Shown: piece by piece, positions 1 through 64,000 of the stretch
Position numbering within the stretch: the stretch's first letter is position 1
How the letters are laid out: each line of letters starts with the position of its first letter
From: Paracoccus salsus
Lineage (GTDB): Bacteria > Pseudomonadota > Alphaproteobacteria > Rhodobacterales > Rhodobacteraceae
Length of the DNA: 64,000 bases
Assembly (NCBI RefSeq): GCF_021556615.1
Contig: NZ_JAKGGD010000002.1
Coordinates: 310,001 to 374,000, forward strand
Reading direction: 5' to 3'
Program-made: the position numbers and the translations under genes
Notes under the pieces: model-generated
The model's input: only the letters and a program-made list of their open reading frames with translations
Database searches by the model: none
What the model was told of the DNA's origin: nothing

Positions 1-32
1 CGGTTCTGGCGCGCGCGGTCAAGGATGACTAG
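1..32 (+). CDS. C-terminal tail of an upstream gene, possibly comF (partial)
   Basis: Only the last nine codons (VLARAVKDD) and a TAG stop at 30-32 are visible. A tail of the type LARVAKD directly before grxC is what I expect of a ComF-family phosphoribosyltransferase in Rhodobacterales, where comF-grxC-nitrilase is a common order. That identification is inference from context; the visible sequence is too short to prove it. Confidence 0.3.
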   Translation, partial: VLARAVKDD

Positions 33-64
33 ATCTGGTCCCGAAGCCGCGAAACAGGAACCCC

Positions 65-340
65 ATGACCCAGGCCCCGAAGATCGAGATCTATGCCACC
101 CGCACCTGCCCCTTCTGCGTTTCCGCCAGGGCCCTGCTTGACCGCAAGGGCGTCAGCTATGCCGAGATCGATGTCGGCGCCGCGCCCGGGCGCCGTGCCG
201 AGATGACCCGGCGTGCCGGCGGCCGCCGGACGGTCCCGCAGATCTTCATCGGCCCGACCCATGTCGGCGGCTGCGACGAGCTTTACGCGCTGGACCGCGC
301 CGGCAAGCTGGACCCGCTTCTGCAGGGGCGCGCAGCATGA
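65..340 (+). CDS. grxC: Glutaredoxin 3
   Basis: A 91-residue monothiol/dithiol disulfide oxidoreductase that reduces protein disulfides and mixed disulfides with glutathione in the cytoplasm. The active site is CPFC at residues 15-18, a variant of the usual CPYC. The glutathione-binding TVPQ loop is at 56-59 and the GGCDEL turn at 68-73. The length is normal for the family. The stop overlaps the ATG of the next gene (ATGA), so grxC and the nitrilase-family gene are very probably cotranscribed and translationally coupled. Identification is firm; Phe in place of Tyr in the active site is tolerated in many alphaproteobacterial members. Confidence 0.95.
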   Translation: MTQAPKIEIYATRTCPFCVSARALLDRKGVSYAEIDVGAAPGRRAEMTRRAGGRRTVPQIFIGPTHVGGCDELYALDRAGKLDPLLQGRAA

Positions 341-1194
341 GCGACGCCGGGATGCTGAGTGTCGGTCTGGTCCAGCTGACGGTCGGTGACGACCCGCTGG
401 CCAACCTGTCGCAGACCATCCCGATGGTGCGACGGGCGGTGGCCGAGGGCGCGCGTTTCGTGCTGACCCCCGAAGCCACCAATCTGCTGTCCCCCGACCG
501 CAAGCGCCAGCAGCAGGTGCTGCAGGTCCAGCACGAGGACCCGACCCTGTCGGCGCTGCGCGCCGAGGCGAAGGCGGCCAAAATCTGGCTGCTGATCGGA
601 TCGCTGGCGCTGAAATCGGGCGACAACGACGATCGCTTCGTCAACCGCAGCTTCCTGATCGACCCCGAGGGCGGGATCGCCGCCAGCTATGACAAGCTGC
701 ACATGTTCGACGTCGCGATCTCGGACACCGAGCAGTATCGCGAAAGCAGCGCCTATCGGCCGGGCGGACATGCGGTGATGGCGCGCGCGTGCGGCGTGAA
801 TGTCGGCATGACGATCTGTTACGACCTGCGATTCCCGCATCTCTACAGAACCCTGGCCCAGGCGGGCGCGCGCATCCTGACCGTGCCCTCTGCCTTCAGC
901 CCGACCACCGGCGAGGCGCATTGGCAGGTGCTGCTGCGCGCCCGCGCGATCGAGAATGGCTGTTTCGTGCTGGCGCCCGCGCAATGTGGAACCCACCCCG
1001 CCCCGCACAGCCGCGAACGCCAGCCGCGCCGCAGCCACGGGCACAGCCTTGCCGTCGATCCCTGGGGCAAGGTGCTGGCGGATGGCGGGCTGACTCCGGG
1101 TGTGACGATTGTCCAGCTTGACCTGCAGGCGGTTGACAGGGCACGGTCCCGTATTCCGTCGCTGAGCCATGACCGCGACTTTGACGGTCCCTGA
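337..1194 (+). CDS. Carbon-nitrogen hydrolase (nitrilase superfamily, Nit-like)
   Basis: A 285-residue cytoplasmic amidase of the nitrilase superfamily. The catalytic triad is visible as Glu46 in the TPEATN stretch, Lys120 in YDKLHMFD and Cys161 in TICYDLRFP. The YDK(L/I)H(L/M)FD and CYDLRFP signatures match the Nit1/Nit2 branch, whose characterised members hydrolyse deaminated glutathione or omega-amides. The start ATG overlaps the grxC stop by 4 bases, and a link to glutathione chemistry would fit deaminated-glutathione amidase. That substrate is inference; the superfamily assignment is not in doubt. Confidence 0.9.
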   Translation: MSDAGMLSVGLVQLTVGDDPLANLSQTIPMVRRAVAEGARFVLTPEATNLLSPDRKRQQQVLQVQHEDPTLSALRAEAKAAKIWLLIGSLALKSGDNDDRFVNRSFLIDPEGGIAASYDKLHMFDVAISDTEQYRESSAYRPGGHAVMARACGVNVGMTICYDLRFPHLYRTLAQAGARILTVPSAFSPTTGEAHWQVLLRARAIENGCFVLAPAQCGTHPAPHSRERQPRRSHGHSLAVDPWGKVLADGGLTPGVTIVQLDLQAVDRARSRIPSLSHDRDFDGP

Positions 1195-1222
1195 TCCGCC
1201 GCTTCACAATGCCGTGACCCCT

Positions 1223-1696
1223 ATGAACAAACCCGTGACAGATATCGACAAACGGCAAGCAACCGACCGGCTGGCGGCAAGCCTGTTCGCCGAGGTGCTG
1301 ATCGCGGAACAGCTGTCGCGCAACCTGATCAGCAAGGCCCTGCCGCGCGGCATGCAGATCTCGCATTTCTCGGTGCTGAACCTGCTGGCCCATGTGAACG
1401 AGGAACGCACTCCGGCGCAGCTGGCCGAGGCGTTCCACATCACCCGCGGCGCGATGACCAACACCCTGTCGCGGCTTGAATGGGCGGGGCATGTTCACAT
1501 CCGGCCCGACTGGGATGACGCGCGGCGCAAATTCGTGTCGATCAGCACGGCGGGCCGGTCGGCCCGCGACGCGGCCATCGCCGCCTTCATGCCGCTGATC
1601 GCCGAGGTGGTGCGCGACATCGGTGCCGACCGGGTTCGCAGCGCGCTGCCGGTGCTGCGCGAATTGCGGATCCGGCTCGAGGGCGGCCCCGGCTAG
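1223..1696 (+). CDS. MarR-family transcriptional regulator
   Basis: A 157-residue winged-helix regulator. The stretch from about residue 50 to 100 ([24 protein letters not shown] followed by a G-x-V wing with a D-DAR-R motif) is the classic MarR recognition helix and wing. The start is uncertain: an in-frame ATG at 1169 would add 18 residues and overlap the nitrilase gene by 26 bases, whereas the ATG at 1223 gives a more normal N-terminus. Neither has a convincing Shine-Dalgarno sequence. The TAG stop shares a CTAG tetramer with the stop of the convergent ubiG. The ligand and target genes cannot be read from the sequence. Confidence 0.85.
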
Positions 1697-2427
1697 GTGG
1701 GTCGCCGCGCGGTCAGGATATAGTTCACCGACAGGTCGCGATCCGACAGGCGCCAGCCGAAACCGATCGGGTCGAAGACCATGCCGCGCCGGTCCACCGC
1801 CTCGCACCCCGCATGGACGGCCATCTGCGCCAGCTCGTCCGGGGTGATGAACCGCGCCCAGTCATGGGTGCCCCTGGGCAGCCAGCGCATGATCCATTCC
1901 GCGCCGATGATCGCCGCGCCAAAGCTTTTCGCGGTCCGGTTCAGTGTCGAGGCGATGACCAGCCCGCCGGGCCGCACCAGATCGTGACAGGTGCCGATGA
2001 AGGCGGCCGGATCGGCGACATGCTCGACAATCTCAAGCGCCAGGACGACATCGAAGACCTCGTCCGCCGCTGCCAGCGCCTCGGCGGTGGTGGCGCGATA
2101 GTCGATGTCGAGGCCCTGCTGATCGGCATGCAGGCGGGCGACGGCGATGTTGCCCTCGGCCGCGTCCGCGCCCACCACCTCGGCGCCCAGCCGCGCCATC
2201 GGCTCCGCGACCAGCCCGCCCCCGCATCCGATATCAAGCACGCGCAGCCCGGAAAGCGGGCGCAGATCCTTGCGCTCGCGGGCAAATTCGCCGGCAATCT
2301 GACTGACGATGTAATCCAGCCGCACCGGGTTCATCATGTGCAAGGGCTTGAACTTGCCCTTCGGGTCCCACCAGTCGGCGGCCATCGCCTCGAACTTGGC
2401 GATTTCGTCGGGGTCGATGCTGCTCAT
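1693..2427 (-). CDS. ubiG: Bifunctional ubiquinone O-methyltransferase UbiG
   Basis: A 244-residue SAM-dependent methyltransferase that performs both O-methylations of ubiquinone biosynthesis (2-polyprenyl-6-hydroxyphenol and 3-demethylubiquinol). The N-terminal block ([23 protein letters not shown], given here by its key residues AxxWWD and GKFxPLH) is diagnostic for UbiG. SAM motif I is LDIGCGGG at residues 64-71, and the HDW-FI motif typical of UbiG lies near the C-terminus. It is convergent with the MarR gene, and both stops use one CTAG. It works in the same pathway as the polyprenyl synthase at 39 kb. Confidence 0.95.
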
Positions 2428-2475
2428 GCGACGGTCCTTCTGGCGGGCGCTACGGCTTGCCTCTATACTGGCAGG

Positions 2476-3471
2476 ATGGACCGAATGTCAGCGCAAATCT
2501 CCGCGACACATGGCCGCCTGCATCCGGCGGACGAACCCTACGACCGCCGCACGCTGGATGTGGGCGACGGTCACCGCCTTTATGTGGAACAATGCGGCAA
2601 TCCGAAGGGCAGGCCGGTGCTGGTGGTGCATGGCGGGCCGGGCGGCGGCTGCAGTCCGTTCATGCGGCGGTTCTTCGACCCACGCCATTACAGGATCGTG
2701 CTGTTCGATCAGCGCGGCTGCGGAAGGTCGCGGCCCACCGCCTCGGTCGAGGCCAACACCACCGCCCATCTGATCGCCGATATCGAGCGTATCCGCACCG
2801 ATCTGGACATCCGGGACTGGCTGCTGTTCGGCGGCAGCTGGGGTGCCACGCTGGCGCTGGCCTATGCTCAGGCCTATCCCGCCTGCGTCAGCGGCCTGGT
2901 GCTGCGCGGCGTGTTCCTGGGTCGCCAGGCCGAGCTGGACTGGTTCTACGGCGGCGGGGCCGCGCGCTTCTTTCCCGATCTCTGGGCGCAGTTCCAGGAC
3001 CCGATCCCCGAGCCCGAGCGCCATGACATGATCGGCGCCTATCACCGGCGGCTGTTCTCGGAGGATATCGGCCGACAGGGACGCTATGCCCTGCCCTGGC
3101 TGATGTGGGAAAACGCCCTTGCGGGGCTTCAATCGGCACCGGTCAGCCACGCGCCGGCGGAATATGCGCGCGCCTTTGCCCGGCTCGAGAACCACTATTT
3201 CTCGAACCGCTGTTTTCTCGAGGAGGGCCAGTTGCTGCGCGACCGCCACCGGATCCAGCACTTGCCCGCCGTGATCGTTCAGGGCCGCTATGACATGGTC
3301 TGCCCGCCGGGAACGGCTCATCAGCTGGCCCAGGGCTGGGACGGCTGCGATCTCAGAATCGTTCCCGCCTCGGGCCATGCCCTGTCCGAACCACGCATCT
3401 CGGCCGAGCTGGTGCGAATCATGGACGGCATTCGCGACGACGATCCGCAGACCGCCGGAAGGGACCGGTGA
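2476..3471 (+). CDS. pip: Proline iminopeptidase
   Basis: A 331-residue alpha/beta hydrolase of peptidase family S33 that removes N-terminal proline from peptides in the cytoplasm. Visible features are the oxyanion motif HGGPGGG at 52-58, FDQRGCGRS at about 77-85, the nucleophile Ser121 in GGSWG, the acid in GRYDMVCP and the catalytic His in SGHAL near the C-terminus. The frame stays open upstream, but recognisable Pip sequence begins only here; ATG at 2476 or 2485 are both possible. The stop overlaps the start of the tspO gene by one base. Confidence 0.92.
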
Positions 3472-3929
3472 TGCTGGCCTTTCTGTTCTTCCTGCTGGCC
3501 AGTGGCGCGGCGGCCTCGACCGGGGCGATCTTCAAGCCGGGCAACTGGTATGACGGCCTGACAAAGCCCGGCTTCACGCCCCCGAAATGGGTCTTTCCGG
3601 TCGCCTGGACCACCATCTATCTGCTGTCGGCGATCGCGGCCGCGCGCATCGCGGGGTTGCCCGGCGCCGGCACGCCCCTGGCGATATGGGCGGCGCAGAT
3701 CGCGTTGAACACGCTGTGGACCCCGGTGTTCTTCGGGGCTCGGCGGATGGCGGCGGCGATGGTGGTGATGGCGCTTCTGTGGGTTGCCGTGGTCGGCATG
3801 ACCATCGCCTTCTGGCGACTGGACACGCTGGCAGGCGTCATGCTGCTGCCCTATGTGGTCTGGATCTGCATCGCTGCGGCGCTGAACTGGCGGGTCTGGC
3901 GCGACAATCCCGGCGCTTCGGCACGCTAG
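3471..3929 (+). CDS. tspO: TspO/MBR-family tryptophan-rich sensory protein
   Basis: A 152-residue integral membrane protein with five predicted helices. The family hallmarks are KPGNWYDGLTKPGFTPPKWVFP near the N-terminus, the WTxIY segment, the A-x-N-x-L-W-x-P-x-F-F segment in helix 3 and the LPYxxWxxxAAxLNW motif in the last helix. TspO binds tetrapyrroles and in Rhodobacter modulates pigment and stress gene expression. ATG at 3471 overlaps the pip stop; a GTG at 3468 is an alternative. The TAG stop shares a CTAG with the stop of an antisense remnant. Confidence 0.93.
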   Translation: MLAFLFFLLASGAAASTGAIFKPGNWYDGLTKPGFTPPKWVFPVAWTTIYLLSAIAAARIAGLPGAGTPLAIWAAQIALNTLWTPVFFGARRMAAAMVVMALLWVAVVGMTIAFWRLDTLAGVMLLPYVVWICIAAALNWRVWRDNPGASAR

Positions 3930-4045
3930 GCGGATGCACGCTGCGCGATCCGGTCCAGCCCTGCATCCAGCGTCGGCGCCTCGATCGCCAGCGCGTCGGC
4001 CTTCGCTGTTGCCTGATCCCCTCCAGTCATGCCATTCAAATGTCA
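3926..4045 (-). pseudogene. Possible 3' remnant of a convergent gene
   Basis: On the minus strand a protein-like reading frame of about 38 residues runs to a TAG that shares its CTAG with the tspO stop, exactly the arrangement seen for the intact convergent pair marR/ubiG. Its end (APTLDAGLDRIAQRASA) looks like a genuine helical C-terminus. Upstream the frame is closed by TGA at 4043-4045, and no start with a Shine-Dalgarno sequence is seen; the only ATG is at 4030. I read it as the tail left when the 5' part of a gene was replaced by the GT61 region. I do not recognise the family, and chance coding cannot be excluded. Confidence 0.3.
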
Positions 4046-5186
4046 TGATGAGCATGAGCGATCTCTCATGAGGCAAAGGCCAGAGGCTACATCGCGCGAC
4101 GGGACGCCGCCGCGCCCCTTGTCGGCCTGGCTGGACTATCTCTCGCGCGTCGCGATGGGCAAGGTTCTTCGCCGGGGCAACCCGTTCACCGATTGGCCGC
4201 CCGGGCGGCCGGCCGAGCAAGCCGGGGTCATGGCCTGTCGGGCCGCGATCATCGAGACGGATCAGCTGTCGCGCGTCGTCCAATGCGCCTTCGGGCAGAC
4301 GCTGGAAAGCCAGATGGCAGTCCTGACGGCGACGCGGTTTCAGGAAGTGCCGCCACACGTCCTGGAATTGGGCGAGGCGATCATCATCGGCGGCGTCGCG
4401 GTCACGCCGCGCGATCTGTTCTGGATGCAACCCTTCCGGCCAAGCCGGTCGAGCCTGCTGTCGGACCTGCCAGCGCGCGATCGGGCGGTCGTTCCGAATT
4501 CGGCACCAGGGCTGCAATTCTTCGGGCACTGGCTGGGCGACGATTGCAGCGCTCATGAATTCCTGCGCGGCGATCCCGACCTGATGACCACCCGGCGCCC
4601 GCGCTGGGGTGACGCGGCGACCTATGAAATCCTGTTCGAACAACGGTGGGACGATGCCGAGGCAATCCGGGCCCGCAACCTGACCATCGTCACCGATCTC
4701 GGGTTCAGCCGCGGAAAGCGGGACCGATATCACCGCCTGAGGCGGTGCCTGCGAGACAGGCTGAAAGCCGCGGGGCCGGCCGCGAAGGTGATTTATGTCC
4801 GACGTGGCCCCTCGGCGGAAAAACGCGATATCGTCAATCAGGCGGAACTCGAAGCCACGCTGGCGAGTGCCGGGGTCGAGATTGTAACGCCCGAGGGCGA
4901 CACGCGGCAATTTCTCAGCAGGATCGTCGATGCCGACGTGATCATCTCGATAGAGGGCAGCCAGGCCTGCCATGCCATCTATGCGCTTCGCGATGGCGGG
5001 GCGCTGCTGGTGCTGCAACCACCGGAACGTTTTTTCGCCGCGCCGCATGAGTGGATGCGCTGTCTCGACCTCCGCTGCGGCATGGTCGTTGGTGAAAAAT
5101 GCGAAGGAGGGTTCCGGATCCATGCCGACGAAGTGCTGGCCATGACAGAGAAACTGCTGGATCGCGTCGCCCAGACCCAGCCGTAG
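4029..5186 (+). CDS. Glycosyltransferase family 61 protein
   Basis: A 385-residue protein resembling GT61 (DUF563, capsular polysaccharide type) enzymes. The C-terminal half holds the family pattern: a KVIYVRRG strand near 255-262, an N-x-x-E-L helix, GVEIVTPEGDTRQFLSRI, and the D-x-V-I-I-S-I-E-G-S-Q-A-C-H-A block at 301-315, equivalent to the usual G-x-H-G-x-x motif. It would transfer a sugar to a surface polysaccharide or lipid in the cytoplasm; donor and acceptor are unknown. ATG at 4068 is an alternative start that leaves the 4029-4067 stretch as leader. There are no polysaccharide genes around it, and it sits beside a gene remnant, so acquisition by transfer is plausible. Confidence 0.7.
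   Translation: MPFKCHDEHERSLMRQRPEATSRDGTPPRPLSAWLDYLSRVAMGKVLRRGNPFTDWPPGRPAEQAGVMACRAAIIETDQLSRVVQCAFGQTLESQMAVLTATRFQEVPPHVLELGEAIIIGGVAVTPRDLFWMQPFRPSRSSLLSDLPARDRAVVPNSAPGLQFFGHWLGDDCSAHEFLRGDPDLMTTRRPRWGDAATYEILFEQRWDDAEAIRARNLTIVTDLGFSRGKRDRYHRLRRCLRDRLKAAGPAAKVIYVRRGPSAEKRDIVNQAELEATLASAGVEIVTPEGDTRQFLSRIVDADVIISIEGSQACHAIYALRDGGALLVLQPPERFFAAPHEWMRCLDLRCGMVVGEKCEGGFRIHADEVLAMTEKLLDRVAQTQP
4053..4070. promoter_or_regulatory. Inverted repeat at the GT61 start
   Basis: CATGAG and CTCATG form a perfect 6-base inverted repeat separated by 6 bases, and the right arm contains the alternative start ATG at 4068. It could be an operator or merely chance; nothing else supports a function. Confidence 0.2.
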
Positions 5187-5200
5187 GCGACAGCCCCCTC

Positions 5201-5227
5201 TTGCATTTCCCGCAATCCGCGTCTAAG
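5201..5227 (+). promoter_or_regulatory. Candidate promoter of the rimP-nusA-ylxR-infB operon
   Basis: TTGCAT at 5201-5206 and TCTAAG at 5222-5227 with a 15-base spacer resemble the sigma-70 promoters of Rhodobacterales, although the spacer is short. The site lies between the GT61 stop and the structured rimP leader, where a promoter for the operon is expected. A one- or two-base shift of the -10 element is possible. Confidence 0.4.
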
Positions 5228-5304
5228 TGGAAGCCAACAGCGGCGCAGGCTTCCACCCCCTGCCCACCGGACGCTTTCGCATGGGCCCGCTGCGGGCCCT
5301 TTTT
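5227..5304 (+). terminator. rimP leader: hairpin followed by an intrinsic terminator
   Basis: The first hairpin has a 9-base stem, GTGGAAGCC (5227-5235) with GGCTTCCAC (5248-5256), and a 12-base loop. The second is GGGCCCG (5283-5289) with CGGGCCC (5293-5299) and a 3-base loop, immediately followed by five T residues (5300-5304). The T tract ends 17 bases before the rimP ATG. A terminator inside the leader, after the candidate promoter and before the first gene, is the layout of a transcription attenuator. It could instead be the terminator of the GT61 gene; the first hairpin and the promoter-like sequence upstream make the leader reading more attractive. Confidence 0.6.
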
Positions 5305-5321
5305 CGTATCTGAAGGATGTC

Positions 5322-5957
5322 ATGTCGAACGACCTGATCGCCAAGACCGCCATCGACCGGCGCCTGGCCGAGATCATCACCCCGGTGATCGAGGATCTGG
5401 GATTCGAGCTGGTGCGGGTGCGCCTGCAGGGCGGCAAGACGGCCACGTTGCAGATCATGGCCGACCGTCCCGAAGGCGGCATCAATGTCGATGATTGCGG
5501 CGAGATCTCGGTCGCGGTCAGCGCGACGCTGGATGTCGAGGACCCGATCGAGGACAACTACTACCTTGAGGTGAGCAGCCCCGGCATCGACCGGCCGCTG
5601 ACCCGCCTGAAGGATTTCGAGGCCTTCGAGGGCTACGAGGCGAAGCTCGAGACGAATCAGGCCATCGACGGGCGGAAACGCTGGAAAGGCGTGCTTGCGG
5701 GGGTGGAAGGCGACGAGGTTCTGCTGAACATCGACGAGGCCGGCCAGGTGCAGACCATCGGGCTGAACTTCGACTGGCTCAGCGATGCCAAACTGGTCCT
5801 GACGGACGAGTTGATCCGTGAGATGCTGCGCCAGAAGAAGGAGGCCGGCATCGCGATCGAAAATCTGGACGAAAGCGCCTTCGATGCGATCGAGGCCGAT
5901 GGCGACGGCGAAACCGAAGACAATCAAGGCGCGAACGGCGCCCATGCCAAGGAGTAA
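5322..5957 (+). CDS. rimP: Ribosome maturation factor RimP
   Basis: A 211-residue cytoplasmic factor for 30S subunit maturation. The N-terminal domain shows the typical [17 protein letters not shown] start, the [12 protein letters not shown] segment near residues 60-72 and [14 protein letters not shown] at about 88-101. The C-terminal Sm-like beta-barrel follows (residues about 105-165). The last 35 residues form an acidic, low-complexity tail beyond the usual RimP end. It is the first gene of the operon; the stop is directly followed by nusA. Confidence 0.96.
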
Positions 5958-5960
5958 GTG

Positions 5961-7583
5961 ATGGCGATCACCTCTGCCAATCAGCTTGAACTGTTGCAGA
6001 CGGCCGAAGCCGTCGCGCGCGAGAAGATGATCGAGCCAGAACTGGTCATCGAGGCGATGGAGGACAGCCTGGCCCGCGCCGCAAAGTCGCGTTACGGCGC
6101 CGAGATGGATATCCGGGTCAAGATCGACCGCAAGACCGGCAATGCCCGCTTCACCCGCATCCGCACCGTCGTCGCGGATGACGCGGTCGAGAATTATCAG
6201 GCCGAACTGACCGTCGAGCAGGCCCGCCCCTATCTGTCCGATCCCAAGATCGGCGACGAGATCGTGGACGAGGTTCCGCCGGTGGAACTGGGCCGGATCG
6301 CCGCGCAATCGGCCAAGCAGGTGATCCTGCAGCGGGTCCGCGAGGCCGAGCGCGACCGTCAATACGAAGAGTTCAAGGACCGCGCGGGCACGATCATCAA
6401 CGGTATCGTCAAGCGCGAGGAATACGGCAACATCATCGTCGATATCGGCCGTGGCGAGGCGATCCTGCGCCGCAACGAAAAGATCGGCCGCGAAAGCTAT
6501 CGCCCCAACGACCGCATCCGCGCATATGTCAAGGATGTGCGCCGCGAGACGCGCGGACCGCAGATCTTCCTGTCGCGCACCGACCCGCAATTCATGGCCG
6601 AGCTGTTCAAGATGGAGGTGCCGGAAATCTATGACGGCATCATCGAGATCAAGGCCGTGGCCCGCGATCCGGGCTCGCGCGCCAAGATCGCGGTCATCAG
6701 CTATGACAACTCGATCGACCCCGTGGGCGCCTGCGTCGGCATGCGCGGCAGCCGCGTGCAGGCCGTGGTCGGCGAGTTGCAGGGCGAAAAGATCGACATC
6801 ATTCCGTGGAACGAGGATCAGGCCACTTTCCTGGTGAACGCGCTGCAGCCGGCCGAGGTCAGCAAGGTCGTGTTCGACGAAGAGGCCGGCAAGATCGAGG
6901 TCGTGGTGCCCGACGAACAGCTTTCGCTGGCCATCGGCCGGCGCGGCCAGAACGTGCGCCTGGCCAGCCAGCTGACCGGGCTGGACATCGACATCCTGAC
7001 CGAGGAAGAGGAATCCAAGCGCCGTCAGGCCGAGTTCAATACCCGCACCCAGCTGTTCATGGACGCGCTGGATCTGGACGAGTTCTTCGCCCAGTTGCTG
7101 GTCGCCGAAGGCTTCACCGATCTGGAAGAGGTGGCCTATGTCGAACAGGACGAATTGCTGACCATCGACGGCGTCGATGAGGGCACGGCAGCCGAGCTTC
7201 AGGCCCGGGCGCGCGACGTTCTCGAGGCACGCGCCAAGACGGCGCTGGAAAATGCCCGCGCCCTGGGCGCCGAGGACAGCCTCATTGAATTCGAGGGGCT
7301 GACCCCCCAGATGGTGGAGGCGCTGGCCAAGGACGGGATCAAGACGCTCGAGGATTTCGCCACCTGCGCCGACTGGGAACTGGCCGGTGGCTGGACCACG
7401 GTCAACGGTCAGCGCGTGAAGGACGATGGCCTGCTGGAACCCTTCGAGATCAGCCTCGAGGAAGCCCAGACAATGGTGATGACGGCCCGCGTGATGCTGG
7501 GTTGGGTCGATCCGACCGAACTGGACCCATCCGCCGAGGCCGACGACGCCGAAGCCGAACCGAACGAGGAATCCGGGGCGTGA
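5961..7583 (+). CDS. nusA: Transcription termination/antitermination factor NusA
   Basis: A 540-residue RNA polymerase-associated factor for pausing, termination and antitermination. Order of domains: N-terminal RNAP-binding domain (1-125), S1 domain (about 130-200), tandem KH domains with GMRGSR near residue 258 and [12 protein letters not shown] near residue 325, then two acidic helix-hairpin-helix repeats to the end. The ATG at 5961 has GGAG at 5951-5954; a GTG at 5958 is less likely. It sits 3 bases after the rimP stop. The rimP-leader terminator upstream makes feedback control by NusA conceivable. Confidence 0.97.
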
Positions 7584-7601
7584 TGCCCCGGATCTGCCTC
7601 C

Positions 7602-8222
7602 TTGAGTCGCGGTGGACGCATAAAGGATCGTGACGAGCCCGAGCGGCGCTGCATCGTCACCGGTGAGGTGCAACCCAAACGCGGGCTGATTCGTTTCGTC
7701 ACCAGCCCCGATGGCCTGATCGTTCCCGATCTGGCCGAGAAACTGCCCGGCCGGGGCATCTGGGTCGCCGCCGATCGCGGCGCGCTGGACAAGGCGGTTG
7801 CCAAGGGTCTGTTTTCGCGGGCCGCACGGGCCCCGGTGACGATTCCGGAAGGGCTGACCGATCTGGTCGAGGCAGGCGTTGCGAAACGACTGGTGGAACT
7901 GGTCTCGCTGACCCGGAAATCGGGCAGGGCCGTGGCCGGTTTCGAAAAGGTAAAGGGCTGGCTGGCCGAAGGACGCGCAAAGGTGCTTCTGCAGGCCAGC
8001 GACGGCTCGGAACGTGGCAAGGGCAAGCTGTGGACGCCCACCGGCGGACGCTGGTTTGGCTGCCTGACCGCGTCAGAATTGGGTTTGTCCTTCGGGCGCG
8101 ATCATGTCATACACGGCGCGCTTGCGGCGGGTGGCCTGACGGACAAGGTGATCTTGGAAGCCGGCAGACTGACGGGTCTGCGCGGGCATGACGGTGGTAA
8201 TACGGCCACCGGGAAGGAATGA
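7602..8222 (+). CDS. YlxR-domain RNA-binding protein fused to an L7Ae-like domain
   Basis: A 206-residue protein. The N-terminal YlxR (DUF448) domain is shown by RRCIVTGE at 16-23 and the LIRFV-x-S-P-D-G and LPGRGIW segments. The second half (about residues 90-195) resembles an L7Ae/YlxQ-like RNA-binding fold, including [17 protein letters not shown]-type sequence. YlxR and YlxQ are separate neighbours between nusA and infB in Firmicutes; a fusion in the same place is common in alphaproteobacteria. The start is a TTG at 7602, chosen because MSRGGRxKDR is the conserved N-terminus. The stop overlaps the infB ATG at 8219. Its precise role in RNA metabolism is not settled. Confidence 0.9.
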
Positions 8223-10777
8223 AGACGCAGATGAGCGACAATGACGGAAAGAAACCTCTGGGCCTTGGCGGCAGCGGCCGCTCGGGACAGGTAAAGCAAA
8301 GCTTCAGCCATGGCCGCACGAAAAGCGTGGTCGTGGAGACCAAGCGCAAGCGCGTCGTGGTGCCCAAGCCGGGCGCCGCGCCGGGTGCGGCTGGCGAAAA
8401 GCCGAAAACGACGGTCTCGAAGCATGCCGGTGATCCGTCCAGGCGTCCGGCAGGCATCTCGGAAGCCGAGATGGAGCGTCGGCTGAAGGCCCTGGCCAAT
8501 GCCAAGGTCCGCGAAGTCGAGATCGCCGCCGCCCGCGAGGCGGAAGACAAGGCCCGCGAGGAAGAGCGCGAGCGCCGTCGCGCCGAGATCGAGGCCAAGG
8601 AGCGCGAGGACCGCGAGCGCGAAGAGGCGCTGAAGGCCAAGGCAGACGAAGAGGCGCGGCTTGTCCGCGAGGCCGACGAAAAGGCCAGGCGCAAGGACGA
8701 ACCCAAGAAAGAGGAAAAGAAGCAGCCCGAGGCCGCGCCGGATCAGGCCGCCATCGAGGCTGCCGCGACCCGTGCCGAGACCAAGGGCGTCGCTGCCGCG
8801 GGTCCGCGCAAATCCGATCGCGACCGTGCCGACCGCGGCGCCGAGCGTGACACGCGCAGCAAGGCCGCGCGCGACGACAGCCGCCGCGCCGGCAAATTGT
8901 CGCTGAACCAGGCCCTGTCGGGCGAAGGTGGCCGCCAGCGCAGCATGGCCGCGATGAAGCGCAAGCAGGAACGCACCCGCCAGAAGGCGTTGGGCGGCAC
9001 CCAGCGCGCCGAAAAGCAGGTCCGTGACGTTCAGCTGCCGGAAACCATCGTGGTTTCGGAACTGGCGAACCGGATGGCCGAACGCGCCGCCGATATCGTC
9101 AAGTCGCTCATGAAGATGGGCATGATGGTGTCCATGAATCAGCCGATCGACGCGGACACCGCCGAAATGGTGATCCAGGAGTTCGGCCACAGGGCCGTGC
9201 GTGTCAGCGATTCTGACGTCGAGCAGGTGATCGACATGGTTGAGGACAAGAACGAGGATCTCGTGACCCGCCCGCCGATCATCACGATCATGGGCCACGT
9301 CGATCACGGAAAGACGTCGCTGCTGGACGCGCTTCGCCACGCCAATGTCGTGTCCGGCGAAGCCGGCGGGATCACCCAGCATATCGGCGCCTATCAGGTG
9401 ACCACGGATTCGGGCGCGGTGCTGTCGTTCCTCGACACGCCGGGCCACGCCGCCTTCACCTCGATGCGGGCGCGCGGTGCGAATGTCACCGACATCGTCG
9501 TGCTGGTCGTCGCCGCCGATGACGCGGTGATGCCGCAGACCATCGAGGCGATCAATCATGCCAAGGCCGCCAAGGTGCCGATGATCGTGGCGATCAACAA
9601 GGTCGACAAGCCCGACGCCGATCCCGACAAGGTGCGCACCTCGCTGCTGCACCAGGAAGTGGTCGTCGAAAAGCTTTCCGGCGACGTGCAGGATGTCGAG
9701 GTTTCGGCCAAGACCGGTCAGGGACTGGACGAGTTGCTGGAGGCGATCGCGCTGCAGGCCGAGATCCTGGAACTGAAGGCCAATCCTCATCGCGCCGCCC
9801 AGGGCGCCGTGATCGAGGCGCAGCTTGACGTGGGCCGCGGCCCGGTCGCGACGGTTCTGGTGCAGAACGGCACGCTGAGGCGCGGCGACATCTTCGTGGT
9901 CGGCGAACAGTGGGGCAAGGTCCGCGCGCTCATCAACGACAAGGGCGAACGTGTGGAAGAGGCCGGTCCTTCGGTTCCGGTCGAGGTGCTGGGGCTGAAT
10001 GGCACGCCCGAGGCCGGCGACGTGCTGAACGTCGTCGAGACCGAGGCGCAGGCCCGCGAAATCGCCGAGTATCGCGAACAGCATTCCAAGGACAAGCGCG
10101 CCGCCGCCGGCGCGGCCACCACGCTGGAACAGCTGATGGCCAAGGCCAAGGCCGATGAAACCGTCACGGAACTGCCGGTTGTCGTCAAGGCCGACGTGCA
10201 AGGGTCGGCCGAGGCGATCGTCCAGGCGCTGGAAAAGGTCGGCAACGACGAGGTGCGCGTGCGCGTGCTGCATTACGGCGTCGGTGCGATCACCGAATCC
10301 GATATCGGCCTGGCCGAGGCATCGAAGGCTCCGGTCATCGGCTTCAACGTCCGCGCCAACGCTCCGGCCCGCAACTCCGCGAACCAGAAGGGTGTCGAGA
10401 TCCGCTACTACTCGGTGATCTACGACCTGGTGGATGACATCAAGGCGGCGGCTTCGGGGCTGCTGTCGGCCGAGGTTCGCGAGAAATTCATCGGCTATGC
10501 CTCGATCAAGGAAGTGTTCAAGGTCACCGGCGTCGGCAAGGTCGCGGGCTGCCTGGTCACCGAAGGCGTCGCACGTCGCAGTGCCGGCGTGCGCCTGCTG
10601 CGCGACAACGTGGTGATCCACGAAGGCACGCTGAAGACGCTCAAGCGCTTCAAGGACGAGGTCAAGGAAGTCCAGTCTGGACAGGAATGCGGCATGGCCT
10701 TCGAGAATTATGATGACATCCGCCCCGGCGATGTCATCGAGATCTTCGAACGCGAAGAGATCGAACGCACGTTGTGA
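8219..10777 (+). CDS. infB: Translation initiation factor IF-2
   Basis: An 852-residue GTPase that positions initiator fMet-tRNA on the 30S subunit and promotes subunit joining. A highly charged N-terminal region (about residues 80-270, rich in Glu, Arg and Ala, likely coiled coil) precedes the IF2_N-like segment. The G domain starts near residue 355 with G1 GHVDHGKT (359-366), followed by [25 protein letters not shown] and SAKTGQ. Domains II, III and IV follow to the end. ATG at 8231 ([10 protein letters not shown]) matches the usual N-terminus and may be the true start; 8219 overlaps the previous stop. A strong terminator follows. Confidence 0.97.
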
Positions 10778-10801
10778 CGTGGGACCTTCTTCGACAAATG
10801 C

Positions 10802-10832
10802 AAAAGGGCGGCCAATTGGCCGCCCTTTTTTT
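10802..10832 (+). terminator. Intrinsic terminator after infB
   Basis: A perfect inverted repeat, GGGCGGCC/GGCCGCCC with an AATT centre, is flanked by AAAA on the left and a run of T on the right (10826-10832). It lies about 25 bases after the infB stop and closes the rimP operon. The flanking A/T tracts would let it also act on the opposite strand for the 42-residue gene. Confidence 0.9.
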
Positions 10833-10862
10833 CATCGCTCGCCACCGCGATCGACGGTCGTC

Positions 10863-10991
10863 TCAGCCCGCGACCGGCTTGCCCTCATAGATACGGCTGC
10901 CGACCCGGATGATGATGTTGCCATTCGGAGCCAGCCGCTCGAACAGCCCCTGAACCGAGATGTAGCGTCCCAAGGAAATGGTGCGAATCAT
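10863..10991 (-). CDS. Conserved 42-residue microprotein
   Basis: A short reading frame starting ATG at 10991 and ending TGA at 10863-10865, preceded by a good Shine-Dalgarno (AGAGGA, 9 bases before the ATG). The sequence contains ISVQG (11-15), an NGNIIIRVG stretch (23-31) and ends YEGKPVAG, suggesting a small all-beta fold. I recall similar very short hypothetical proteins in Rhodobacterales with the SVQG and RVG elements, so it is probably a real conserved gene. No function is known to me. It lies downstream of mutT on the same strand, 122 bases away. Confidence 0.65.
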   Translation of the reverse strand: MIRTISLGRYISVQGLFERLAPNGNIIIRVGSRIYEGKPVAG

Positions 10992-11113
10992 GTCAAGTGT
11001 CCTCTTCCCAACAAGACAAGCCTGTCACGAAATGTTTAAGGAAAGGGCATATTTCGGCGGATCTGCTGCGTTATCAGGACGGTCATGCGACCGAAAAGCC
11101 GCGCTATGTGCGG

Positions 11114-11512
11114 TCAAAGCCACATTTGCAGGATCGGGATCAGCGGTATGTCGGCCGGCGGCATGGGATAATTGCGCAAATCCGCGGCCCGCGCCCAGCT
11201 GAGTCCCTGCCCTTCGCGCGGCTGGACGATGCCCTGCCATTTGCGGCAGGCGTAAAGCGGCATCAACAGGTGGAAATCGTCATAGCCGTGGCTGGCAAAG
11301 GTCAGCGGCGCAAGGCAGGACTGCCATGTGTCGATCCCCAGCTCCTCGTGCAGTTCGCGGATCAGCGCGGCTTCGGGCGTTTCGCCGGGTTCGACCTTGC
11401 CGCCCGGAAACTCCCACAGCCCGGCCATCGACTTGCCCTCGGGGCGCTGTGCCAGAAGCACGCGCCCGTCGGGATCGATCAGCGCCACTGCGGCGACCAG
11501 AACGGTTTTCAC
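11114..11512 (-). CDS. mutT: (d)NTP pyrophosphatase MutT, Nudix family
   Basis: A 132-residue Nudix hydrolase that removes 8-oxo-dGTP from the nucleotide pool. The Nudix box is complete at residues 38-60 (G-x5-E-x7-REL-x-EELGI). The WEFPGGK lead-in and DDFHLLMPLYACRKW strand segment match the MutT group. I place the start at a GTG (11512), since VKTVLVAAVALID is the typical N-terminus; an ATG at 11572 would add 20 residues that look non-homologous and overlap argJ by 38 bases. It is the third gene of the PPIase-argJ-mutT operon. Confidence 0.9.
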   Translation of the reverse strand: MKTVLVAAVALIDPDGRVLLAQRPEGKSMAGLWEFPGGKVEPGETPEAALIRELHEELGIDTWQSCLAPLTFASHGYDDFHLLMPLYACRKWQGIVQPREGQGLSWARAADLRNYPMPPADIPLIPILQMWL

Positions 11513-11534
11513 CTGCGCGGTCCCGGCATGGGCT

Positions 11535-12788
11535 TCACGACCGGTAATCGGCGTTGATGTCGATATAGCCATGCGTCAGGTCGCAGGTCCACACCGTCCG
11601 CGCGCCCGTCCCCAACCCCAGATCGACCGAGATCCGCAGATCCTGGTTCTTCATGTAGGCGCTGGCCGCGGCCTCGTCATATCCCGGCGACCGCCAGCCA
11701 TGCTCGGCCAGCACCATGTCGCCAAAGCGGATGGTCAGCCGGTCGCGGTCGGCCTCGGCCCCGGACTTGCCGACCGCGGCGACGATGCGCCCCCAGTTGG
11801 CGTCTTCGCCCGCGATGGCGGTCTTGACCAGCGGAGAGTTCGCGATCGCCATGGCGACCTTGTGGGCCTCGGCATCAGAGGTCGCGCCGGTGACCGCGAT
11901 CTCGACGAACTTCGTCGCGCCCTCGCCGTCGCGCACGACCAGCTGCGCCAGTTCGCGCATGACACCGTGCAGCGCCTCGACGAAGGCCGCGCCCTCGGCG
12001 CTGTCCAGCGCGGTGATCGGGGCGGCGCTGCTGCGGCCGGTCGCGGCGAGGATCAGCGCGTCCGACGTCGAGGTATCGCTATCCACCGTGATCGCGTTGA
12101 ACGTCGTGTCCAGCCCCGATGACAGCGCCGTTTGCAGCAGCCCCGCCTCGATCCTCGCATCGGTGAAGGCATAGACCAGCATGGTGGCCATGTCCGGCGC
12201 GATCATGCCCGAACCCTTGGCGATGCCGACGATGCTGATCGCGCCGCCGTCGCCGGCGACGGTGGCGGATGCGCCCTTGGGGAAGGTGTCGGTGGTCATG
12301 ATGGCGCGGGCGGCGTCGGCCACCCCGCCCTCGTCCAGATCCTGCACCAGATCGCCGATGATCGCCACGATCCGCTCATGCGGCAGCGGTTCTCCGATGA
12401 CCCCGGTCGAGGACGAGAACACCCGCTCGGCCGGAACCCCGCTCGCCCGGGCCACGGCGGCGGTGACGGCATCGACCGATTCCTGCCCGCGTGCGCCGGT
12501 GAAGGCGTTGGCATTGCCGGAATTCACGATGATCGCCGCGCCGTCCGGCGCGTCCCCGCCCCGGGCCAGCTTGGCCTGGTTGTCCAGCACGCAGGCCGCG
12601 CGCGTCGAGGACCGGGTGAACGCGCCGGCCACGGACGAGCCGGCCGCGATGCGTATCAGGGTCACATCCTTGCGACCCTGATATTTCACCCCCGCCGCGC
12701 CGCTGGCGTATTCGACGCCCGCGATCACCGGCAGGTCGGGAAAGCGCGCAGGCGCCAGCGGCGAGACGGGCAGCCCCGCCTTGGCCAT
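11535..12788 (-). CDS. argJ: Bifunctional glutamate N-acetyltransferase/amino-acid acetyltransferase ArgJ
   Basis: A 417-residue arginine biosynthesis enzyme that transfers the acetyl group of N-acetylornithine to glutamate and can also use acetyl-CoA. The proenzyme is cleaved before Thr202 in the conserved KGSGMIAPDMATML block (191-204), giving alpha and beta chains. The GNANAFTG and FSSSTGVIG motifs are present near 91 and 124. The ATG at 12788 overlaps the PPIase stop by one base (TGATG). With argH at 32 kb it supplies the cyclic arginine pathway. Confidence 0.96.
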   Translation of the reverse strand: MAKAGLPVSPLAPARFPDLPVIAGVEYASGAAGVKYQGRKDVTLIRIAAGSSVAGAFTRSSTRAACVLDNQAKLARGGDAPDGAAIIVNSGNANAFTGARGQESVDAVTAAVARASGVPAERVFSSSTGVIGEPLPHERIVAIIGDLVQDLDEGGVADAARAIMTTDTFPKGASATVAGDGGAISIVGIAKGSGMIAPDMATMLVYAFTDARIEAGLLQTALSSGLDTTFNAITVDSDTSTSDALILAATGRSSAAPITALDSAEGAAFVEALHGVMRELAQLVVRDGEGATKFVEIAVTGATSDAEAHKVAMAIANSPLVKTAIAGEDANWGRIVAAVGKSGAEADRDRLTIRFGDMVLAEHGWRSPGYDEAAASAYMKNQDLRISVDLGLGTGARTVWTCDLTHGYIDINADYRS

Positions 12789-13633
12789 CACTCGGCCCCC
12801 AGCAGGGCGCTGTCGTTCAGCAGCGCCGGGTCGATGCCCTCGGTCTTTTCGACCGTCGCGTCCTGGACCATGCGCGCGATCTCGGCCTCGACCTTTTCGC
12901 GGCGGACCAGTTGAACCAGTTGCTCGCGCACCTCGTCCAGCGCCGGCGCCTCCCTCAGGCGCGTATCGTTCAACCTGATGACATGCCAGCCGAAATCGCT
13001 TTGCACCGGGTCAGAGATCTGACCCTTTTCCAGCCCCTTCACCGCCTCGGCGAAGGGCGGGACCATCTGGTCGGCACCGAACCAGCCCAGATCGCCTTTG
13101 TTCGGGCCGCTGGGTCCGGTCGAATTCTCTTCGGCCAGCTTGCCGAAATCGGCGCCGTCATCAAGCTGCGCCTTCAGTTCCTTGGCCTTTTCCTCGGTCT
13201 CGACCAGAATATGCGCGGCCGAATATTCGGCTGTCGCCTCGGCGTTGGCGAACAGCTTGTCATAGGCGGCGTTGACCTCGTCTTCCGACGGCTCGACCTC
13301 GGCGATCTGGCTGACCGCCGCCGTGGCCAGCGTGTTGCGGCGCTGCAATTCCAGCTGGGCACGCACGCCGGCGGTCTCGGTGCCGGCCTCGGACACGGCG
13401 GTCTGGCGGATCAGCTGGTCCAGCATCATGTCCCACAGCGCCTGGTCGGGCAGCGCCGCCATCTGCGGGTCCTGCACCGACTGCTTCATGACGATCATCT
13501 GTCCAAGCGTGATCGGCTGGTCGTTCACGGTGGCCACGACCGTGTCGGCGGTCTTGTCCTGCGCCAGCACCGACACCGGCAGCATCACCGGGGTCGCGAT
13601 CACGACAGCGGCCAGAATCGAACGTTTCAGCAT
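12788..13633 (-). CDS. Parvulin-type peptidylprolyl isomerase, periplasmic
   Basis: A 281-residue foldase. Residues 1-24 form a Sec signal peptide (basic MLKR start, hydrophobic core, cleavage after VLA). An N-terminal chaperone-like helical region follows, then a rotamase domain at about 135-240 with AAHILV, FGKLAEENS, GDLGWF, MVPPFAEAV and FGWHVIRL. This matches PpiC/SurA-like parvulins that assist outer-membrane protein folding. The ATG at 13633 has AAGGA upstream. It heads the operon with argJ and mutT and is divergent from secA. Confidence 0.92.
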   Translation of the reverse strand: MLKRSILAAVVIATPVMLPVSVLAQDKTADTVVATVNDQPITLGQMIVMKQSVQDPQMAALPDQALWDMMLDQLIRQTAVSEAGTETAGVRAQLELQRRNTLATAAVSQIAEVEPSEDEVNAAYDKLFANAEATAEYSAAHILVETEEKAKELKAQLDDGADFGKLAEENSTGPSGPNKGDLGWFGADQMVPPFAEAVKGLEKGQISDPVQSDFGWHVIRLNDTRLREAPALDEVREQLVQLVRREKVEAEIARMVQDATVEKTEGIDPALLNDSALLGAE

Positions 13634-13684
13634 GAAAATTCCTTTTCGGGTCTTGACCGGGCCCCTAGCAGGACCGGGCCAGCG

Positions 13685-13713
13685 TTGACAGTCAGGCGGG
13701 CGCGGCATACATC
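13685..13713 (+). promoter_or_regulatory. Candidate secA promoter
   Basis: A consensus TTGACA (13685-13690) is followed after 17 bases by TACATC (13708-13713), 126 bases before the secA ATG in the divergent intergenic region. The -35 element and spacing are ideal for sigma-70. Confidence 0.6.
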
Positions 13714-13838
13714 CCGTCGCAACCGTGGAAGGCGCCGCCGCCGCGTTTCGTTCAGGCCCCTGATACGGCAATGCGGCTGGTGCGGGCAAGTGGCCCACCC
13801 CAGACAGGCTTTCCCAACAACGTGATTGCGAAGGTAAC

Positions 13839-16556
<2,718 letters not shown>

Positions 16557-16605
16557 GCCGGCCTGGCGCCCCGGTTGCGTCCCGCGACGGCGTTCGCGCC
16601 CGCCG

Positions 16606-16658
16606 GGCGGGGGTCAAACCCCCGCCACGCCCGGGCGCGAAGGACGGCTGCGCCGTCC
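16606..16658. terminator. Two hairpins between convergent secA and fmt
   Basis: GGCGGGGGT (16606-16614) pairs with ACCCCCGCC (16618-16626), and GGACGG pairs with CCGTCC at about 16642-16658 just before the fmt stop. Neither has a T tract. They are the only structures between the two convergent stops and may end transcription from both sides. Confidence 0.5.
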
Positions 16659-17552
16659 CTAGCCCAGACGCGCCGGAAGTCTCCAGCCACGAAGCATCTC
16701 GCCGGCCGACATCGGCCTCTTGCCCTGCCGCTGCGCCTCGATGATTTCGACCGCGCCCTCGCCGCAGGCGACGCGAAACCCCGACAGGACCTCGCCCGGC
16801 GCGCCCCCTGCCTCGATCAGCCGGCTGCGCAGCAGCTTGACGCGCTCGCCATCGATGTCGCACCAGGCCCCCGGAAAAGGCGACAGGCCACGGATCTGGC
16901 GGTCGACCTGCCAGGCAGGCGCGGACCAGTCGATCCGCGCCTCGGCCTTGTCGATCTTGGCGGCATAGGTCACACCATCTTCGGGCTGCGGCGTCGCGGC
17001 CAGCGGCAGGGCAGCAAGAACCTCGACGATCAGGTCCGCGCCCAGCCGCGCCAGCCTGTCGTGCAGGTCGGCGGCCGTGTCCTCGGGTCCGATCGGCGTG
17101 CGCGCCGCTGCCAGCACCGGCCCGGTATCCAGCCCTGCCTCCATCTGCATGATCGCGATCCCGGTTTCGGCATCACCCGCCATCAACGCCCGCTGGATCG
17201 GCGCCGCCCCCCGCCAGCGCGGCAACAGCGAGGCATGGATGTTCAGGCAACCGAGACGAGGGGCATCCAGCACCGGCTGCGGAAGGATCAGCCCATAGGC
17301 TGCCACCACCGCCACATCCGCATCCAGCGCGGCCAATGCCGCCTGCGCCTCGGAATCACCCAGCCGCGCCGGGGTCCGGACCGCGATCCCCAGCCTGTCC
17401 GCTTCCGCATGAACCGCCGAGGGCCGCGCCGTCTGCCCGCGCCCTGCGGGACGCGGCGGCTGCGAATAGACCGCCACCACATCATGGGCCGCGGCGATCG
17501 CGCGCAGCGCCGGAACCGAGAACCCGGGCGTTCCCATGAAGATCACGCGCAT
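16659..17552 (-). CDS. fmt: Methionyl-tRNA formyltransferase
   Basis: A 297-residue enzyme that formylates initiator Met-tRNA using 10-formyltetrahydrofolate. Catalytic residues Asn104, His106 (in NIHASLLP) and Asp142 (in GLDTGPVL) are all present, as is the FMGTP start motif. The C-terminal OB-like domain follows residue 205. It is downstream of three deformylase genes on the same strand, so the enzymes adding and removing the formyl group are grouped. A REP-like repeat lies between it and the nearest def gene. Confidence 0.97.
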
Positions 17553-17566
17553 CTCAGCCTCCTGCG

Positions 17567-17618
17567 TTGGTCCACAAATATCCTGCAGGGGGGCTCTGGG
17601 ACGCGAACTCCCACAGCC
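17567..17618. repeat. REP-like intergenic repeat, copy 1
   Basis: The block TTGGTCC-NN-AAATATCCT (17567-17584) is followed by an imperfect 10-base hairpin, GGCTCTGGGA (17592-17601) with TCCCACAGCC (17609-17618), one mismatch. The same block followed by a hairpin occurs again at 29856. The copy sits in the 76-base gap between the third def gene and fmt. Confidence 0.55.
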
Positions 17619-17628
17619 TGCCCTGTCC

Positions 17629-18126
17629 TCACCGCGCCAGCTTGGCAGATTTCCGAACCAGCATCCTGCGTCGCAGCGGCGTCAGGTGATCCACATACAG
17701 GCGGCCGTCCAGATGGTCGATCTGATGCTGCACGCTGGTCGCCCACAACCCGACGAAATCGCGGTCCTCGATCTGACCCGTCTCGTTCAGGAACCGCACG
17801 GTCACCGCGCGCGGCCGACTGACCGTGGCGGACACGCCCGGCAGATTCGGACTGGCCTCGTCGTGACGGCGCATCTGCATGCTGGCATGCAACACGCTCG
17901 GATTGGCCATGCGGACGGCCTGCCCGCGCCGTTCGGACGCGTCCACGACGGCAAGCCGGAGCATGATCCCGATCTGCGGCGCGGCAAGACCGACGCCCGG
18001 CATCGCCTCCATCGTGTCGACCATGTCGTCCCAGACCATCCGGACGGTCTCGGTCACCGCCTCGACCGGCTCGGCCGCGACATGCAGCCGTCGGTCGGCA
18101 TAGGGCAGGAAGGCGCGGACAGTCAC
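17629..18126 (-). CDS. Degenerate peptide deformylase-like protein
   Basis: A 165-residue Def-family protein. Motif 1 GVGLAAPQ is intact at 44-51. Motif 2, normally EGCLS, reads EASPN at 90-94, so the metal-ligand Cys is replaced by Ser92. Motif 3, normally HExxH, reads HQIDH at 134-138, so the catalytic Glu is Gln135. The two His ligands remain. From known Def chemistry this should be inactive or very weak as a deformylase. It starts at GTG (18126), overlapping the stop of the second def gene by four bases (GTGA), and ends 76 bases before fmt. It could be a regulatory pseudoenzyme or act on another substrate. Confidence 0.85.
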
Positions 18127-18638
18127 AGGAAATCCACGATCAGCCGGCCTTCGAGGTGATCGGCCTCGTGCTGTGCGATGCGCGCGGCCGCCCCCGACAG
18201 CGCGCGGCGGCAGCGGCGGCCATCCAGATCGTACCAGGCCACCGTCACCTGGTGCGGGCGCACCACCTCGACACGCTGGCCGGGGATCGACAGGCACCGT
18301 TCGCCATCCCGCTGGGCGCGGTCCGAACGGACGACGATCTCGGGGTCCAGCATCACCATTGGCTCGGAGACACCCTGCTTCCAGCCGGCATCCATCACGA
18401 AGATCCGCCGCAGAACGCCGATCTGCGGCGCGGCCAGCCCGCGCCCGCCCGCCTCGTACATGCTGGCCAGCAGATCGGCGGCCAGTTGCCGCAGATCGGG
18501 ACCCTTCAGATAGCCCGAGGGCTGCGAGACATCGCGCAGGACCGGGTCGGGATGGATCAGGATCGGGCGCAGGACGCCGCCCGCCAGCGCGTCCGGAAGG
18601 GCGGGTCGCGCCCTGCCGGCATCGGGCCGGTCAGGCAC
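18123..18638 (-). CDS. def: Peptide deformylase (second copy)
   Basis: A 171-residue metalloenzyme that removes the N-formyl group from nascent proteins. Motifs: GRGLAAPQ at 65-72, ERCLS at 113-117 and HEADH at 157-161. The metal ligands Cys115, His157 and His161 and catalytic Glu158 are present; the usual Gly before the Cys is Arg114, a variant seen in divergent Def proteins. The first 20 residues are extra relative to the first copy. It appears to start at GTG (18638), overlapping the stop of the first copy by 8 bases. The usual truncated C-terminus is consistent with a type 1B-like form. Confidence 0.88.
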   Translation of the reverse strand: MPDRPDAGRARPALPDALAGGVLRPILIHPDPVLRDVSQPSGYLKGPDLRQLAADLLASMYEAGGRGLAAPQIGVLRRIFVMDAGWKQGVSEPMVMLDPEIVVRSDRAQRDGERCLSIPGQRVEVVRPHQVTVAWYDLDGRRCRRALSGAAARIAQHEADHLEGRLIVDFL

Positions 18639-19152
18639 GGGTCCGCTCGCGCTTCAGCTTGACCATCCTGCGGGTAATCATCTGGCGCTTGATCGCCGAC
18701 AGGTGGTCGATGAACAGCACCCCGTCCAGATGGTCCAGTTCGTGCTGGGCACAGGTCGCCCAGAGTCCGTCGAACTCTTCCTCGTGGGTCTTGCCGTCCA
18801 GGCCCAGCCAGCGCATCCGGACCTCGGCGGGCCGGGTCACATCCGCATACTGATCGGGGATCGACAGGCAGCCCTCGTCATAGGTGTTCAGAGTGTCCGA
18901 TGTCCAGGCGATCTCGGGGTTGATCAGCACCATCGGGCGGCGCTCGGCGTCGGGGTCGCGCGTCGCGTCCATCACGAAGATCCGCTGCAGCACGCCCACC
19001 TGCGGTGCCGCCAGCCCGACGCCCGGCGCGTCGTACATGGTGGCCAGCATGTCGTCGGCCAGCGCCTCGATCTCGGGCGTGACGCGGGCAACGGGGGCGC
19101 ATCTCTTCTTGAGGCGCGGGTCGGGATGGATCAGGATCGGACGAATGCTCAT
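18631..19152 (-). CDS. def: Peptide deformylase (canonical copy)
   Basis: A 173-residue Fe2+-dependent deformylase with all three family motifs intact: GVGLAAPQ 44-51, EGCLS 93-97 and HELDH 137-141. The C-terminal basic helix (KRQMITRRMVKLKRERTRA, the last 19 residues) is as in E. coli-type Def and is likely to contact the ribosome. It is the first gene of def-def-def-fmt and must be the main housekeeping enzyme. ATG at 19152 is the start that matches the family; an open frame upstream is not conserved-looking. It is divergent from the PatB-type gene. Confidence 0.96.
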   Translation of the reverse strand: MSIRPILIHPDPRLKKRCAPVARVTPEIEALADDMLATMYDAPGVGLAAPQVGVLQRIFVMDATRDPDAERRPMVLINPEIAWTSDTLNTYDEGCLSIPDQYADVTRPAEVRMRWLGLDGKTHEEEFDGLWATCAQHELDHLDGVLFIDHLSAIKRQMITRRMVKLKRERTRA

Positions 19153-19231
19153 GGCTGACGATTTAGGGGATGGCTTCACCTGACGCAACAACCGGCGTAT
19201 TCAGGACCCGAAACAAGATCCGAGGCCCTCG

Positions 19232-20467
19232 ATGACCAGAACCGATCTCGACCGGATGCCCGGTTTCGACCTGCCCGATTGCGACGCGGCGCCCGATTTC
19301 GACGAGGTGATCGATCGCGTCGGCACGCATTGCTCGAAATGGGACGACATGGAGGCGGCCTACGGCGTCTCGCCCGACCAGGGCGGGCTGGCGATGTGGG
19401 TGGCCGACATGGATTTCCGCCCGCCCGCCGCGGTCCAGCAGGCGGTCGAACGCGCCGCCGCGCACGGCGTCTATGGATATCCCGGCGCCAACGCGCCCTA
19501 TCTTCAGGCCATACGCTGGTGGATGGCAGAACGGCACGGCTGGCAGATCGACCCCGACTGGGTGCTGACGGCGACGGGCCTCGTCAACGGCGTCGCGATG
19601 GCGCTGGACGCCTTTACCGCGCCGGGCGACGGCGTGGTGGTGATGTCGCCCGTCTATCATGCCTTTGGCCGGGTCATCCGCGCCTCGGGGCGCAACATGA
19701 TCGAGATGCCGCTGGCGCTGCAGGACGGGCAGTACCGGATGGACTGGTCGCGCTGGGAAACCATGCTGACCGGGTCCGAGAAACTGCTGATCCTGTGCTC
19801 GCCCCACAATCCCGGCGGCCGCGTCTGGACCGACGAGGAACTGCGCGAGGTCGCCGATTTCTGCACCCGTCACGACCTGATCCTGGTCTCGGACGACATT
19901 CATGCCGATCTGGTCATGCCCGGTCATCGGCACCGCATGATCGCGACGCTGATCCCCGGGATCCGCGACCGGCTGGTGACGCTGACCGCCGCCACCAAGA
20001 CCTTCAACATTGCCGGCGCCCATATCGGCAACGCCATCATCGCCGATGACCGCCTGCGCGCCCGCTTCAAGGCCGCGCTGGTGGCGCGGGGCATCTCGCC
20101 GGCCTTCATGGGCATGGACATGGTCGCGGCGGCCTATTCGCCCGCGGGCGCGGCATGGGTCGATGCGCTGGTGGCCTATCTTGACGGCAACCGCAGGCTC
20201 TTCGACGCGGGGGTGAACGCCATCCCCGGCCTGCGCTCGATGCCGTTGCAGGCCACCTATCTGTCCTGGGTCGATTTCTCGGGCACCGGCATGTCCCCCG
20301 CCGAGTTCAGCGCCCGCGTGGAACGCGGCGCCCGCATCGCCGCCAATCACGGCGCGACCTTCGGGCCGGGCGGCCAGAGCTTCCTGCGCTTCAACATCGC
20401 CACGCCGCGCGCCCGCGTGGCCGAGGCGGTCGCCCGGCTGCGGGACGCCTTTTCCGACCTGCAATGA
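19232..20467 (+). CDS. PLP-dependent C-S lyase, MalY/PatB type
   Basis: A 411-residue fold-type I aminotransferase-like enzyme. The PLP lysine is Lys256 in TAATKTFNIAG; the substrate/PLP motif SPHNPGGRVW is at 190-199, and WVADMDFRPP at 56-65 is diagnostic of the MalY/PatB branch (cystathionine beta-lyase activity). It would split cystathionine or other cysteine S-conjugates to pyruvate, ammonia and a thiol. The stop overlaps the ATG of the L,D-transpeptidase gene (ATGA). Substrate specificity is inferred from the subfamily. Confidence 0.9.
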   Translation: MTRTDLDRMPGFDLPDCDAAPDFDEVIDRVGTHCSKWDDMEAAYGVSPDQGGLAMWVADMDFRPPAAVQQAVERAAAHGVYGYPGANAPYLQAIRWWMAERHGWQIDPDWVLTATGLVNGVAMALDAFTAPGDGVVVMSPVYHAFGRVIRASGRNMIEMPLALQDGQYRMDWSRWETMLTGSEKLLILCSPHNPGGRVWTDEELREVADFCTRHDLILVSDDIHADLVMPGHRHRMIATLIPGIRDRLVTLTAATKTFNIAGAHIGNAIIADDRLRARFKAALVARGISPAFMGMDMVAAAYSPAGAAWVDALVAYLDGNRRLFDAGVNAIPGLRSMPLQATYLSWVDFSGTGMSPAEFSARVERGARIAANHGATFGPGGQSFLRFNIATPRARVAEAVARLRDAFSDLQ

Positions 20468-21015
20468 GGGCGCTTGCGCGGCTTTTCGCGGCGCTGACGC
20501 TGCTGGTGCTGATCGGGGCTTCATGGCTGATGCTGGCGCCCCGGCCCGACATCGCACCGCCCGACCGCCCGCCGCCGCAGCCCTCCGTCCTGACCGGGCC
20601 CGTGGACCGCATCCTGATCGAGAAATCCGCCCGCCGCCTGACCGTGTTCCGCGACCAGATCCCGCTCAGGACCTACCGCGTCGCGCTTGGCTTCTCGCCC
20701 GATGGCGACAAGGCCCGGCAGGGCGACGGCAGGACGCCCGAGGGGGTCTTTCGCATCGACCGGCGCAACGATGCCAGCGCCTATCACCTGTCGCTGGGGA
20801 TCGACTATCCCCGGCCGCAGGACCGCGCCCGCGCCGCCGCCCAGCGCGTGGACCCGGGCGGCGACATCTTCATCCACGGCCAGCCGAATCAGCGCCCCGA
20901 CGGCGACATCCTGGCGGGCGACTGGACCGCCGGCTGCATCGCGCTGACCGACGCCGAGATCCGCGAACTGTTTGCCGCCACCGCGCTCGGCACCCGGGTC
21001 GAGATCCGCCCCTGA
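20464..21015 (+). CDS. L,D-transpeptidase (YkuD) family protein
   Basis: A 183-residue envelope protein with one N-terminal hydrophobic segment (about 5-25, signal anchor or signal peptide) and a Pro-rich linker to residue 40. The YkuD domain covers residues 47-182. His138 in IFIHGQ and Cys158 in DWTAGCIAL are the catalytic pair; the usual S/T-x-GC[IV] motif is TAGCI. Such enzymes make 3-3 cross-links in peptidoglycan or attach proteins to it in the periplasm. Its four-base overlap with the C-S lyase gene suggests cotranscription, with no obvious shared pathway. Confidence 0.88.
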   Translation: MRALARLFAALTLLVLIGASWLMLAPRPDIAPPDRPPPQPSVLTGPVDRILIEKSARRLTVFRDQIPLRTYRVALGFSPDGDKARQGDGRTPEGVFRIDRRNDASAYHLSLGIDYPRPQDRARAAAQRVDPGGDIFIHGQPNQRPDGDILAGDWTAGCIALTDAEIRELFAATALGTRVEIRP

Positions 21016-21036
21016 CGCGCCGCACGCTTCGGTGCG

Positions 21037-21065
21037 TTGCATTCCGTCGCCGGGCCGATCATAAC
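21037..21065 (+). promoter_or_regulatory. Candidate accA promoter
   Basis: TTGCAT (21037-21042), a 17-base spacer and CATAAC (21060-21065) lie 38 bases upstream of the accA ATG. The elements and spacing suit sigma-70. Confidence 0.5.
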
Positions 21066-21102
21066 TGGCCCGTATCGATTGCAGCCCCGGAGCATCCCGC
21101 GC

Positions 21103-22062
<960 letters not shown>

Positions 22063-22093
22063 CCCGGACCCGCGCCCTGCCGCGGCGCATTCG

Positions 22094-23158
22094 TCACCCG
22101 CTGCCGACCGTCGCCGCAAGCCTGCGCGTCGCGCGGAACGGAAAACGCAGCCTCCATTCGGTTCCCTGATCCAGCCGGCACTCCATGCTGCCATCGATCT
22201 GGCTGACAAGCGCGCCCACCATGTAGGGCTGGCGCGGTTCTCCGGCCCGGTCGACGGGCAGGCCGACGCCATCATCGCTGACCGTTATCTCGATTTCGAC
22301 GTCCAGGATGGTGCAGCGGCAATGGATCCGGCCTGAACTGCGGCCAGGGAAGGCGTGCTTGATCGCGTTCGTTACCAGTTCGTTGACCAGAAGCGCCAGC
22401 GGCAGCGCCAGGTCGATATGGATCGCCGCGCTTTCGGTCTCGACCTCGATCCGGATATGTTTCGGGCAAAGAGCCGCGCGGATGCCGTTGATCAGCTTCG
22501 GCATAAGCTCGGCCAGTTCGACGATTTCGGTCTGATGGTTGCTGTCGAGGATGTCGTGAACGACGGCAATCGACTTGATCCGGCTGGCTGCGCTGCGCAG
22601 GGCGCCGCTGACGCTCTGATCGCCTGCCGAACGGGCCTGCTCGTTGAGCAGGGCCGAGATGATCGCCAGGTTGTTCTTGACCCGGTGCACCAGTTCGCGT
22701 TCCAGGAACTTCGCCACCGCCACCGAAGCTTCCAGCTCGTCCGATTTCTTCTGGTAAAGGGCAAGCTGGGAATTCAGGTCCCTGATCTGCTGCGCGTGGA
22801 TCGAGAATTGCGCGGTGGAATCGGCGACCGATGCAATCAGGATGCGAGGCATGGCCGTGCCATCGGGCGGCAGACCGCGCGCCCTGGCGTGGATCGAAAC
22901 CTCATCGCGGAAGAAATGCGCCGGGATCCAGTTCGACGACATGGACGCGGATCGCAACAGGTCGGCAAGCGGCATGGGCCGCGTCTTCCAGCCGGCAATA
23001 TCGCACGGCACGGGTCCGGACGGTCGGGCCAGCCCGAAGGCGTTTCGCCCGGCGGCGTTCGCATAAAGCACGCGCCCTTCCAGATCGACGACCAGCGTCG
23101 TGCAGGGATGCGCGTCCAGCGCCAGATCCGCGATCGGCGCCTGGCTGCGCCCGGTCAT
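22094..23158 (-). CDS. Sensor histidine kinase, PAS plus HisKA_2-type
   Basis: A 354-residue cytoplasmic kinase without membrane segments. Residues 10-115 resemble a PAS domain (TTLVVDLEGRVLYANAAGRNAFG). A coiled coil at about 120-155 leads to the phosphoacceptor His158 in ELVHRVKNNL, the HisKA_2 form used by HWE-like kinases. The ATPase domain has Asn259/Asn264 in VNELVTNAIKHAF and the DDGVGL G1 box at 295-300. Its start overlaps the stop of the methanogen-output-domain gene by four bases, so the two probably act together. No response regulator is adjacent. Confidence 0.87.
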   Translation of the reverse strand: MTGRSQAPIADLALDAHPCTTLVVDLEGRVLYANAAGRNAFGLARPSGPVPCDIAGWKTRPMPLADLLRSASMSSNWIPAHFFRDEVSIHARARGLPPDGTAMPRILIASVADSTAQFSIHAQQIRDLNSQLALYQKKSDELEASVAVAKFLERELVHRVKNNLAIISALLNEQARSAGDQSVSGALRSAASRIKSIAVVHDILDSNHQTEIVELAELMPKLINGIRAALCPKHIRIEVETESAAIHIDLALPLALLVNELVTNAIKHAFPGRSSGRIHCRCTILDVEIEITVSDDGVGLPVDRAGEPRQPYMVGALVSQIDGSMECRLDQGTEWRLRFPFRATRRLAATVGSG

Positions 23159-23697
23159 GATGTCTCGTCAGCGGGATGGCGCGGCAACCGATAGTATTCG
23201 CGCGCGTCCGGGGCGGCGTCGTCATGCGGTTTCAGATGGACGACGACGCGGCAGCCCGGATCACCCCTTGCGATGGTCTCGTCCAGCTGCACGCGCGCAT
23301 AGCCAAGATTGTCCGCAGATATCCGGCCAAAGACATTGGATGTCATCATGCAAAGCGATGTCCGGCCGACGACCATCTCCCCGAACGGGCAGCGGCGATT
23401 GCCGAAGACCATCTTGTCCTCATCGATGGAGATCAGGTAGAAATCTCCGCCGATGCGCTTCTTGAGATCGACGCAAACGGACGCGACCTCTTCGGGGCGA
23501 AGCTGCGTCTTGCCGAGGACCTCGCGATACGATGCGTCGATCCACAGCCCGACCTGACCGCCCACGGTGCTGATATAGCCCTCGGCGGCTTCAAGACCCA
23601 CGACACCTTCCAGCGTCCCGCTCAGGTCGCGCAGCAACCTGCGAAAGAACAGATCGCGGTCAAGGGCCACGTCTGCATCGGACATGTCTTCAGGCAA
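23155..23697 (-). CDS. Methanogen output domain 1-type sensory protein
   Basis: A 180-residue soluble protein resembling proteins with the methanogen output domain (V4R-like small-molecule binding fold). Hallmarks are the LRDLSGTLEGVVGLEAAEGY region, VDLKKRIGGDFY at 76-87, CPFGE at 103-107, LCMMTSNVFG at 115-124 and the GCRVVV strand at 148-153. Cys103, Cys116 and Cys149 are candidates for metal or cluster binding. TTG at 23697 has a GGGGTGG Shine-Dalgarno; ATG at 23685 is the alternative. The overlap with the kinase gene suggests it provides or modulates the input signal. The ligand is unknown. Confidence 0.75.
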   Translation of the reverse strand: MPEDMSDADVALDRDLFFRRLLRDLSGTLEGVVGLEAAEGYISTVGGQVGLWIDASYREVLGKTQLRPEEVASVCVDLKKRIGGDFYLISIDEDKMVFGNRRCPFGEMVVGRTSLCMMTSNVFGRISADNLGYARVQLDETIARGDPGCRVVVHLKPHDDAAPDAREYYRLPRHPADETS

Positions 23698-24024
23698 GGC
23701 GCCACCCCAATGTCGGTTCCCGGTCCTTTTCTAGGTGGTCTGCGGTGTCATCGCAATGGCGAGGACAACGCGGGTCACGTTGCCGGCAGCGACGTCAGGC
23801 GGCGCGGCCCCGGCCTTGCCTGTCGCAGCCCGGAAATTGACGCTTTCCTGACCGGGGGTCCGCAAGCGGTGTACGCGCTGTGCACCCTCGGTGCCTGTCC
23901 GGTGCAGGCGTTGTGCCGGCGATTTCCCTGCATTTGCTGGACCGGACGGCACGGGGACAATCTGCCGGTCACCCGCAACGCCCGCTGCCGTTGCGCGCAA
24001 CACCCGGACTGCCGGGCCGCGCGC
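23698..24024. other. Gene-poor stretch between plsC and the sensor pair
   Basis: About 330 bases without a convincing gene on either strand: the open frames present have no family resemblance or Shine-Dalgarno. The minus strand must carry the promoter for the sensory pair, but I see no clear -35/-10. A GGGAACC sequence near 23716 is not followed by a CGTT at the ECF spacing. Confidence 0.5.
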
Positions 24025-24801
24025 TCAGCCGGCGTCGGGCGCAAATCCGGCCTCTGCCATCAGCCGATCGGAATGATCCTCGATCTCGGCCCGAAGCCGC
24101 GGCATGAAGGCATGTCGCGGCAAATCGGCCCCGATCACCGGCAGGAACTCGACCACCGCCCGTCCCGGCCGCACGCCCCAGCCCTTGCGGGGCCAGAACA
24201 GGCCGGTATTCACAGCGACCGGCACGACCGGCAGCGTCGTCGCCGCACGCAGCGTGCCGACGCCGTGCTTGTAGTCGCGATGCTCGCCCGGCCGGGTCCG
24301 CGTTCCTTCCGGATAGATGATCAGCTGGCCCAGCCCCTCGCCCGAAGTCATCCGCGCATTGATCTCGCCCGAGATCGCCCGCAGCGCGTCGCGGCCACGC
24401 GACCGGTCGATGGGGATGCCGCCGACCTTGTAGGCGTACCAGCCCATCACCGGCACCCGCATCACCTCGCGCTTCATGATGAAGGCGGGCCGTTTCACGG
24501 CGTGGGCGATGGCCAGAATGTCCAGGAAACACTGATGCTTGGCTGCAACGATGCAATCGCCGGTCGGGGGCGTGCCGCGCACTTCGCAGGTGACGCCCAG
24601 ATGCAGCCGCGCCGCCCATAACAGGTAGCCGACCCAGCGGCCAGCCACCGCACTTGCGGCCGCCCGGCCGCGCATCATGACCCAGGGCAAGCCGCCCATC
24701 CCGATCGCCACCGTGGCCAGACCGATATGCAGATAGTAAAGCGCGTTCTGCAGATATTGCCACGGCCCCAGCGGTCCGGGTGTCGACGATTGCGCGCTCA
24801 T
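24025..24801 (-). CDS. plsC: 1-acyl-sn-glycerol-3-phosphate acyltransferase
   Basis: A 258-residue membrane-associated acyltransferase that makes phosphatidic acid. The HX4D catalytic motif is H89-QCFL-D94, the phosphate-binding EGTR is at 165-168, and the VGGIPIDRS motif III is near 127-135. One or two N-terminal hydrophobic segments anchor it to the inner membrane. ATG at 24801 overlaps the ftsX stop by four bases, so it belongs to the ftsE-ftsX-plsC operon, tying lipid synthesis to a divisome operon. Confidence 0.92.
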   Translation of the reverse strand: MSAQSSTPGPLGPWQYLQNALYYLHIGLATVAIGMGGLPWVMMRGRAAASAVAGRWVGYLLWAARLHLGVTCEVRGTPPTGDCIVAAKHQCFLDILAIAHAVKRPAFIMKREVMRVPVMGWYAYKVGGIPIDRSRGRDALRAISGEINARMTSGEGLGQLIIYPEGTRTRPGEHRDYKHGVGTLRAATTLPVVPVAVNTGLFWPRKGWGVRPGRAVVEFLPVIGADLPRHAFMPRLRAEIEDHSDRLMAEAGFAPDAG

Positions 24802-25727
24802 CGGACAGCCTCCAGCATGTTGAGCGCCGCCCATCGGGTCGCGAAGAACCCGACCGCCGCAGCGACGATCGGGATCAGCAGCGGCAGCAGCCAGCCCCAG
24901 CCCTGAAAGCCAAGTCCGGTCAGAAACCCGCCGGCCGCGTCCATTCCCGGAAGCAGCGCGACGGCTCCCATGCCGATCAGTGTGCCGACCCCGGCACCGA
25001 TCGCCGCGCGTTGCGTGAAACGGCGCACGAAGGCGGTGGCGATGGTGATGTCGCGCGCCCCGATCAGCCGCAGCACGCGGATCACCTGCCCGTTCGCCGC
25101 CAGCGCGGCCTTGGCCGCCAGCGTGATCATCGAGGCCGACGCCGCCACGATCAGCAGCAGCGAGATCACCCCCAGGACCCGCAGCCGGTTCGCCGCCGAG
25201 ACCAGCGGTCGTCGCCATTCGGTATGGTCGTCCAGAACCGCCCCGGGCGCCTCGGCCTCCAGCCGCAGCCGCAAGCCTTCGGCATCGAACTCCGCGCCGG
25301 TGATCGGCAAGTCGATCAGGGCGGGCACCGGCAGCGCATCCACCGGCATGTCGGGGCCGAACCAGGGGGCCAGCAACTCGGCCACGGCCTCGTTCGACAA
25401 CAGCCGCGGCGTCCCTGCACCCGGCGTCGCCTGAAGGATCTGTACGACCGCCTGCGCCCGCGCCTGCTGTTCGGAGGCGGGCGCGCTGACACGCACCGTC
25501 ACCGACTGCGCCAGTTGCGACGACCAGCGATCCGCCAGCCGGCCGGTGGCCAGCGCCAGCGCCAGCGCGAACACCGCCAGAAACGCCATCGCCCCTGCCG
25601 AGAACAAGGTCAGCTGCGCGGTATAGCCCGTGGGTGGCACGATCCTGTCGCCCTTGTCGCCATCGCGCCGCAACAGGCCCTGCCACAGCGCGCGCAGGTT
25701 CAGCGCCCTGAATTCCGTCCGTCTCAC
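24798..25727 (-). CDS. ftsX: Cell division protein FtsX
   Basis: A 309-residue permease-like subunit that with FtsE controls periplasmic amidases at the division septum. One transmembrane segment lies near residues 42-63, followed by a periplasmic domain (to about 170) and three C-terminal helices. The usual NxxxVLRLIGA-type coupling helix between the C-terminal helices appears as VIRVLRLIGARD. The ATG overlaps the ftsE stop by four bases. Confidence 0.92.
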   Translation of the reverse strand: MRRTEFRALNLRALWQGLLRRDGDKGDRIVPPTGYTAQLTLFSAGAMAFLAVFALALALATGRLADRWSSQLAQSVTVRVSAPASEQQARAQAVVQILQATPGAGTPRLLSNEAVAELLAPWFGPDMPVDALPVPALIDLPITGAEFDAEGLRLRLEAEAPGAVLDDHTEWRRPLVSAANRLRVLGVISLLLIVAASASMITLAAKAALAANGQVIRVLRLIGARDITIATAFVRRFTQRAAIGAGVGTLIGMGAVALLPGMDAAGGFLTGLGFQGWGWLLPLLIPIVAAAVGFFATRWAALNMLEAVR

Positions 25728-26398
25728 AGATCCGCCCCCGCCAGATGAAGCGCGCCGCCGGCGATCCGCAGCACCCGCGCCGCGACCTGCGCCTTGGCGG
25801 CGCGGATCAGGTTCAGGTCATGTGTCGCCACCAGCACGGTCTTGCCCGACTTGTTCAGCTCGATCAGCAACTGCATCAGCCGCATCGACATTTCCCAATC
25901 CAGATTACCCGTCGGCTCGTCGGCCAGAACCAGGTCCGGCGACAGGATCACCGCTCGCGCCAGCGCGGCACGCTGGCGCTCCCCGCCCGACAGAGACGGC
26001 GGCAGCGCGCGCGCCTGCTGCGACAGCTGCACCCAGCCCAGAAGATCGCGAAGCGCGTCCATGTCCACCCCCTGCCCCGACACGTTCAGCGGCAGGGCGA
26101 CATTCTCGGCGACCGGCAGGTGATCCAGGAACTGGGTGTCCTGATGAACCACGCCGACGCGCCGCCGCAGCATCGCGATGTCGTCGCGCCCAAGTCCGCG
26201 CAGGTCCTGGCCAAAGACGCTCATCCGGCCCGATGTGGGCAGCAGATCCGCGTAGCACAGCCTGAGAAGCGTGGTCTTGCCAGATCCGGACGGCCCGGTG
26301 AGGAAATGGAACATCCCCGGCTGCAGGCTGAGCGTCATGTTCGACAACAGCTCGGCGCCGCCGTGATAGCCGAAGCCGACATCTTCCATCTGGATCAA
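25724..26398 (-). CDS. ftsE: Cell division ATP-binding protein FtsE
   Basis: A 224-residue ABC ATPase, partner of FtsX. Walker A GPSGSGKT is at 35-42, the Q-loop is in VVHQDTQFLDHL, the signature is LSGGERQR, Walker B is LVLADEPTGNLD and the H-loop is VATHD. The start is a TTG at 26398 with GGGGGTG upstream at good spacing, since MIxMEDVxFGY is the usual N-terminus; an ATG at 26389 would cut three residues. It is the first gene of ftsE-ftsX-plsC and is divergent from the zinc-ribbon gene. Confidence 0.94.
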   Translation of the reverse strand: MIQMEDVGFGYHGGAELLSNMTLSLQPGMFHFLTGPSGSGKTTLLRLCYADLLPTSGRMSVFGQDLRGLGRDDIAMLRRRVGVVHQDTQFLDHLPVAENVALPLNVSGQGVDMDALRDLLGWVQLSQQARALPPSLSGGERQRAALARAVILSPDLVLADEPTGNLDWEMSMRLMQLLIELNKSGKTVLVATHDLNLIRAAKAQVAARVLRIAGGALHLAGADL

Positions 26399-26505
26399 GC
26401 GCCACCCCCTTTGTTGCGGGCATTTGTTGCGGCATGCTGCGCCGGCCGCTTGGAAGCCGGGCCCGCGCTTGATAGAACAGCGGGCAGGCGAATGCGAGGG
26501 TCGGC

Positions 26506-27369
26506 ATGGGTGAAATAAGGTTGATTTGTCCGGGCTGCGGTGCCGAATACCGCCTGCCCTCCGCAGCCGTTCCCGCAACCGGGCGCGAGGTCGAATGCAC
26601 AGCCTGCGGCAGGATATGGAAAGCCGGCGCGACGGGCTCGGCCCCGCCGGCACCGGCCAGTTCAAAAGCCGCGGACGAAAGCCCCGAGCAGGTTTCATAC
26701 ACGCTTGCCTTCGGCCCGTCCGCGAATGTCCGACGCGAAACGCCCCAGCCGCAGGTGCCTGACCCCGCGCCGCTGGCACGCAGGGTTCCGGCAAGCGTCC
26801 TGACCATCCTGCGCGAGGAAGTCGAGCACGAGCGGCGGGCCCGGCAGGCCGAGAACGCGCGCTCCGGGTCCGGCGACGATGATGACGAGGCAGCGGACCG
26901 GATGGCGGTGATCGGCGACACCGACACCGAATGGCCGGCGACCACCGTCACCGGCCCTGCCGACCGGCCGCCGCCGGCCGGCCCGCAACCCGTCGTTCCG
27001 GCCGGCGCGACCCGTGCGATGGTCAGCGCACCCGCGCCGCAGCCTGACCCCACGGCGGAGCTGAGCCTGCCGCCTCACGCCCCGGCAACCCAGCCGACCG
27101 GGCGCGGTCATCCCGCCGCCGAGGTCACAAGGGACCATCGCCCTGCTTCACATCACGCCGGGTTGGCCGCCTCATCCCCGGGATCGTCCGGCTACAGCAT
27201 GGGATTTGGATTGGCGGCGATGATCGCCGCTGTCGGCCTGACGCTGTATCTTCTGGCGCCGGGCATGTCCGACGAGGGCACGGTGGGCGAGGCGCTGGCC
27301 GGATTCAGGCAGATGGTTGACCGGGGTCGGATCTGGCTTCAGGCCGGGGTGAGCAGCCTGTTCGGCTGA
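26506..27369 (+). CDS. Zinc-ribbon membrane protein
   Basis: A 287-residue protein of the alphaproteobacterial zinc-ribbon (MJ0042-like) group. Four cysteines, Cys8, Cys11, Cys31 and Cys34, form an N-terminal zinc ribbon (ICPGCGAEY ... CTACGRIW). A long Pro/Ala-rich, poorly conserved middle follows, then one transmembrane helix at about 227-250 and a short tail. It is divergent from ftsE with about 107 bases between starts, as is common in Rhodobacterales. The function is unknown; a cytoplasmic nucleic-acid or protein-binding ribbon tethered to the membrane is what the layout shows. Confidence 0.75.
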   Translation: MGEIRLICPGCGAEYRLPSAAVPATGREVECTACGRIWKAGATGSAPPAPASSKAADESPEQVSYTLAFGPSANVRRETPQPQVPDPAPLARRVPASVLTILREEVEHERRARQAENARSGSGDDDDEAADRMAVIGDTDTEWPATTVTGPADRPPPAGPQPVVPAGATRAMVSAPAPQPDPTAELSLPPHAPATQPTGRGHPAAEVTRDHRPASHHAGLAASSPGSSGYSMGFGLAAMIAAVGLTLYLLAPGMSDEGTVGEALAGFRQMVDRGRIWLQAGVSSLFG

Positions 27370-27390
27370 CGGCCGGGACGCAACCCGCCC

Positions 27391-29937
27391 TCAGAACCGT
27401 TCCAGCAACCGGCCCAGATAGTCGCGCTCGTCCTGCGGGCGCTCGCGCTGGCCGCTGCGCCGACGGATTTCGTCCAGCAGATCGCGCGCGCGCCGCGCCG
27501 GATCGATCCCCTCGGCCAATGGATCGCCCATGGTGATGATGTTTCCGTTTCCATCCCGCTGGCGCCCCAGGGGATCAAGCATTGCGCGCCTGTCGCTGCC
27601 GTTCATGTCCTGACCGGCCTGCCCCGAATCGCCGGGCTGGTCGCCCGGTTGCTGGCCGTCTTGCTGGCCCTGCTCGGCGCTGCGGCGATCCTGCTGCCCC
27701 ATCATGTCGGACAGGGCCCGCATCCCCTCGCGCATCGATTCGATCGCGTCGGCCTGGCGCTGCAAGGCGCTGCCGGTATCGCCCTCGCGCAGGGCCTGTT
27801 CGGCGTCCTCCATCGCGCGCCCGGCCTCGTCCAGCTGGCGACCCGCCTGGTCGCCCTGTTCCGAGCCCTGCCCCGGCAGCATGCCGCGCTGCTGGCCCAA
27901 CTGTTCGCGCAGCTCGCGCTGACGTTGCGCCAACTCGTCGGCGCGGCCCGAAGGCTGGCCCGGCTGCCCCTGGCCGAACTGCTCCTGCATGTCGCGAAAC
28001 GCCTCGTCGGACAGCCGCTGCTGCTCGCGCAACGTGTCAGCCAGCCGGTTCATCGGTTCGTTGCCCTGGCTGCCCTCCTGTCCCTCGCCACCCTGACCCT
28101 GCGTGACCTGCAGATTTTCCATCATCCTGTTGAACTGCTCCAGCAATTGCTGGGCCTCGGCCATCCGACCCTCGTTCATCAGGCGCTGGATCTCGTCCAT
28201 CATCTGCTGGATCTGGTCGCCGGTGATCGTCTGGGTCTGCTGGTTCTGTGCAAATCGGTCCGCCGGATCGCGCTCGCCCTGCTCGGCGAGCATCCGTGTA
28301 TAGGCGTCGGTCGCCTCTCGCAGCTCGTCCATCAGCCGCTGAATCTCGTCGGGGCTTGCTCCGTTGCGGATCGCCTCGGACAGTTTCTCCTGCGCCTGCT
28401 TCATGCGCGCCAGGGCGTCAGCCAGACCGCCGTCCTCGAGCAGGATGGCCGCTTTCCACAGCGCCTCGGCCAGCTTGTCGCGCGCCTCGTCATCCAGCGG
28501 GCCGGCTTCAAGCTGGCGCACCGCAGCGCGCAGCTGCCGATACAGGGATTGATCGATGTAGCCGTCAGGCTGCCAGGTGATCGCACGCAGGATCTCGGCG
28601 CTGCGCCCGGCATTCTCGCGCGACCACAGCAGGTCGCGGCGCAGTTCGATCAACGCGGCAGCGCGCGGCTCGAAGAAGCGTCGGCCCGGCAGCAGCGTCC
28701 GCAGCGGCGCAGCCTCGCCGACCTGGTCGATGCCGTCGATCGCCTCGAGTGTCAGGCTGACCGGCAGGTTGGCCCAGGGATGCCGCGCCAGATCCTCGAC
28801 CAGTTGCCCCTGCACCGCGCGCCGATCACCGCCGCGCGGCATGGGAAGGGCAAGCGCGATCGGCGCGCGCGGCTCGGGCTCGACCGCCAGCCCGAACCGC
28901 CGGTCCACCGCAGCCAGATCCAGCGCGATCCGCGCCTCGCCGGCGATGACACCGTGGTCGTCCTCGGCCTCGAAATCCTGCATCATCCGCCCATCGGCAC
29001 GGCGCGTCGGCGCGGCCCCGGCCTTGATCACCGGCGGCTGGTCGGGCGAAACGGACACATCGATGCGCTGTCCCGCGACCGCGATGACGCCCGATCTCTC
29101 GGCCCGGAAACCCGGGGCGCCGGGATCGTCGCTTACGATGCTGCCGATGTCCTGCGTCACGGCGGCTCCGTCCCCGTACAGCCGGAACGTCACGGCGCTG
29201 CCCTTGGGCAGTTCCAGAACCTGCCCCGCGCGCAGGGCGTTCAGATAGATCGTCGGCCTGCGCGTGTAGGCCGGCGGCTCGGCCCAGCCTTCCCAGCTGG
29301 GGCCGGTCTCGGCAGTGGCTCCGGCCAGCGGCCGCCCGACCGTGGCCGCAATCGCCGACACGCCCTGCCCCATCTGCGCGGCGCCGCCAAAGATCAACGC
29401 CATCACCAGCGCCACCAGCGAGGCCAGACGCAGCGCCAGCGGATCGCTTCGGGCCAGATCGGCATCGGGCCGGACCGCCCGCGCCGCGGCCGCCCGCGTC
29501 CGCATCTGCGCCAGATGCGCCTGCCACAGCGCGCCCTCGCCGCCAATCGCCGCGCTGTCGCCCAAAGCCGCCAGGGGGCGGCCCTGCAAGGACCGGTCCA
29601 GTCGATCCACCGCCTCGGGCGCCCGTACCCGGCGATAGCGCAGCCCGCCGCGAATCGCTGCAAGGATGACAGCGACCAGCGCCAGCCCCGCCGCCCAGGG
29701 CAGCACCGATTGGGGAATCGCCGTCACGCCACCCAGCGCGAAACCCGCGAAAATCGCGCCCAGCAAAGCAGCCAGCGGCCAGAAGGCACGCGCCGCTCGT
29801 TCCCACACCATCCCCCAGCGGGTCAGCCGAAGCGCCAGCAGGATACCGGCCTGCCTTGGTCCGTAAATATCCTCGGGCGTCCGGGGGCAGACAGCCCCCG
29901 GCGCTGACGGTTCGCGCAAGCGTCGGGTCAAAGCCAT
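27391..29937 (-). CDS. TIGR02302/DUF4175-family membrane protein
   Basis: An 848-residue inner-membrane protein of unknown function, conserved in alphaproteobacteria. Two hydrophobic segments (about 48-72 and 79-98) and a third near 168-187 precede a large periplasmic part. The C-terminal 300 residues are rich in Gln, Glu, Arg and Met with repeats of the type QGQxGQxG, ending in YLGRLLERF. ATG at 29937 overlaps the lysA stop by 10 bases. Residues about 12-27 are encoded by a REP-like repeat, so the true start may be further in (for example ATG at 29811, just before WERAARAFWP). Cell-envelope role is only suggested by context. Confidence 0.8.
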   Translation of the reverse strand: MALTRRLREPSAPGAVCPRTPEDIYGPRQAGILLALRLTRWGMVWERAARAFWPLAALLGAIFAGFALGGVTAIPQSVLPWAAGLALVAVILAAIRGGLRYRRVRAPEAVDRLDRSLQGRPLAALGDSAAIGGEGALWQAHLAQMRTRAAAARAVRPDADLARSDPLALRLASLVALVMALIFGGAAQMGQGVSAIAATVGRPLAGATAETGPSWEGWAEPPAYTRRPTIYLNALRAGQVLELPKGSAVTFRLYGDGAAVTQDIGSIVSDDPGAPGFRAERSGVIAVAGQRIDVSVSPDQPPVIKAGAAPTRRADGRMMQDFEAEDDHGVIAGEARIALDLAAVDRRFGLAVEPEPRAPIALALPMPRGGDRRAVQGQLVEDLARHPWANLPVSLTLEAIDGIDQVGEAAPLRTLLPGRRFFEPRAAALIELRRDLLWSRENAGRSAEILRAITWQPDGYIDQSLYRQLRAAVRQLEAGPLDDEARDKLAEALWKAAILLEDGGLADALARMKQAQEKLSEAIRNGASPDEIQRLMDELREATDAYTRMLAEQGERDPADRFAQNQQTQTITGDQIQQMMDEIQRLMNEGRMAEAQQLLEQFNRMMENLQVTQGQGGEGQEGSQGNEPMNRLADTLREQQRLSDEAFRDMQEQFGQGQPGQPSGRADELAQRQRELREQLGQQRGMLPGQGSEQGDQAGRQLDEAGRAMEDAEQALREGDTGSALQRQADAIESMREGMRALSDMMGQQDRRSAEQGQQDGQQPGDQPGDSGQAGQDMNGSDRRAMLDPLGRQRDGNGNIITMGDPLAEGIDPARRARDLLDEIRRRSGQRERPQDERDYLGRLLERF
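29856..29901. repeat. REP-like repeat, copy 2
   Basis: TTGGTCC-NN-AAATATCCT (29856-29873) is followed by a perfect 8-base hairpin, CCGGGGGC (29881-29888) with GCCCCCGG (29894-29901). It matches copy 1 at 17567 in the 18-base block and in having a hairpin after it. It overlaps the first codons of the TIGR02302 gene as that gene is drawn. Confidence 0.6.
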
Positions 29938-31193
29938 TCCGGGATGGTATCGCGGGACAGCATGTCCTCAAATGTCGGCCTTGCGCGGATGACGGCGAAG
30001 TGATCGCCGCTGACCAGAACCTCGGGCACCAGCGGGCGCGAGTTGTATTCGGAGGCCATGACCGCGCCGTAGGCCCCGGCGGATCGGAACGCGATCAGGT
30101 CGGCCGCCGCCAGCATCGGCAACTGCGTGTCCTTCTGGAAGGTGTCACCCGATTCGCAGACCGGGCCGACCACGTCGAAGCGCCGGACCTCGGCGCCGAC
30201 GGCCGGTTCGACCACCGGCACGATGTCGTGATGCGCGCCATACATCGCCGGTCGCAGCAGGTCGTTCATCGCCGCATCCACAATCAGGAAATCCCGCCCC
30301 TCGCCCTGCTTGAGATAGATGACCGAGGCCAGCAGGATTCCGGCATTCCCGACGATGTTTCGGCCCGGCTCGATCTCGATCTCGCAGCCCAGTTCGCCGA
30401 CCGTCTCGCGGATCACCTCGCCATATTCGATCGGCAGCGGCGGGGCGTTGTTGTCGCGTCGATAGGGGATGCCAAGCCCGCCGCCCAGATCCAGCCGGGT
30501 GATCGCGTGACCGTCCGCGCGCAGCGCCCGCGTCAGATCGGCGACTTTCGCGTAGGCCACGCGATAGGGGTCCAGATCGGTCAGTTGACTGCCGATATGG
30601 ACGTCCACGCCGACAATCTTCAGCCCTGGCAGCGCCGCCGCCTCGGCATAGACGGTCCGCGCCCTGGCGATCGGGATGCCGAACTTGTTGTCGGATTTGC
30701 CGGTTGCGATCTTCTCATGCGTCCGGGCGTCCACGTCCGGGTTCACCCGGATCGCCACCGGCACCTCGGTGCCCATGCTGGCAGCCAGGTCCGACAACGC
30801 ACGCATCTCGGGCTCGCTCTCGATGTTGAACTGCCGGATTCCGCCTTCGATCGCCTGTCGCATCTCGGGGATGGTCTTGCCGACACCCGAGAACACGATG
30901 CGCTCACCCGGCACGCCGGCGGCCCTGGCGCGCCGATACTCGCCACCCGAGACGACGTCCATGCCTGCACCGAGATCGCCCAACAGCTTCAGCACGGCAA
31001 GGTTCGAGTTGGCCTTCACGGCGAAGCAGACCAGATGGTCCGTCCAGTCCAGCGCCTGCCTGAACAGCCCGAAATGGCGCGTCAGCGTGGCGGCGGAGTA
31101 GACATAAACAGGCGTGCCCACCTGCGCCGCGATGCGCGACAGAGGCACGTCTTCGGCATGCAGCGCGCCGCCATGGTAGTTGAAGTGATCCAC
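29928..31193 (-). CDS. lysA: Diaminopimelate decarboxylase
   Basis: A 421-residue PLP enzyme, last step of lysine synthesis (meso-diaminopimelate to lysine plus CO2). The PLP lysine is Lys60 in FAVKANSN; HIGSQ, the GGGLGIPY loop and GPVCESGD near the C-terminus are all present. The start is a GTG at 31193 directly after the stop of the LptM-like gene, with GGAG five bases upstream. The lipoprotein-lysA order also exists in Pseudomonas (lppL-lysA-dapF). Confidence 0.96.
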   Translation of the reverse strand: MDHFNYHGGALHAEDVPLSRIAAQVGTPVYVYSAATLTRHFGLFRQALDWTDHLVCFAVKANSNLAVLKLLGDLGAGMDVVSGGEYRRARAAGVPGERIVFSGVGKTIPEMRQAIEGGIRQFNIESEPEMRALSDLAASMGTEVPVAIRVNPDVDARTHEKIATGKSDNKFGIPIARARTVYAEAAALPGLKIVGVDVHIGSQLTDLDPYRVAYAKVADLTRALRADGHAITRLDLGGGLGIPYRRDNNAPPLPIEYGEVIRETVGELGCEIEIEPGRNIVGNAGILLASVIYLKQGEGRDFLIVDAAMNDLLRPAMYGAHHDIVPVVEPAVGAEVRRFDVVGPVCESGDTFQKDTQLPMLAAADLIAFRSAGAYGAVMASEYNSRPLVPEVLVSGDHFAVIRARPTFEDMLSRDTIPEWL

Positions 31194-31367
31194 CTACAAC
31201 TCCGTCACGACGCCCGTCGTGGCGTGTCCGGACATCGAGATGCTGGATTTCGCAGGAGTCCTGGGCGCCGCTGGCCGCTCGGGAGGGCCGTCGACCCCGC
31301 AACCCGCCAGCAGCGTGGCGGTCAGGACAAGAAGCGCGGCTGCGCCGGAGACTGGAATACGTATCAT
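31194..31367 (-). CDS. lptM: Small LptM-like lipoprotein
   Basis: A 57-residue lipoprotein. The signal peptide ends in the lipobox LLAGC, and the sequence after the acylated cysteine, CGVDGPPERP, matches the CGxxGPxxxP pattern of LptM (YifL), which helps oxidative maturation of the LPS translocon protein LptD in E. coli. The remaining 30 residues are low complexity. ATG at 31367 is preferred over a TTG at 31385. It abuts lysA, the position this lipoprotein has in other proteobacteria. The functional link to LptD here is inference. Confidence 0.75.
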   Translation of the reverse strand: MIRIPVSGAAALLVLTATLLAGCGVDGPPERPAAPRTPAKSSISMSGHATTGVVTEL

Positions 31368-31401
31368 CTGCGTCACCCCTGGCAATGACGCATCTATGTC
31401 A

Positions 31402-31435
31402 GAGGCGGCGGCGAAAGCAAATATCCCGCCGCCTC
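31402..31435 (-). terminator. Hairpin after the Spy-like gene
   Basis: GAGGCGGCGG (31402-31411) and CCGCCGCCTC (31426-31435) pair perfectly around a 14-base loop. It lies between the Spy-like gene stop and the lptM start on the minus strand and has no T tract, so it is a weak terminator or processing signal. Confidence 0.4.
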
Positions 31436-31446
31436 CCGGAAAGCCG

Positions 31447-31878
31447 CTATTCGGTCACCGCGGCCAGCTGGAGAAGCCGGGCAAACTGGTCCGCACTCAG
31501 CACCTCGCGCCAGTGATCGACGCATTCCGAACGCATCATGATCAGAGCCGTCTCTTTCTCACCGATCTGCCGGGCCAGCGATTCGCGCTCTTCGGCCGGT
31601 GCGCCGGCGGCAATCTTGGCACGGATTTCGGTGCGCAGGGCGACCGCTTCATCCTCGAGCGACTTGCGCATGGCGGGCATCTCGGCCAGCCAGGACGCAA
31701 GTGCGGCCTTTTGCTCGTCGTTCAGCGCAAGCGTGTCCGTGTTCTTCGCCAGAACACCGGTCAGCGCGATGACCGGCTGCGACAGCCCGGTTGCTGCCGG
31801 GTCGGACGGCTGCATCTGCGCAAGCGCGAGACCGGGCGACGCGACCGCAAGAACGGCGGCCAGAACGAATGCCTTCAT
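31447..31878 (-). CDS. Spy/CpxP-like periplasmic protein
   Basis: A 143-residue protein with a Sec signal peptide (residues 1-20, cleavage after ALA). The mature part is almost entirely helical and charged and contains the LTxxQ-like elements LNDEQKAAL (about 52-60) and LSADQFARLLQL near the end, as in Spy/CpxP periplasmic chaperones and metal-resistance sensors. ATG at 31878 has a strong GGAGG 8 bases upstream. It lies between argH and lptM. The family resemblance is moderate; chaperone or stress-adaptor function is inference. Confidence 0.6.
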   Translation of the reverse strand: MKAFVLAAVLAVASPGLALAQMQPSDPAATGLSQPVIALTGVLAKNTDTLALNDEQKAALASWLAEMPAMRKSLEDEAVALRTEIRAKIAAGAPAEERESLARQIGEKETALIMMRSECVDHWREVLSADQFARLLQLAAVTE

Positions 31879-31957
31879 CAGGGTGTCCTCCATTACATTC
31901 AGGTTCATGAATATTGCAATGGACTGACGGCGCGCGCACCGTGTCAGATTGCCGCGC

Positions 31958-33367
31958 TCAGCCGTGCAACCTGGTTTTCCAGCGCGTGATCTGCGCGCGC
32001 ACCTGATCGGGGGCCGTACCGCCATAGCTTTGGCGCGAGGCGACCGAATTGTGAACGCCCAGCACCGAATAGACCGACGGGGAGATGGCCGGGTGGACCG
32101 ACTGCATGTCCGAAAGCGGCAACTGATCCAGATCGCACCCTCTGGCCTCGGCCATTGCGACCAGCGAACCGGTGACATGGTGGGCCTCGCGGAAAGGCAG
32201 CCCGGCTTCGCGCACCAGCCAGTCGGCCAGGTCGGTCGCGGTCGAGAAGCCGGCCGAGGCCGCTGCCTCCAACCGGTCGCGATTGGCGGTCAGGTCGGAC
32301 AGCATCCCGGCCATCGCCGCCAGCGCCAGCATCAGGTTGTCGGCGGCGTCGAAGACCTGCTCCTTGTCTTCCTGCATGTCCTTGGAATAGGCCAAGGGCA
32401 GGCCCTTCATCACGGTGAACAAAGCCACCGTCGCGCCCAGGATGCGGCCGATCTTGGCGCGAATCAGCTCGGCCGCGTCCGGGTTGCGCTTCTGCGGCAT
32501 GATCGAGGAGCCCGTAGACCATCTGTCCGACATCGCGACGAAGCGGAACTGGGCCGAGGACCAGATCACCAGCTCTTCCGACAGGCGTGACAGATGCACG
32601 GCGCAGATCGAGGCGGCGGACAGGAATTCCAGCGCGAAGTCGCGGTCGCTGACCGCATCGAGGCTGTTCGCCATCGGCCGGTCGAAATCCAGCGCGGCGG
32701 CGGTCGCTTCGCGGTCGATCGGATAACCGGTGCCGGCCAGCGCCGCAGCGCCAAGGGGTGATTCGTTCATTCGCCGGCGCGCGTCCTGAAAGCGCGTCAG
32801 GTCCCGCCCGAACATCTCGACATAGGCCATCATGTGATGACCCCATGTGACCGGCTGGGCGGTCTGCAGATGCGTAAAGCCCGGCATCACCCAGTCTGCC
32901 CCCGCCTCGGCCTGGCCAAGCGCCGCGGCGATCACCGCATGAAGACTTGCAATGGCCGCATCGCACTGGTCGCGCACCCAAAGCCTGAAGTCGGTCGCCA
33001 CCTGATCGTTGCGCGACCGGCCGGTGTGCAACCGGCCCGCCGGCTCGCCGATGATCTCTTTCAGTCGCGCCTCGACATTCATGTGGATATCTTCCAGCGC
33101 GGTCGAGAACGGGAAATCGCCGGCCTCGATCTCTGACAAGACCGTGAGAAGCCCTTCCCCGATGGCCCGCGCATCGCTATCGCTGATGATGCCTTGTGCG
33201 GCCAGCATGGCGGCATGGGCCCGGCTGCCCCGGATGTCCTGGGCGTAAAGCCGCCGGTCGAAACCGATCGAGGCGTTGATCGCCTCCATGATCGCGTCGG
33301 GACCGGTGGCAAAGCGTCCGCCCCACATGCTGTTGGCGGCATCCTTGGCTTGGGGCCGGTCGGTCAT
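31958..33367 (-). CDS. argH: Argininosuccinate lyase
   Basis: A 469-residue enzyme of the fumarase/aspartase superfamily that splits argininosuccinate to arginine and fumarate. The superfamily signature [12 protein letters not shown] is present near residue 283, and [11 protein letters not shown] at the N-terminus, HTGRSRNDQ near 114 and TAQPVTWGH near 160 are typical. ATG at 33367 is only 22 bases from the divergent TlpA-family gene start. Confidence 0.97.
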
Positions 33368-33389
33368 TGAAAAGTCCTTCGGAGGTAAC

Positions 33390-33938
33390 ATGCTGCATTC
33401 CGCCCTGCTTTATACGGCGCTGGTTATCGGTGCAAACACCGCCTTCGCCGGCGAGGTCGACTGGCAGGCGGCCAAAGACGCGGGGATGGTCAAGCTGGTC
33501 CCGTCCGAAGACGCGCCAAGCCTGCCCGACACATCTTTCACGGACCCCGACGGGGGCGCCCACAGCCTTGCCGATTACAAGGGCAAGGTGGTGCTGCTGA
33601 ACTTCTGGGCGACCTGGTGCGCGCCCTGTCGCGAGGAAATGCCCTCGCTGGACGCGTTGCAGACGGAACTGGGCGGCGACGAATTCGAGGTCGTACCGAT
33701 CGCCACGGGCCGCAACGCGCCCGCCAAGATCGAATCCTTCTTCGAAGAGACGGGTGTCTCGAACCTGCCGGTTCTTCTGGACCCCAGGCAGAAACTGGCA
33801 CGCGAGATGGGCGTGGTCGGGCTGCCGGTCAGCGTGCTGATCGACCGCGACGGCAAAGAGGTGGCCCGTCTGCTGGGGGATGCGGACTGGGCCAGCGAGC
33901 CTGCCAAGCAGGTCATCCGGCAGCTGACAGCCGACTGA
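33390..33938 (+). CDS. TlpA-family thiol:disulfide oxidoreductase
   Basis: A 182-residue periplasmic thioredoxin-like protein. A signal peptide covers residues 1-20 (cleavage after AFA). The active site is Cys77-AP-Cys80 in WATWCAPC, and the cis-Pro motif appears as GLPVSVLID. TlpA/ResA-type proteins reduce cysteines for cytochrome c or oxidase assembly. ATG at 33390 has GGAGGT upstream. The start is 22 bases from argH on the other strand, and the 3' end overlaps the convergent tag gene by 26 bases, so both ends are tightly packed. Confidence 0.92.
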
Positions 33939-34488
33939 CCTGCGCGTGGCGCGGGCAACTGGTCATGTGATCGTTGACCATGCCCGTCGCCTGCATGAAG
34001 GCATAGGTGATGACCGGCCCGCAGAAACTGAAGCCCCGCTTCTTCAGCGCCTTTGACAGCGCAACCGATTCGGGCGTGGCGGCTGGCACCTCGGTCGCGT
34101 CGGCGAATCCGTTCTGGATCGGATCGCCGCCCACAAAGGACCACAGCCACGGCGAAAAGCCCTCGGCCTGCTCGATCTCGAGGAAACGTCGCGCGCCGTT
34201 GACGGTGGCCGCGATCTTGCCGCGATGGCGGATGATCCCGCGGTTCTGCAGCGCCTTGTCGATCCGTCCTTCGTCCCAGCACGCCACGCGTTCGGGATCG
34301 AAGCCCTCGAACTCCTCGCGGAAATTGTCGCGTTTCTTCAGGATGGTGATCCAGCTGAGGCCGGCCTGGAATCCGTCCAGCACCAGCTTTTCCCACAGCG
34401 CACGGGGGTCGCGTTCCGGGACGCCCCATTCCTGGTCGTGATAGGCGACATAGATCGGGTCGGTGCCGCACCAGCTGCAGCGTGTCAT
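33913..34488 (-). CDS. tag: DNA-3-methyladenine glycosylase I
   Basis: A 191-residue base-excision enzyme that removes 3-methyladenine. The zinc ligands expected from the E. coli enzyme are present: Cys4, His17, His174 and Cys178. The QAGLSW loop at 41-46 is conserved; the residue matching the catalytic Glu38 is Asp38 in LVLDGFQAGLSW, which I believe is common in the alphaproteobacterial branch. The 3' end overlaps the TlpA-family gene by 26 bases in convergent orientation. Confidence 0.93.
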   Translation of the reverse strand: MTRCSWCGTDPIYVAYHDQEWGVPERDPRALWEKLVLDGFQAGLSWITILKKRDNFREEFEGFDPERVACWDEGRIDKALQNRGIIRHRGKIAATVNGARRFLEIEQAEGFSPWLWSFVGGDPIQNGFADATEVPAATPESVALSKALKKRGFSFCGPVITYAFMQATGMVNDHMTSCPRHAQVSRLSAAG

Positions 34489-34576
34489 GGGACGTTAACC
34501 TCGAGTCCAGATTGTCCTGCGATTTTACGCAAAGTTAGGCAATCATGCGCACAGTGCAAGAAAACCCGTTCCGAAG

Positions 34577-35404
34577 ATGAGGCCCGATGTGAGCAACGGC
34601 ACCATTCCGAAAGGCTCGCCGCTGGATTACGCGATCGACCAGCAAAGCCGGATCACCCTACCCGCTGTGCGCGCCGCGGTCGAGCGCGGCAGCGGTGTGC
34701 TTGCCTTTCAGCCGATCGTGCAGGCGCAGCGCCCCCAGCGCGCGGCCTTCTACGAAGGGCTGATCCGCATCATCGACGATTCGGGCCGGATCGTTCCCCT
34801 CAGGGATTTCCTGCCGGCGGCCGAAACGACCGAGCTTGGACGCCAGATCGACTGCCTCTCGCTGTCGCTTGGCCTCAAGGCGTTGGCCGAGGACCCGTCG
34901 CTGCGGCTGTCGATCAACATGTCAGCACGTTCGATCGGGTATCCCGACTGGATTCGCACCCTGCGCGACGGAATCACCGACGATCCCCATATCGGCGAAA
35001 GGCTGATCCTGGAGATTACGGAAAGCTCGGCGATGGGGATGCCCGATCAGGTGCAGAACTTCATGCGCGAGGTCCAGCGCCAGGGCATCAGCCTGGCGCT
35101 GGACGATTTCGGCGCCGGCTATACGTCGTTCCGCTATCTGCGCGATTTCTGCTTCGACATGATCAAGATCGACGGGCAGTTCATCCGCGAGATCGCCCGG
35201 CACCCGGACAATCAGGTTCTGACCCGCGCGCTGATGTCGATCGCACATCATTTCGACATGTTCACGGTCGCCGAATCGGTTGAAACCGCCGAGGATGCAA
35301 GCTTCCTGATCGACAGCGGTATCGACTGCCTGCAAGGCTACTATTTCGGCGCGCCGACCATCGCGCCGCCGTGGAAGTCGCCCCCGTCGGTCGCGCGGCG
35401 CTGA
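34577..35404 (+). CDS. EAL-domain cyclic-di-GMP phosphodiesterase
   Basis: A 275-residue cytoplasmic protein consisting almost only of an EAL domain (about 40-265). Residues expected for metal and substrate binding are present: Glu60 in the EGL version of the EAL motif, Asn114, Glu146 in EITES, Asp176-Asp177 in LDDFGAGY, Lys197 and Glu233/Glu236 in VAESVET. It should therefore be catalytically competent in hydrolysing cyclic di-GMP. There is no sensory, GGDEF or membrane domain. It has no obvious operon partner. The start ATG at 34577 lacks a strong Shine-Dalgarno sequence. Confidence 0.9.
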   Translation: MRPDVSNGTIPKGSPLDYAIDQQSRITLPAVRAAVERGSGVLAFQPIVQAQRPQRAAFYEGLIRIIDDSGRIVPLRDFLPAAETTELGRQIDCLSLSLGLKALAEDPSLRLSINMSARSIGYPDWIRTLRDGITDDPHIGERLILEITESSAMGMPDQVQNFMREVQRQGISLALDDFGAGYTSFRYLRDFCFDMIKIDGQFIREIARHPDNQVLTRALMSIAHHFDMFTVAESVETAEDASFLIDSGIDCLQGYYFGAPTIAPPWKSPPSVARR

Positions 35405-35410
35405 TCCCCC

Positions 35411-35430
35411 CGCCGCCAGAGCCGGCGGCG
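35411..35430 (+). terminator. Hairpin after the EAL gene
   Basis: CGCCGCC (35411-35417) pairs with GGCGGCG (35424-35430) just after the EAL stop. There is no T tract. It is the only structure before the phaA promoter region. Confidence 0.35.
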
Positions 35431-35567
35431 CGGCAGTCGCGAAGCGGCAGGGCGGGTCTGGTCAGATGTCGAGCCCATGGTCCTCGAGGCGCGGCCCGCG
35501 ACAACCGCGCGGAAACCGCGATATGCGAGAAGCCGGCCCCGCGCGACAGCGATCGCCCGTCACCGGC

Positions 35568-35597
35568 TTGACGCGACGGCGCGAACCCGCATCCTAA
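35568..35597 (+). promoter_or_regulatory. Candidate phaA promoter
   Basis: TTGACG (35568-35573) and TCCTAA (35592-35597) are separated by 18 bases (17 if the -10 is read as ATCCTA), 45 bases before the phaA ATG. A good sigma-70 candidate. Confidence 0.5.
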
Positions 35598-35641
35598 CCG
35601 CGATTCGCCGAACATTCGGCGCAGATGGGAAGGAGCCCTTC

Positions 35642-36814
35642 ATGACCAAAGCCGTTATCGTATCCGCCGCCCGCACGCCGGTCGGCAGCTTCATGGGATC
35701 ATTCGCCAATGTTCCGGCGCACGATCTGGGCGCAGCGGTGCTGCGAGAAGTGGTCGCGCGTTCCGGCATCGATCCGGCCGAGGTCAGCGAAACCATCCTC
35801 GGACAGGTACTGACCGCGGCTCAGGGACAGAACCCGGCGCGTCAGGCGCATATCAATGCCGGCTTGCCGCAGGAATCCGCCGCCTGGCTGATCAATCAAG
35901 TGTGCGGCTCGGGGCTGCGCGCGGTCGCGCTGGCCGCCCAGCAGGTCGTGCTTGGCGATGCCACGGTCGTTCTGGCGGGCGGACAGGAAAGCATGTCGCT
36001 GGCCACCCACGCCGCCTATCTGCGCGCCGGGCAGAAGATGGGCGACATGAAGATGATCGACACGATGATCCGTGACGGGCTGTGGGACGCGTTCAACAAC
36101 TACCACATGGGCCAAACCGCCGAGAATGTGGCGGAAAAGTGGCAGATCACCCGCGATCAGCAGGACGAATTCGCCGTTGCCTCGCAGAACAAGGCCGAGG
36201 CCGCCCAGAAGGACGGTCGCTTCAGCGACGAGATCGTTTCCTACACCGTCAAGTCCCGCAAGGGCGACAGCGTCGTGGACAAGGACGAATACATCCGGCA
36301 CGGCGCGACGATGGACGCGATGCAGAAGCTGCGCCCGGCCTTTGCCAAGGATGGCTCGGTCACGGCGGCCAACGCCTCGGGGCTGAACGACGGTGCCGCC
36401 GCAGTCATGGTGATGACCGAGGAAGAGGCCGCGCGTCGGGGGCTTACGCCGCTGGCACGCATCGCCTCTTATGCGACCGCCGGTCTGGATCCTGCGATCA
36501 TGGGCACCGGTCCGATCCCTTCCAGCCGCCGGGCGCTGGAGAAGGCCGGCTGGTCGGTCGGCGACCTCGATCTGGTCGAGGCCAACGAGGCTTTCGCCGC
36601 TCAGGCCTGCGCCGTCAACAAGGACATGGGCTGGGATCCGTCGATCGTCAACGTGAACGGCGGCGCCATCGCCATCGGTCATCCGATCGGCGCATCCGGG
36701 TGCCGCATCCTCAACACCCTGCTGTTCGAGATGAAGCGCCGTGACGCGAAAAAGGGCCTGGCGACGCTGTGCATCGGCGGCGGCATGGGCGTGGCGATGT
36801 GCCTCGAGCGCTGA
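35642..36814 (+). CDS. phaA: Acetyl-CoA C-acetyltransferase (beta-ketothiolase)
   Basis: A 390-residue thiolase that condenses two acetyl-CoA to acetoacetyl-CoA, first step of polyhydroxybutyrate synthesis and of the ethylmalonyl-CoA pathway. The nucleophile is Cys88 in QVCGSGLRA, the catalytic His is in [14 protein letters not shown] and the second Cys is Cys377 in [11 protein letters not shown] at 35642 follows GGAAGGAG. phaB follows after 90 bases that hold a hairpin. Confidence 0.96.
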
Positions 36815-36824
36815 TTGGCAGAAG

Positions 36825-36851
36825 CCGGCGCGCAACGAACTTGCGCGCCGG
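36825..36851 (+). other. Hairpin between phaA and phaB
   Basis: CCGGCGCGCAA (36825-36835) and TTGCGCGCCGG (36841-36851) form a perfect 11-base stem with a 5-base loop. No T tract follows. Inside an operon such a stem may slow transcription or protect the phaA mRNA 3' end, giving unequal phaA and phaB levels. Confidence 0.6.
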
Positions 36852-36904
36852 AAGCTGGATCGGTAACAAGATTGCCTAACACCCAAGTTCGGAAGGGGGG
36901 AATT

Positions 36905-37630
36905 ATGTCGAAAGTTGCACTGGTCACGGGGGGTACGCGTGGCATCGGCGCGGCGATTTCCAAGGCGCTGAAAGAGGCCGGTTACACCGTGGCGGCGAAC
37001 TATGCCGGCAATGATGAGGCCGCGAAGGCCTTTACCGACGAAACCGGCATCAAGACCTATAAATGGTCGGTCGCCGACTATGATGCCTGCTCGGCCGGCA
37101 TCAAGCAGGTCGAGGACGAGTTGGGCCCGGTTGCGGTGCTGGTCAACAACGCCGGCATCACCCGCGATGCGATGTTCCACAAGATGTCGCCGCAGCAGTG
37201 GAAAGAGGTCATCGACACCAACCTGACGGGCCTCTTCAACATGACCCATTCGGTCTGGGGCGGCATGCGTGACCGCAAGTTCGGGCGCGTCGTCAATATC
37301 AGTTCGGTGAACGGCCAGAAGGGTCAGGCCGGTCAGGCGAACTATTCGGCGGCCAAGGCCGGCGATATCGGTTTCACCCGCGCTCTGGCGCAGGAGGGTG
37401 CGCGCGCTGGCATCACCGTAAACGCCATCGCGCCGGGCTATATCGGGACCGAAATGGTGCGTGCCATCGACGAAAAGGTCCTGAACGAGCGGATCATCCC
37501 GCAAATTCCGGTTGGTCGACTGGGCGAGCCCGAAGAGATCGCACGGACAGTTGTCTTCCTGGCCGCGGACGATGCCGGTTTCATCACCGGCTCGACGATC
37601 AGCGCCAATGGCGGGCAGTTCTTCTCGTAA
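36905..37630 (+). CDS. phaB: Acetoacetyl-CoA reductase
   Basis: A 241-residue NADPH-dependent short-chain dehydrogenase that makes (R)-3-hydroxybutyryl-CoA for polyhydroxybutyrate synthesis. The cofactor motif TGGTRGIG is at 8-15; the catalytic residues are Ser134, Tyr147 and Lys151 (NYSAAKAG). The ISSVNGQKGQAGQ segment and the SANGGQFF end are typical of PhaB. ATG at 36905 has a strong GGAAGGGGGG Shine-Dalgarno. A terminator follows. Confidence 0.96.
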   Translation: MSKVALVTGGTRGIGAAISKALKEAGYTVAANYAGNDEAAKAFTDETGIKTYKWSVADYDACSAGIKQVEDELGPVAVLVNNAGITRDAMFHKMSPQQWKEVIDTNLTGLFNMTHSVWGGMRDRKFGRVVNISSVNGQKGQAGQANYSAAKAGDIGFTRALAQEGARAGITVNAIAPGYIGTEMVRAIDEKVLNERIIPQIPVGRLGEPEEIARTVVFLAADDAGFITGSTISANGGQFFS

Positions 37631-37646
37631 CGCCACCCACGGAAAC

Positions 37647-37679
37647 GAAAATGGCCCGCGCAGATCGCGCGGGCCTTTT
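37647..37679 (+). terminator. Intrinsic terminator after phaB
   Basis: GGCCCGCGC and GCGCGGGCC form a 9-base stem with loop AGATC (37652-37674), preceded by AAAA and followed by TTTT. It closes phaAB and, read backwards, the DUF465 transcript. Confidence 0.85.
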
Positions 37680-37705
37680 GCATTGCTCTGTCACCGTTCA
37701 ACGCG

Positions 37706-37870
37706 TCAGTGGGACAGCCGGGAGATTTCTTCCTTGAGGCGAAGCTTTTCGCGCTTCATCGAGGTGATCTCAAGATCATTCGTACCAGGACTTCTCTGCG
37801 CCTTTTCAACGGCATCCGAAAGTGACTGGTGCTTCCTGCGCAGCTCCTCAACATGGGAAGTAACCGACAT
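37706..37870 (-). CDS. DUF465 (YdcH-like) small protein
   Basis: A 54-residue, strongly charged helical protein. The pattern HVEELRRKHQxL ... KREKLRLKEEI is the DUF465 coiled-coil hairpin. ATG at 37870 has an excellent GAGGAGG Shine-Dalgarno. These proteins are widespread in alphaproteobacteria with no agreed function. It lies last on the strand after the DUF2007 and TrmN6-like genes. Confidence 0.85.
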   Translation of the reverse strand: MSVTSHVEELRRKHQSLSDAVEKAQRSPGTNDLEITSMKREKLRLKEEISRLSH

Positions 37871-37929
37871 CGCGTCCTCCTCTGTGGTTATGTCGAACAT
37901 GATTATTGCACCACAGCTTTTTGATTCTG

Positions 37930-38688
37930 TCACGAGACTTTCGCAAACAGCCCCGTGATCGGCTTGCCCTCGCGCAGGACCTGCCGCGCATCCACCGTCA
38001 GATCCTCGCCGTCTGCACCATGCACGGGCGCCTGGTGAATCACGAACGGTGCCAGCAGGCGCAGCGAAGAGCGCGCGCCCTTGCGGGCCGTCAGCAGGAC
38101 GCGCCCCGCCTCGCGGCCGGCACGCGCCGCGACCGGAAGGATCGTCAGTGCCCCGGCGCGCCCCGCCAGCGACGCGATCAGGGCATCCAGCCGATCCGCC
38201 CGCTGGATCACGGCAAACATGCCGCCGGGTCGCAGCCGTCTGAGGCCGGCGTCGATCCAATGGGCCAGCGGAGTGTCCTCTTGCCTGGCGGCGGCGCGAC
38301 CGGGCAGCATGGACGGTGTGCCGCCAAGAAAATAGGGCGGATTGGCGATGACATGGTCGAAGGCCTGCTGCCGCAACGAATCTGGCGGATTGGCCAGGTC
38401 GCCGGTCAGGACGGTCATCTCGATGCCATTGACTGCAGCGTTGTGTCGCGCCAGGTCGGCGTATTCAACCTGTCGCTCCAGCCCGGTCAGCCGAAGGCCC
38501 GGAACCCGCCAGCCCAGGCAAAGGCTGGCCACCCCGGCGCCGCAGCCAAGCTCCAGCACCGACTGTCCTGGCCGCGCGGTGCAGGCGGCTGCCAGCATCA
38601 CCGCGTCGGCGCCCGAACGATATCCGCGCGCGGGTTGGGCGATCCGCAATCGCCCGTCCAGGAACCCGTCCTCGCGCAGTTCAGTCAT
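37930..38688 (-). CDS. TrmN6-like methyltransferase
   Basis: A 252-residue class I SAM-dependent methyltransferase. SAM motif I ELGCGAG is at 46-52 and the adenine N6-methylation motif NPPY at 116-119. The size and the RIAQPARGYRSGADAVMLAA lead-in match the tRNA1(Val) A37-N6 methyltransferase group. Its ATG at 38688 overlaps the DUF2007 stop by 8 bases. The actual RNA target is inferred from the family. Confidence 0.85.
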   Translation of the reverse strand: MTELREDGFLDGRLRIAQPARGYRSGADAVMLAAACTARPGQSVLELGCGAGVASLCLGWRVPGLRLTGLERQVEYADLARHNAAVNGIEMTVLTGDLANPPDSLRQQAFDHVIANPPYFLGGTPSMLPGRAAARQEDTPLAHWIDAGLRRLRPGGMFAVIQRADRLDALIASLAGRAGALTILPVAARAGREAGRVLLTARKGARSSLRLLAPFVIHQAPVHGADGEDLTVDARQVLREGKPITGLFAKVS

Positions 38689-38890
38689 CCAGCCCGGCGT
38701 CGCGCAGGATCGCACGCGCCATGAATTCGTCGCGATCGGCGATCATCACGCGCCGCGGCAGGATGCCGATCGATCCTTCCAGCACGCTCATGTGCTGGTC
38801 CAGTTCGAATGCAAGGATGCCCTCGCCCTGAAGAAGGTCGAGGACCCGCGAAATGCGGACGGGGTCGTTGCTGCGCAAAAGTTCTTTCAT
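38681..38890 (-). CDS. DUF2007 domain protein
   Basis: A 69-residue protein: MKELLRSNDPVRISRVLDLL followed by a beta strand and VMIADRDEFMARAILRDAG match DUF2007, putative signal-transducing proteins with a ferredoxin-like fold. It overlaps the TrmN6-like gene by 8 bases and is divergent from the polyprenyl synthase gene. No function is established. Confidence 0.85.
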   Translation of the reverse strand: MKELLRSNDPVRISRVLDLLQGEGILAFELDQHMSVLEGSIGILPRRVMIADRDEFMARAILRDAGLDD

Positions 38891-38964
38891 GAGAAACAGG
38901 TAAGCGGCGGTTGCGAATTTGTCGATGCCGTGGCAATGCGAGGGCTCGGGAACAGGGTGTGGGC

Positions 38965-39966
38965 ATGGGTGTGAACGAAAACGTCCAGAAACCGCTGGAT
39001 CGGTTGTCGGAGAAGCTGGCCGCCGAGATGGAGGCCGTGAACGCGCTGATCCGGGCGCGCATGTCCAGCCGGCACGCGCCGCGCATCCCCGAGGTGACCG
39101 CGCATCTGGTCGAGGCTGGCGGCAAGCGATTGCGGCCCATGCTGACCTTGGCGGCGGCCAGGCTGGTCGGCTATGACGGCCCATACCACGTGCATCTGGC
39201 GGCGACGGTCGAATTCATCCACACCGCAACCTTGCTGCATGACGATGTGGTGGATGAAAGCCGCCAGCGCCGTGGACGGGCGACCGCCAACCTGCTGTGG
39301 GACAACAAGTCGTCGGTGCTTGTCGGCGACTACCTGTTCGCCCGCAGCTTCCAGCTGATGGTCGAGCCGGGAAACATGCGCACGCTTGAAATCCTGGCAA
39401 ATGCCAGCGCGACGATTGCCGAAGGCGAGGTTTTGCAGCTGACGGCCTCGCAGGACCTGGCCACCGACGAAAATGTCTATCTGCAGGTCGTCCGCGGCAA
39501 GACCGCGGCGCTGTTTTCCGCCGCGACCGAGGTCGGCGGCGTCATCGCCGGGGCGCCCGAGGCGCAGGTTCAGGCGCTGCATGATTATGGCGACGCGCTG
39601 GGGATCGCCTTCCAGATCGTCGATGACCTGCTGGATTACGGCGGGGCGACGCAAACCATCGGCAAGAATGTCGGCGATGATTTTCGCGAGCGCAAGCTGA
39701 CCCTGCCGGTCATCAAGGCTGTCGCCAAGGCCGATGCCGACGAGCGCGCCTTCTGGGTCCGCGTGATCGAAGAGGGCGACCAGCGCGACGGCGACCTGGA
39801 GCATGCGCTGCAACTGCTGTCACGTCACGGCGCGATGCAGGCGGCGCGCGCCGATGCGCTGGACTGGGCTGAACGGGCCAAGGCTGCGCTGTCGCTGCTG
39901 CCTCGGGATCCGATTCGCGACATGCTGTCGGATCTGGCCGATTTCGTGGTCAGCCGGGTCGCCTGA
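38965..39966 (+). CDS. Polyprenyl diphosphate synthase (ubiquinone side chain)
   Basis: A 333-residue trans-prenyltransferase that builds the long isoprenoid tail of ubiquinone. The first Asp-rich motif is DDVVD at 93-97 and the second is DDLLD in FQIVDDLLDYGG; GGKRLRPML at 52-60 is the substrate-binding signature. In Rhodobacterales this would be a decaprenyl synthase (ubiquinone-10); chain length cannot be read reliably from the sequence. ATG at 38965 matches the family N-terminus. It supplies the substrate branch in which UbiG acts. Confidence 0.92.
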   Translation: MGVNENVQKPLDRLSEKLAAEMEAVNALIRARMSSRHAPRIPEVTAHLVEAGGKRLRPMLTLAAARLVGYDGPYHVHLAATVEFIHTATLLHDDVVDESRQRRGRATANLLWDNKSSVLVGDYLFARSFQLMVEPGNMRTLEILANASATIAEGEVLQLTASQDLATDENVYLQVVRGKTAALFSAATEVGGVIAGAPEAQVQALHDYGDALGIAFQIVDDLLDYGGATQTIGKNVGDDFRERKLTLPVIKAVAKADADERAFWVRVIEEGDQRDGDLEHALQLLSRHGAMQAARADALDWAERAKAALSLLPRDPIRDMLSDLADFVVSRVA

Positions 39967-40017
39967 CCGGCCGCGCGCATCCCGAACACCGCCGCCCCGC
40001 GCCGTTCTTCACCTGAA

Positions 40018-40043
40018 AGGCGGGCCGCTTGCGCGGCCCGCCT
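40018..40043. terminator. Bidirectional hairpin between the polyprenyl synthase and amt genes
   Basis: AGGCGGGCCGC (40018-40028) and GCGGCCCGCCT (40033-40043) form a perfect 11-base stem with a TTGC loop between two convergent genes. T tracts are lacking, so it may act as a weak terminator in both directions. Confidence 0.6.
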
Positions 40044-40071
40044 CTCTCCGGGAAGAGACTCTGTGTGCGGT

Positions 40072-41409
40072 CTATTTCGCCTGCACGAAGTCGGGATAGG
40101 CCTCCATACCCATTTCCGAGATGTCGAGCCCGGTGATCTCGGCCTCGCGATCGACACGGATCCCCATCGTCGCCTTGAGCACCGTCCAGATCACGAAGCT
40201 GACGATGAAGGTAAAGGCACCGATCGCCAGCACGCCGATCGCCTGCGTCACGAAGCTGGTATCGGGGTTGGTCGCCGGCACGATCATCGTGCCCCAGATA
40301 CCCGCGACCAGATGCACCGGGATCGCGCCGACCACGTCGTCGATCTTCAGCCTGTCCAGCAGCGGCACCACGATGACCGCAATCGCACCACCCACGCCGC
40401 CGATCAGCAGGGCCGCGAAGACCGTAGGAGCCAGCGGTTCGGCCGTGATCGACACCAGTCCCGCCAGAGCCCCGTTCAGGACCATCGTCAGGTCGATCTT
40501 GCCGTACAGCAGTTGCGTCGTGATGATCGCTGCGATGGCCCCGGCCGAGGCGGCCATGTTGGTGTTCACGAAGATCCGGCTGACATCGGCCGCGTCGTTC
40601 ACCGACCCGATTGCCAGCTGCGACGCTCCGTTGAAGCCGAACCAGCCCAGCCAGAGGATGAACGTCCCCAGCGTGGCCAGCGCCAGATTCGAACCCGGCA
40701 TCGGCTGCATCCGACCGTCGCGGCGATACTTGCCATAGCGCGCGCCCAGCACGATCGCGCCGGCAAGCGCGGCGAACCCGCCCGTGGCATGCACCAGCGT
40801 CGAGCCGGCGAAATCCGCGAAACCCATTTCGGACAGGAAGCCGCCGCCCCACTGCCAGCTTGCCTCGATCGGATAGATCACCCCGGTCAGGATGACGGTG
40901 AAGATCATGAACGGCCACAGCTTGACCCGCTCGGCCAGGGTGCCCGAAACGATCGACGCCGTCGTGGCGCAGAACATCAACTGGAAGAAGAAGTCGGATC
41001 CTGCGGAATAGCCGTCATCCACCACGCCGGCGCCGACCGGGTCCAGAGCCTTGGGACTGAAGATCTCGCCAATGACGCCGGACACGGTCCAGTCGGCCGG
41101 ATACATCAGATTGTAGCCGATCAGCCAGTACATGATGCCCGCGATCGCGAACAGCGAGATGTTCTTGAAAAGCTGGGTCGTGACGTTTTTCGACCGGACC
41201 AGCCCCGCCTCGAGCATGGCGAAGCCGGCGGCCATCCACATCACCAGAAAGCCCCCGATCAGGAACAGCAGCGTGTTGAAGATATAGGCCACCTCGGCGC
41301 TGACGGCAGGGGGGGCGTCGGGTTCGGGCGTTGGCGCGGCCTCCTGCGCCAAAGCAGGCAGCGCGATCAGTGCAAGCGCCGCAACCAGTCCGGGGATCAT
41401 CTTTTTCAT
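40072..41409 (-). CDS. amt: Ammonium transporter, Amt family
   Basis: A 445-residue inner-membrane channel. A cleavable signal peptide covers residues 1-21, then eleven hydrophobic helices. The twin pore histidines are His207 (STLVHATGG) and His366 (PVHLVAGIWGT), and the ammonium-binding aromatic segment and the DDVVGAIPVH signature are intact. AmtB is usually cotranscribed with the PII gene glnK; no glnK is beside it here, so PII control, if any, comes from elsewhere. The C-terminal tail needed for PII contact is present. Confidence 0.95.
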   Translation of the reverse strand: MKKMIPGLVAALALIALPALAQEAAPTPEPDAPPAVSAEVAYIFNTLLFLIGGFLVMWMAAGFAMLEAGLVRSKNVTTQLFKNISLFAIAGIMYWLIGYNLMYPADWTVSGVIGEIFSPKALDPVGAGVVDDGYSAGSDFFFQLMFCATTASIVSGTLAERVKLWPFMIFTVILTGVIYPIEASWQWGGGFLSEMGFADFAGSTLVHATGGFAALAGAIVLGARYGKYRRDGRMQPMPGSNLALATLGTFILWLGWFGFNGASQLAIGSVNDAADVSRIFVNTNMAASAGAIAAIITTQLLYGKIDLTMVLNGALAGLVSITAEPLAPTVFAALLIGGVGGAIAVIVVPLLDRLKIDDVVGAIPVHLVAGIWGTMIVPATNPDTSFVTQAIGVLAIGAFTFIVSFVIWTVLKATMGIRVDREAEITGLDISEMGMEAYPDFVQAK

Positions 41410-41805
41410 AAGTCGTCACCTGTCTTCTGGTGGGGCGGCCGCAATGTGGACCGCCAACTAGGGCTTGATCCGCAGTTCCACCCCATCTGCACAAGTCATG
41501 GGCGGTGAAGCAGGAGGCAGAAACAGGAATTGCCTGCAAGAGGGGCATACTGGCGTGGACATGCCGGATTTCACGGCAACCCGGGAGCGCCCCCGGCGCG
41601 ATCCGCGGCAAATCCGTGCGGCAGCGACGAGTCCGATTGCAGCGCTTGCAGCCTGATCCTGGCCGCATCGGCGGTTGGCCGCAGACAGGTTTCCCTACGC
41701 CATCACGGATTGGTCAGGTCAATTCCATCGCGGCAGTTCTTGCTGTATGGTGCATCTCAATTTGGCCACGAAAACCGGCCCGGCAGAGACGCAGGCATCC
41801 AACGA
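41410..41805. other. Divergent intergenic region between amt and the PBP gene
   Basis: About 400 bases without a convincing gene or tRNA. It must hold the promoters of both genes. I see a small inverted repeat, TGCCG (41562-41566) and CGGCA (41574-41578), and a near-sigma-54 sequence at 41441-41456 with a spacer one base too long. Neither is strong enough to call. Confidence 0.5.
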
Positions 41806-44112
41806 ATGAAACGACCCACCGGCACCCCGAAGCGAACGGGCCGCAGCCCCGTTGCCGAGAAACGCAACCAAACCGCTCCGTCGGGCCAGCCGAAGGCAAG
41901 CGTGAAACGGCACAAGACCCGCCCGGCCCGCCGCGGCAATGCCGTCGTGCGGGCGATCACCGGCACGGTCAGCCTGCTGTGGCGGATCATCTGGGGATCG
42001 CTGTGGCGGCTGGCGATGGTGATGCTGCTGATCGTCGGCGCAGCTTCGGCCTATTACTATACCGGCCTGCCCGAACCCGAGGAACTGTTCGACGCCCGCG
42101 CCCGCGGCAGCGTGACCATGCTGGACCACGAAGGCCGCGTCTTCGCCTGGCGCGGCGAATCCTTCGGCACGGTGACCAGTGAAAAGATCGCCCCGGTCCT
42201 GCGCAATGCCGTGGTCGCGACCGAGGATCGCCGTTTCTATCAGCATCTCGGCATCAGCCCGCGCGGCATCGCCGGTGCCGTCAAGATCAACCTGGCCGAG
42301 GGCCGCGGACCGCTTGAGGGCAATGGTGGCTCGACGATCACCCAGCAGGTCGCAAAGCTGTTGTGCCTGGGCGAGACCTTCGATCCGATTCGCTGGGAGA
42401 ACGAGGCAGAGTTCGAAGCGGACTGCCGCGTCGGCAGCCTGTGGCGCAAGGCCAAGGAAGTGCCATTCGCCTTCGCGCTGGAGGCCAAGTATTCCAAGGA
42501 TGACATCCTCAACATCTACATGAACCGGTCCTATCTGGGCGCCGGAGCACGTGGCTTCGAGGCCGCCAGCGAACGTTACTTCAACAAGCCCGCCACCGAT
42601 GTGACGCCCGCCGAGGCCGCGATGCTGGCCGGGCTTCTGAAGGCGCCCAGCTACTTCGCGCCGACCGCCAACCTGCAGCGCAGCCAGGATCGCGCCAATG
42701 TGATCCTGAGCCTGATGCACGAAGAGGGCTACCTGGACGACCAGGAACTGGCGACCGCCAAGGCACGGCCGGCGGTCCTGTCCAAGGCGGCCTCGGCCCG
42801 CGCGGGCGGGTATTTCGCGGATTGGGTGATGGAATCGGGCCCGGGTTTCCTGACCAGCGAAACGGCCGAGGATGTGACGATCAAGACGACGTTCGACCAG
42901 CGCATTCAACGCGCCGCAGAACGGGCCATGGCGCGCACGTTCGATGAGAAGGTGAAATCCGGCAGCAAGGCGCAGGTCGCGGTCGTCGTCATGTCGGCCG
43001 ACGGTGCCGTGCGGGCGATGATCGGCGGGCGTGACACCACCGTGAACGGCGCGTTCAACCGCGCCATCCAGGCCAAGCGCCAGACCGGGTCCAGCTTCAA
43101 GCCGTTCGTCTATGCCGCGGCGCTAGAGGCCGGGTATTCGCCGTCGGATACGGTGCAGGACGGTCCGTTGACCATCCGCATCCCGGGCAGCAAGCCGTGG
43201 TCCCCGCAAAACTATTCGCGCCGCTTCTATGGGCCGGTCACCCTGACCGAGGCCCTGAAACGCTCGCTCAACACCGCCACGATCCGTGTTCAGGAATCGG
43301 TCGGCCGCGACGCGGTGCGACAGGTCGCCCATGATTTCGGCATCGTCAGCAACCTTACCACAAGCCCCTCGCTGGGTCTGGGGGCCTCTGAAGCCACGCT
43401 GCTGGAACTGACTGGCGCCTATGCGGGCATCCGCAACGGCGGCACCTCGGTCGCGCCATACGGCCTCGTCGAGCTGAACATCAAGGGCGATGACCAGCCG
43501 TTGATGGGCCAGATGGGCGGCATGGGGGAGCGCGTCATCAGCCAGCGCGCGGCCGGGCAGTTGATCTACATGATGCAGCAGGTGATCGACAGCGGTACCG
43601 GCACCCGTGCCAAGCTGGGCGATCGCCCCGCAGCGGGCAAGACCGGCACAACCAGCAGCTACCGCGATGCCTGGTTCGTCGGTTTCACCGAGCAATATGT
43701 GACCGGTGTCTGGATGGGCTATGATGACAACACCCCGCTGACTGACGTGACCGGGGGCGGCCTGCCGGCCGAGATATGGCAGGCGGTGATGTCCGATATC
43801 CACGAGGGCCTGCCGGTCCTTCCGCTTTCCACGGTGTCGCCGGATGGCAGCGGGATCATCATGTCGCATGGTCAGGGAACGCCCAAGGTCGTCACATCCG
43901 GCTCGGCCGATGATCCGCTGGCGGCGGCGCTGGCCGGCGTGATGAACGGCGTGGACAATCAGCGCAACGCCGAGCAGTCGGGCGGTCGCGTGCTGACCGC
44001 CCCGACCGAGATCGGTGGCGGCGGCGCCCCGCGGACCGAGGGGACAAGCAACAGCGCCAGTTCGGACGACGCGCTCAGCCGCGCCTTGAACGGCATATTT
44101 GGCGGCAACTAG
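41806..44112 (+). CDS. Class A penicillin-binding protein (transglycosylase/transpeptidase)
   Basis: A 768-residue peptidoglycan synthase. A basic cytoplasmic N-terminus precedes one transmembrane helix at about 66-85. The GT51 glycosyltransferase domain has catalytic Glu140 in ATEDRRFYQH and GGSTITQQVAKLL near residue 180. The transpeptidase domain has SxxK at 429-432 (SSFK), an SLN triad near 488 and KTG at 612-614. The Gly/Ser-rich C-terminus is disordered. It is of the PBP1A/1B type. ATG at 41806 is the first that gives the usual basic N-terminus. Confidence 0.93.
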   Translation: MKRPTGTPKRTGRSPVAEKRNQTAPSGQPKASVKRHKTRPARRGNAVVRAITGTVSLLWRIIWGSLWRLAMVMLLIVGAASAYYYTGLPEPEELFDARARGSVTMLDHEGRVFAWRGESFGTVTSEKIAPVLRNAVVATEDRRFYQHLGISPRGIAGAVKINLAEGRGPLEGNGGSTITQQVAKLLCLGETFDPIRWENEAEFEADCRVGSLWRKAKEVPFAFALEAKYSKDDILNIYMNRSYLGAGARGFEAASERYFNKPATDVTPAEAAMLAGLLKAPSYFAPTANLQRSQDRANVILSLMHEEGYLDDQELATAKARPAVLSKAASARAGGYFADWVMESGPGFLTSETAEDVTIKTTFDQRIQRAAERAMARTFDEKVKSGSKAQVAVVVMSADGAVRAMIGGRDTTVNGAFNRAIQAKRQTGSSFKPFVYAAALEAGYSPSDTVQDGPLTIRIPGSKPWSPQNYSRRFYGPVTLTEALKRSLNTATIRVQESVGRDAVRQVAHDFGIVSNLTTSPSLGLGASEATLLELTGAYAGIRNGGTSVAPYGLVELNIKGDDQPLMGQMGGMGERVISQRAAGQLIYMMQQVIDSGTGTRAKLGDRPAAGKTGTTSSYRDAWFVGFTEQYVTGVWMGYDDNTPLTDVTGGGLPAEIWQAVMSDIHEGLPVLPLSTVSPDGSGIIMSHGQGTPKVVTSGSADDPLAAALAGVMNGVDNQRNAEQSGGRVLTAPTEIGGGGAPRTEGTSNSASSDDALSRALNGIFGGN

Positions 44113-44147
44113 CGCCCGCCCTTCACGGCTGTCCAAACGGGACTGCG

Positions 44148-45527
44148 TCAGGCTTCTCCGGGGTTGTCCATGTCCGGCAGGACCGTGACCAGCGCCTTGA
44201 TCAGCTTCTCGCGCGCTATCGGCTTGGCGACGCTGAGATCCATGCCGCAGGCGAGGTATTCCCGGATCTGGTGCAGCATCACGTTTGCGGACAGCGCCAC
44301 GATCGGGGTTCGCGGCAGCCCGGCTTCGGCCTCGACACGCCGGATGGCCTTCGTCGCATCGATCCCGCTCATCACCGGCATCGCCACGTCCATCAGGATC
44401 ACGTCGGCTGCCTCGGCCTTCCAGGCATCCAGCAACGCCTGCCCGTTCGCGACGATTTCCAGCCGCAGGTCATAGCGGCTCAACAGGCTTTTCAGCACCA
44501 GCTGATTGGTCAGGTTATCCTCGGCGGCCAGCACCCGCAGCGGCCTGCTTGCCAGCCGGTCGATGAACCGTCGCTCGTGGTCGAGAGGCGCAGCCTTCGG
44601 CTGCACAGTGACCCGCGCAACGCGCATCGTCGCGGTAAAGAGGCTGCCTTTTCCGGTCCGACTTTCCGCGACCAGATCGCCGCCCAGCATCCGACACAGC
44701 CGCCGCGAGATCGCAAGACCCAGCCCGCTGCCGCCATAGCGCCGCGAGATGCCGGCATCGGCCTGGTTGTAGGGAATAAACAGGCAAGACATCTGCTCGG
44801 GGCTTATGCCGATCCCGGTATCAGACACCTCGATCCGCAGCAGCCCGCCGGCATCCGCCGCATCATCCATGCGGACATTCACGGAGATCTGCCCCCTGTC
44901 CGTGAACTTGACCGCATTCGAAAGCAGATTGCCCAGGACCTGTCGGAGGCGTGTCGGATCGCCCGTGATCCAGCTTTCCGTCTCGATCTCGACAGCCAAT
45001 TCCAGCCCCTTTTCTTCGGCCTTCAGCCGGTAAAGACGTTCGATCGCTCCGACCGCCTCGGTCAGATCGAAGGGCATGGTCTCGATTTCCAGCCGGTCGG
45101 CCTCGATCTTGGAAAGGTCGAGGATGTCGTTCAGGACGGACAGCAGCAGATCACCCGATTCGACGATCACCGCCAACATCTTGTGTTGCGAGGGCGACAA
45201 GGACGTCTCGGTCAGTGCCGTCGCCGTGCCCAGGATGCCGTTCAGAGGGGTGCGGATCTCATGGCTCATATGAGCCAGGAACGCCGATTTCGCTGCGTTG
45301 GCCGCCTCGGCCTGGTGGCGCGAGGCCTCAAGCTCGGCAGTGCGTTCGCGCACCGCCCTTTCCAGCCGCCTGGCCTCGCGGACAAGGCGCTGATTGGCCT
45401 CGTAAAGCTGGCGACTTTTCGCTTCCAGCAGCGTCTCGGCCTCGTGGCGAGCGCGACGCTCTCGTTCATAGCGGGTCCGGGACACCGCCGGATGCGGCCC
45501 ATTCCTGCCCTGGGTCATGCCGGTCAT
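44148..45527 (-). CDS. Hybrid histidine kinase paired with H-NOX (HahK type)
   Basis: A 459-residue soluble hybrid kinase. Residues 18-75 form a coiled coil with no sensor domain. The HisKA domain has the phosphoacceptor His89 in HMSHEIRTPLNG; the ATPase domain runs about 190-310; a receiver domain follows with phosphoacceptor Asp380 in ILMDVAMP and the conserved Lys in VAKPI. The start ATG lies 6 bases after the H-NOX stop. Lack of its own sensor and the tight coupling fit H-NOX-associated kinases, whose activity is switched by nitric oxide bound to H-NOX. A downstream phosphotransfer partner is not in the window. Confidence 0.88.
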   Translation of the reverse strand: MTGMTQGRNGPHPAVSRTRYERERRARHEAETLLEAKSRQLYEANQRLVREARRLERAVRERTAELEASRHQAEAANAAKSAFLAHMSHEIRTPLNGILGTATALTETSLSPSQHKMLAVIVESGDLLLSVLNDILDLSKIEADRLEIETMPFDLTEAVGAIERLYRLKAEEKGLELAVEIETESWITGDPTRLRQVLGNLLSNAVKFTDRGQISVNVRMDDAADAGGLLRIEVSDTGIGISPEQMSCLFIPYNQADAGISRRYGGSGLGLAISRRLCRMLGGDLVAESRTGKGSLFTATMRVARVTVQPKAAPLDHERRFIDRLASRPLRVLAAEDNLTNQLVLKSLLSRYDLRLEIVANGQALLDAWKAEAADVILMDVAMPVMSGIDATKAIRRVEAEAGLPRTPIVALSANVMLHQIREYLACGMDLSVAKPIAREKLIKALVTVLPDMDNPGEA

Positions 45528-45533
45528 GTGGTG

Positions 45534-46082
45534 TCAGCCTGCCATGCGGACGGTGAATTCGGTTGCATGCTCGTCCTGAAGGCTCAGGTCACGCCGCGAA
45601 ATATGAGCCGGCTGCCCAAAATGCAGGACACATGCCTCGATCAGCCCGTGGCAGACATCGGGCAGCGCCCGGGGCGATCGATAGATCAGGCGCAGCGACC
45701 TGCCGTCCGCAAGGCGATGGCTTTCGAAGGTCGGCAGTTCCGCATCCGGGTAAAGCTTCCGTACCTCGACATGCACCTCGCCTTCGATCGCTTCCAGCAT
45801 CGACAACGCATCCGTCCGCGCCGCGAAATGGGTCGGATAGGTTTCTACAAAGCGTGCGTGCATCCATTTGCCGAAGGCGCGCTGAAGGTCTGCCGACGAT
45901 GTGTTGGCGCGATCGGAGAACGCGCCCACCAGATGCATCAAATCGCTGCAGGGGTAATTGCCGACCGTGGAATAGGCACCGCCGGAGGACAGTGGCACGC
46001 TGTCGAGCACCTCGTCGACCGCCGCTTCTCCAAGCAGATCATCGGCCATCGCCAGCAGCTCGACGAATATCATTCCCTTCAC
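45534..46082 (-). CDS. H-NOX heme-binding nitric oxide sensor
   Basis: A 182-residue gas sensor. The N-terminus MKGMIFVEL is typical. The proximal heme ligand is His104 in GEVHVEVRKLYPDAELP, and the propionate-binding YxSxR motif is Tyr134, Ser136, Arg138. Both are in the expected positions. The start is a GTG at 46082 with GGAGGG upstream. It is followed after 6 bases by the hybrid kinase gene. Stand-alone H-NOX proteins in facultative anaerobes bind NO and inhibit a partner kinase; ligand selectivity here is inference. Confidence 0.9.
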   Translation of the reverse strand: MKGMIFVELLAMADDLLGEAAVDEVLDSVPLSSGGAYSTVGNYPCSDLMHLVGAFSDRANTSSADLQRAFGKWMHARFVETYPTHFAARTDALSMLEAIEGEVHVEVRKLYPDAELPTFESHRLADGRSLRLIYRSPRALPDVCHGLIEACVLHFGQPAHISRRDLSLQDEHATEFTVRMAG

Positions 46083-46155
46083 GATGTTCCCTCCGCGATA
46101 TCGGCGGGAATCACCTTACGCTGCAGCGATTAAGGCTTTCTGAACGACATGGGGT

Positions 46156-46761
46156 TCAGCCTGCCCGCTGCAGATCCGCGGTCAATGCGGCGACATCGCC
46201 CCGGCGGCGCGACAGCATCGCCGCCATCTCGGCGCGCTCGGAGGCCAGCATGTTCACACCCTCGATGATGATGTTGAAGAACAGGTTTCGCCCCGACTTG
46301 TCCGAGACATGCCATTCCACCTCCATCGGCGCGCGGCCGTTCAGATAGGCCGTCGAGGTTACGGCGAAGAAGCTTTTCAGGGGCCTGGCGCCGCCCACCT
46401 GCACGCGCGCGCCAACGAAATCGCGGAACCGCTTGCCGTATTTGCGGCCGATATAACCCTGGAACGCCTGTTTGTAGGCCGCGAATTGCTGGCCGCCCAA
46501 CTGCCGGGCAGTCGGGCCCAGTGCCGAGCGGGCAATGATGTCGACATCGGCATAGCGCGCAAAGATCGCCTCGAACTGACGATACATCTGGGCGGGCGGC
46601 TGGCCGCTGTTGATGACGGAATAGACCTCGCCAAGCGCCTTGTCGATGAGCGCCCTGGCCTGTTCGGAATCCAGCGCGTGGGCGGGGCTGGCGCGCAGCA
46701 GCATCGCGGATGCCCCGCCCGCAGCCAGAAGCGCCAGCACCCGTCGGCGATCATTCCGCAT
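46156..46761 (-). CDS. mlaC: MlaC-family phospholipid-binding periplasmic protein
   Basis: A 201-residue periplasmic protein of the MlaC/Ttg2D family that carries phospholipids between outer-membrane MlaA and the inner-membrane MlaFEDB complex. The N-terminus has a twin-arginine-like NDRRRVLALL and a hydrophobic core, cleaved after AHA at about residue 29. The ALGPTARQL and FKQAFQGYIGRKYGKRF-type segments and the EVEWHVSDKSG strand match the family. ATG at 46761 overlaps the mlaA stop by 11 bases. Confidence 0.85.
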   Translation of the reverse strand: MRNDRRRVLALLAAGGASAMLLRASPAHALDSEQARALIDKALGEVYSVINSGQPPAQMYRQFEAIFARYADVDIIARSALGPTARQLGGQQFAAYKQAFQGYIGRKYGKRFRDFVGARVQVGGARPLKSFFAVTSTAYLNGRAPMEVEWHVSDKSGRNLFFNIIIEGVNMLASERAEMAAMLSRRRGDVAALTADLQRAG

Positions 46762-47572
46762 AGGGGTCGATGGGATCGGGGCCCGAGCCGGTTTCGTCAT
46801 AAGGATCAATTTCATCGCCATCTTCTCCCAGATCGTGACGGCGGTGCATCAGATAGATCAACCGCGTTTGTGCATAGCTGTCGGCACTATCTCGCAGGAC
46901 ACTGTCCACCGTATCCCCGAAACGTGCGCGATCACCGGCTTTTGAGCCCACCCGCAGGCCAAGCGCCAGCACCCGCTGACGGTCGGTCCCCAGCAGTTGC
47001 CGCAGCGGGTCGATGACAGCATCGACCAGCTTGCCGACCGCGTCGCGCTGGGTCGAGGGGCCCAGAACCGGCAACTCGACATAGGCGCCTTCGGGGACCC
47101 CCCAGACCGCCAGCGTCTCGCCGAAATCGGTGTCGGCCTCGGGAAGCCCGAAATCACGGCCCGCAGGATCGAACAGACCCGCGATCCCCAGCGTCGAGTT
47201 CACCGCGAATCTGAAGAAATTCTTCGCGGCCGGTTCCGGGCGGCCCTGCAGAAGGCTGTTGGCCACCTTGCCGGGCAGGGACAGGTTCGAGCCCATGTTG
47301 ATCACCAGATCCAGAGGGCCGGGCGATCCGGCGTCCGCCGCCCCTTCGTCGCTCCCCTTGGCAAGTCGTGCGACCGGGCCGATCACACGGGCGTCAAGCG
47401 CCTTGTTGAACGCATGCACGCGGCGATTGCTGACCTCGTATGGATCGTCGATCCGAATTCCATCCTGCATCACCGGCCGCGAGGCACAGCCTGACACGGC
47501 AAGCGACAAGAGCACGATGACGGGGTAAAGAAACACAGGGCGGCGCAAAGGAATTCCTAACCATTCGGGCAT
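46751..47572 (-). CDS. mlaA: MlaA-family outer-membrane lipoprotein
   Basis: A 273-residue lipoprotein (VacJ/MlaA) that extracts mislocalised phospholipids from the outer membrane. The lipobox is AVSGC; the family core DPYEVSNRRVHAFN, NFFRFAVNSTLG, FGETLAVWGVPEG and YVELPVLGPST is present. The last 20 residues are acidic and proline-rich. ATG at 47572 gives a 28-residue signal peptide. It is the first gene of mlaA-mlaC; the mlaFEDB genes are not in the window. Confidence 0.93.
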   Translation of the reverse strand: MPEWLGIPLRRPVFLYPVIVLLSLAVSGCASRPVMQDGIRIDDPYEVSNRRVHAFNKALDARVIGPVARLAKGSDEGAADAGSPGPLDLVINMGSNLSLPGKVANSLLQGRPEPAAKNFFRFAVNSTLGIAGLFDPAGRDFGLPEADTDFGETLAVWGVPEGAYVELPVLGPSTQRDAVGKLVDAVIDPLRQLLGTDRQRVLALGLRVGSKAGDRARFGDTVDSVLRDSADSYAQTRLIYLMHRRHDLGEDGDEIDPYDETGSGPDPIDPYAE

Positions 47573-47727
47573 TAAGCCGATCCAGACAGGACGAAGTGCT
47601 GACAGTCGGCGCTTGACGGGCAATAATGCTCCGGCGACCTTGCGGCAAGTCGGTCTCGGCTGCAATGCCGCACCAACGCCGCCACCGGGCGATACAGGAA
47701 GAGACAGGTCATGAGGACGGTAACGGC

Positions 47728-49479
47728 ATGAGCAAGGCGCCATTTCTGCCGGATGGCGGCCAGGAGCTGCGAAAGGCCCGATCGGCCGGGCTGCCGCTGT
47801 TCGCGGCCGTGGCGCTGTTTTCGGCGGTCGTCAACCTGCTGATGCTGACCGGCCCCCTGTTCATGCTGCAGGTCTATGACCGCGTGCTCAGCTCGCGCTC
47901 TCAGGAAACGCTGGCGGCGTTGTTCATTCTGGTGGTCTTCCTGTTCTTGCTGATGGGCATTGTCGATCTGGCCCGCAACCGCGTGACCCAGCGGATCGCC
48001 GCGCGGTTCCAGGACCGGATGGAGGGGCGCGTCTTCACCGCCGCGCTTCGCGAGGGGGCAATCTCGGGCGACGAGTCGGCGGCGGCCGCCAGTGGCATGC
48101 GCGATCTGGATTCCGTGCAGCGATTCGTCGGGTCACCGGTGATGCTGGCGATCTTCGATCTGCCCTGGGCACCGATCTTTCTGGCGGTGGTGTACATCTT
48201 CCACCCGATTCTGGGCGTGGTGGCCACCATCGGCGGGCTGATTCTGGTGATCTCGACGATCGCGAATCGCTGGATGACGCGCCGCCCGCTGCAACAATCG
48301 ACCCGCGCCTCGGCACAGGCGCAGCGGATGGCCGATCTTTACCGTGACGAGGGAGAGGTCATCGGCGCGCTGGGGATGCGCAGCGCCACCTTCGACCGCT
48401 GGCGCAAGGCGCGCAGCGACGCGCAGGAGAATGCCGTACGCGGAGCCGATGTCTCGACCGGCTTTACCGTGTTTTCGCGCAGCTTCCGGCTGTTCCTGCA
48501 AAGCGCGATGCTTGCGGCTGGCGCCTATCTGGTGCTGCGACAGGAACTGACGCCGGGCGCCATGATCGCCAGTTCGATCATGATGGGCAGGGCGCTGGCC
48601 CCGGTCGAGCAACTGGTCGGGGGATGGGCCGTCGTGCAGTCGGCGCAGGACGGCTGGGAAAGGCTTTCCCGGCTGCTGTCGCGCCAGCCCGCCGAACAGC
48701 CCAGGACCCCCCTGCCCCGGCCCGAGGCGCAGCTGGACGTGCGGCAGCTTTCGGTGGCACCTCCGGGTCAGCCGTTGGCGACCCTGCGTGGCGTCAGTTT
48801 TTCGGTGGCTCCAGGCCAGGCGCTCGGGGTGATCGGACCGTCCGGCGCGGGCAAGACCACGCTGGCGCGCGCCTTGATCGGCGCCTGGCAGGTGGGCGCG
48901 GGCTCGATCCGGCTGGGCGGTGCGACGCTGGATCAGTTCGACCCCGACGTGCTGGGCTCGATGATCGGTTACCTGCCACAGCAGGTCACGTTGTTCGACG
49001 GCACGATCGCCGAAAACATCGCCCGGCTATCGCCCAATCCCGATCCCGAACGGGTTGTGCGCGCGGCGCGCGCCGCGGCCGCACACCAGATGATCCTTGA
49101 CCTGCCCAACGGCTATGACACGCGGATCAGCCAGACTTCGGGGCGGCTTTCGGGGGGGCAGATCCAGCGCATCGGCCTGGCGCGCGCGCTTTATCCCGAC
49201 CCGGTGCTGCTGGTTCTGGACGAGCCGAATTCCAACCTGGACAACCAGGGATCCGAGGCGCTGAACGCAGCGATCCGGCGCGTCAAGGCACAGAAAGGCA
49301 CCGTCATCATCATGGCGCACCGCCCCGCCGCCATCAACGAATGCGAATTGCTGCTGGTGCTGGAGCAGGGCGTCCGCAGGGCCTTTGGACCCCGCGACCA
49401 GGTCCTGCAAGAGATGGTGCAGAACTCGGCGCAGATCAGGAAGGCGCAAGAGGCTGGCCGCAGCGGAGGCGTGACATGA
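47728..49479 (+). CDS. Type I secretion system permease/ATPase
   Basis: A 583-residue exporter half-transporter of the PrtD/HlyB group. Five to six membrane helices fill residues 25-300. The ATPase domain has Walker A GPSGAGKT (370-377), signature LSGGQIQR, Walker B VLLVLDEPNSNLD and an H-loop MAHRP. There is no N-terminal peptidase-like domain, as in PrtD. It exports a substrate across both membranes with the HlyD-like adaptor encoded next, whose ATG overlaps its stop (ATGA). No substrate or TolC gene is beside it. Confidence 0.92.
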   Translation: MSKAPFLPDGGQELRKARSAGLPLFAAVALFSAVVNLLMLTGPLFMLQVYDRVLSSRSQETLAALFILVVFLFLLMGIVDLARNRVTQRIAARFQDRMEGRVFTAALREGAISGDESAAAASGMRDLDSVQRFVGSPVMLAIFDLPWAPIFLAVVYIFHPILGVVATIGGLILVISTIANRWMTRRPLQQSTRASAQAQRMADLYRDEGEVIGALGMRSATFDRWRKARSDAQENAVRGADVSTGFTVFSRSFRLFLQSAMLAAGAYLVLRQELTPGAMIASSIMMGRALAPVEQLVGGWAVVQSAQDGWERLSRLLSRQPAEQPRTPLPRPEAQLDVRQLSVAPPGQPLATLRGVSFSVAPGQALGVIGPSGAGKTTLARALIGAWQVGAGSIRLGGATLDQFDPDVLGSMIGYLPQQVTLFDGTIAENIARLSPNPDPERVVRAARAAAAHQMILDLPNGYDTRISQTSGRLSGGQIQRIGLARALYPDPVLLVLDEPNSNLDNQGSEALNAAIRRVKAQKGTVIIMAHRPAAINECELLLVLEQGVRRAFGPRDQVLQEMVQNSAQIRKAQEAGRSGGVT

Positions 49480-51095
49480 CCGAGGACAGCCGCAAGCCAG
49501 GCGCTCCGGATCCGGATGCGCGGGCCAAGGCAAGGCCGGCGCCGACCGATCCGCCGCTGCGCCTTTCCAACCCCGAGGGCCCGCCGACGGAGAGGACGGA
49601 AACACGGGATGTGCCGACAGCAGCGCCGCATGCCGGCCCGGCCGCGCCCGGACCCCTGCAGGGCGCGGCGGCCGGGCCGCAGACCCGGCCGGGATTGGCG
49701 CGGTCGTCCTCGGCGGCCGCGCCAGGCAGTCCGGCGCGGCCGCCGCGCAAGGTCCCGCCGCCCTCTCCGCCGCCACCGCCCAGACCGATCGCCGCCGCTG
49801 ATCCGGACCGTTGGCCGGTCCGGGGCCCGCTGATCCTTGGGATGCTGGGCATCGTCGTGCTGATCGGCGGATTCGGGCTTTGGGGCATGCAAAGCCGGAT
49901 CTCTGGTGCGGTCGTCGCACCCGGCCAGGTCGAGGTGGAACAGCAGCGGCAAGTGGTCCAGCATCCCGATGGCGGCGTCGTCAGCCGGATCGCAGTCGTC
50001 GAGGGACAGACCGTGGATGCCGGCGATCTGCTGATCAGTCTTGACGGCACGCTTCTGGCAACCGAACTGGTCATCGTCGAGGGTCAGTATTTCGAGATCC
50101 TGGCCCGCCGCGGCCGGCTGGAGGCCGAGCGCGCGGATGCCGACCAGATCAGCTTTCCCGAGCAGCTGACAAGCGCCGCCGGCACGAACGAAGATCTGAC
50201 CGGCCTGGTCGACGGGCAGCGAAGCCTGTTCGAAAGCCGCCGCGATACGCTGCGCCAGTCGCTGGAGCAGTTGCAGAAACAGTCCGAACAGGTCAGTGCG
50301 CAGATCAACGGCATCGACGCGCAGATCGACGCCTTGGGCAAGCAGCGCGAACTGATCGCCGAGGAGCTTGAAGACCAGCAGTCCCTGCTTTCGCGTGGGC
50401 TGGCGCAGTCGTCCCGTGTGCTGGCGCTGCAGCGCGAGGCGGTGCGGCTGGACGGCCAGCTTGGCGAATTGCAGGCCAACCGCGCGGAGGCCGAGACCCG
50501 ACAGACCGAACTGGACATCCAGCGCCTTCGCATGGGGGCACAGCGTCGCGAAGAGGCCGAAACCCAACTGCGCGACCAGGGCTATCGCGAACTGGAACTG
50601 GCCGAGCGCCGCCGGAGCCTGATCGAGCAGATCGAGCGTCTGGAAATCCGCGCGCCGGTGTCGGGGATCATCTACAACCTCCAGGTCACCACGCCGCGCT
50701 CTGTCATCGGTCCGGCCGATCCGGTGATGTATGTCATCCCGCAGGACCGTCCGCTGGTGATCGGCGCGCGGGTCGCGACCATCAATGTCGATGAAATCCA
50801 GATCGGTCAGCCCGTCGCCCTGCGCTTCTCGTCCTTTTCCTCGCGCACAACGCCCGAGATCGACGGCAAGCTGGACCGGATTTCCGCCGATGCGCTGATG
50901 GATGAGGCGACGCGAACGCCCTACTACCGCGCCGAGATTACCATCCCGGCCGAGGAACGCGAAAAGCTGGGTGAGTTGGCGCTTATTCCGGGCATGCCGG
51001 TCGAGGTGTATATCCAGACCGGCGAACGCAGCCCCATGTCCTATCTGCTGAAGCCCCTGGCCGATTACTTCAACCGCGCCTTCCGCGAGAACTGA
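49476..51095 (+). CDS. HlyD-family type I secretion adaptor
   Basis: A 539-residue membrane-fusion protein. A cytoplasmic N-terminus of about 115 residues is unusually long and rich in Pro, Ala and Arg, with a run of nine prolines broken by one serine near residues 95-102. One transmembrane helix follows (117-137). The periplasmic part has a lipoyl half-motif, GQVEVEQQRQVVQHPDGGVV, a long coiled coil (about 230-400) and the HlyD C-terminal beta domain with RAPVSGIIYNL. Most adaptors have 20-60 residues before the helix. It pairs with the ABC transporter upstream. Confidence 0.9.
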   Translation: MTEDSRKPGAPDPDARAKARPAPTDPPLRLSNPEGPPTERTETRDVPTAAPHAGPAAPGPLQGAAAGPQTRPGLARSSSAAAPGSPARPPRKVPPPSPPPPPRPIAAADPDRWPVRGPLILGMLGIVVLIGGFGLWGMQSRISGAVVAPGQVEVEQQRQVVQHPDGGVVSRIAVVEGQTVDAGDLLISLDGTLLATELVIVEGQYFEILARRGRLEAERADADQISFPEQLTSAAGTNEDLTGLVDGQRSLFESRRDTLRQSLEQLQKQSEQVSAQINGIDAQIDALGKQRELIAEELEDQQSLLSRGLAQSSRVLALQREAVRLDGQLGELQANRAEAETRQTELDIQRLRMGAQRREEAETQLRDQGYRELELAERRRSLIEQIERLEIRAPVSGIIYNLQVTTPRSVIGPADPVMYVIPQDRPLVIGARVATINVDEIQIGQPVALRFSSFSSRTTPEIDGKLDRISADALMDEATRTPYYRAEITIPAEEREKLGELALIPGMPVEVYIQTGERSPMSYLLKPLADYFNRAFREN

Positions 51096-51157
51096 GCCGC
51101 CAGGTCACAGCGGTCACCCAGCCACGCGCGACGGGCGAGCGCATTTTCTTGCCTTTC

Positions 51158-51182
51158 GGGGCAGCCTGCCGCAGGCTGCCCC
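51158..51182. other. Hairpin in the atoE leader
   Basis: GGGGCAGCCTG (51158-51168) and CAGGCTGCCCC (51172-51182) make a perfect 11-base stem with a 3-base loop, ending 21 bases before the AtoE-family ATG. No T tract follows. It may end the type I secretion transcript or influence translation of the transporter. Confidence 0.5.
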
Positions 51183-51203
51183 AAAACAACAAGGAACACC
51201 AAC

Positions 51204-52517
51204 ATGTTGAGAGCCCTGTCCCGGCCGGCGACCAGACTTATGGAAAGCTGGCTGCCCGACGCCTTCATCTTCGTGATCATCCTGACGCTGGTCGCCGCCG
51301 CGGCCGCGATCGCGACACAGGGCGTGTCACCCGTAGCGCTGGTGGGGATATGGGGGAACGGATTCTGGTCGTTGCTGCAATTCGCCATGCAGATGCTGCT
51401 GGTGCTGGTCACCGGCTTCATCCTGGCCAGTTCGCCACCCGTGCGGCGCATCCTGCAATGGGTGGCGGGGTTTGCCACTTCGCGCGGCTCTGCGATCATC
51501 CTCGTCAGCCTGGTGTCGTTGGGGGCAAGCTGGATCAACTGGGGGTTCGGGCTGGTCGTCGGCGCGATATTCGCCAAGGAGCTGGCACGCCAGATCCGGG
51601 TGGATTATCGGCTGCTTGTTGCAGCGGCCTATTCGGGCTTCGTGATCTGGCATGGCGGGCTGTCGGGCTCGATCCCGCTGACCATCGCGACCGAGGGCCA
51701 TTTCACCCAGGACCAGATCGGCGTGATTCCGACCTCGGAGACGATCTTTTCGGCCTTTAATCTGCTGATCCTGCTGGCGGTTGTGATCGTCGTCCCTGTC
51801 GTCAACCGGCTGATGCTGCCACTGGAATCCGAACAGGTGCTGATCGACCCGGCCAAGCTGAACGACGACACAGGGCCCGCGCCCCTGTCACGCCACGCCA
51901 CCCCGGCCGAGCGGCTTGAAAACAGCCCCGTCCTGATGTGGCTGATCGGCATTCCCGGTCTGATCTGGCTGGCCACCTATTTCGCCGGCGGCGGCGGCAT
52001 CAACCTGAACGTCGTGAATTTCCTTTTCCTGTTCCTCGGCATCCTGTGCCACGGCACGCCCCGCAGCCTGCTGGCGGCGCTTGATGACGGGGTGCGCGGT
52101 GGTGCGGGTATCGTCATCCAGTTCCCGTTCTATGCGGGGATCATGGCGATCATGACGGATACCGGCCTGGCAGCCAGCCTGTCGGAATGGTTCGTCTCGA
52201 TCTCGACGGCCGACAGCCTGCCGTTCTGGAGCTTCATCAGCGCCGGGATCGTCAATGTCTTCGTTCCGTCGGGCGGCGGGCAATGGGCGGTCCAGGCCCC
52301 GGTGATGCTGCCGGCAGCCGAGGCGCTGGGTGCGGATATTTCGCGTGTGGTGATGGGCATTGCCTGGGGCGATGCGTGGACCAATCTTCTGCAGCCGTTC
52401 TGGGCGCTGCCGATGCTGGGCATCGCGGGGCTGAAGCCGCGTGACATCATGGGTTTCTGCGTGGTGCAGCTGCTGATCACCGGGGTCATCATCGGCGGGC
52501 TGCTGTATCTGCTTTAG
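51204..52517 (+). CDS. atoE: Short-chain fatty acid transporter, AtoE family
   Basis: A 437-residue inner-membrane transporter with 10-12 hydrophobic helices. The GASWINWGFGLVVGAIFAKE-type segment, AAYSGFVIWHGGLSGSIPL and the C-terminal VPSGGGQWAVQAPV motif are hallmarks of AtoE (short-chain fatty acid / acetoacetate uptake). ATG has AAGGAA upstream. Uptake of butyrate or acetoacetate would feed acetoacetyl-CoA, linking it to the PHB and ethylmalonyl-CoA genes in this window, though they are not adjacent. Substrate is inferred from the family. Confidence 0.88.
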   Translation: MLRALSRPATRLMESWLPDAFIFVIILTLVAAAAAIATQGVSPVALVGIWGNGFWSLLQFAMQMLLVLVTGFILASSPPVRRILQWVAGFATSRGSAIILVSLVSLGASWINWGFGLVVGAIFAKELARQIRVDYRLLVAAAYSGFVIWHGGLSGSIPLTIATEGHFTQDQIGVIPTSETIFSAFNLLILLAVVIVVPVVNRLMLPLESEQVLIDPAKLNDDTGPAPLSRHATPAERLENSPVLMWLIGIPGLIWLATYFAGGGGINLNVVNFLFLFLGILCHGTPRSLLAALDDGVRGGAGIVIQFPFYAGIMAIMTDTGLAASLSEWFVSISTADSLPFWSFISAGIVNVFVPSGGGQWAVQAPVMLPAAEALGADISRVVMGIAWGDAWTNLLQPFWALPMLGIAGLKPRDIMGFCVVQLLITGVIIGGLLYLL

Positions 52518-52562
52518 CGTCACCCTGCCGACATATCGGCGCGGATATCCATGCAACGGGGC

Positions 52563-52584
52563 AAGGGCGGGAATTCCCGCCCTT
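52563..52584. terminator. Palindromic terminator between atoE and rnr
   Basis: A perfect 22-base palindrome (AAGGGCGGGAA and TTCCCGCCCTT) is followed on the plus strand by ATCTTTT. It ends at the rnr stop and terminates the convergent AtoE-family gene; it can also act on rnr. Confidence 0.75.
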
Positions 52585-54844
52585 ATCTTTTCCGGCGACG
52601 CTTGGAGGCGCGCTTGATCTCGGCCAGGCGCGACGTCGTCGCCATGCGACGCGGCCCGCCGCCGCGCTTGCCTTTTTGCGGGCCGCGCGGCAGGGGAGCG
52701 CCGTCAAGCTCCAGAAGTTCCAGCGTCAGACCTCCGGTGACCGGGACAGCCTCGGTCAGACGCACCATGACCCGCTGACCGATGCCGATCCGAAGCCCGG
52801 TATCCGCGCCCGTCAGCAGCTGTGCATCGGGATCGTAGTGGAAATATTCCCGGCCCAGATCGCGGATCGGCAGCAGCCCGTCGGCGCCGGTCTCGTCAAG
52901 CTTCACGAACGCGCCGAAACGCTGGATGCCACTGATCCGGCCGGCCATCTCGGTGCCCACCCGGTCGGCCAGATAGGCCGCCAGATAGCGGTCGGTGGTG
53001 TCGCGTTCGGCGGCCATGCTGCGACGTTCGGTTTCGCTGATATGGGTGGCGGTCTCGGACAGCCTTTCCATATCCTGCGCCGACAGCCCGTCAGGCTTGC
53101 CGTCGCGGCCCCCGCCCCAGCCATGCGCCGTGATCAGCGCACGATGCACGACCAGGTCGGAATAGCGCCGTATCGGCGAGGTAAAATGCGCGTAGGATTT
53201 CAGCGCCAGGCCGAAATGGCCATAATTCTCGGGATGGTAATACGCCTGCGTCATCGATCTCAGGGTCGAGATGTTGATCAGTTCGTCGAAGTCGGTGCCT
53301 TCGGACTGGGCAAGAAGCCGGTTCAGATGGCCGGTATGCAGCACCTGCCCCTTGGCCAGGTTGAAGCCCGACGCCTGGGCCACCTCGCGCAGCGCGTCGA
53401 TCTTGTCCAGGCTGGGCTCTTCATGGACGCGGAACAGCAGCGGGCGCTGACGACGCGTCAGCTCCTCGGCTGCCGCGACATTGGCCAGAACCATGAATTC
53501 CTCGATCAGCCGGTGCGCGTCAAGGCGTTCGCGGAAATTCACGGCCTTCACACGCCCGTCCGGCGTCAGTTCGATCCGGCGTTCGGGCAGGTCCAGATCA
53601 AGGGGCTGGCGGCGCGCGCGCGCCTCTTTCAGCAGGCCATAGGCATGCCACAGCGGCTTGATGACGCTGTCCATCAGCGGTTCGGTATGGCTGTCCGGAT
53701 TGCCGTCCGCGCCGGCCTGGGCCTGTTCATAGGACAGGCTCGCGCGGCTGTTCATCATGCCACGATGGAAATTGTGACTGATCTTGTTGCCCTGTGCATC
53801 CAGACGCATCCGAACGGCGATCACCGCGCGATCGACCCCTTCGTGCAGCGAACACAGGTCCGCCGACAGCGCCTCGGGCAGCATCGGCACCACGCGGTCA
53901 GGGAAGTAGGTCGAGTTTCCGCGCGTCCACGCCTCGCGGTCCAGCGCCGAGCCGGGCCGGACATAATGGGCGACATCGGCGATGGCGACCCAGATCGAGG
54001 CCCCGCCATCCTGTTCGATCGTCGCCCCCACCGCATCGTCGTGATCCCGCGCATCCGACGGGTCGATCGTCACCAGAGGCAGGTCGCGCAGATCCTCGCG
54101 GCCCTTCATGGTGGCAGGTTTCGCGGCTTCTGCCTCTTCGATGGCCTTGTCGGGAAATTCGTCGGGGATGCCGTGCTGGTGGATCGCGATCAGGCTGACA
54201 GCCTTGGGCGCCGAAGGATCGCCCAGCCGCTCGACGATGCGCGCCAGCGGCAGGCCCATGCGCGCCTTGGGACCGGCCTGCTCGGCCTGGACCAGCTCAC
54301 CGGGTTGCGCGCCAAGCGTGGCGTCGGCTTTGACGCGCCATTCCTTGTCCTGCCCCTTGTCGATCGGAACGATCCGGCCGCCTTCGGTGTCCTTGCGGAA
54401 GATGCCGACGATCCGGTGCGGCGCGGCCGTGATCCGGCGCATCAGGCGGGCCTGGTATTGGTGGTCCTCGCCGTGAACCTCGACCAGCCGGGCCAGAAAG
54501 CGTTCGCCACGGGCCAGCGCGGGATCGCTTTCACGCGGCATGTAGAGGATCCGCGGCATCGGACCCTCGCCCCGCCACTCCATCGGTCTGGCGAACAGGT
54601 CGCCGGACCCGTCCGGCGCAAGCAGTTCCAGAACCGACACGGCGGGCAGCTTCTCGGCGTCCAGATAGTGCCGACGGCGGCGTTCCAGCTGCCCCTCGGC
54701 CTCGAGTTCCTTCAGAAGGCGCTTCAACTCGATCCGCTGCGCCCCCTTGATCCCGAAGGCCTTGGCGATGTCGCGCTTGGAATTGGCGTCGGGATTGTCC
54801 GAAACCCAATCCATGATCTGTTGCTTGCTGGGAATCTGCGTCAT
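52583..54844 (-). CDS. rnr: Ribonuclease R
   Basis: A 753-residue 3'-5' exoribonuclease that degrades structured RNA. An N-terminal winged-helix domain (1-70, basic) and cold-shock domains precede the RNB catalytic domain, which holds DPSDARDHDDAV near residue 260 with the metal-binding aspartates. A C-terminal S1 domain (about 635-715) and a Lys/Arg tail follow. It is last in a probable operon with the TSUP, dapE and GNAT genes upstream on the same strand. Confidence 0.95.
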   Translation of the reverse strand: MTQIPSKQQIMDWVSDNPDANSKRDIAKAFGIKGAQRIELKRLLKELEAEGQLERRRRHYLDAEKLPAVSVLELLAPDGSGDLFARPMEWRGEGPMPRILYMPRESDPALARGERFLARLVEVHGEDHQYQARLMRRITAAPHRIVGIFRKDTEGGRIVPIDKGQDKEWRVKADATLGAQPGELVQAEQAGPKARMGLPLARIVERLGDPSAPKAVSLIAIHQHGIPDEFPDKAIEEAEAAKPATMKGREDLRDLPLVTIDPSDARDHDDAVGATIEQDGGASIWVAIADVAHYVRPGSALDREAWTRGNSTYFPDRVVPMLPEALSADLCSLHEGVDRAVIAVRMRLDAQGNKISHNFHRGMMNSRASLSYEQAQAGADGNPDSHTEPLMDSVIKPLWHAYGLLKEARARRQPLDLDLPERRIELTPDGRVKAVNFRERLDAHRLIEEFMVLANVAAAEELTRRQRPLLFRVHEEPSLDKIDALREVAQASGFNLAKGQVLHTGHLNRLLAQSEGTDFDELINISTLRSMTQAYYHPENYGHFGLALKSYAHFTSPIRRYSDLVVHRALITAHGWGGGRDGKPDGLSAQDMERLSETATHISETERRSMAAERDTTDRYLAAYLADRVGTEMAGRISGIQRFGAFVKLDETGADGLLPIRDLGREYFHYDPDAQLLTGADTGLRIGIGQRVMVRLTEAVPVTGGLTLELLELDGAPLPRGPQKGKRGGGPRRMATTSRLAEIKRASKRRRKR

Positions 54845-54887
54845 GGGTCTGCCTGAATTGGATGAAAGCGCGATGATGCGGGCCGCG

Positions 54888-55304
54888 TCAAAGTTCTCGG
54901 GTCATGTCGCGATGAGCGATCCCGGCATCGTCATAGATGGGGCCGTCCACGCTGAAACCAAGCCGCTCGTAGAACCCGATCGCATGGACCTGGGAGCCCA
55001 GCCGCGCATGGGTGATGCCGGGGCGCGCGCGCAGCACGTCCATGGCCGCGCGGATCAGCGCGGCGCCCAGCCCCGAACCGCGCGCCTCGGCCAGCACACA
55101 GACGCGGCCGATCTTTCCCGTCGCACCCTTGAGCAGGATCCGCGCGGTGCCGACCGGCGCGCCCTCCTGCCAGACCAGCAGATGCAGGGCCTCGCCGTCC
55201 AGACCGTCCCACTCTTCGGCCTCGGGCACGCCCTGTTCCTCGATGAACACGGTGCGTCGCAGCGCCCGACACGCGTCAAGGTCCCGGGTCAGTTCGATCC
55301 TCAT
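54888..55304 (-). CDS. GNAT-family N-acetyltransferase
   Basis: A 138-residue acetyltransferase of the ElaA-like branch. The acetyl-CoA loop is RGSGLGAALIRAA and the usual C-terminal beta-bulge is in GFYERLGF. The N-terminal FIEEQGVPxxEEWDGLD segment is typical for this branch. It lies between dapE and rnr with gaps of a few to 40 bases. The substrate is unknown. Confidence 0.85.
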   Translation of the reverse strand: MRIELTRDLDACRALRRTVFIEEQGVPEAEEWDGLDGEALHLLVWQEGAPVGTARILLKGATGKIGRVCVLAEARGSGLGAALIRAAMDVLRARPGITHARLGSQVHAIGFYERLGFSVDGPIYDDAGIAHRDMTREL

Positions 55305-55311
55305 GACTGCC

Positions 55312-56448
55312 TCACGCGAAATATTCCTCCAGAATACGCTGATAGATCGCCTTCAACTGGTTGACCTGGTCCTCGGGCACGCGTTCATCGACCTGGTGCA
55401 TGTAACGGCCGACAAGCCCGAATTCGACCACCGGGCAATGATCCTTGATGAAGCGCGCGTCCGACGTTCCTCCGGAAGTGGACAGTTCCGGTCGCCGCCC
55501 GGTTTCCTGTTCGACGATGCGCCGCACCAGATCCACGAACGGCCCCGGTTCGGTCAGGAAGGCCTCGCCCGAGAGATCGACCTCGATCGTCAGCGTGACG
55601 CCGGTTTCATCGCTGATCGCGCGCGCGCGCCGTTCCAGATCCCTCGACAGCGATTCGCCGTCATGCAGGTCGTTGAAGCGGATATTGACGACTGCGGAAG
55701 CCGTTTCGGGAATGATGTTCGAGGCGGGGTTGCCACAATCGATGCTGGTGATCTGCAATCCCGACGGTTCGAAATGCTCGGTCCCCTGGTCCAGCGGCGC
55801 AGAGATCAGGCCATCAAGCAGCCGCGTCAACGCGTGCAGCGGATTGCGGGCGCGATTCGGATAGGCGGCGTGGCCCTGCACCCCGCGGGCCGCGATCCGG
55901 AAGGTGGCGGATCCGCGCCGGCCGATCTTGATCATCTCTCCCATCTCGCTGGGGTTCGAGGGCTCGCCCACAATGCAGACATCCATCCGTTCGCCCTGCG
56001 CCGCCATCCAGTCCAGCAATGCCCGCGTGCCATCCCGGGACGGCCCTTCCTCGTCCCCGGTGATCGTCAGGATCACGGCGCCGGCAGGCGGCGTCGCGGT
56101 GACGAAATCGATGGCGGCGGCAACAAACGCCGCGACGCCGGATTTCATGTCGGTCGCGCCGCGGCCCCAGATCACGCCGCCCTCGACATGACCGCTGAAT
56201 GGCGGATGGGTCCAGGAGCCCAGATCGCCGGGCGGCACCACATCGGTGTGGCCGTTGAACCCGAAGGTTCTGGCGCCCCTTGCGCCCCAGCGGGCGAACA
56301 GGTTGGGCGTATCGCCGCGATCGACGCGCCGGACCTCGAAACCTGCGGCGGACAGCAGGTCGGCCAGCATGACCAGCGCGCCGCCCTCTTCGGGCGTCAC
56401 CGAGGGGCAGCGTATCAGGCGGGCGGTCAGGTCGGCGGCATCGGTCAT
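55312..56448 (-). CDS. dapE: Succinyl-diaminopimelate desuccinylase
   Basis: A 378-residue dizinc hydrolase of the M20 family in lysine/diaminopimelate synthesis. Metal and catalytic residues visible: His67 and Asp69 in [10 protein letters not shown], Asp100, and Glu133/Glu134 in GDEEGPS. Its ATG at 56448 is 1 base from the TSUP stop. It provides the precursor used by lysA at 30 kb and by cell-wall synthesis. Confidence 0.96.
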
Positions 56449-56449
56449 G

Positions 56450-57214
56450 TCATTTCCAGAAATCGAAGGCGCGGCGGACAAGGTTCAGGCCGGTCAGCAC
56501 CAGCAGCACCAGCGTCCAGCGCCGAAACTGCACCACATCCAGCCGGTCCTGCAAGGCAAAGCCCGCCATCATGCCGGTCACGGCGGGCAGGCACAGCACC
56601 GCCGACAGCGGCAGCGTGTGCGCGTTCAGCACGCCCGAGACCAGATGCGCCGCAAGCAGAACCACCGCTCCCAGCAGGAAGACGACGCCCTGCACGCGCA
56701 CCTGCTCGCGCTTGTCCACCCCCAGCGACAGCAGCAGGACAATCAGTGGTGGACCCCAGATGCCCGATATTCCCCCGTATAGCCCGCCGATGACACCGCT
56801 TCCGATCTCGGCCCGGCGACGGTGATGCACCGGCAACGCCAGCGGCCGCCCCGACAACTGCCAAAGCGCGAACAGCACGATCGGAAACCCCAGCAGCGCA
56901 AACATGATCCCCTGCGGGATGGCGCGGGCGAACCCGGCCGAGACGCAGATGAACACCAGCACCGTTCCGATATGCCAACGGAAGCGCAGGACCGATCCCC
57001 ATGCCTCGCGCCGCCCCTGCCGGAACGCCTGCTGGCCATTGGTCAGCAATGTCGGAAGGATCAACGCGGCCAGCGCGGTTGTCGCAGGCAGGAACGACCC
57101 GAATGCCGACAGCATGATCATCGGCATGGCAAAGCCGACCGCGCCCTTGACGAAGCCCGCAAAGCCGGTGATCGCCACCGCCGCCCAGAATTGCCAGATC
57201 TCAAGACCGAACAT
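56450..57214 (-). CDS. TSUP-family permease (TauE/SafE)
   Basis: A 254-residue membrane protein with eight hydrophobic segments, typical of sulfite/organosulfonate exporter TauE/SafE proteins. [12 protein letters not shown] near the N-terminus and [17 protein letters not shown] in the middle are the duplicated family motifs. It precedes dapE with no gap, so the two are probably cotranscribed. Substrate is not predictable; TSUP proteins move sulfur-containing or other anions. Confidence 0.85.
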
Positions 57215-57337
57215 GGACGCACGCTATGATGCACAGCGCGCAAATGAAATGCAGCTTGGCGAGGATCGGGACATCCACGCAGCGATGTTCAATGCAGGAC
57301 ACTTTCAATCCCAAAACAAGCTTTTCGCGCATCATAG

Positions 57338-57366
57338 TTGCGCTGCGGCTGCGAAAGTTCTAGCTA
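57338..57366 (+). promoter_or_regulatory. Candidate mcd promoter
   Basis: TTGCGC (57338-57343), a 17-base spacer and TAGCTA (57361-57366) lie 29 bases before the mcd ATG in the 180-base divergent region. The -10 is a weak match. The TTGCG/TGCGAA repeats around it might be operators for an acyl-CoA-responsive regulator, which is speculation. Confidence 0.3.
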
Positions 57367-57394
57367 TGCTGCATTGCCGCAAGAGGACGAATCG

Positions 57395-59002
57395 ATGAAA
57401 GACATGCCGCATCACGCCGAAACCGTCCTGTCAGAGATCGAGGATCTTCAGAAACGCGCCACCGATGCGCTGCGCGCCCTGGTCGCGCCCGACGGCAAGA
57501 CGGATGCCGCCGCGCTGGAAACCCATCAGCGCGCCGCACACGCGCTTGCATGGCTGGCGACCTATACCGAGGCGCTCAAGCAGCTTTCGGCGTGGTCGGG
57601 CCGGGTGTCCGGCGAGATGGAGGAATTGATCTGCCGGATCGGTCTGGGCGAATACCTGACCCAGATCGCCGGTGGCATCATGATGAGCCAGAACGAATTT
57701 GCGCGCCTGTCCGATCTTGGCATCGACTGGCAGCCTTCCGAGGCGGCGCGCGCGCTGATGGCTGCCAATACGCCGCAGGCGCGCGCCCGGCTCGCACAGC
57801 TTATGGCCGAGAGCCGCGGCAGCGCGACCTTTGGCACATCCGGGCTGGACGAGGATCTGGAAATGATCCGCGACCAGTTCCGGCGCTGGACCGACGACAA
57901 GATCGTCCCGCATGCCCATGATTGGCACCTGAAGGACGAACTGATCCCGATGGAGATCATCGAGGAACTGGCCGAGCTGGGTGTCTTCGGGCTGACCATT
58001 CCCGAGGATCTGGGCGGCCTTGGCATGTCCAAGGCGGCGATGGTGGTCGTCTCCGAGGAATTGTCGCGCGGCTATATCGGCGTGGGCAGCCTTGGCACCC
58101 GCAGCGAGATCGCGGCCGAGTTGATCATCGGCGGCGGCACGGACGCTCAGAAGCAGCATTGGCTTCCCAAGCTCGCCAGCGGAGAGATCCTGCCCACCGC
58201 GGTCTTTACCGAGCCGAACACCGGCAGCGATCTGGGCAGCCTGCGGACCCGTGCGGTCAGGGACGGCGACAACTGGAAGGTGACCGGCAACAAGACCTGG
58301 ATCACCCACGCCGCGCGCACCCATGTCATGACCCTGCTGGCCCGCACCGAACCCGACACGACCGATTATCGCGGCCTGTCGATGTTCATCGCGGAAAAGA
58401 CCCCCGGCACCGATGAGGCCCCGTTCCCGACGCCGGGCATGACCGGCGGCGAGATCGAGGTTCTGGGCTATCGCGGCATGAAGGAATACGAGCTTGCCTT
58501 CGACGGGTTCGAGGTCAAGGGCGAGAACCTGCTGGGCGGCGTCACCGGCCAGGGCTTCAAGCAGTTGATGCAGACCTTCGAATCGGCCCGCATCCAGACC
58601 GCCGCCCGTGCGATCGGCGTGGCTCAGAACGCGCTTGAACTGGGCCTGCAATACGCGCTGGACCGCAAGCAGTTCGACAAGCCGCTGATCGCCTTCCCCC
58701 GCGTCGCCGACAAGCTGGCGATGATGGCTGTCGAGATCATGATCGCCCGCCAGCTGACCTATTTCAGTGCCTGGGAAAAGGATCACGGCCACCGCTGCGA
58801 CCTCGAGGCCGGCATGGCAAAGCTGCTGGGAGCCCGCGTCGCCTGGGCCTGCGCCGACAACGCCCTGCAGATCCATGGTGGCAACGGCTTCGCGCTGGAA
58901 TACCAGATCAGCCGGGTGCTGTGCGATGCGCGGATCCTGAACATCTTCGAAGGCGCCGCCGAAATTCAGGCACAGGTGATCGCAAGGCGGCTGTTGGGCT
59001 GA
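57395..59002 (+). CDS. mcd: (2S)-methylsuccinyl-CoA dehydrogenase
   Basis: A 535-residue acyl-CoA dehydrogenase with an N-terminal extension of about 145 residues before the canonical domain (starting near DLEMIRDQFRRW). That length and extension are the mark of Mcd, the enzyme that oxidises (2S)-methylsuccinyl-CoA to mesaconyl-CoA in the ethylmalonyl-CoA pathway of acetate assimilation in Rhodobacter and Paracoccus. FAD and substrate motifs include TAVFTEPNTGSDL, TGNKTWITHA, DRKQFDKPL and LQIHGGNGFALEY. ATG at 57395 is chosen because recognisable sequence starts at MKDMPHHAE. A generic long acyl-CoA dehydrogenase is the alternative. Confidence 0.88.
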   Translation: MKDMPHHAETVLSEIEDLQKRATDALRALVAPDGKTDAAALETHQRAAHALAWLATYTEALKQLSAWSGRVSGEMEELICRIGLGEYLTQIAGGIMMSQNEFARLSDLGIDWQPSEAARALMAANTPQARARLAQLMAESRGSATFGTSGLDEDLEMIRDQFRRWTDDKIVPHAHDWHLKDELIPMEIIEELAELGVFGLTIPEDLGGLGMSKAAMVVVSEELSRGYIGVGSLGTRSEIAAELIIGGGTDAQKQHWLPKLASGEILPTAVFTEPNTGSDLGSLRTRAVRDGDNWKVTGNKTWITHAARTHVMTLLARTEPDTTDYRGLSMFIAEKTPGTDEAPFPTPGMTGGEIEVLGYRGMKEYELAFDGFEVKGENLLGGVTGQGFKQLMQTFESARIQTAARAIGVAQNALELGLQYALDRKQFDKPLIAFPRVADKLAMMAVEIMIARQLTYFSAWEKDHGHRCDLEAGMAKLLGARVAWACADNALQIHGGNGFALEYQISRVLCDARILNIFEGAAEIQAQVIARRLLG

Positions 59003-59023
59003 TCCTCTATGGGCTAGAGTGCT

Positions 59024-59048
59024 GGAACCGCGACGGAATTATCGCGTT
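59024..59048 (+). promoter_or_regulatory. ECF-type promoter upstream of the META lipoprotein gene
   Basis: GGAAC (59024-59028), a 16-base spacer and CGTT (59045-59048) match the GGAAC-N16/17-CGTT consensus of ECF sigma factors (EcfG/RpoE type). It lies 30 bases before the ATG. The perfect elements and spacing argue against chance, although EcfG itself is reportedly rare in Rhodobacterales. Confidence 0.55.
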
Positions 59049-59078
59049 CTGTAGTGATTCGCGCCTGAGGAGAAGCCG

Positions 59079-59549
59079 ATGCCCGCATTATCCCGCCCCC
59101 GCCTTGCTCTGGTCAGCCTTGTTGCCATGATGGGGCTTGCGGCGTGCGAACCGGTCGCCACGGCGACGCCGACCGGGGATGACCTCGGCTTCATCCCGGG
59201 TGGAAGCTACGTGCTGGTGGGCATGGATGGCAAGACCGTGCCGCTGCGCAACGTGACGCTTCTGGTCGAGGAACAGCGCCTGTCGGGCCAGGGCCCGTGC
59301 AACAGCTACTCGGCCGCGAACAACGCATCCCTGCCCACCGTCGCACTGTCGCCGATCATCTCGACGAAGATGGCGTGCAAGGACCTGGAGCTTGAAGACC
59401 GCTTCCTGTCGGTGCTTCAGCAGGCCAGCGAGATGGAATTCTATGGCGGCGTCCTGAAAATCAAGTCGCCCTCGACCTGGCTGATTTTCGAACACGGGGT
59501 TCGGGCCAGCGGTGCCGACGCGCTGGAACGCGCCCGCGCCAGCCAGTAG
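59079..59549 (+). CDS. META-domain lipoprotein
   Basis: A 156-residue lipoprotein. The signal peptide ends in the lipobox GLAAC at about residues 19-23. The mature part is a META (HslJ-like) domain: GSYVLVGMDGKTVPL, the GPCNSY turn near residue 72, LSPIISTKMACKDLELEDRFL near 91-113 and a final WLIFE strand. HslJ-type proteins are linked to heat or envelope stress. The ECF-type promoter upstream fits an envelope-stress role. ATG has GAGGAG seven bases upstream. Confidence 0.8.
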   Translation: MPALSRPRLALVSLVAMMGLAACEPVATATPTGDDLGFIPGGSYVLVGMDGKTVPLRNVTLLVEEQRLSGQGPCNSYSAANNASLPTVALSPIISTKMACKDLELEDRFLSVLQQASEMEFYGGVLKIKSPSTWLIFEHGVRASGADALERARASQ

Positions 59550-59581
59550 CCGGGTTTCGGTCCGCCGCCACGTGCCGCCGG

Positions 59582-60301
59582 CTACGGCGAATCGAGGCGG
59601 CGCAGCAGCCGGGCGCGCGCAGCAGGCAGGGGCCGGCCCACCAGTTCGCGCGCCAGCCGGGTCTCGAGGAAATGCCCGGTGATTGCCAGGCCCTCGGCCA
59701 GTCCGTTGCCACGATTATCCCCCGCCCCCCCCAGCAGCGCGGGCAGCGGAAACAGTCGCTCGGCCCATTCGCCGGCCGCACCCCGGCTGACAGCACGGCC
59801 GGATCGCGGGCTGACATAGGCCAGCCCCTCGGTCGCCCCGGTCACGGCGCAGCTTTCCAGGTCAAGACCGAACCCCATTTCGTGCAGCAGCCGCATCTCC
59901 CATTTCAGATAGAGGCTTCCCCATTCCCCGCCTGCCTCGATCGCGTCCAGAAGCGCCTCGGTCCTGGCGACCAGCGCGGGGTGCGGATCACGCTCTGGCA
60001 AGGCAAAGATCAGCAGCGCGCAAATCGCGTTCAGTCCCGCCAGCCCCAGAGGATCGGTCAGGAAGCCCGGGCGCAGCCTCACCGGCTCGACCGAGAAATG
60101 CCCAAGCTGATCGTCCGACCGCGCCCGCCAGCGCAGATCCAGACGAGAACCGGGTTGCAGCATTGCCGCCCGCTTTCGTGACGCCCCGCCGGGCACAAGG
60201 CCTGCATGCCGACCGTGCTGGGCTGTCAGAACCTGGATGATGACGGCGGTCTCGCCATGCGCCCGGCGCGAGATGACGGTGCCTTCGGCGTGCCATTCCA
60301 T
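59582..60301 (-). CDS. recO: DNA repair protein RecO
   Basis: A 239-residue recombination mediator that loads RecA with RecR. The N-terminal OB fold (MEWHAEGTVISRRAHGETAVIIQVLT) and the GLVPGG and helical C-terminal segments with LLHEMGFGLDLESCAVTG are characteristic. Its ATG lies 9 bases from the VOC gene stop. In related genomes recO often follows era and DUF1491; here other genes intervene. Confidence 0.94.
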   Translation of the reverse strand: MEWHAEGTVISRRAHGETAVIIQVLTAQHGRHAGLVPGGASRKRAAMLQPGSRLDLRWRARSDDQLGHFSVEPVRLRPGFLTDPLGLAGLNAICALLIFALPERDPHPALVARTEALLDAIEAGGEWGSLYLKWEMRLLHEMGFGLDLESCAVTGATEGLAYVSPRSGRAVSRGAAGEWAERLFPLPALLGGAGDNRGNGLAEGLAITGHFLETRLARELVGRPLPAARARLLRRLDSP

Positions 60302-60310
60302 CGCGTCGCC

Positions 60311-60754
60311 TCAGTCCCGCGCATCCGGCAGCGTCAGCGAGCCGTCATCGGCAAGCGGCCAGAACGGATTTGTGGCGATTTCCCAGACATGGCCTTCGGG
60401 ATCGGCAAAATATCCGGAATAGCCGCCCCAGAACACCTTTTCGGGGCGTTTCAGGCAGGTCGCGCCCGCATCCAGCGCCGCCTGAAACACCTTGTCGGTC
60501 TGGGTGTCGTCAGTGCAGTTCTGAGCCAGCGTCACGGCGCCCGTTCCCAGATCCGCCGGGTCACGTCCCTGATCGGCGGCCAGATCGTCCCGGCCGAACA
60601 GGGCAAGAACCGCGCCGCGCATCTGGTAGAAGACGACGCCGGGTTGCGATGCCGGGTGCGCCCTCCAGCCCCATCGACCGTAAAACTCCCGGGCCCGATC
60701 AAGATCGGTGACGCCAAGCGTGATCAGTGTCACGCGTTGCACGGAATGGGTCAT
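60311..60754 (-). CDS. VOC-family (glyoxalase/bleomycin-resistance) protein
   Basis: A 147-residue protein with two beta-alpha-beta-beta-beta units: ITLGVTDLDRAREFYGRWGW at the start and a GATCLKRPE ... GYFADPEGHVWEIA second module. Such metal-dependent folds include glyoxalase I, dioxygenases and drug-binding proteins. ATG at 60754 has GGGAGG upstream. It is immediately upstream of recO on the same strand. Substrate unknown. Confidence 0.88.
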   Translation of the reverse strand: MTHSVQRVTLITLGVTDLDRAREFYGRWGWRAHPASQPGVVFYQMRGAVLALFGRDDLAADQGRDPADLGTGAVTLAQNCTDDTQTDKVFQAALDAGATCLKRPEKVFWGGYSGYFADPEGHVWEIATNPFWPLADDGSLTLPDARD

Positions 60755-60979
60755 CTGGCGCGCCTCCCTGGAACCGTGCCAAGGCTGGCATCCGCCGGCC
60801 GCAGGGGCAAGCCAAGCTTTCTGCGCCAACGTCCAGGGTCAGTGCGGCCCCGGCTTTCTCGGCAGACGCCTGGCCCGGCGTTCAAGGGCGCGCCGCGCAC
60901 CGGCGCCAGAAAAGCCGGAACGGTCCCGCCCACGATTCCGCGCAAGCGCGATTCCCGGGCTGGCCGACCATCGGGATGC

Positions 60980-61918
60980 CTACTGCATGCGTTGCGTGAC
61001 GGCCTGGCTGCGACTGCGGCGGCGCGCGCCGGCCTCGCGCAGCAGTGTCACCGAATAGATCGCAAGCGCCGCCCAGATCAGCGGGAACGCGATCAGCCGC
61101 GGCAGGCCCAACGGCTCGCCGAAGATCAGCACGGCGCACAGGAAAATCATCGTCGGCGTCACATATTGCAGGATGCCCATCGTGGACAGGCGCAGCAGCT
61201 TGGCGCCGTTCGCATAGAACAGCAGCGGGATCGCGGTCACCGGGCCGCAGCCCAGCAGCAGCAGCATGTTGCCTTTCCCGCCACCAAGGAAATGGCCCTG
61301 CTCGGTCACCGCCAACCAGCCCAGATAGGCCAGCGCGATCGGACACAGCAGCAGCACCTCGAGCGTGAAGCCCTGATTGGGACCCAGCGGAAGGCTTTTC
61401 TTGAAATAGGCGTAAAGCCCCCAGCTGAGGGTCAGGATCACGGCCACCAGAGGCAGGCGCCCCGCCTGGACCGTCAGGATGACCACCGCCGCAAAGGCCA
61501 GCGAGATGGCCAGGATCTTGGCGCGGTTCAGTCTTTCGCCCAGCAGCAAGCCCCCCAGCAGAACGCTGAAAAGCGGATTGATGTAGTAGCCAAGCGCGGC
61601 GTCCAGCGCGTGGTCGTTGGTGATCGCCCAGACATAGGTCAGCCAGTTGATCGAGATCAGCGTCGCCGTCACCGCGGCCATCGCCAGCAGCCGGGGCCGG
61701 CGCAACGCCGCCGCGACATCATCCTGCCGACGCTGCCACAACAGCACAGCCGCCACGATCGGCAGCGACCAGATCACCCGGTGCGCGATGATTTCCGCTG
61801 CCGGTATCTGCGACAGGGCCTTCATGTAGATCGGCAGCAGCCCCCACAGACCATAGGCCGCCAGCGCAAACGCCAGACCGCGCGGCGAATCGCCGCTATG
61901 TTGCTCGGGGCCCATCAT
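60980..61918 (-). CDS. rarD: RarD-type EamA permease
   Basis: A 312-residue inner-membrane protein with ten helices (two EamA repeats) and the RarD-specific features EIIAHRVIWSLP near residue 42 and the LNRAKILAISLAFAAV segment. RarD proteins are linked to export of small metabolites or chloramphenicol sensitivity. Starts at 61918 or 61915 are equivalent (MM). The 45-base gap upstream contains a TTGCA inverted repeat. The transported substrate is not known. Confidence 0.88.
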   Translation of the reverse strand: MMGPEQHSGDSPRGLAFALAAYGLWGLLPIYMKALSQIPAAEIIAHRVIWSLPIVAAVLLWQRRQDDVAAALRRPRLLAMAAVTATLISINWLTYVWAITNDHALDAALGYYINPLFSVLLGGLLLGERLNRAKILAISLAFAAVVILTVQAGRLPLVAVILTLSWGLYAYFKKSLPLGPNQGFTLEVLLLCPIALAYLGWLAVTEQGHFLGGGKGNMLLLLGCGPVTAIPLLFYANGAKLLRLSTMGILQYVTPTMIFLCAVLIFGEPLGLPRLIAFPLIWAALAIYSVTLLREAGARRRSRSQAVTQRMQ

Positions 61919-61923
61919 CAGAG

Positions 61924-61938
61924 TTGCATATGCTGCAA
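61924..61938. promoter_or_regulatory. TTGCA inverted repeat upstream of rarD
   Basis: TTGCA (61924-61928) and TGCAA (61934-61938) form a perfect 5-base inverted repeat with a 5-base spacer, 6 bases upstream of the rarD start and 25 bases after the Hint gene stop. It could be an operator overlapping the ribosome-binding region. Confidence 0.3.
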
Positions 61939-61962
61939 TATCCGAGGACGCCAGAGGCGGAA

Positions 61963-63141
61963 TCACTGGGCTGGCAGCAAGGCGACCTTGTTGCGCGCGT
62001 GACGGCGGGCCAGATTGCGTCCCTGCCGGCCCGGCACAAGCGGTCTTGCCGGTGGCACCGATGGTTGTCCAGGCTCTGCAAGCTGCGGAAAAAGCGCCAG
62101 CAGTTCGGCGCGCGCCGTCGGCTCGACCGCGCGCAGCGCCTGAGGTCCGGGATACAGTGCCTCGGCCGGCGCACCATGGGCGAACACCACCTCGTGCCTG
62201 TCGCACGCGAAATGCCAGTAGTCGACCGGCGCCGTTCCCGGTCGCGCCAGGATCCCGGGCAGGCCGCAAAGGTGGCGGGCGGCGACCAGGACCTCATCGG
62301 TGCCGAACATCCGGCGCGCGATTTCGGACCGCACCAGCAGACGGTGCTGCGGCGACACCAGCAGGTCCCGTCGCGGCAGCCCCGCCCCAAGCGCGGCTTC
62401 AGCGATATGTATCGGCCTCAGTTGCGGCATCGCGGCCAGCAGGCCTGACCCGACCCGGCGCCGGGCGATCCAGCGGACAGGCTGCAATCCGCGATCCCGG
62501 GTCACGACCAGATCACCGACCCGCAGCGTTTCGACCGCAACCTCGCCCGTGGACGTGGCGATGGCGGTTCCGGCCGCAAAACAGATCACCGCGCCATTGC
62601 GGTTCAACCGCGCGTTCGTCCCGGCGCCGCTGGTCAGAAAGCTGGCGCTGGTCTTGAACTGGCCAAGATTCGGCGTCCCGATCAGCGTGTCGCCATCGAT
62701 CAGCGTCAGCACGCTGCCCGTCGGACAAAGCCCCGCCGGTCCTTCGACATAGCGCCCCGCCTCGGCGTCCCACCCGCGTGAGATGCTGACCCCGACCGGC
62801 ACGTTGCCGATCGCCAGCCAGGTCGCCCGGAAATGGAGGCCGCTGGAGGGCTCCAGAAAGATCATCTCGAAATCGGCCTCGACATTCGCGCCCGCCGCGA
62901 AGCTTGTGCCGTTCAGCGTCACCGCCGCGTCAAGCCGCGCGCCGCCATCGTCGGGATAGTCGTCCGCACCGTTCGGCATGGCGGTGGTGACCTGAGCGGT
63001 CGCGCGGCTGGCGAAGGACACGGTGTCGACACCCGTCTTGCCGCCCGATCCGATCTCGCCCTCGGACTGGCCGGTCTTGCGAAACAGAGCATGGGGATCG
63101 ATGACCGAAGCCCACTCGATGATGGAAAAGGTAAAGGCCAT
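61963..63141 (-). CDS. Hint-domain protein
   Basis: A 392-residue protein. The N-terminal 185 residues are a beta-rich region with no family I can name, lacking a classical signal peptide. The Hint (Hedgehog/intein-type) domain starts at Cys187 in CFAAGTAIAT, with VAVETLRVGDLVVTRDRG following and the SPQHRLLV block at 263-270; it ends near residue 350. Hint proteins of Rhodobacterales are usually secreted, often through type I systems, and self-process. The last 40 residues are basic. A leaderless export route and a link to the type I genes at 47.7 kb are inference. Confidence 0.8.
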   Translation of the reverse strand: MAFTFSIIEWASVIDPHALFRKTGQSEGEIGSGGKTGVDTVSFASRATAQVTTAMPNGADDYPDDGGARLDAAVTLNGTSFAAGANVEADFEMIFLEPSSGLHFRATWLAIGNVPVGVSISRGWDAEAGRYVEGPAGLCPTGSVLTLIDGDTLIGTPNLGQFKTSASFLTSGAGTNARLNRNGAVICFAAGTAIATSTGEVAVETLRVGDLVVTRDRGLQPVRWIARRRVGSGLLAAMPQLRPIHIAEAALGAGLPRRDLLVSPQHRLLVRSEIARRMFGTDEVLVAARHLCGLPGILARPGTAPVDYWHFACDRHEVVFAHGAPAEALYPGPQALRAVEPTARAELLALFPQLAEPGQPSVPPARPLVPGRQGRNLARRHARNKVALLPAQ

Positions 63142-63237
63142 GCACCCCCCGGCTTGCACAAGACGCCGCGGGCATCAGAGGCCAACAAGGTTAACGGAAG
63201 ATTAAGGCAACACCCGAAAATCCGCGCGGCGATCGCC

Positions 63238-63573
63238 TCAGGACAGGCCCGGCTCGTCCAGCAGGGTGCGGCCGTCGCGGCTTTCGATCTCGATCACCCA
63301 CAAATCGGGATCGACACCCCGCTGGCGGCGGATCGCCTCGTCCACCTCGCCCTCGGGTCCGTCGGCGGCCAGCCGCCAGGCGCGCCGGTCGGTCTGGAAA
63401 TCCCATTCGCGGGCGTAAAGCAGTGCGCTGCCGTCCAGCCGCGCGCACTTGACCAGCACCGCGCCCGCGGTGTCGTCGCCATGCGCAAGCACATAGGCGG
63501 GGATATCGGCCAGCCTCAGCCGCGTCAGATAGGCCGAGACCCAGATCCCCGCAGCCAGCCTTGGCTCAGCCAT
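63238..63573 (-). CDS. DUF1491 family protein
   Basis: A 111-residue protein matching DUF1491: AGIWVSAYLTRLRLADIPAYVL at the start and DDTAGAVLVKCARLDG in the middle, with a DPDLWVIEIESRDG end. It is found after era in Rhodobacterales and is of unknown function. The ATG overlaps the era stop by 8 bases, so it is cotranscribed with era. Confidence 0.9.
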   Translation of the reverse strand: MAEPRLAAGIWVSAYLTRLRLADIPAYVLAHGDDTAGAVLVKCARLDGSALLYAREWDFQTDRRAWRLAADGPEGEVDEAIRRQRGVDPDLWVIEIESRDGRTLLDEPGLS

Positions 63574-64000
63574 CGCCGTCGCGGAAATTCAGGCCGATCT
63601 CGCCATAGCGTTCGGCCTCGTCCTGCCAGTTCTCGCGGACCTTCACCTGCAGGAACAGATGGACGCGTCGGCCCATGAATTCCTCAAGATCGCCGCGCGC
63701 GGCCTGTCCCACGGCCTTGATCGTCTCGCCGCCCTTGCCCAGAACGATGCCCTTGTGTCCGGGGCGCGAGACATAGACGACCTGATCGACGCGGGCGCTG
63801 CCATCCTTGCGCTCTTCCCAGGCTTCGGTCTCGACCGTCAACTGGTAGGGGATTTCCTCGTGCAGGCGCAGGGTCAGCTTTTCGCGCGTGATCTCGGCCG
63901 CAATCATCCGCATCGGCAGATCGGCGATCTGATCCTCGGGATACAGCCACGGCCCCTCGGGCAGGCGCGCGGCCAGCCAGCCGGCCAGATCATCGCAACC
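63566..64000 (-). CDS. era: GTPase Era, C-terminal part (partial)
   Basis: The 3' 144 codons of era run off the window end. What is visible is the end of the linker (GCDDLAGWLAAR, PEGPWLYPEDQIADLP) and the KH domain with RPGHKGIVLGKGGETIKAVGQ and a final EIGLNFRDGDG. Era binds 16S rRNA near its 3' end during 30S maturation. The GTPase domain lies beyond 64000. The stop overlaps the DUF1491 start by 8 bases. Confidence 0.95.
   Translation of the reverse strand, partial: GCDDLAGWLAARLPEGPWLYPEDQIADLPMRMIAAEITREKLTLRLHEEIPYQLTVETEAWEERKDGSARVDQVVYVSRPGHKGIVLGKGGETIKAVGQAARGDLEEFMGRRVHLFLQVKVRENWQDEAERYGEIGLNFRDGDG

Follow-up and report, generated by a model that had tools for sequence, protein, structure and literature searches.

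Comparison with described systems

An arrangement in which a separate sensor is encoded beside a kinase or a GGDEF/EAL enzyme, and acts on it, has been described for H-NOX proteins (PMC8738867). H-NOX domains are generally known to ligate heme through a conserved histidine. It is likewise common knowledge that the V4R sensors of MopR and PoxR have a zinc site and a pocket for aromatic ligands, and that in MopR and DmpR the sensor and a sigma54 AAA+ activator form one protein. As to MetOD1 itself (Pfam PF18546, the “methanogen output domain”), Galperin and co-workers remarked that it resembles the HNOB, V4R and ATC hydrolase domains, and that MetOD1 and V4R have three cysteines in common (PMC5847659). 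MetOD1 also appears in a table of Borg proteins (PMC9879509), and V4R has been found fused to photoactive yellow protein in a publication from which the word MetOD is absent (PMC12826048). Finally, both PhyR and single-domain regulators, the FATGUY regulators MrrA and SdrG among them, are known to receive input from HWE/HisKA2 kinases (PMC5964349, PMC12148442).

The locus considered here, a MetOD1 gene followed by a kinase gene in a window of 64,000 nucleotides from Paracoccus salsus (the window being the whole stretch of DNA that was analysed), can be compared with each of these in turn. It is like H-NOX systems in that a separate sensor is encoded beside an enzyme, and the MetOD1 model compares with H-NOX at Z ~9; the heme-histidine criterion, however, fails (MetOD1 has no constant His, and its constant residues include three Cys), and MetOD1 partners differ in having a common, recognisable PAS front end. 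The V4R domains of MopR, PoxR and DmpR provide the closest solved fold (Foldseek E 1.1e-4, Z ~15), and MetOD1 too can be found fused to a sigma54 activator; identity among the structure matches is, however, just 14-18%, and the sensor in the window is a separate protein whose output is a kinase. Methanogen MetOD1 belongs to the same Pfam family and has the three cysteines, but occurs stand-alone or as REC-MetOD1 or REC-PAS-MetOD1 (PMC5847659). With the HWE/HisKA2 inputs to PhyR and MrrA/SdrG the locus shares a HisKA_2 kinase, a single-domain receiver (in its relatives) and a PhyR locus; the differences are that the receivers encoded in the relatives’ operons lack the strict FATGUY motif PFxFATG[GY] in 29/29 cases, and that in the window a free-standing MetOD1 protein would supply the input.

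No description of a pairing between MetOD1 and a PAS-containing partner was found in the open-access literature searched, and the bearing sections of PMC5847659 make no mention of bacterial pairing with PAS-HK, GGDEF or PP2C proteins. By analogy the pair may work as H-NOX does with its adjacent enzyme.

The gene pair in the window

The upstream gene (23155-23697, minus strand) encodes a stand-alone MetOD1 protein of 180 aa that scores 67.9 bits against the Pfam MetOD1 model (gathering cut-off 23.8); its listed start is TTG, codon 5 being ATG. The downstream gene (22094-23158, minus strand) encodes a kinase of 354 aa with the order PAS, signalling helix, HisKA_2, HATPase, and the two meet in an ATGA (23155-23158, minus strand) within which the MetOD1 stop and the kinase start overlap. 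A first-pass annotation, made from sequence alone, had described a translationally coupled pair consisting of a V4R-like protein with three conserved-looking cysteines and a PAS/HisKA_2 kinase. The pair held, both genes lying on the minus strand where they had been placed, and so did the coupling, in the form of the stop/start overlap; HisKA_2 was confirmed above cut-off, and the PAS matches of the kinase fell below that of Pfam. A genome search found one MetOD1 match and two HisKA_2 matches in the Paracoccus genome as a whole.

The N-terminal PAS-like part of the kinase (approximately residues 8-112; 22823-23137, minus strand) rests on a profile, a genome search and the secondary structure of the AlphaFold model (pLDDT 90.5, pTM 0.67), in which a PAS-like order of elements is followed by a single long helix, 114-177. 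Residues from about 114 to 157, with the conserved F118, make up the signalling helix (22688-22819, minus strand). The HisKA_2 dimerisation and phosphoacceptor domain (22478-22696, minus strand; 69 bits, cut-off 22.3) contains H158 (codon at 22685-22687, minus strand), and the HATPase_c core (residues 253-306; 22241-22402, minus strand; 37.3 bits, cut-off 26.4) contains N259, D295 and G297. In a chosen alignment of 39 sequences (A5: the window kinase and 38 of the 51 HisKA_2-type partners described below) H158, D295 and G297 are invariant and N259 is conserved at 90% or above. The best structure match is the LOV kinase EL346, with Z 21.2 over model residues 151-347; the VIA comparison is confined largely to residues 158-344 and leaves out the PAS part. 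The protein meets the criteria for a HisKA_2 histidine kinase, namely a phosphoacceptor His and a HATPase with both domains above cut-off, and autokinase activity is to be expected because none of the H-box, N-box and D-x-G residues is missing, this being an inference from sequence alone. Its best NCBIfam model is PhyK (NF051872), at 92.4 bits against a cut-off of 750, so that the equivalog assignment is not met.

Elsewhere in the window, three consecutive overlapping peptide deformylase genes occupy 17629-19191 on the minus strand (17629-18297, 18123-18638 and 18631-19191). Next comes a gene for a formyltransferase (16659-17552), and the Pfam matches of all four are strong.

Constancy of the pairing

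Scanning named genomes with a peptide pattern turned up 261 MetOD1 relatives, from which the best 80 loci, spread over many phyla, were kept. In 79 of the 80 a same-strand partner gene starts between -58 and +56 nt from the MetOD1 stop, and in the remaining one (L099) MetOD1 is fused to a HisKA kinase. These offsets are approximate, the partner start having been taken as the nearest plausible start codon, and in 5/80 loci the partner frame was set by homology instead of by the automatic pick. An output was recognised in 77 of the 79 coupled partners; the exceptions are one truncated partner (L047) and one without a recognised output (L113), in which PAS and GAF-like parts are followed by a stop. 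In all, the outputs were assigned as HisKA_2 in 51 loci, HisKA in 22, GGDEF in 4, and truncated, fused and unrecognised in one each, and Pfam searches of the 80 partners together with the window kinase found HisKA_2 in 52, HisKA in 23, GGDEF in 4, EAL in 4 and Response_reg in 16. Kinase or GGDEF frames elsewhere in the 80 loci amount to only ~0.04 per kb (30 in ~758 kb), a background that may be undercounted for other types, as the models used were built from the partners themselves. Set against this figure, 79 coupled loci and one fusion out of 80 all but exclude a chance pairing, which is not a credible explanation.

The obvious objection is that a sample of this kind is biased toward sequences close to the query, and for that reason a second sample was drawn from every MetOD1 match above the Pfam cut-off in the genome searches. 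It comprises 33 loci besides the window (L151-L153 having been dropped as under the MetOD1 cut-off), five of them common to both sets. An intact neighbour bearing an output motif is present in 31/33; of the two exceptions, L145 has a neighbour disrupted by a frame change, and in L150 MetOD1 is joined to a sigma54 activator in a single protein. The balance of outputs is HisKA 13 (including L145), GGDEF 10, HisKA_2 9 and fusion 1. Plasmids add to this: MetOD1 was found in 16 of 72,556 plasmid records, and of the 7/16 that were opened five have coupled partners and one a sigma54 fusion (L221), a divergent MetOD1 on a Priestia plasmid (L220) being without a coupled partner. The survey of co-occurrence and fusion that the first-pass annotation had put forward as a check has thus been run and has found both constant pairing and fusions. 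The compact signalling pair that it suggested is supported, with outputs broader than HisKA_2 kinases alone; the chemistry of the input and the physical interaction remain inferences.

Some individual loci are worth recording. In Palleronia pelagia (L047, 6501-7055) the partner departs from kinase sequence at the H-box, with PAS and helix intact. The fusions to sigma54 AAA+ activators lie at L150 4949-6511 and L221 2303-3967, and the latter adjoins genes for a ZIP metal transporter, a zinc ribbon and a carbonic anhydrase, which may possibly hint at zinc. HisKA_2 partners at L064 (3931-4950) and in the Henriciella loci L069, L079, L080, L103 and L115 have unusual H-boxes (HSVRNT; HRVNNN), that at L064 having in addition a weak ATPase motif; it is possible that these are pseudokinases.

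A common front end with exchangeable outputs

A profile was built from the region preceding the H-box in HisKA_2 partners only (48 of them, plus that of the window), leaving L044, L082, L086 and L113 unlabelled and outside both the profile and its targets. It finds 50 of the 51 partners of other outputs or fates at E ≤1e-3 (in a small database, of 51), with domain E-values better than 1e-15 for 30 of these and between 1e-15 and 1e-5 for the other 20; the only one not found is L099, the fusion, in which MetOD1 stands where the PAS would be. Wherever a partner has an additional match to the profile, it is the first match that scores best (15/15), and conservation reaches 90% or more at G28, N34 and F118 across 81 partners. 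A PP2C/SpoIIE phosphatase is the partner on a Streptomyces plasmid, its gene overlapping that of MetOD1 (L218, 2998-5105), with STAS and anti-sigma-factor-like genes nearby. The front end of this phosphatase matches the HisKA_2-derived profile with E 4e-29.

A search of 198 genomes of the family with 30 front ends placed MetOD1-adjacent proteins in all of the top seven positions (E 1.3e-38 to 1.8e-18), two of them belonging to the query alignment and five lying outside it, after which E drops to 2.0e-12 for a partial match away from MetOD1. It must be remembered that some match at 1e-3 is found in 185/198 of these genomes, and that several GGDEF and HisKA partners within the family score only ~1e-10 to 1e-6, no better than generic PAS domains, some of them being unseen among the top matches. 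No more than 19 candidates were scored in any one genome, and weaker matches may have been missed for that reason.

In a tree built from 109 MetOD1 sequences (five duplicates having been removed) the output labels cluster, 11 changes being needed when the other rows are treated as a fourth group as against a mean of 45.4 after shuffling, yet the three main labels still need at least seven changes. It follows that MetOD1 and its partner are mostly inherited as a pair and that outputs are exchanged now and then, the number of swaps being uncertain as 53/106 inner branches are weakly supported.

Predicted fold and cysteine site of MetOD1

A sequence search of solved structures, whether with the MetOD1 protein or with a profile, yielded nothing meaningful; only fold comparison gave matches. 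The AlphaFold model (pLDDT 83.4, pTM 0.76) has MopR as its best Foldseek match (E 1.1e-4), with Bet3/TRAPP, PoxR and DmpR close behind, and comparison by VIA gives Z 15.2 over 149 residues for DmpR, Z 14.8 over 145 for Bet3 and Z 9.2 over 137 for H-NOX, the last perhaps reflecting merely a common arrangement. The domain is accordingly predicted, on the strength of a model, to have a V4R-type sensor fold as in MopR, PoxR and DmpR, in agreement with the HNOB/V4R/ATC hydrolase remark of Galperin and co-workers (PMC5847659), and the V4R-like call made at first pass is supported to that extent.

The three cysteines held as well. C103 of the CPF motif (codon at 23389-23391, minus strand), C116 of the LCMMT motif (23350-23352, minus strand) and C149 (23251-23253, minus strand) are present in 109/109 aligned sequences, as are P104, F105, T119 and G124, and conservation is very strong around CPF and LCMMTSNVFG. 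There is a caveat here, in that the peptide pattern used for scanning includes C116, T119 and G124, which were thus selected for in the 80 pattern-scan loci, though not in those drawn with Pfam. For the structure work a separate alignment of 51 chosen MetOD1 sequences (A3) was used, which leaves out 30/80 pattern-scan loci, among them L044, where there is an internal stop in frame.

No His column exceeds 48/109 sequences, and a profile search for HNOB gave no match to the MetOD1 protein up to E 1. An H-NOX-like heme reading was considered and dropped for want of a constant His. Given three invariant Cys and no His column above that level, a metal, Fe-S or thiol site is likelier than a heme of the H-NOX type, but this is inferred, there being no binding or ligand data.

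The receiver and a probable link to PhyR

The first-pass annotation had stated that no response regulator lies beside the kinase. Locally this held: the nearest receiver domain in the window, and the only receiver match of the genome there, belongs to a HisKA-HATPase-REC hybrid kinase of 459 aa encoded 21 kb away (44148-45527, minus strand), and no receiver gene is nearby in any of the seven tree sequences of the window clade. In 29 of the 51 HisKA_2-type loci, on the other hand, a gene for a single-domain receiver follows the kinase, starting between -25 and +59 nt from its stop. In HisKA-type loci the receiver lies within the partner itself in 16/22, and none of the 4 GGDEF loci has one within ~3.5 kb. 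The three-gene form occurs on plasmids of Cereibacter sphaeroides 2.4.1, Sulfitobacter indolifex and Paracoccus liaowanqingii. In the first of these, a standard laboratory strain (L216, 1-3431), the MetOD1 operon comes just after a gene for a biliverdin-producing heme oxygenase and an EAL-domain gene.

Of the 29 receiver matches in the window genome, PhyR is the one closest to 28/29 operon receivers, as against 0/50 control receivers from the same loci (49 of which had any match). This PhyR (PhyR_sigma2 88.1 bits, Response_reg 43.7 bits) has NepR (49.3 bits) as a neighbour, and also the gene for a sigma factor, which scores 336 bits with a sigma factor model; the PhyR-NepR-EcfG locus holds one of the two HisKA_2 kinases of the genome, for which the best model is PhyK, again below cut-off. 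Since the window locus lacks the receiver that many relatives encode in the operon, and no receiver of its genome resembles that one more than PhyR does, PhyR is the best candidate receiver, and the window kinase probably feeds the general stress response; it should be stressed that this is inferred, without phosphotransfer data. It is also possible that the match reflects no more than a mutual resemblance among receivers of HisKA_2 kinases. The looser motif FAT[AG] is found in 12/29 operon receivers.

Within the family, PhyR is present in 17/18 genomes with MetOD1 and 70/180 without (Fisher p 3.7e-6), the test being uncorrected for relatedness and the counts having been taken by hand. PhyR was counted only at E <1e-19 (87/198 genomes) because PF22029 also matches the EcfG-like sigma factor of the window genome; in the genus, 125/125 genomes have a PF22029 match. 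A co-occurrence specific to HisKA_2 was tested for but did not emerge: PhyR is present in 6/6 genomes with HisKA_2 partners, but nearly as frequently with other outputs, so that the co-occurrence says little about HisKA_2.

Distribution and possible transfer

Counting the window genome each time, MetOD1 is found above cut-off in 18/198 genomes of the family, 4/125 of the genus, 7/385 of the class and 8/299 of the phylum, a patchy distribution. The MetOD1 stretches aligned from two genomes of the genus are identical to those in named Paracoccus records. On the tree the window sequence groups with those of Flavimaricola, another Rhodobacteraceae genome, Citreimonas, Maritalea, Limimaricola and Palleronia pelagia (SH-aLRT 99), apart from the other Paracoccus copies. 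As it falls with other genera and not with its own, horizontal acquisition is suggested.

Proposed mechanism and alternatives

What has been computed comprises the genes, their coupling, the cross-phylum pairing, the common N-terminal module, the output swaps, the predicted fold and the Cys conservation, and also the third gene in relatives and the PhyR locus. The mechanism proposed to account for these is favoured only by a modest margin, and binding, ligand and phosphotransfer are all inferred in it: MetOD1 would be a trans-acting sensor subunit that gates its partner via the PAS module, in this case a kinase leading to PhyR. A soluble MetOD1 subunit, with a predicted ligand-binding fold of the V4R/H-NOX type, would be made along with its own signalling enzyme and would bind a ligand or cofactor at the three-Cys site, probably a metal or a thiol-reactive signal. 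It would then act in trans on the PAS and signalling-helix front end of its neighbour, and the resulting change would alter the activity of the attached output, whichever that is. In the Paracoccus genome this output would be the HisKA_2 kinase, with PhyR, which serves as phospho-switch in the general stress response (PhyR-NepR-EcfG), as its likely receiver.

Of the alternatives, the one suggested by the Pfam name is that MetOD1 is an output or target, controlled by the kinase or by a receiver. In its favour, the MetOD1 of methanogens is found either on its own or preceded by REC domains (PMC5847659), and MA2445, a REC-MetOD1 protein, has been reported as possibly taking part in the phosphorelay of the kinase MA4377 (PMC11784639). 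Against it, the MetOD1 of the window has no REC and is encoded upstream of the kinase, bacterial fusions place MetOD1 at the input, before a kinase (L099) or a sigma54 activator (L150, L221), and some MetOD1 partners are GGDEF or PP2C proteins, from which no phosphoryl group could be passed on. The fusions, the position ahead of the output gene and the fact that partners are alike mainly in their front ends all favour a sensor, and the output reading is considered unlikely.

A second alternative is that MetOD1 is an enzyme that produces or removes a ligand of the partner PAS, for instance by hydrolysing C-S bonds as ATC hydrolase does. Galperin and co-workers saw the ATC hydrolase similarity and proposed a related activity (PMC5847659), and the strong conservation at the CPF and LCMMTSNVFG motifs would suit a catalytic site; the top structure matches are, however, sensor and TRAPP domains, and fusions to kinase and activator cores suggest direct signalling, which leaves this reading improbable. 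Hardly better placed is the view that the kinase is mainly a phosphatase or phosphotransferase in the stress network, like PhyK and LovK of Caulobacter, and that MetOD1 tunes this activity. Caulobacter PhyK does act as a phosphotransferase (PMC5964349), and PhyK is the top NCBIfam model for the window kinase, though far under its cut-off, but the H-box, N-box and D-x-G residues of the window kinase are complete. That the two genes are mere neighbours without a functional link has only the lack of wet-lab data to support it and is all but ruled out by the pairing in 79/80 and 31/33 loci and by the fusions.

Returning to the reading of MetOD1 as a trans-acting sensor, a bolder form of it, in which one may place slightly more belief than doubt and for which there are no contact data, is that MetOD1 and the PAS/helix docking module form a portable two-piece sensor with a V4R-fold subunit. 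In bacteria of many phyla this sensor would have been attached to no fewer than four types of output (HisKA_2 kinase, HisKA or hybrid kinase, GGDEF-EAL protein and PP2C phosphatase), besides the fusions of MetOD1 to a kinase and to sigma54 activators.

Implications

A family labelled as a methanogen output domain of unknown function turns out, in the bacteria surveyed, to be paired almost invariably with a signalling enzyme, ahead of which it is encoded, and thereby gains a testable role, that of a trans-acting sensor. With the sensor nearly constant and the outputs different, one ligand could explain the inputs of kinases, c-di-GMP enzymes and a phosphatase in many phyla. If the bolder reading is true, one constant signal, received via three cysteines, would be routed to the stress response, to c-di-GMP or to partner-switching according to lineage.
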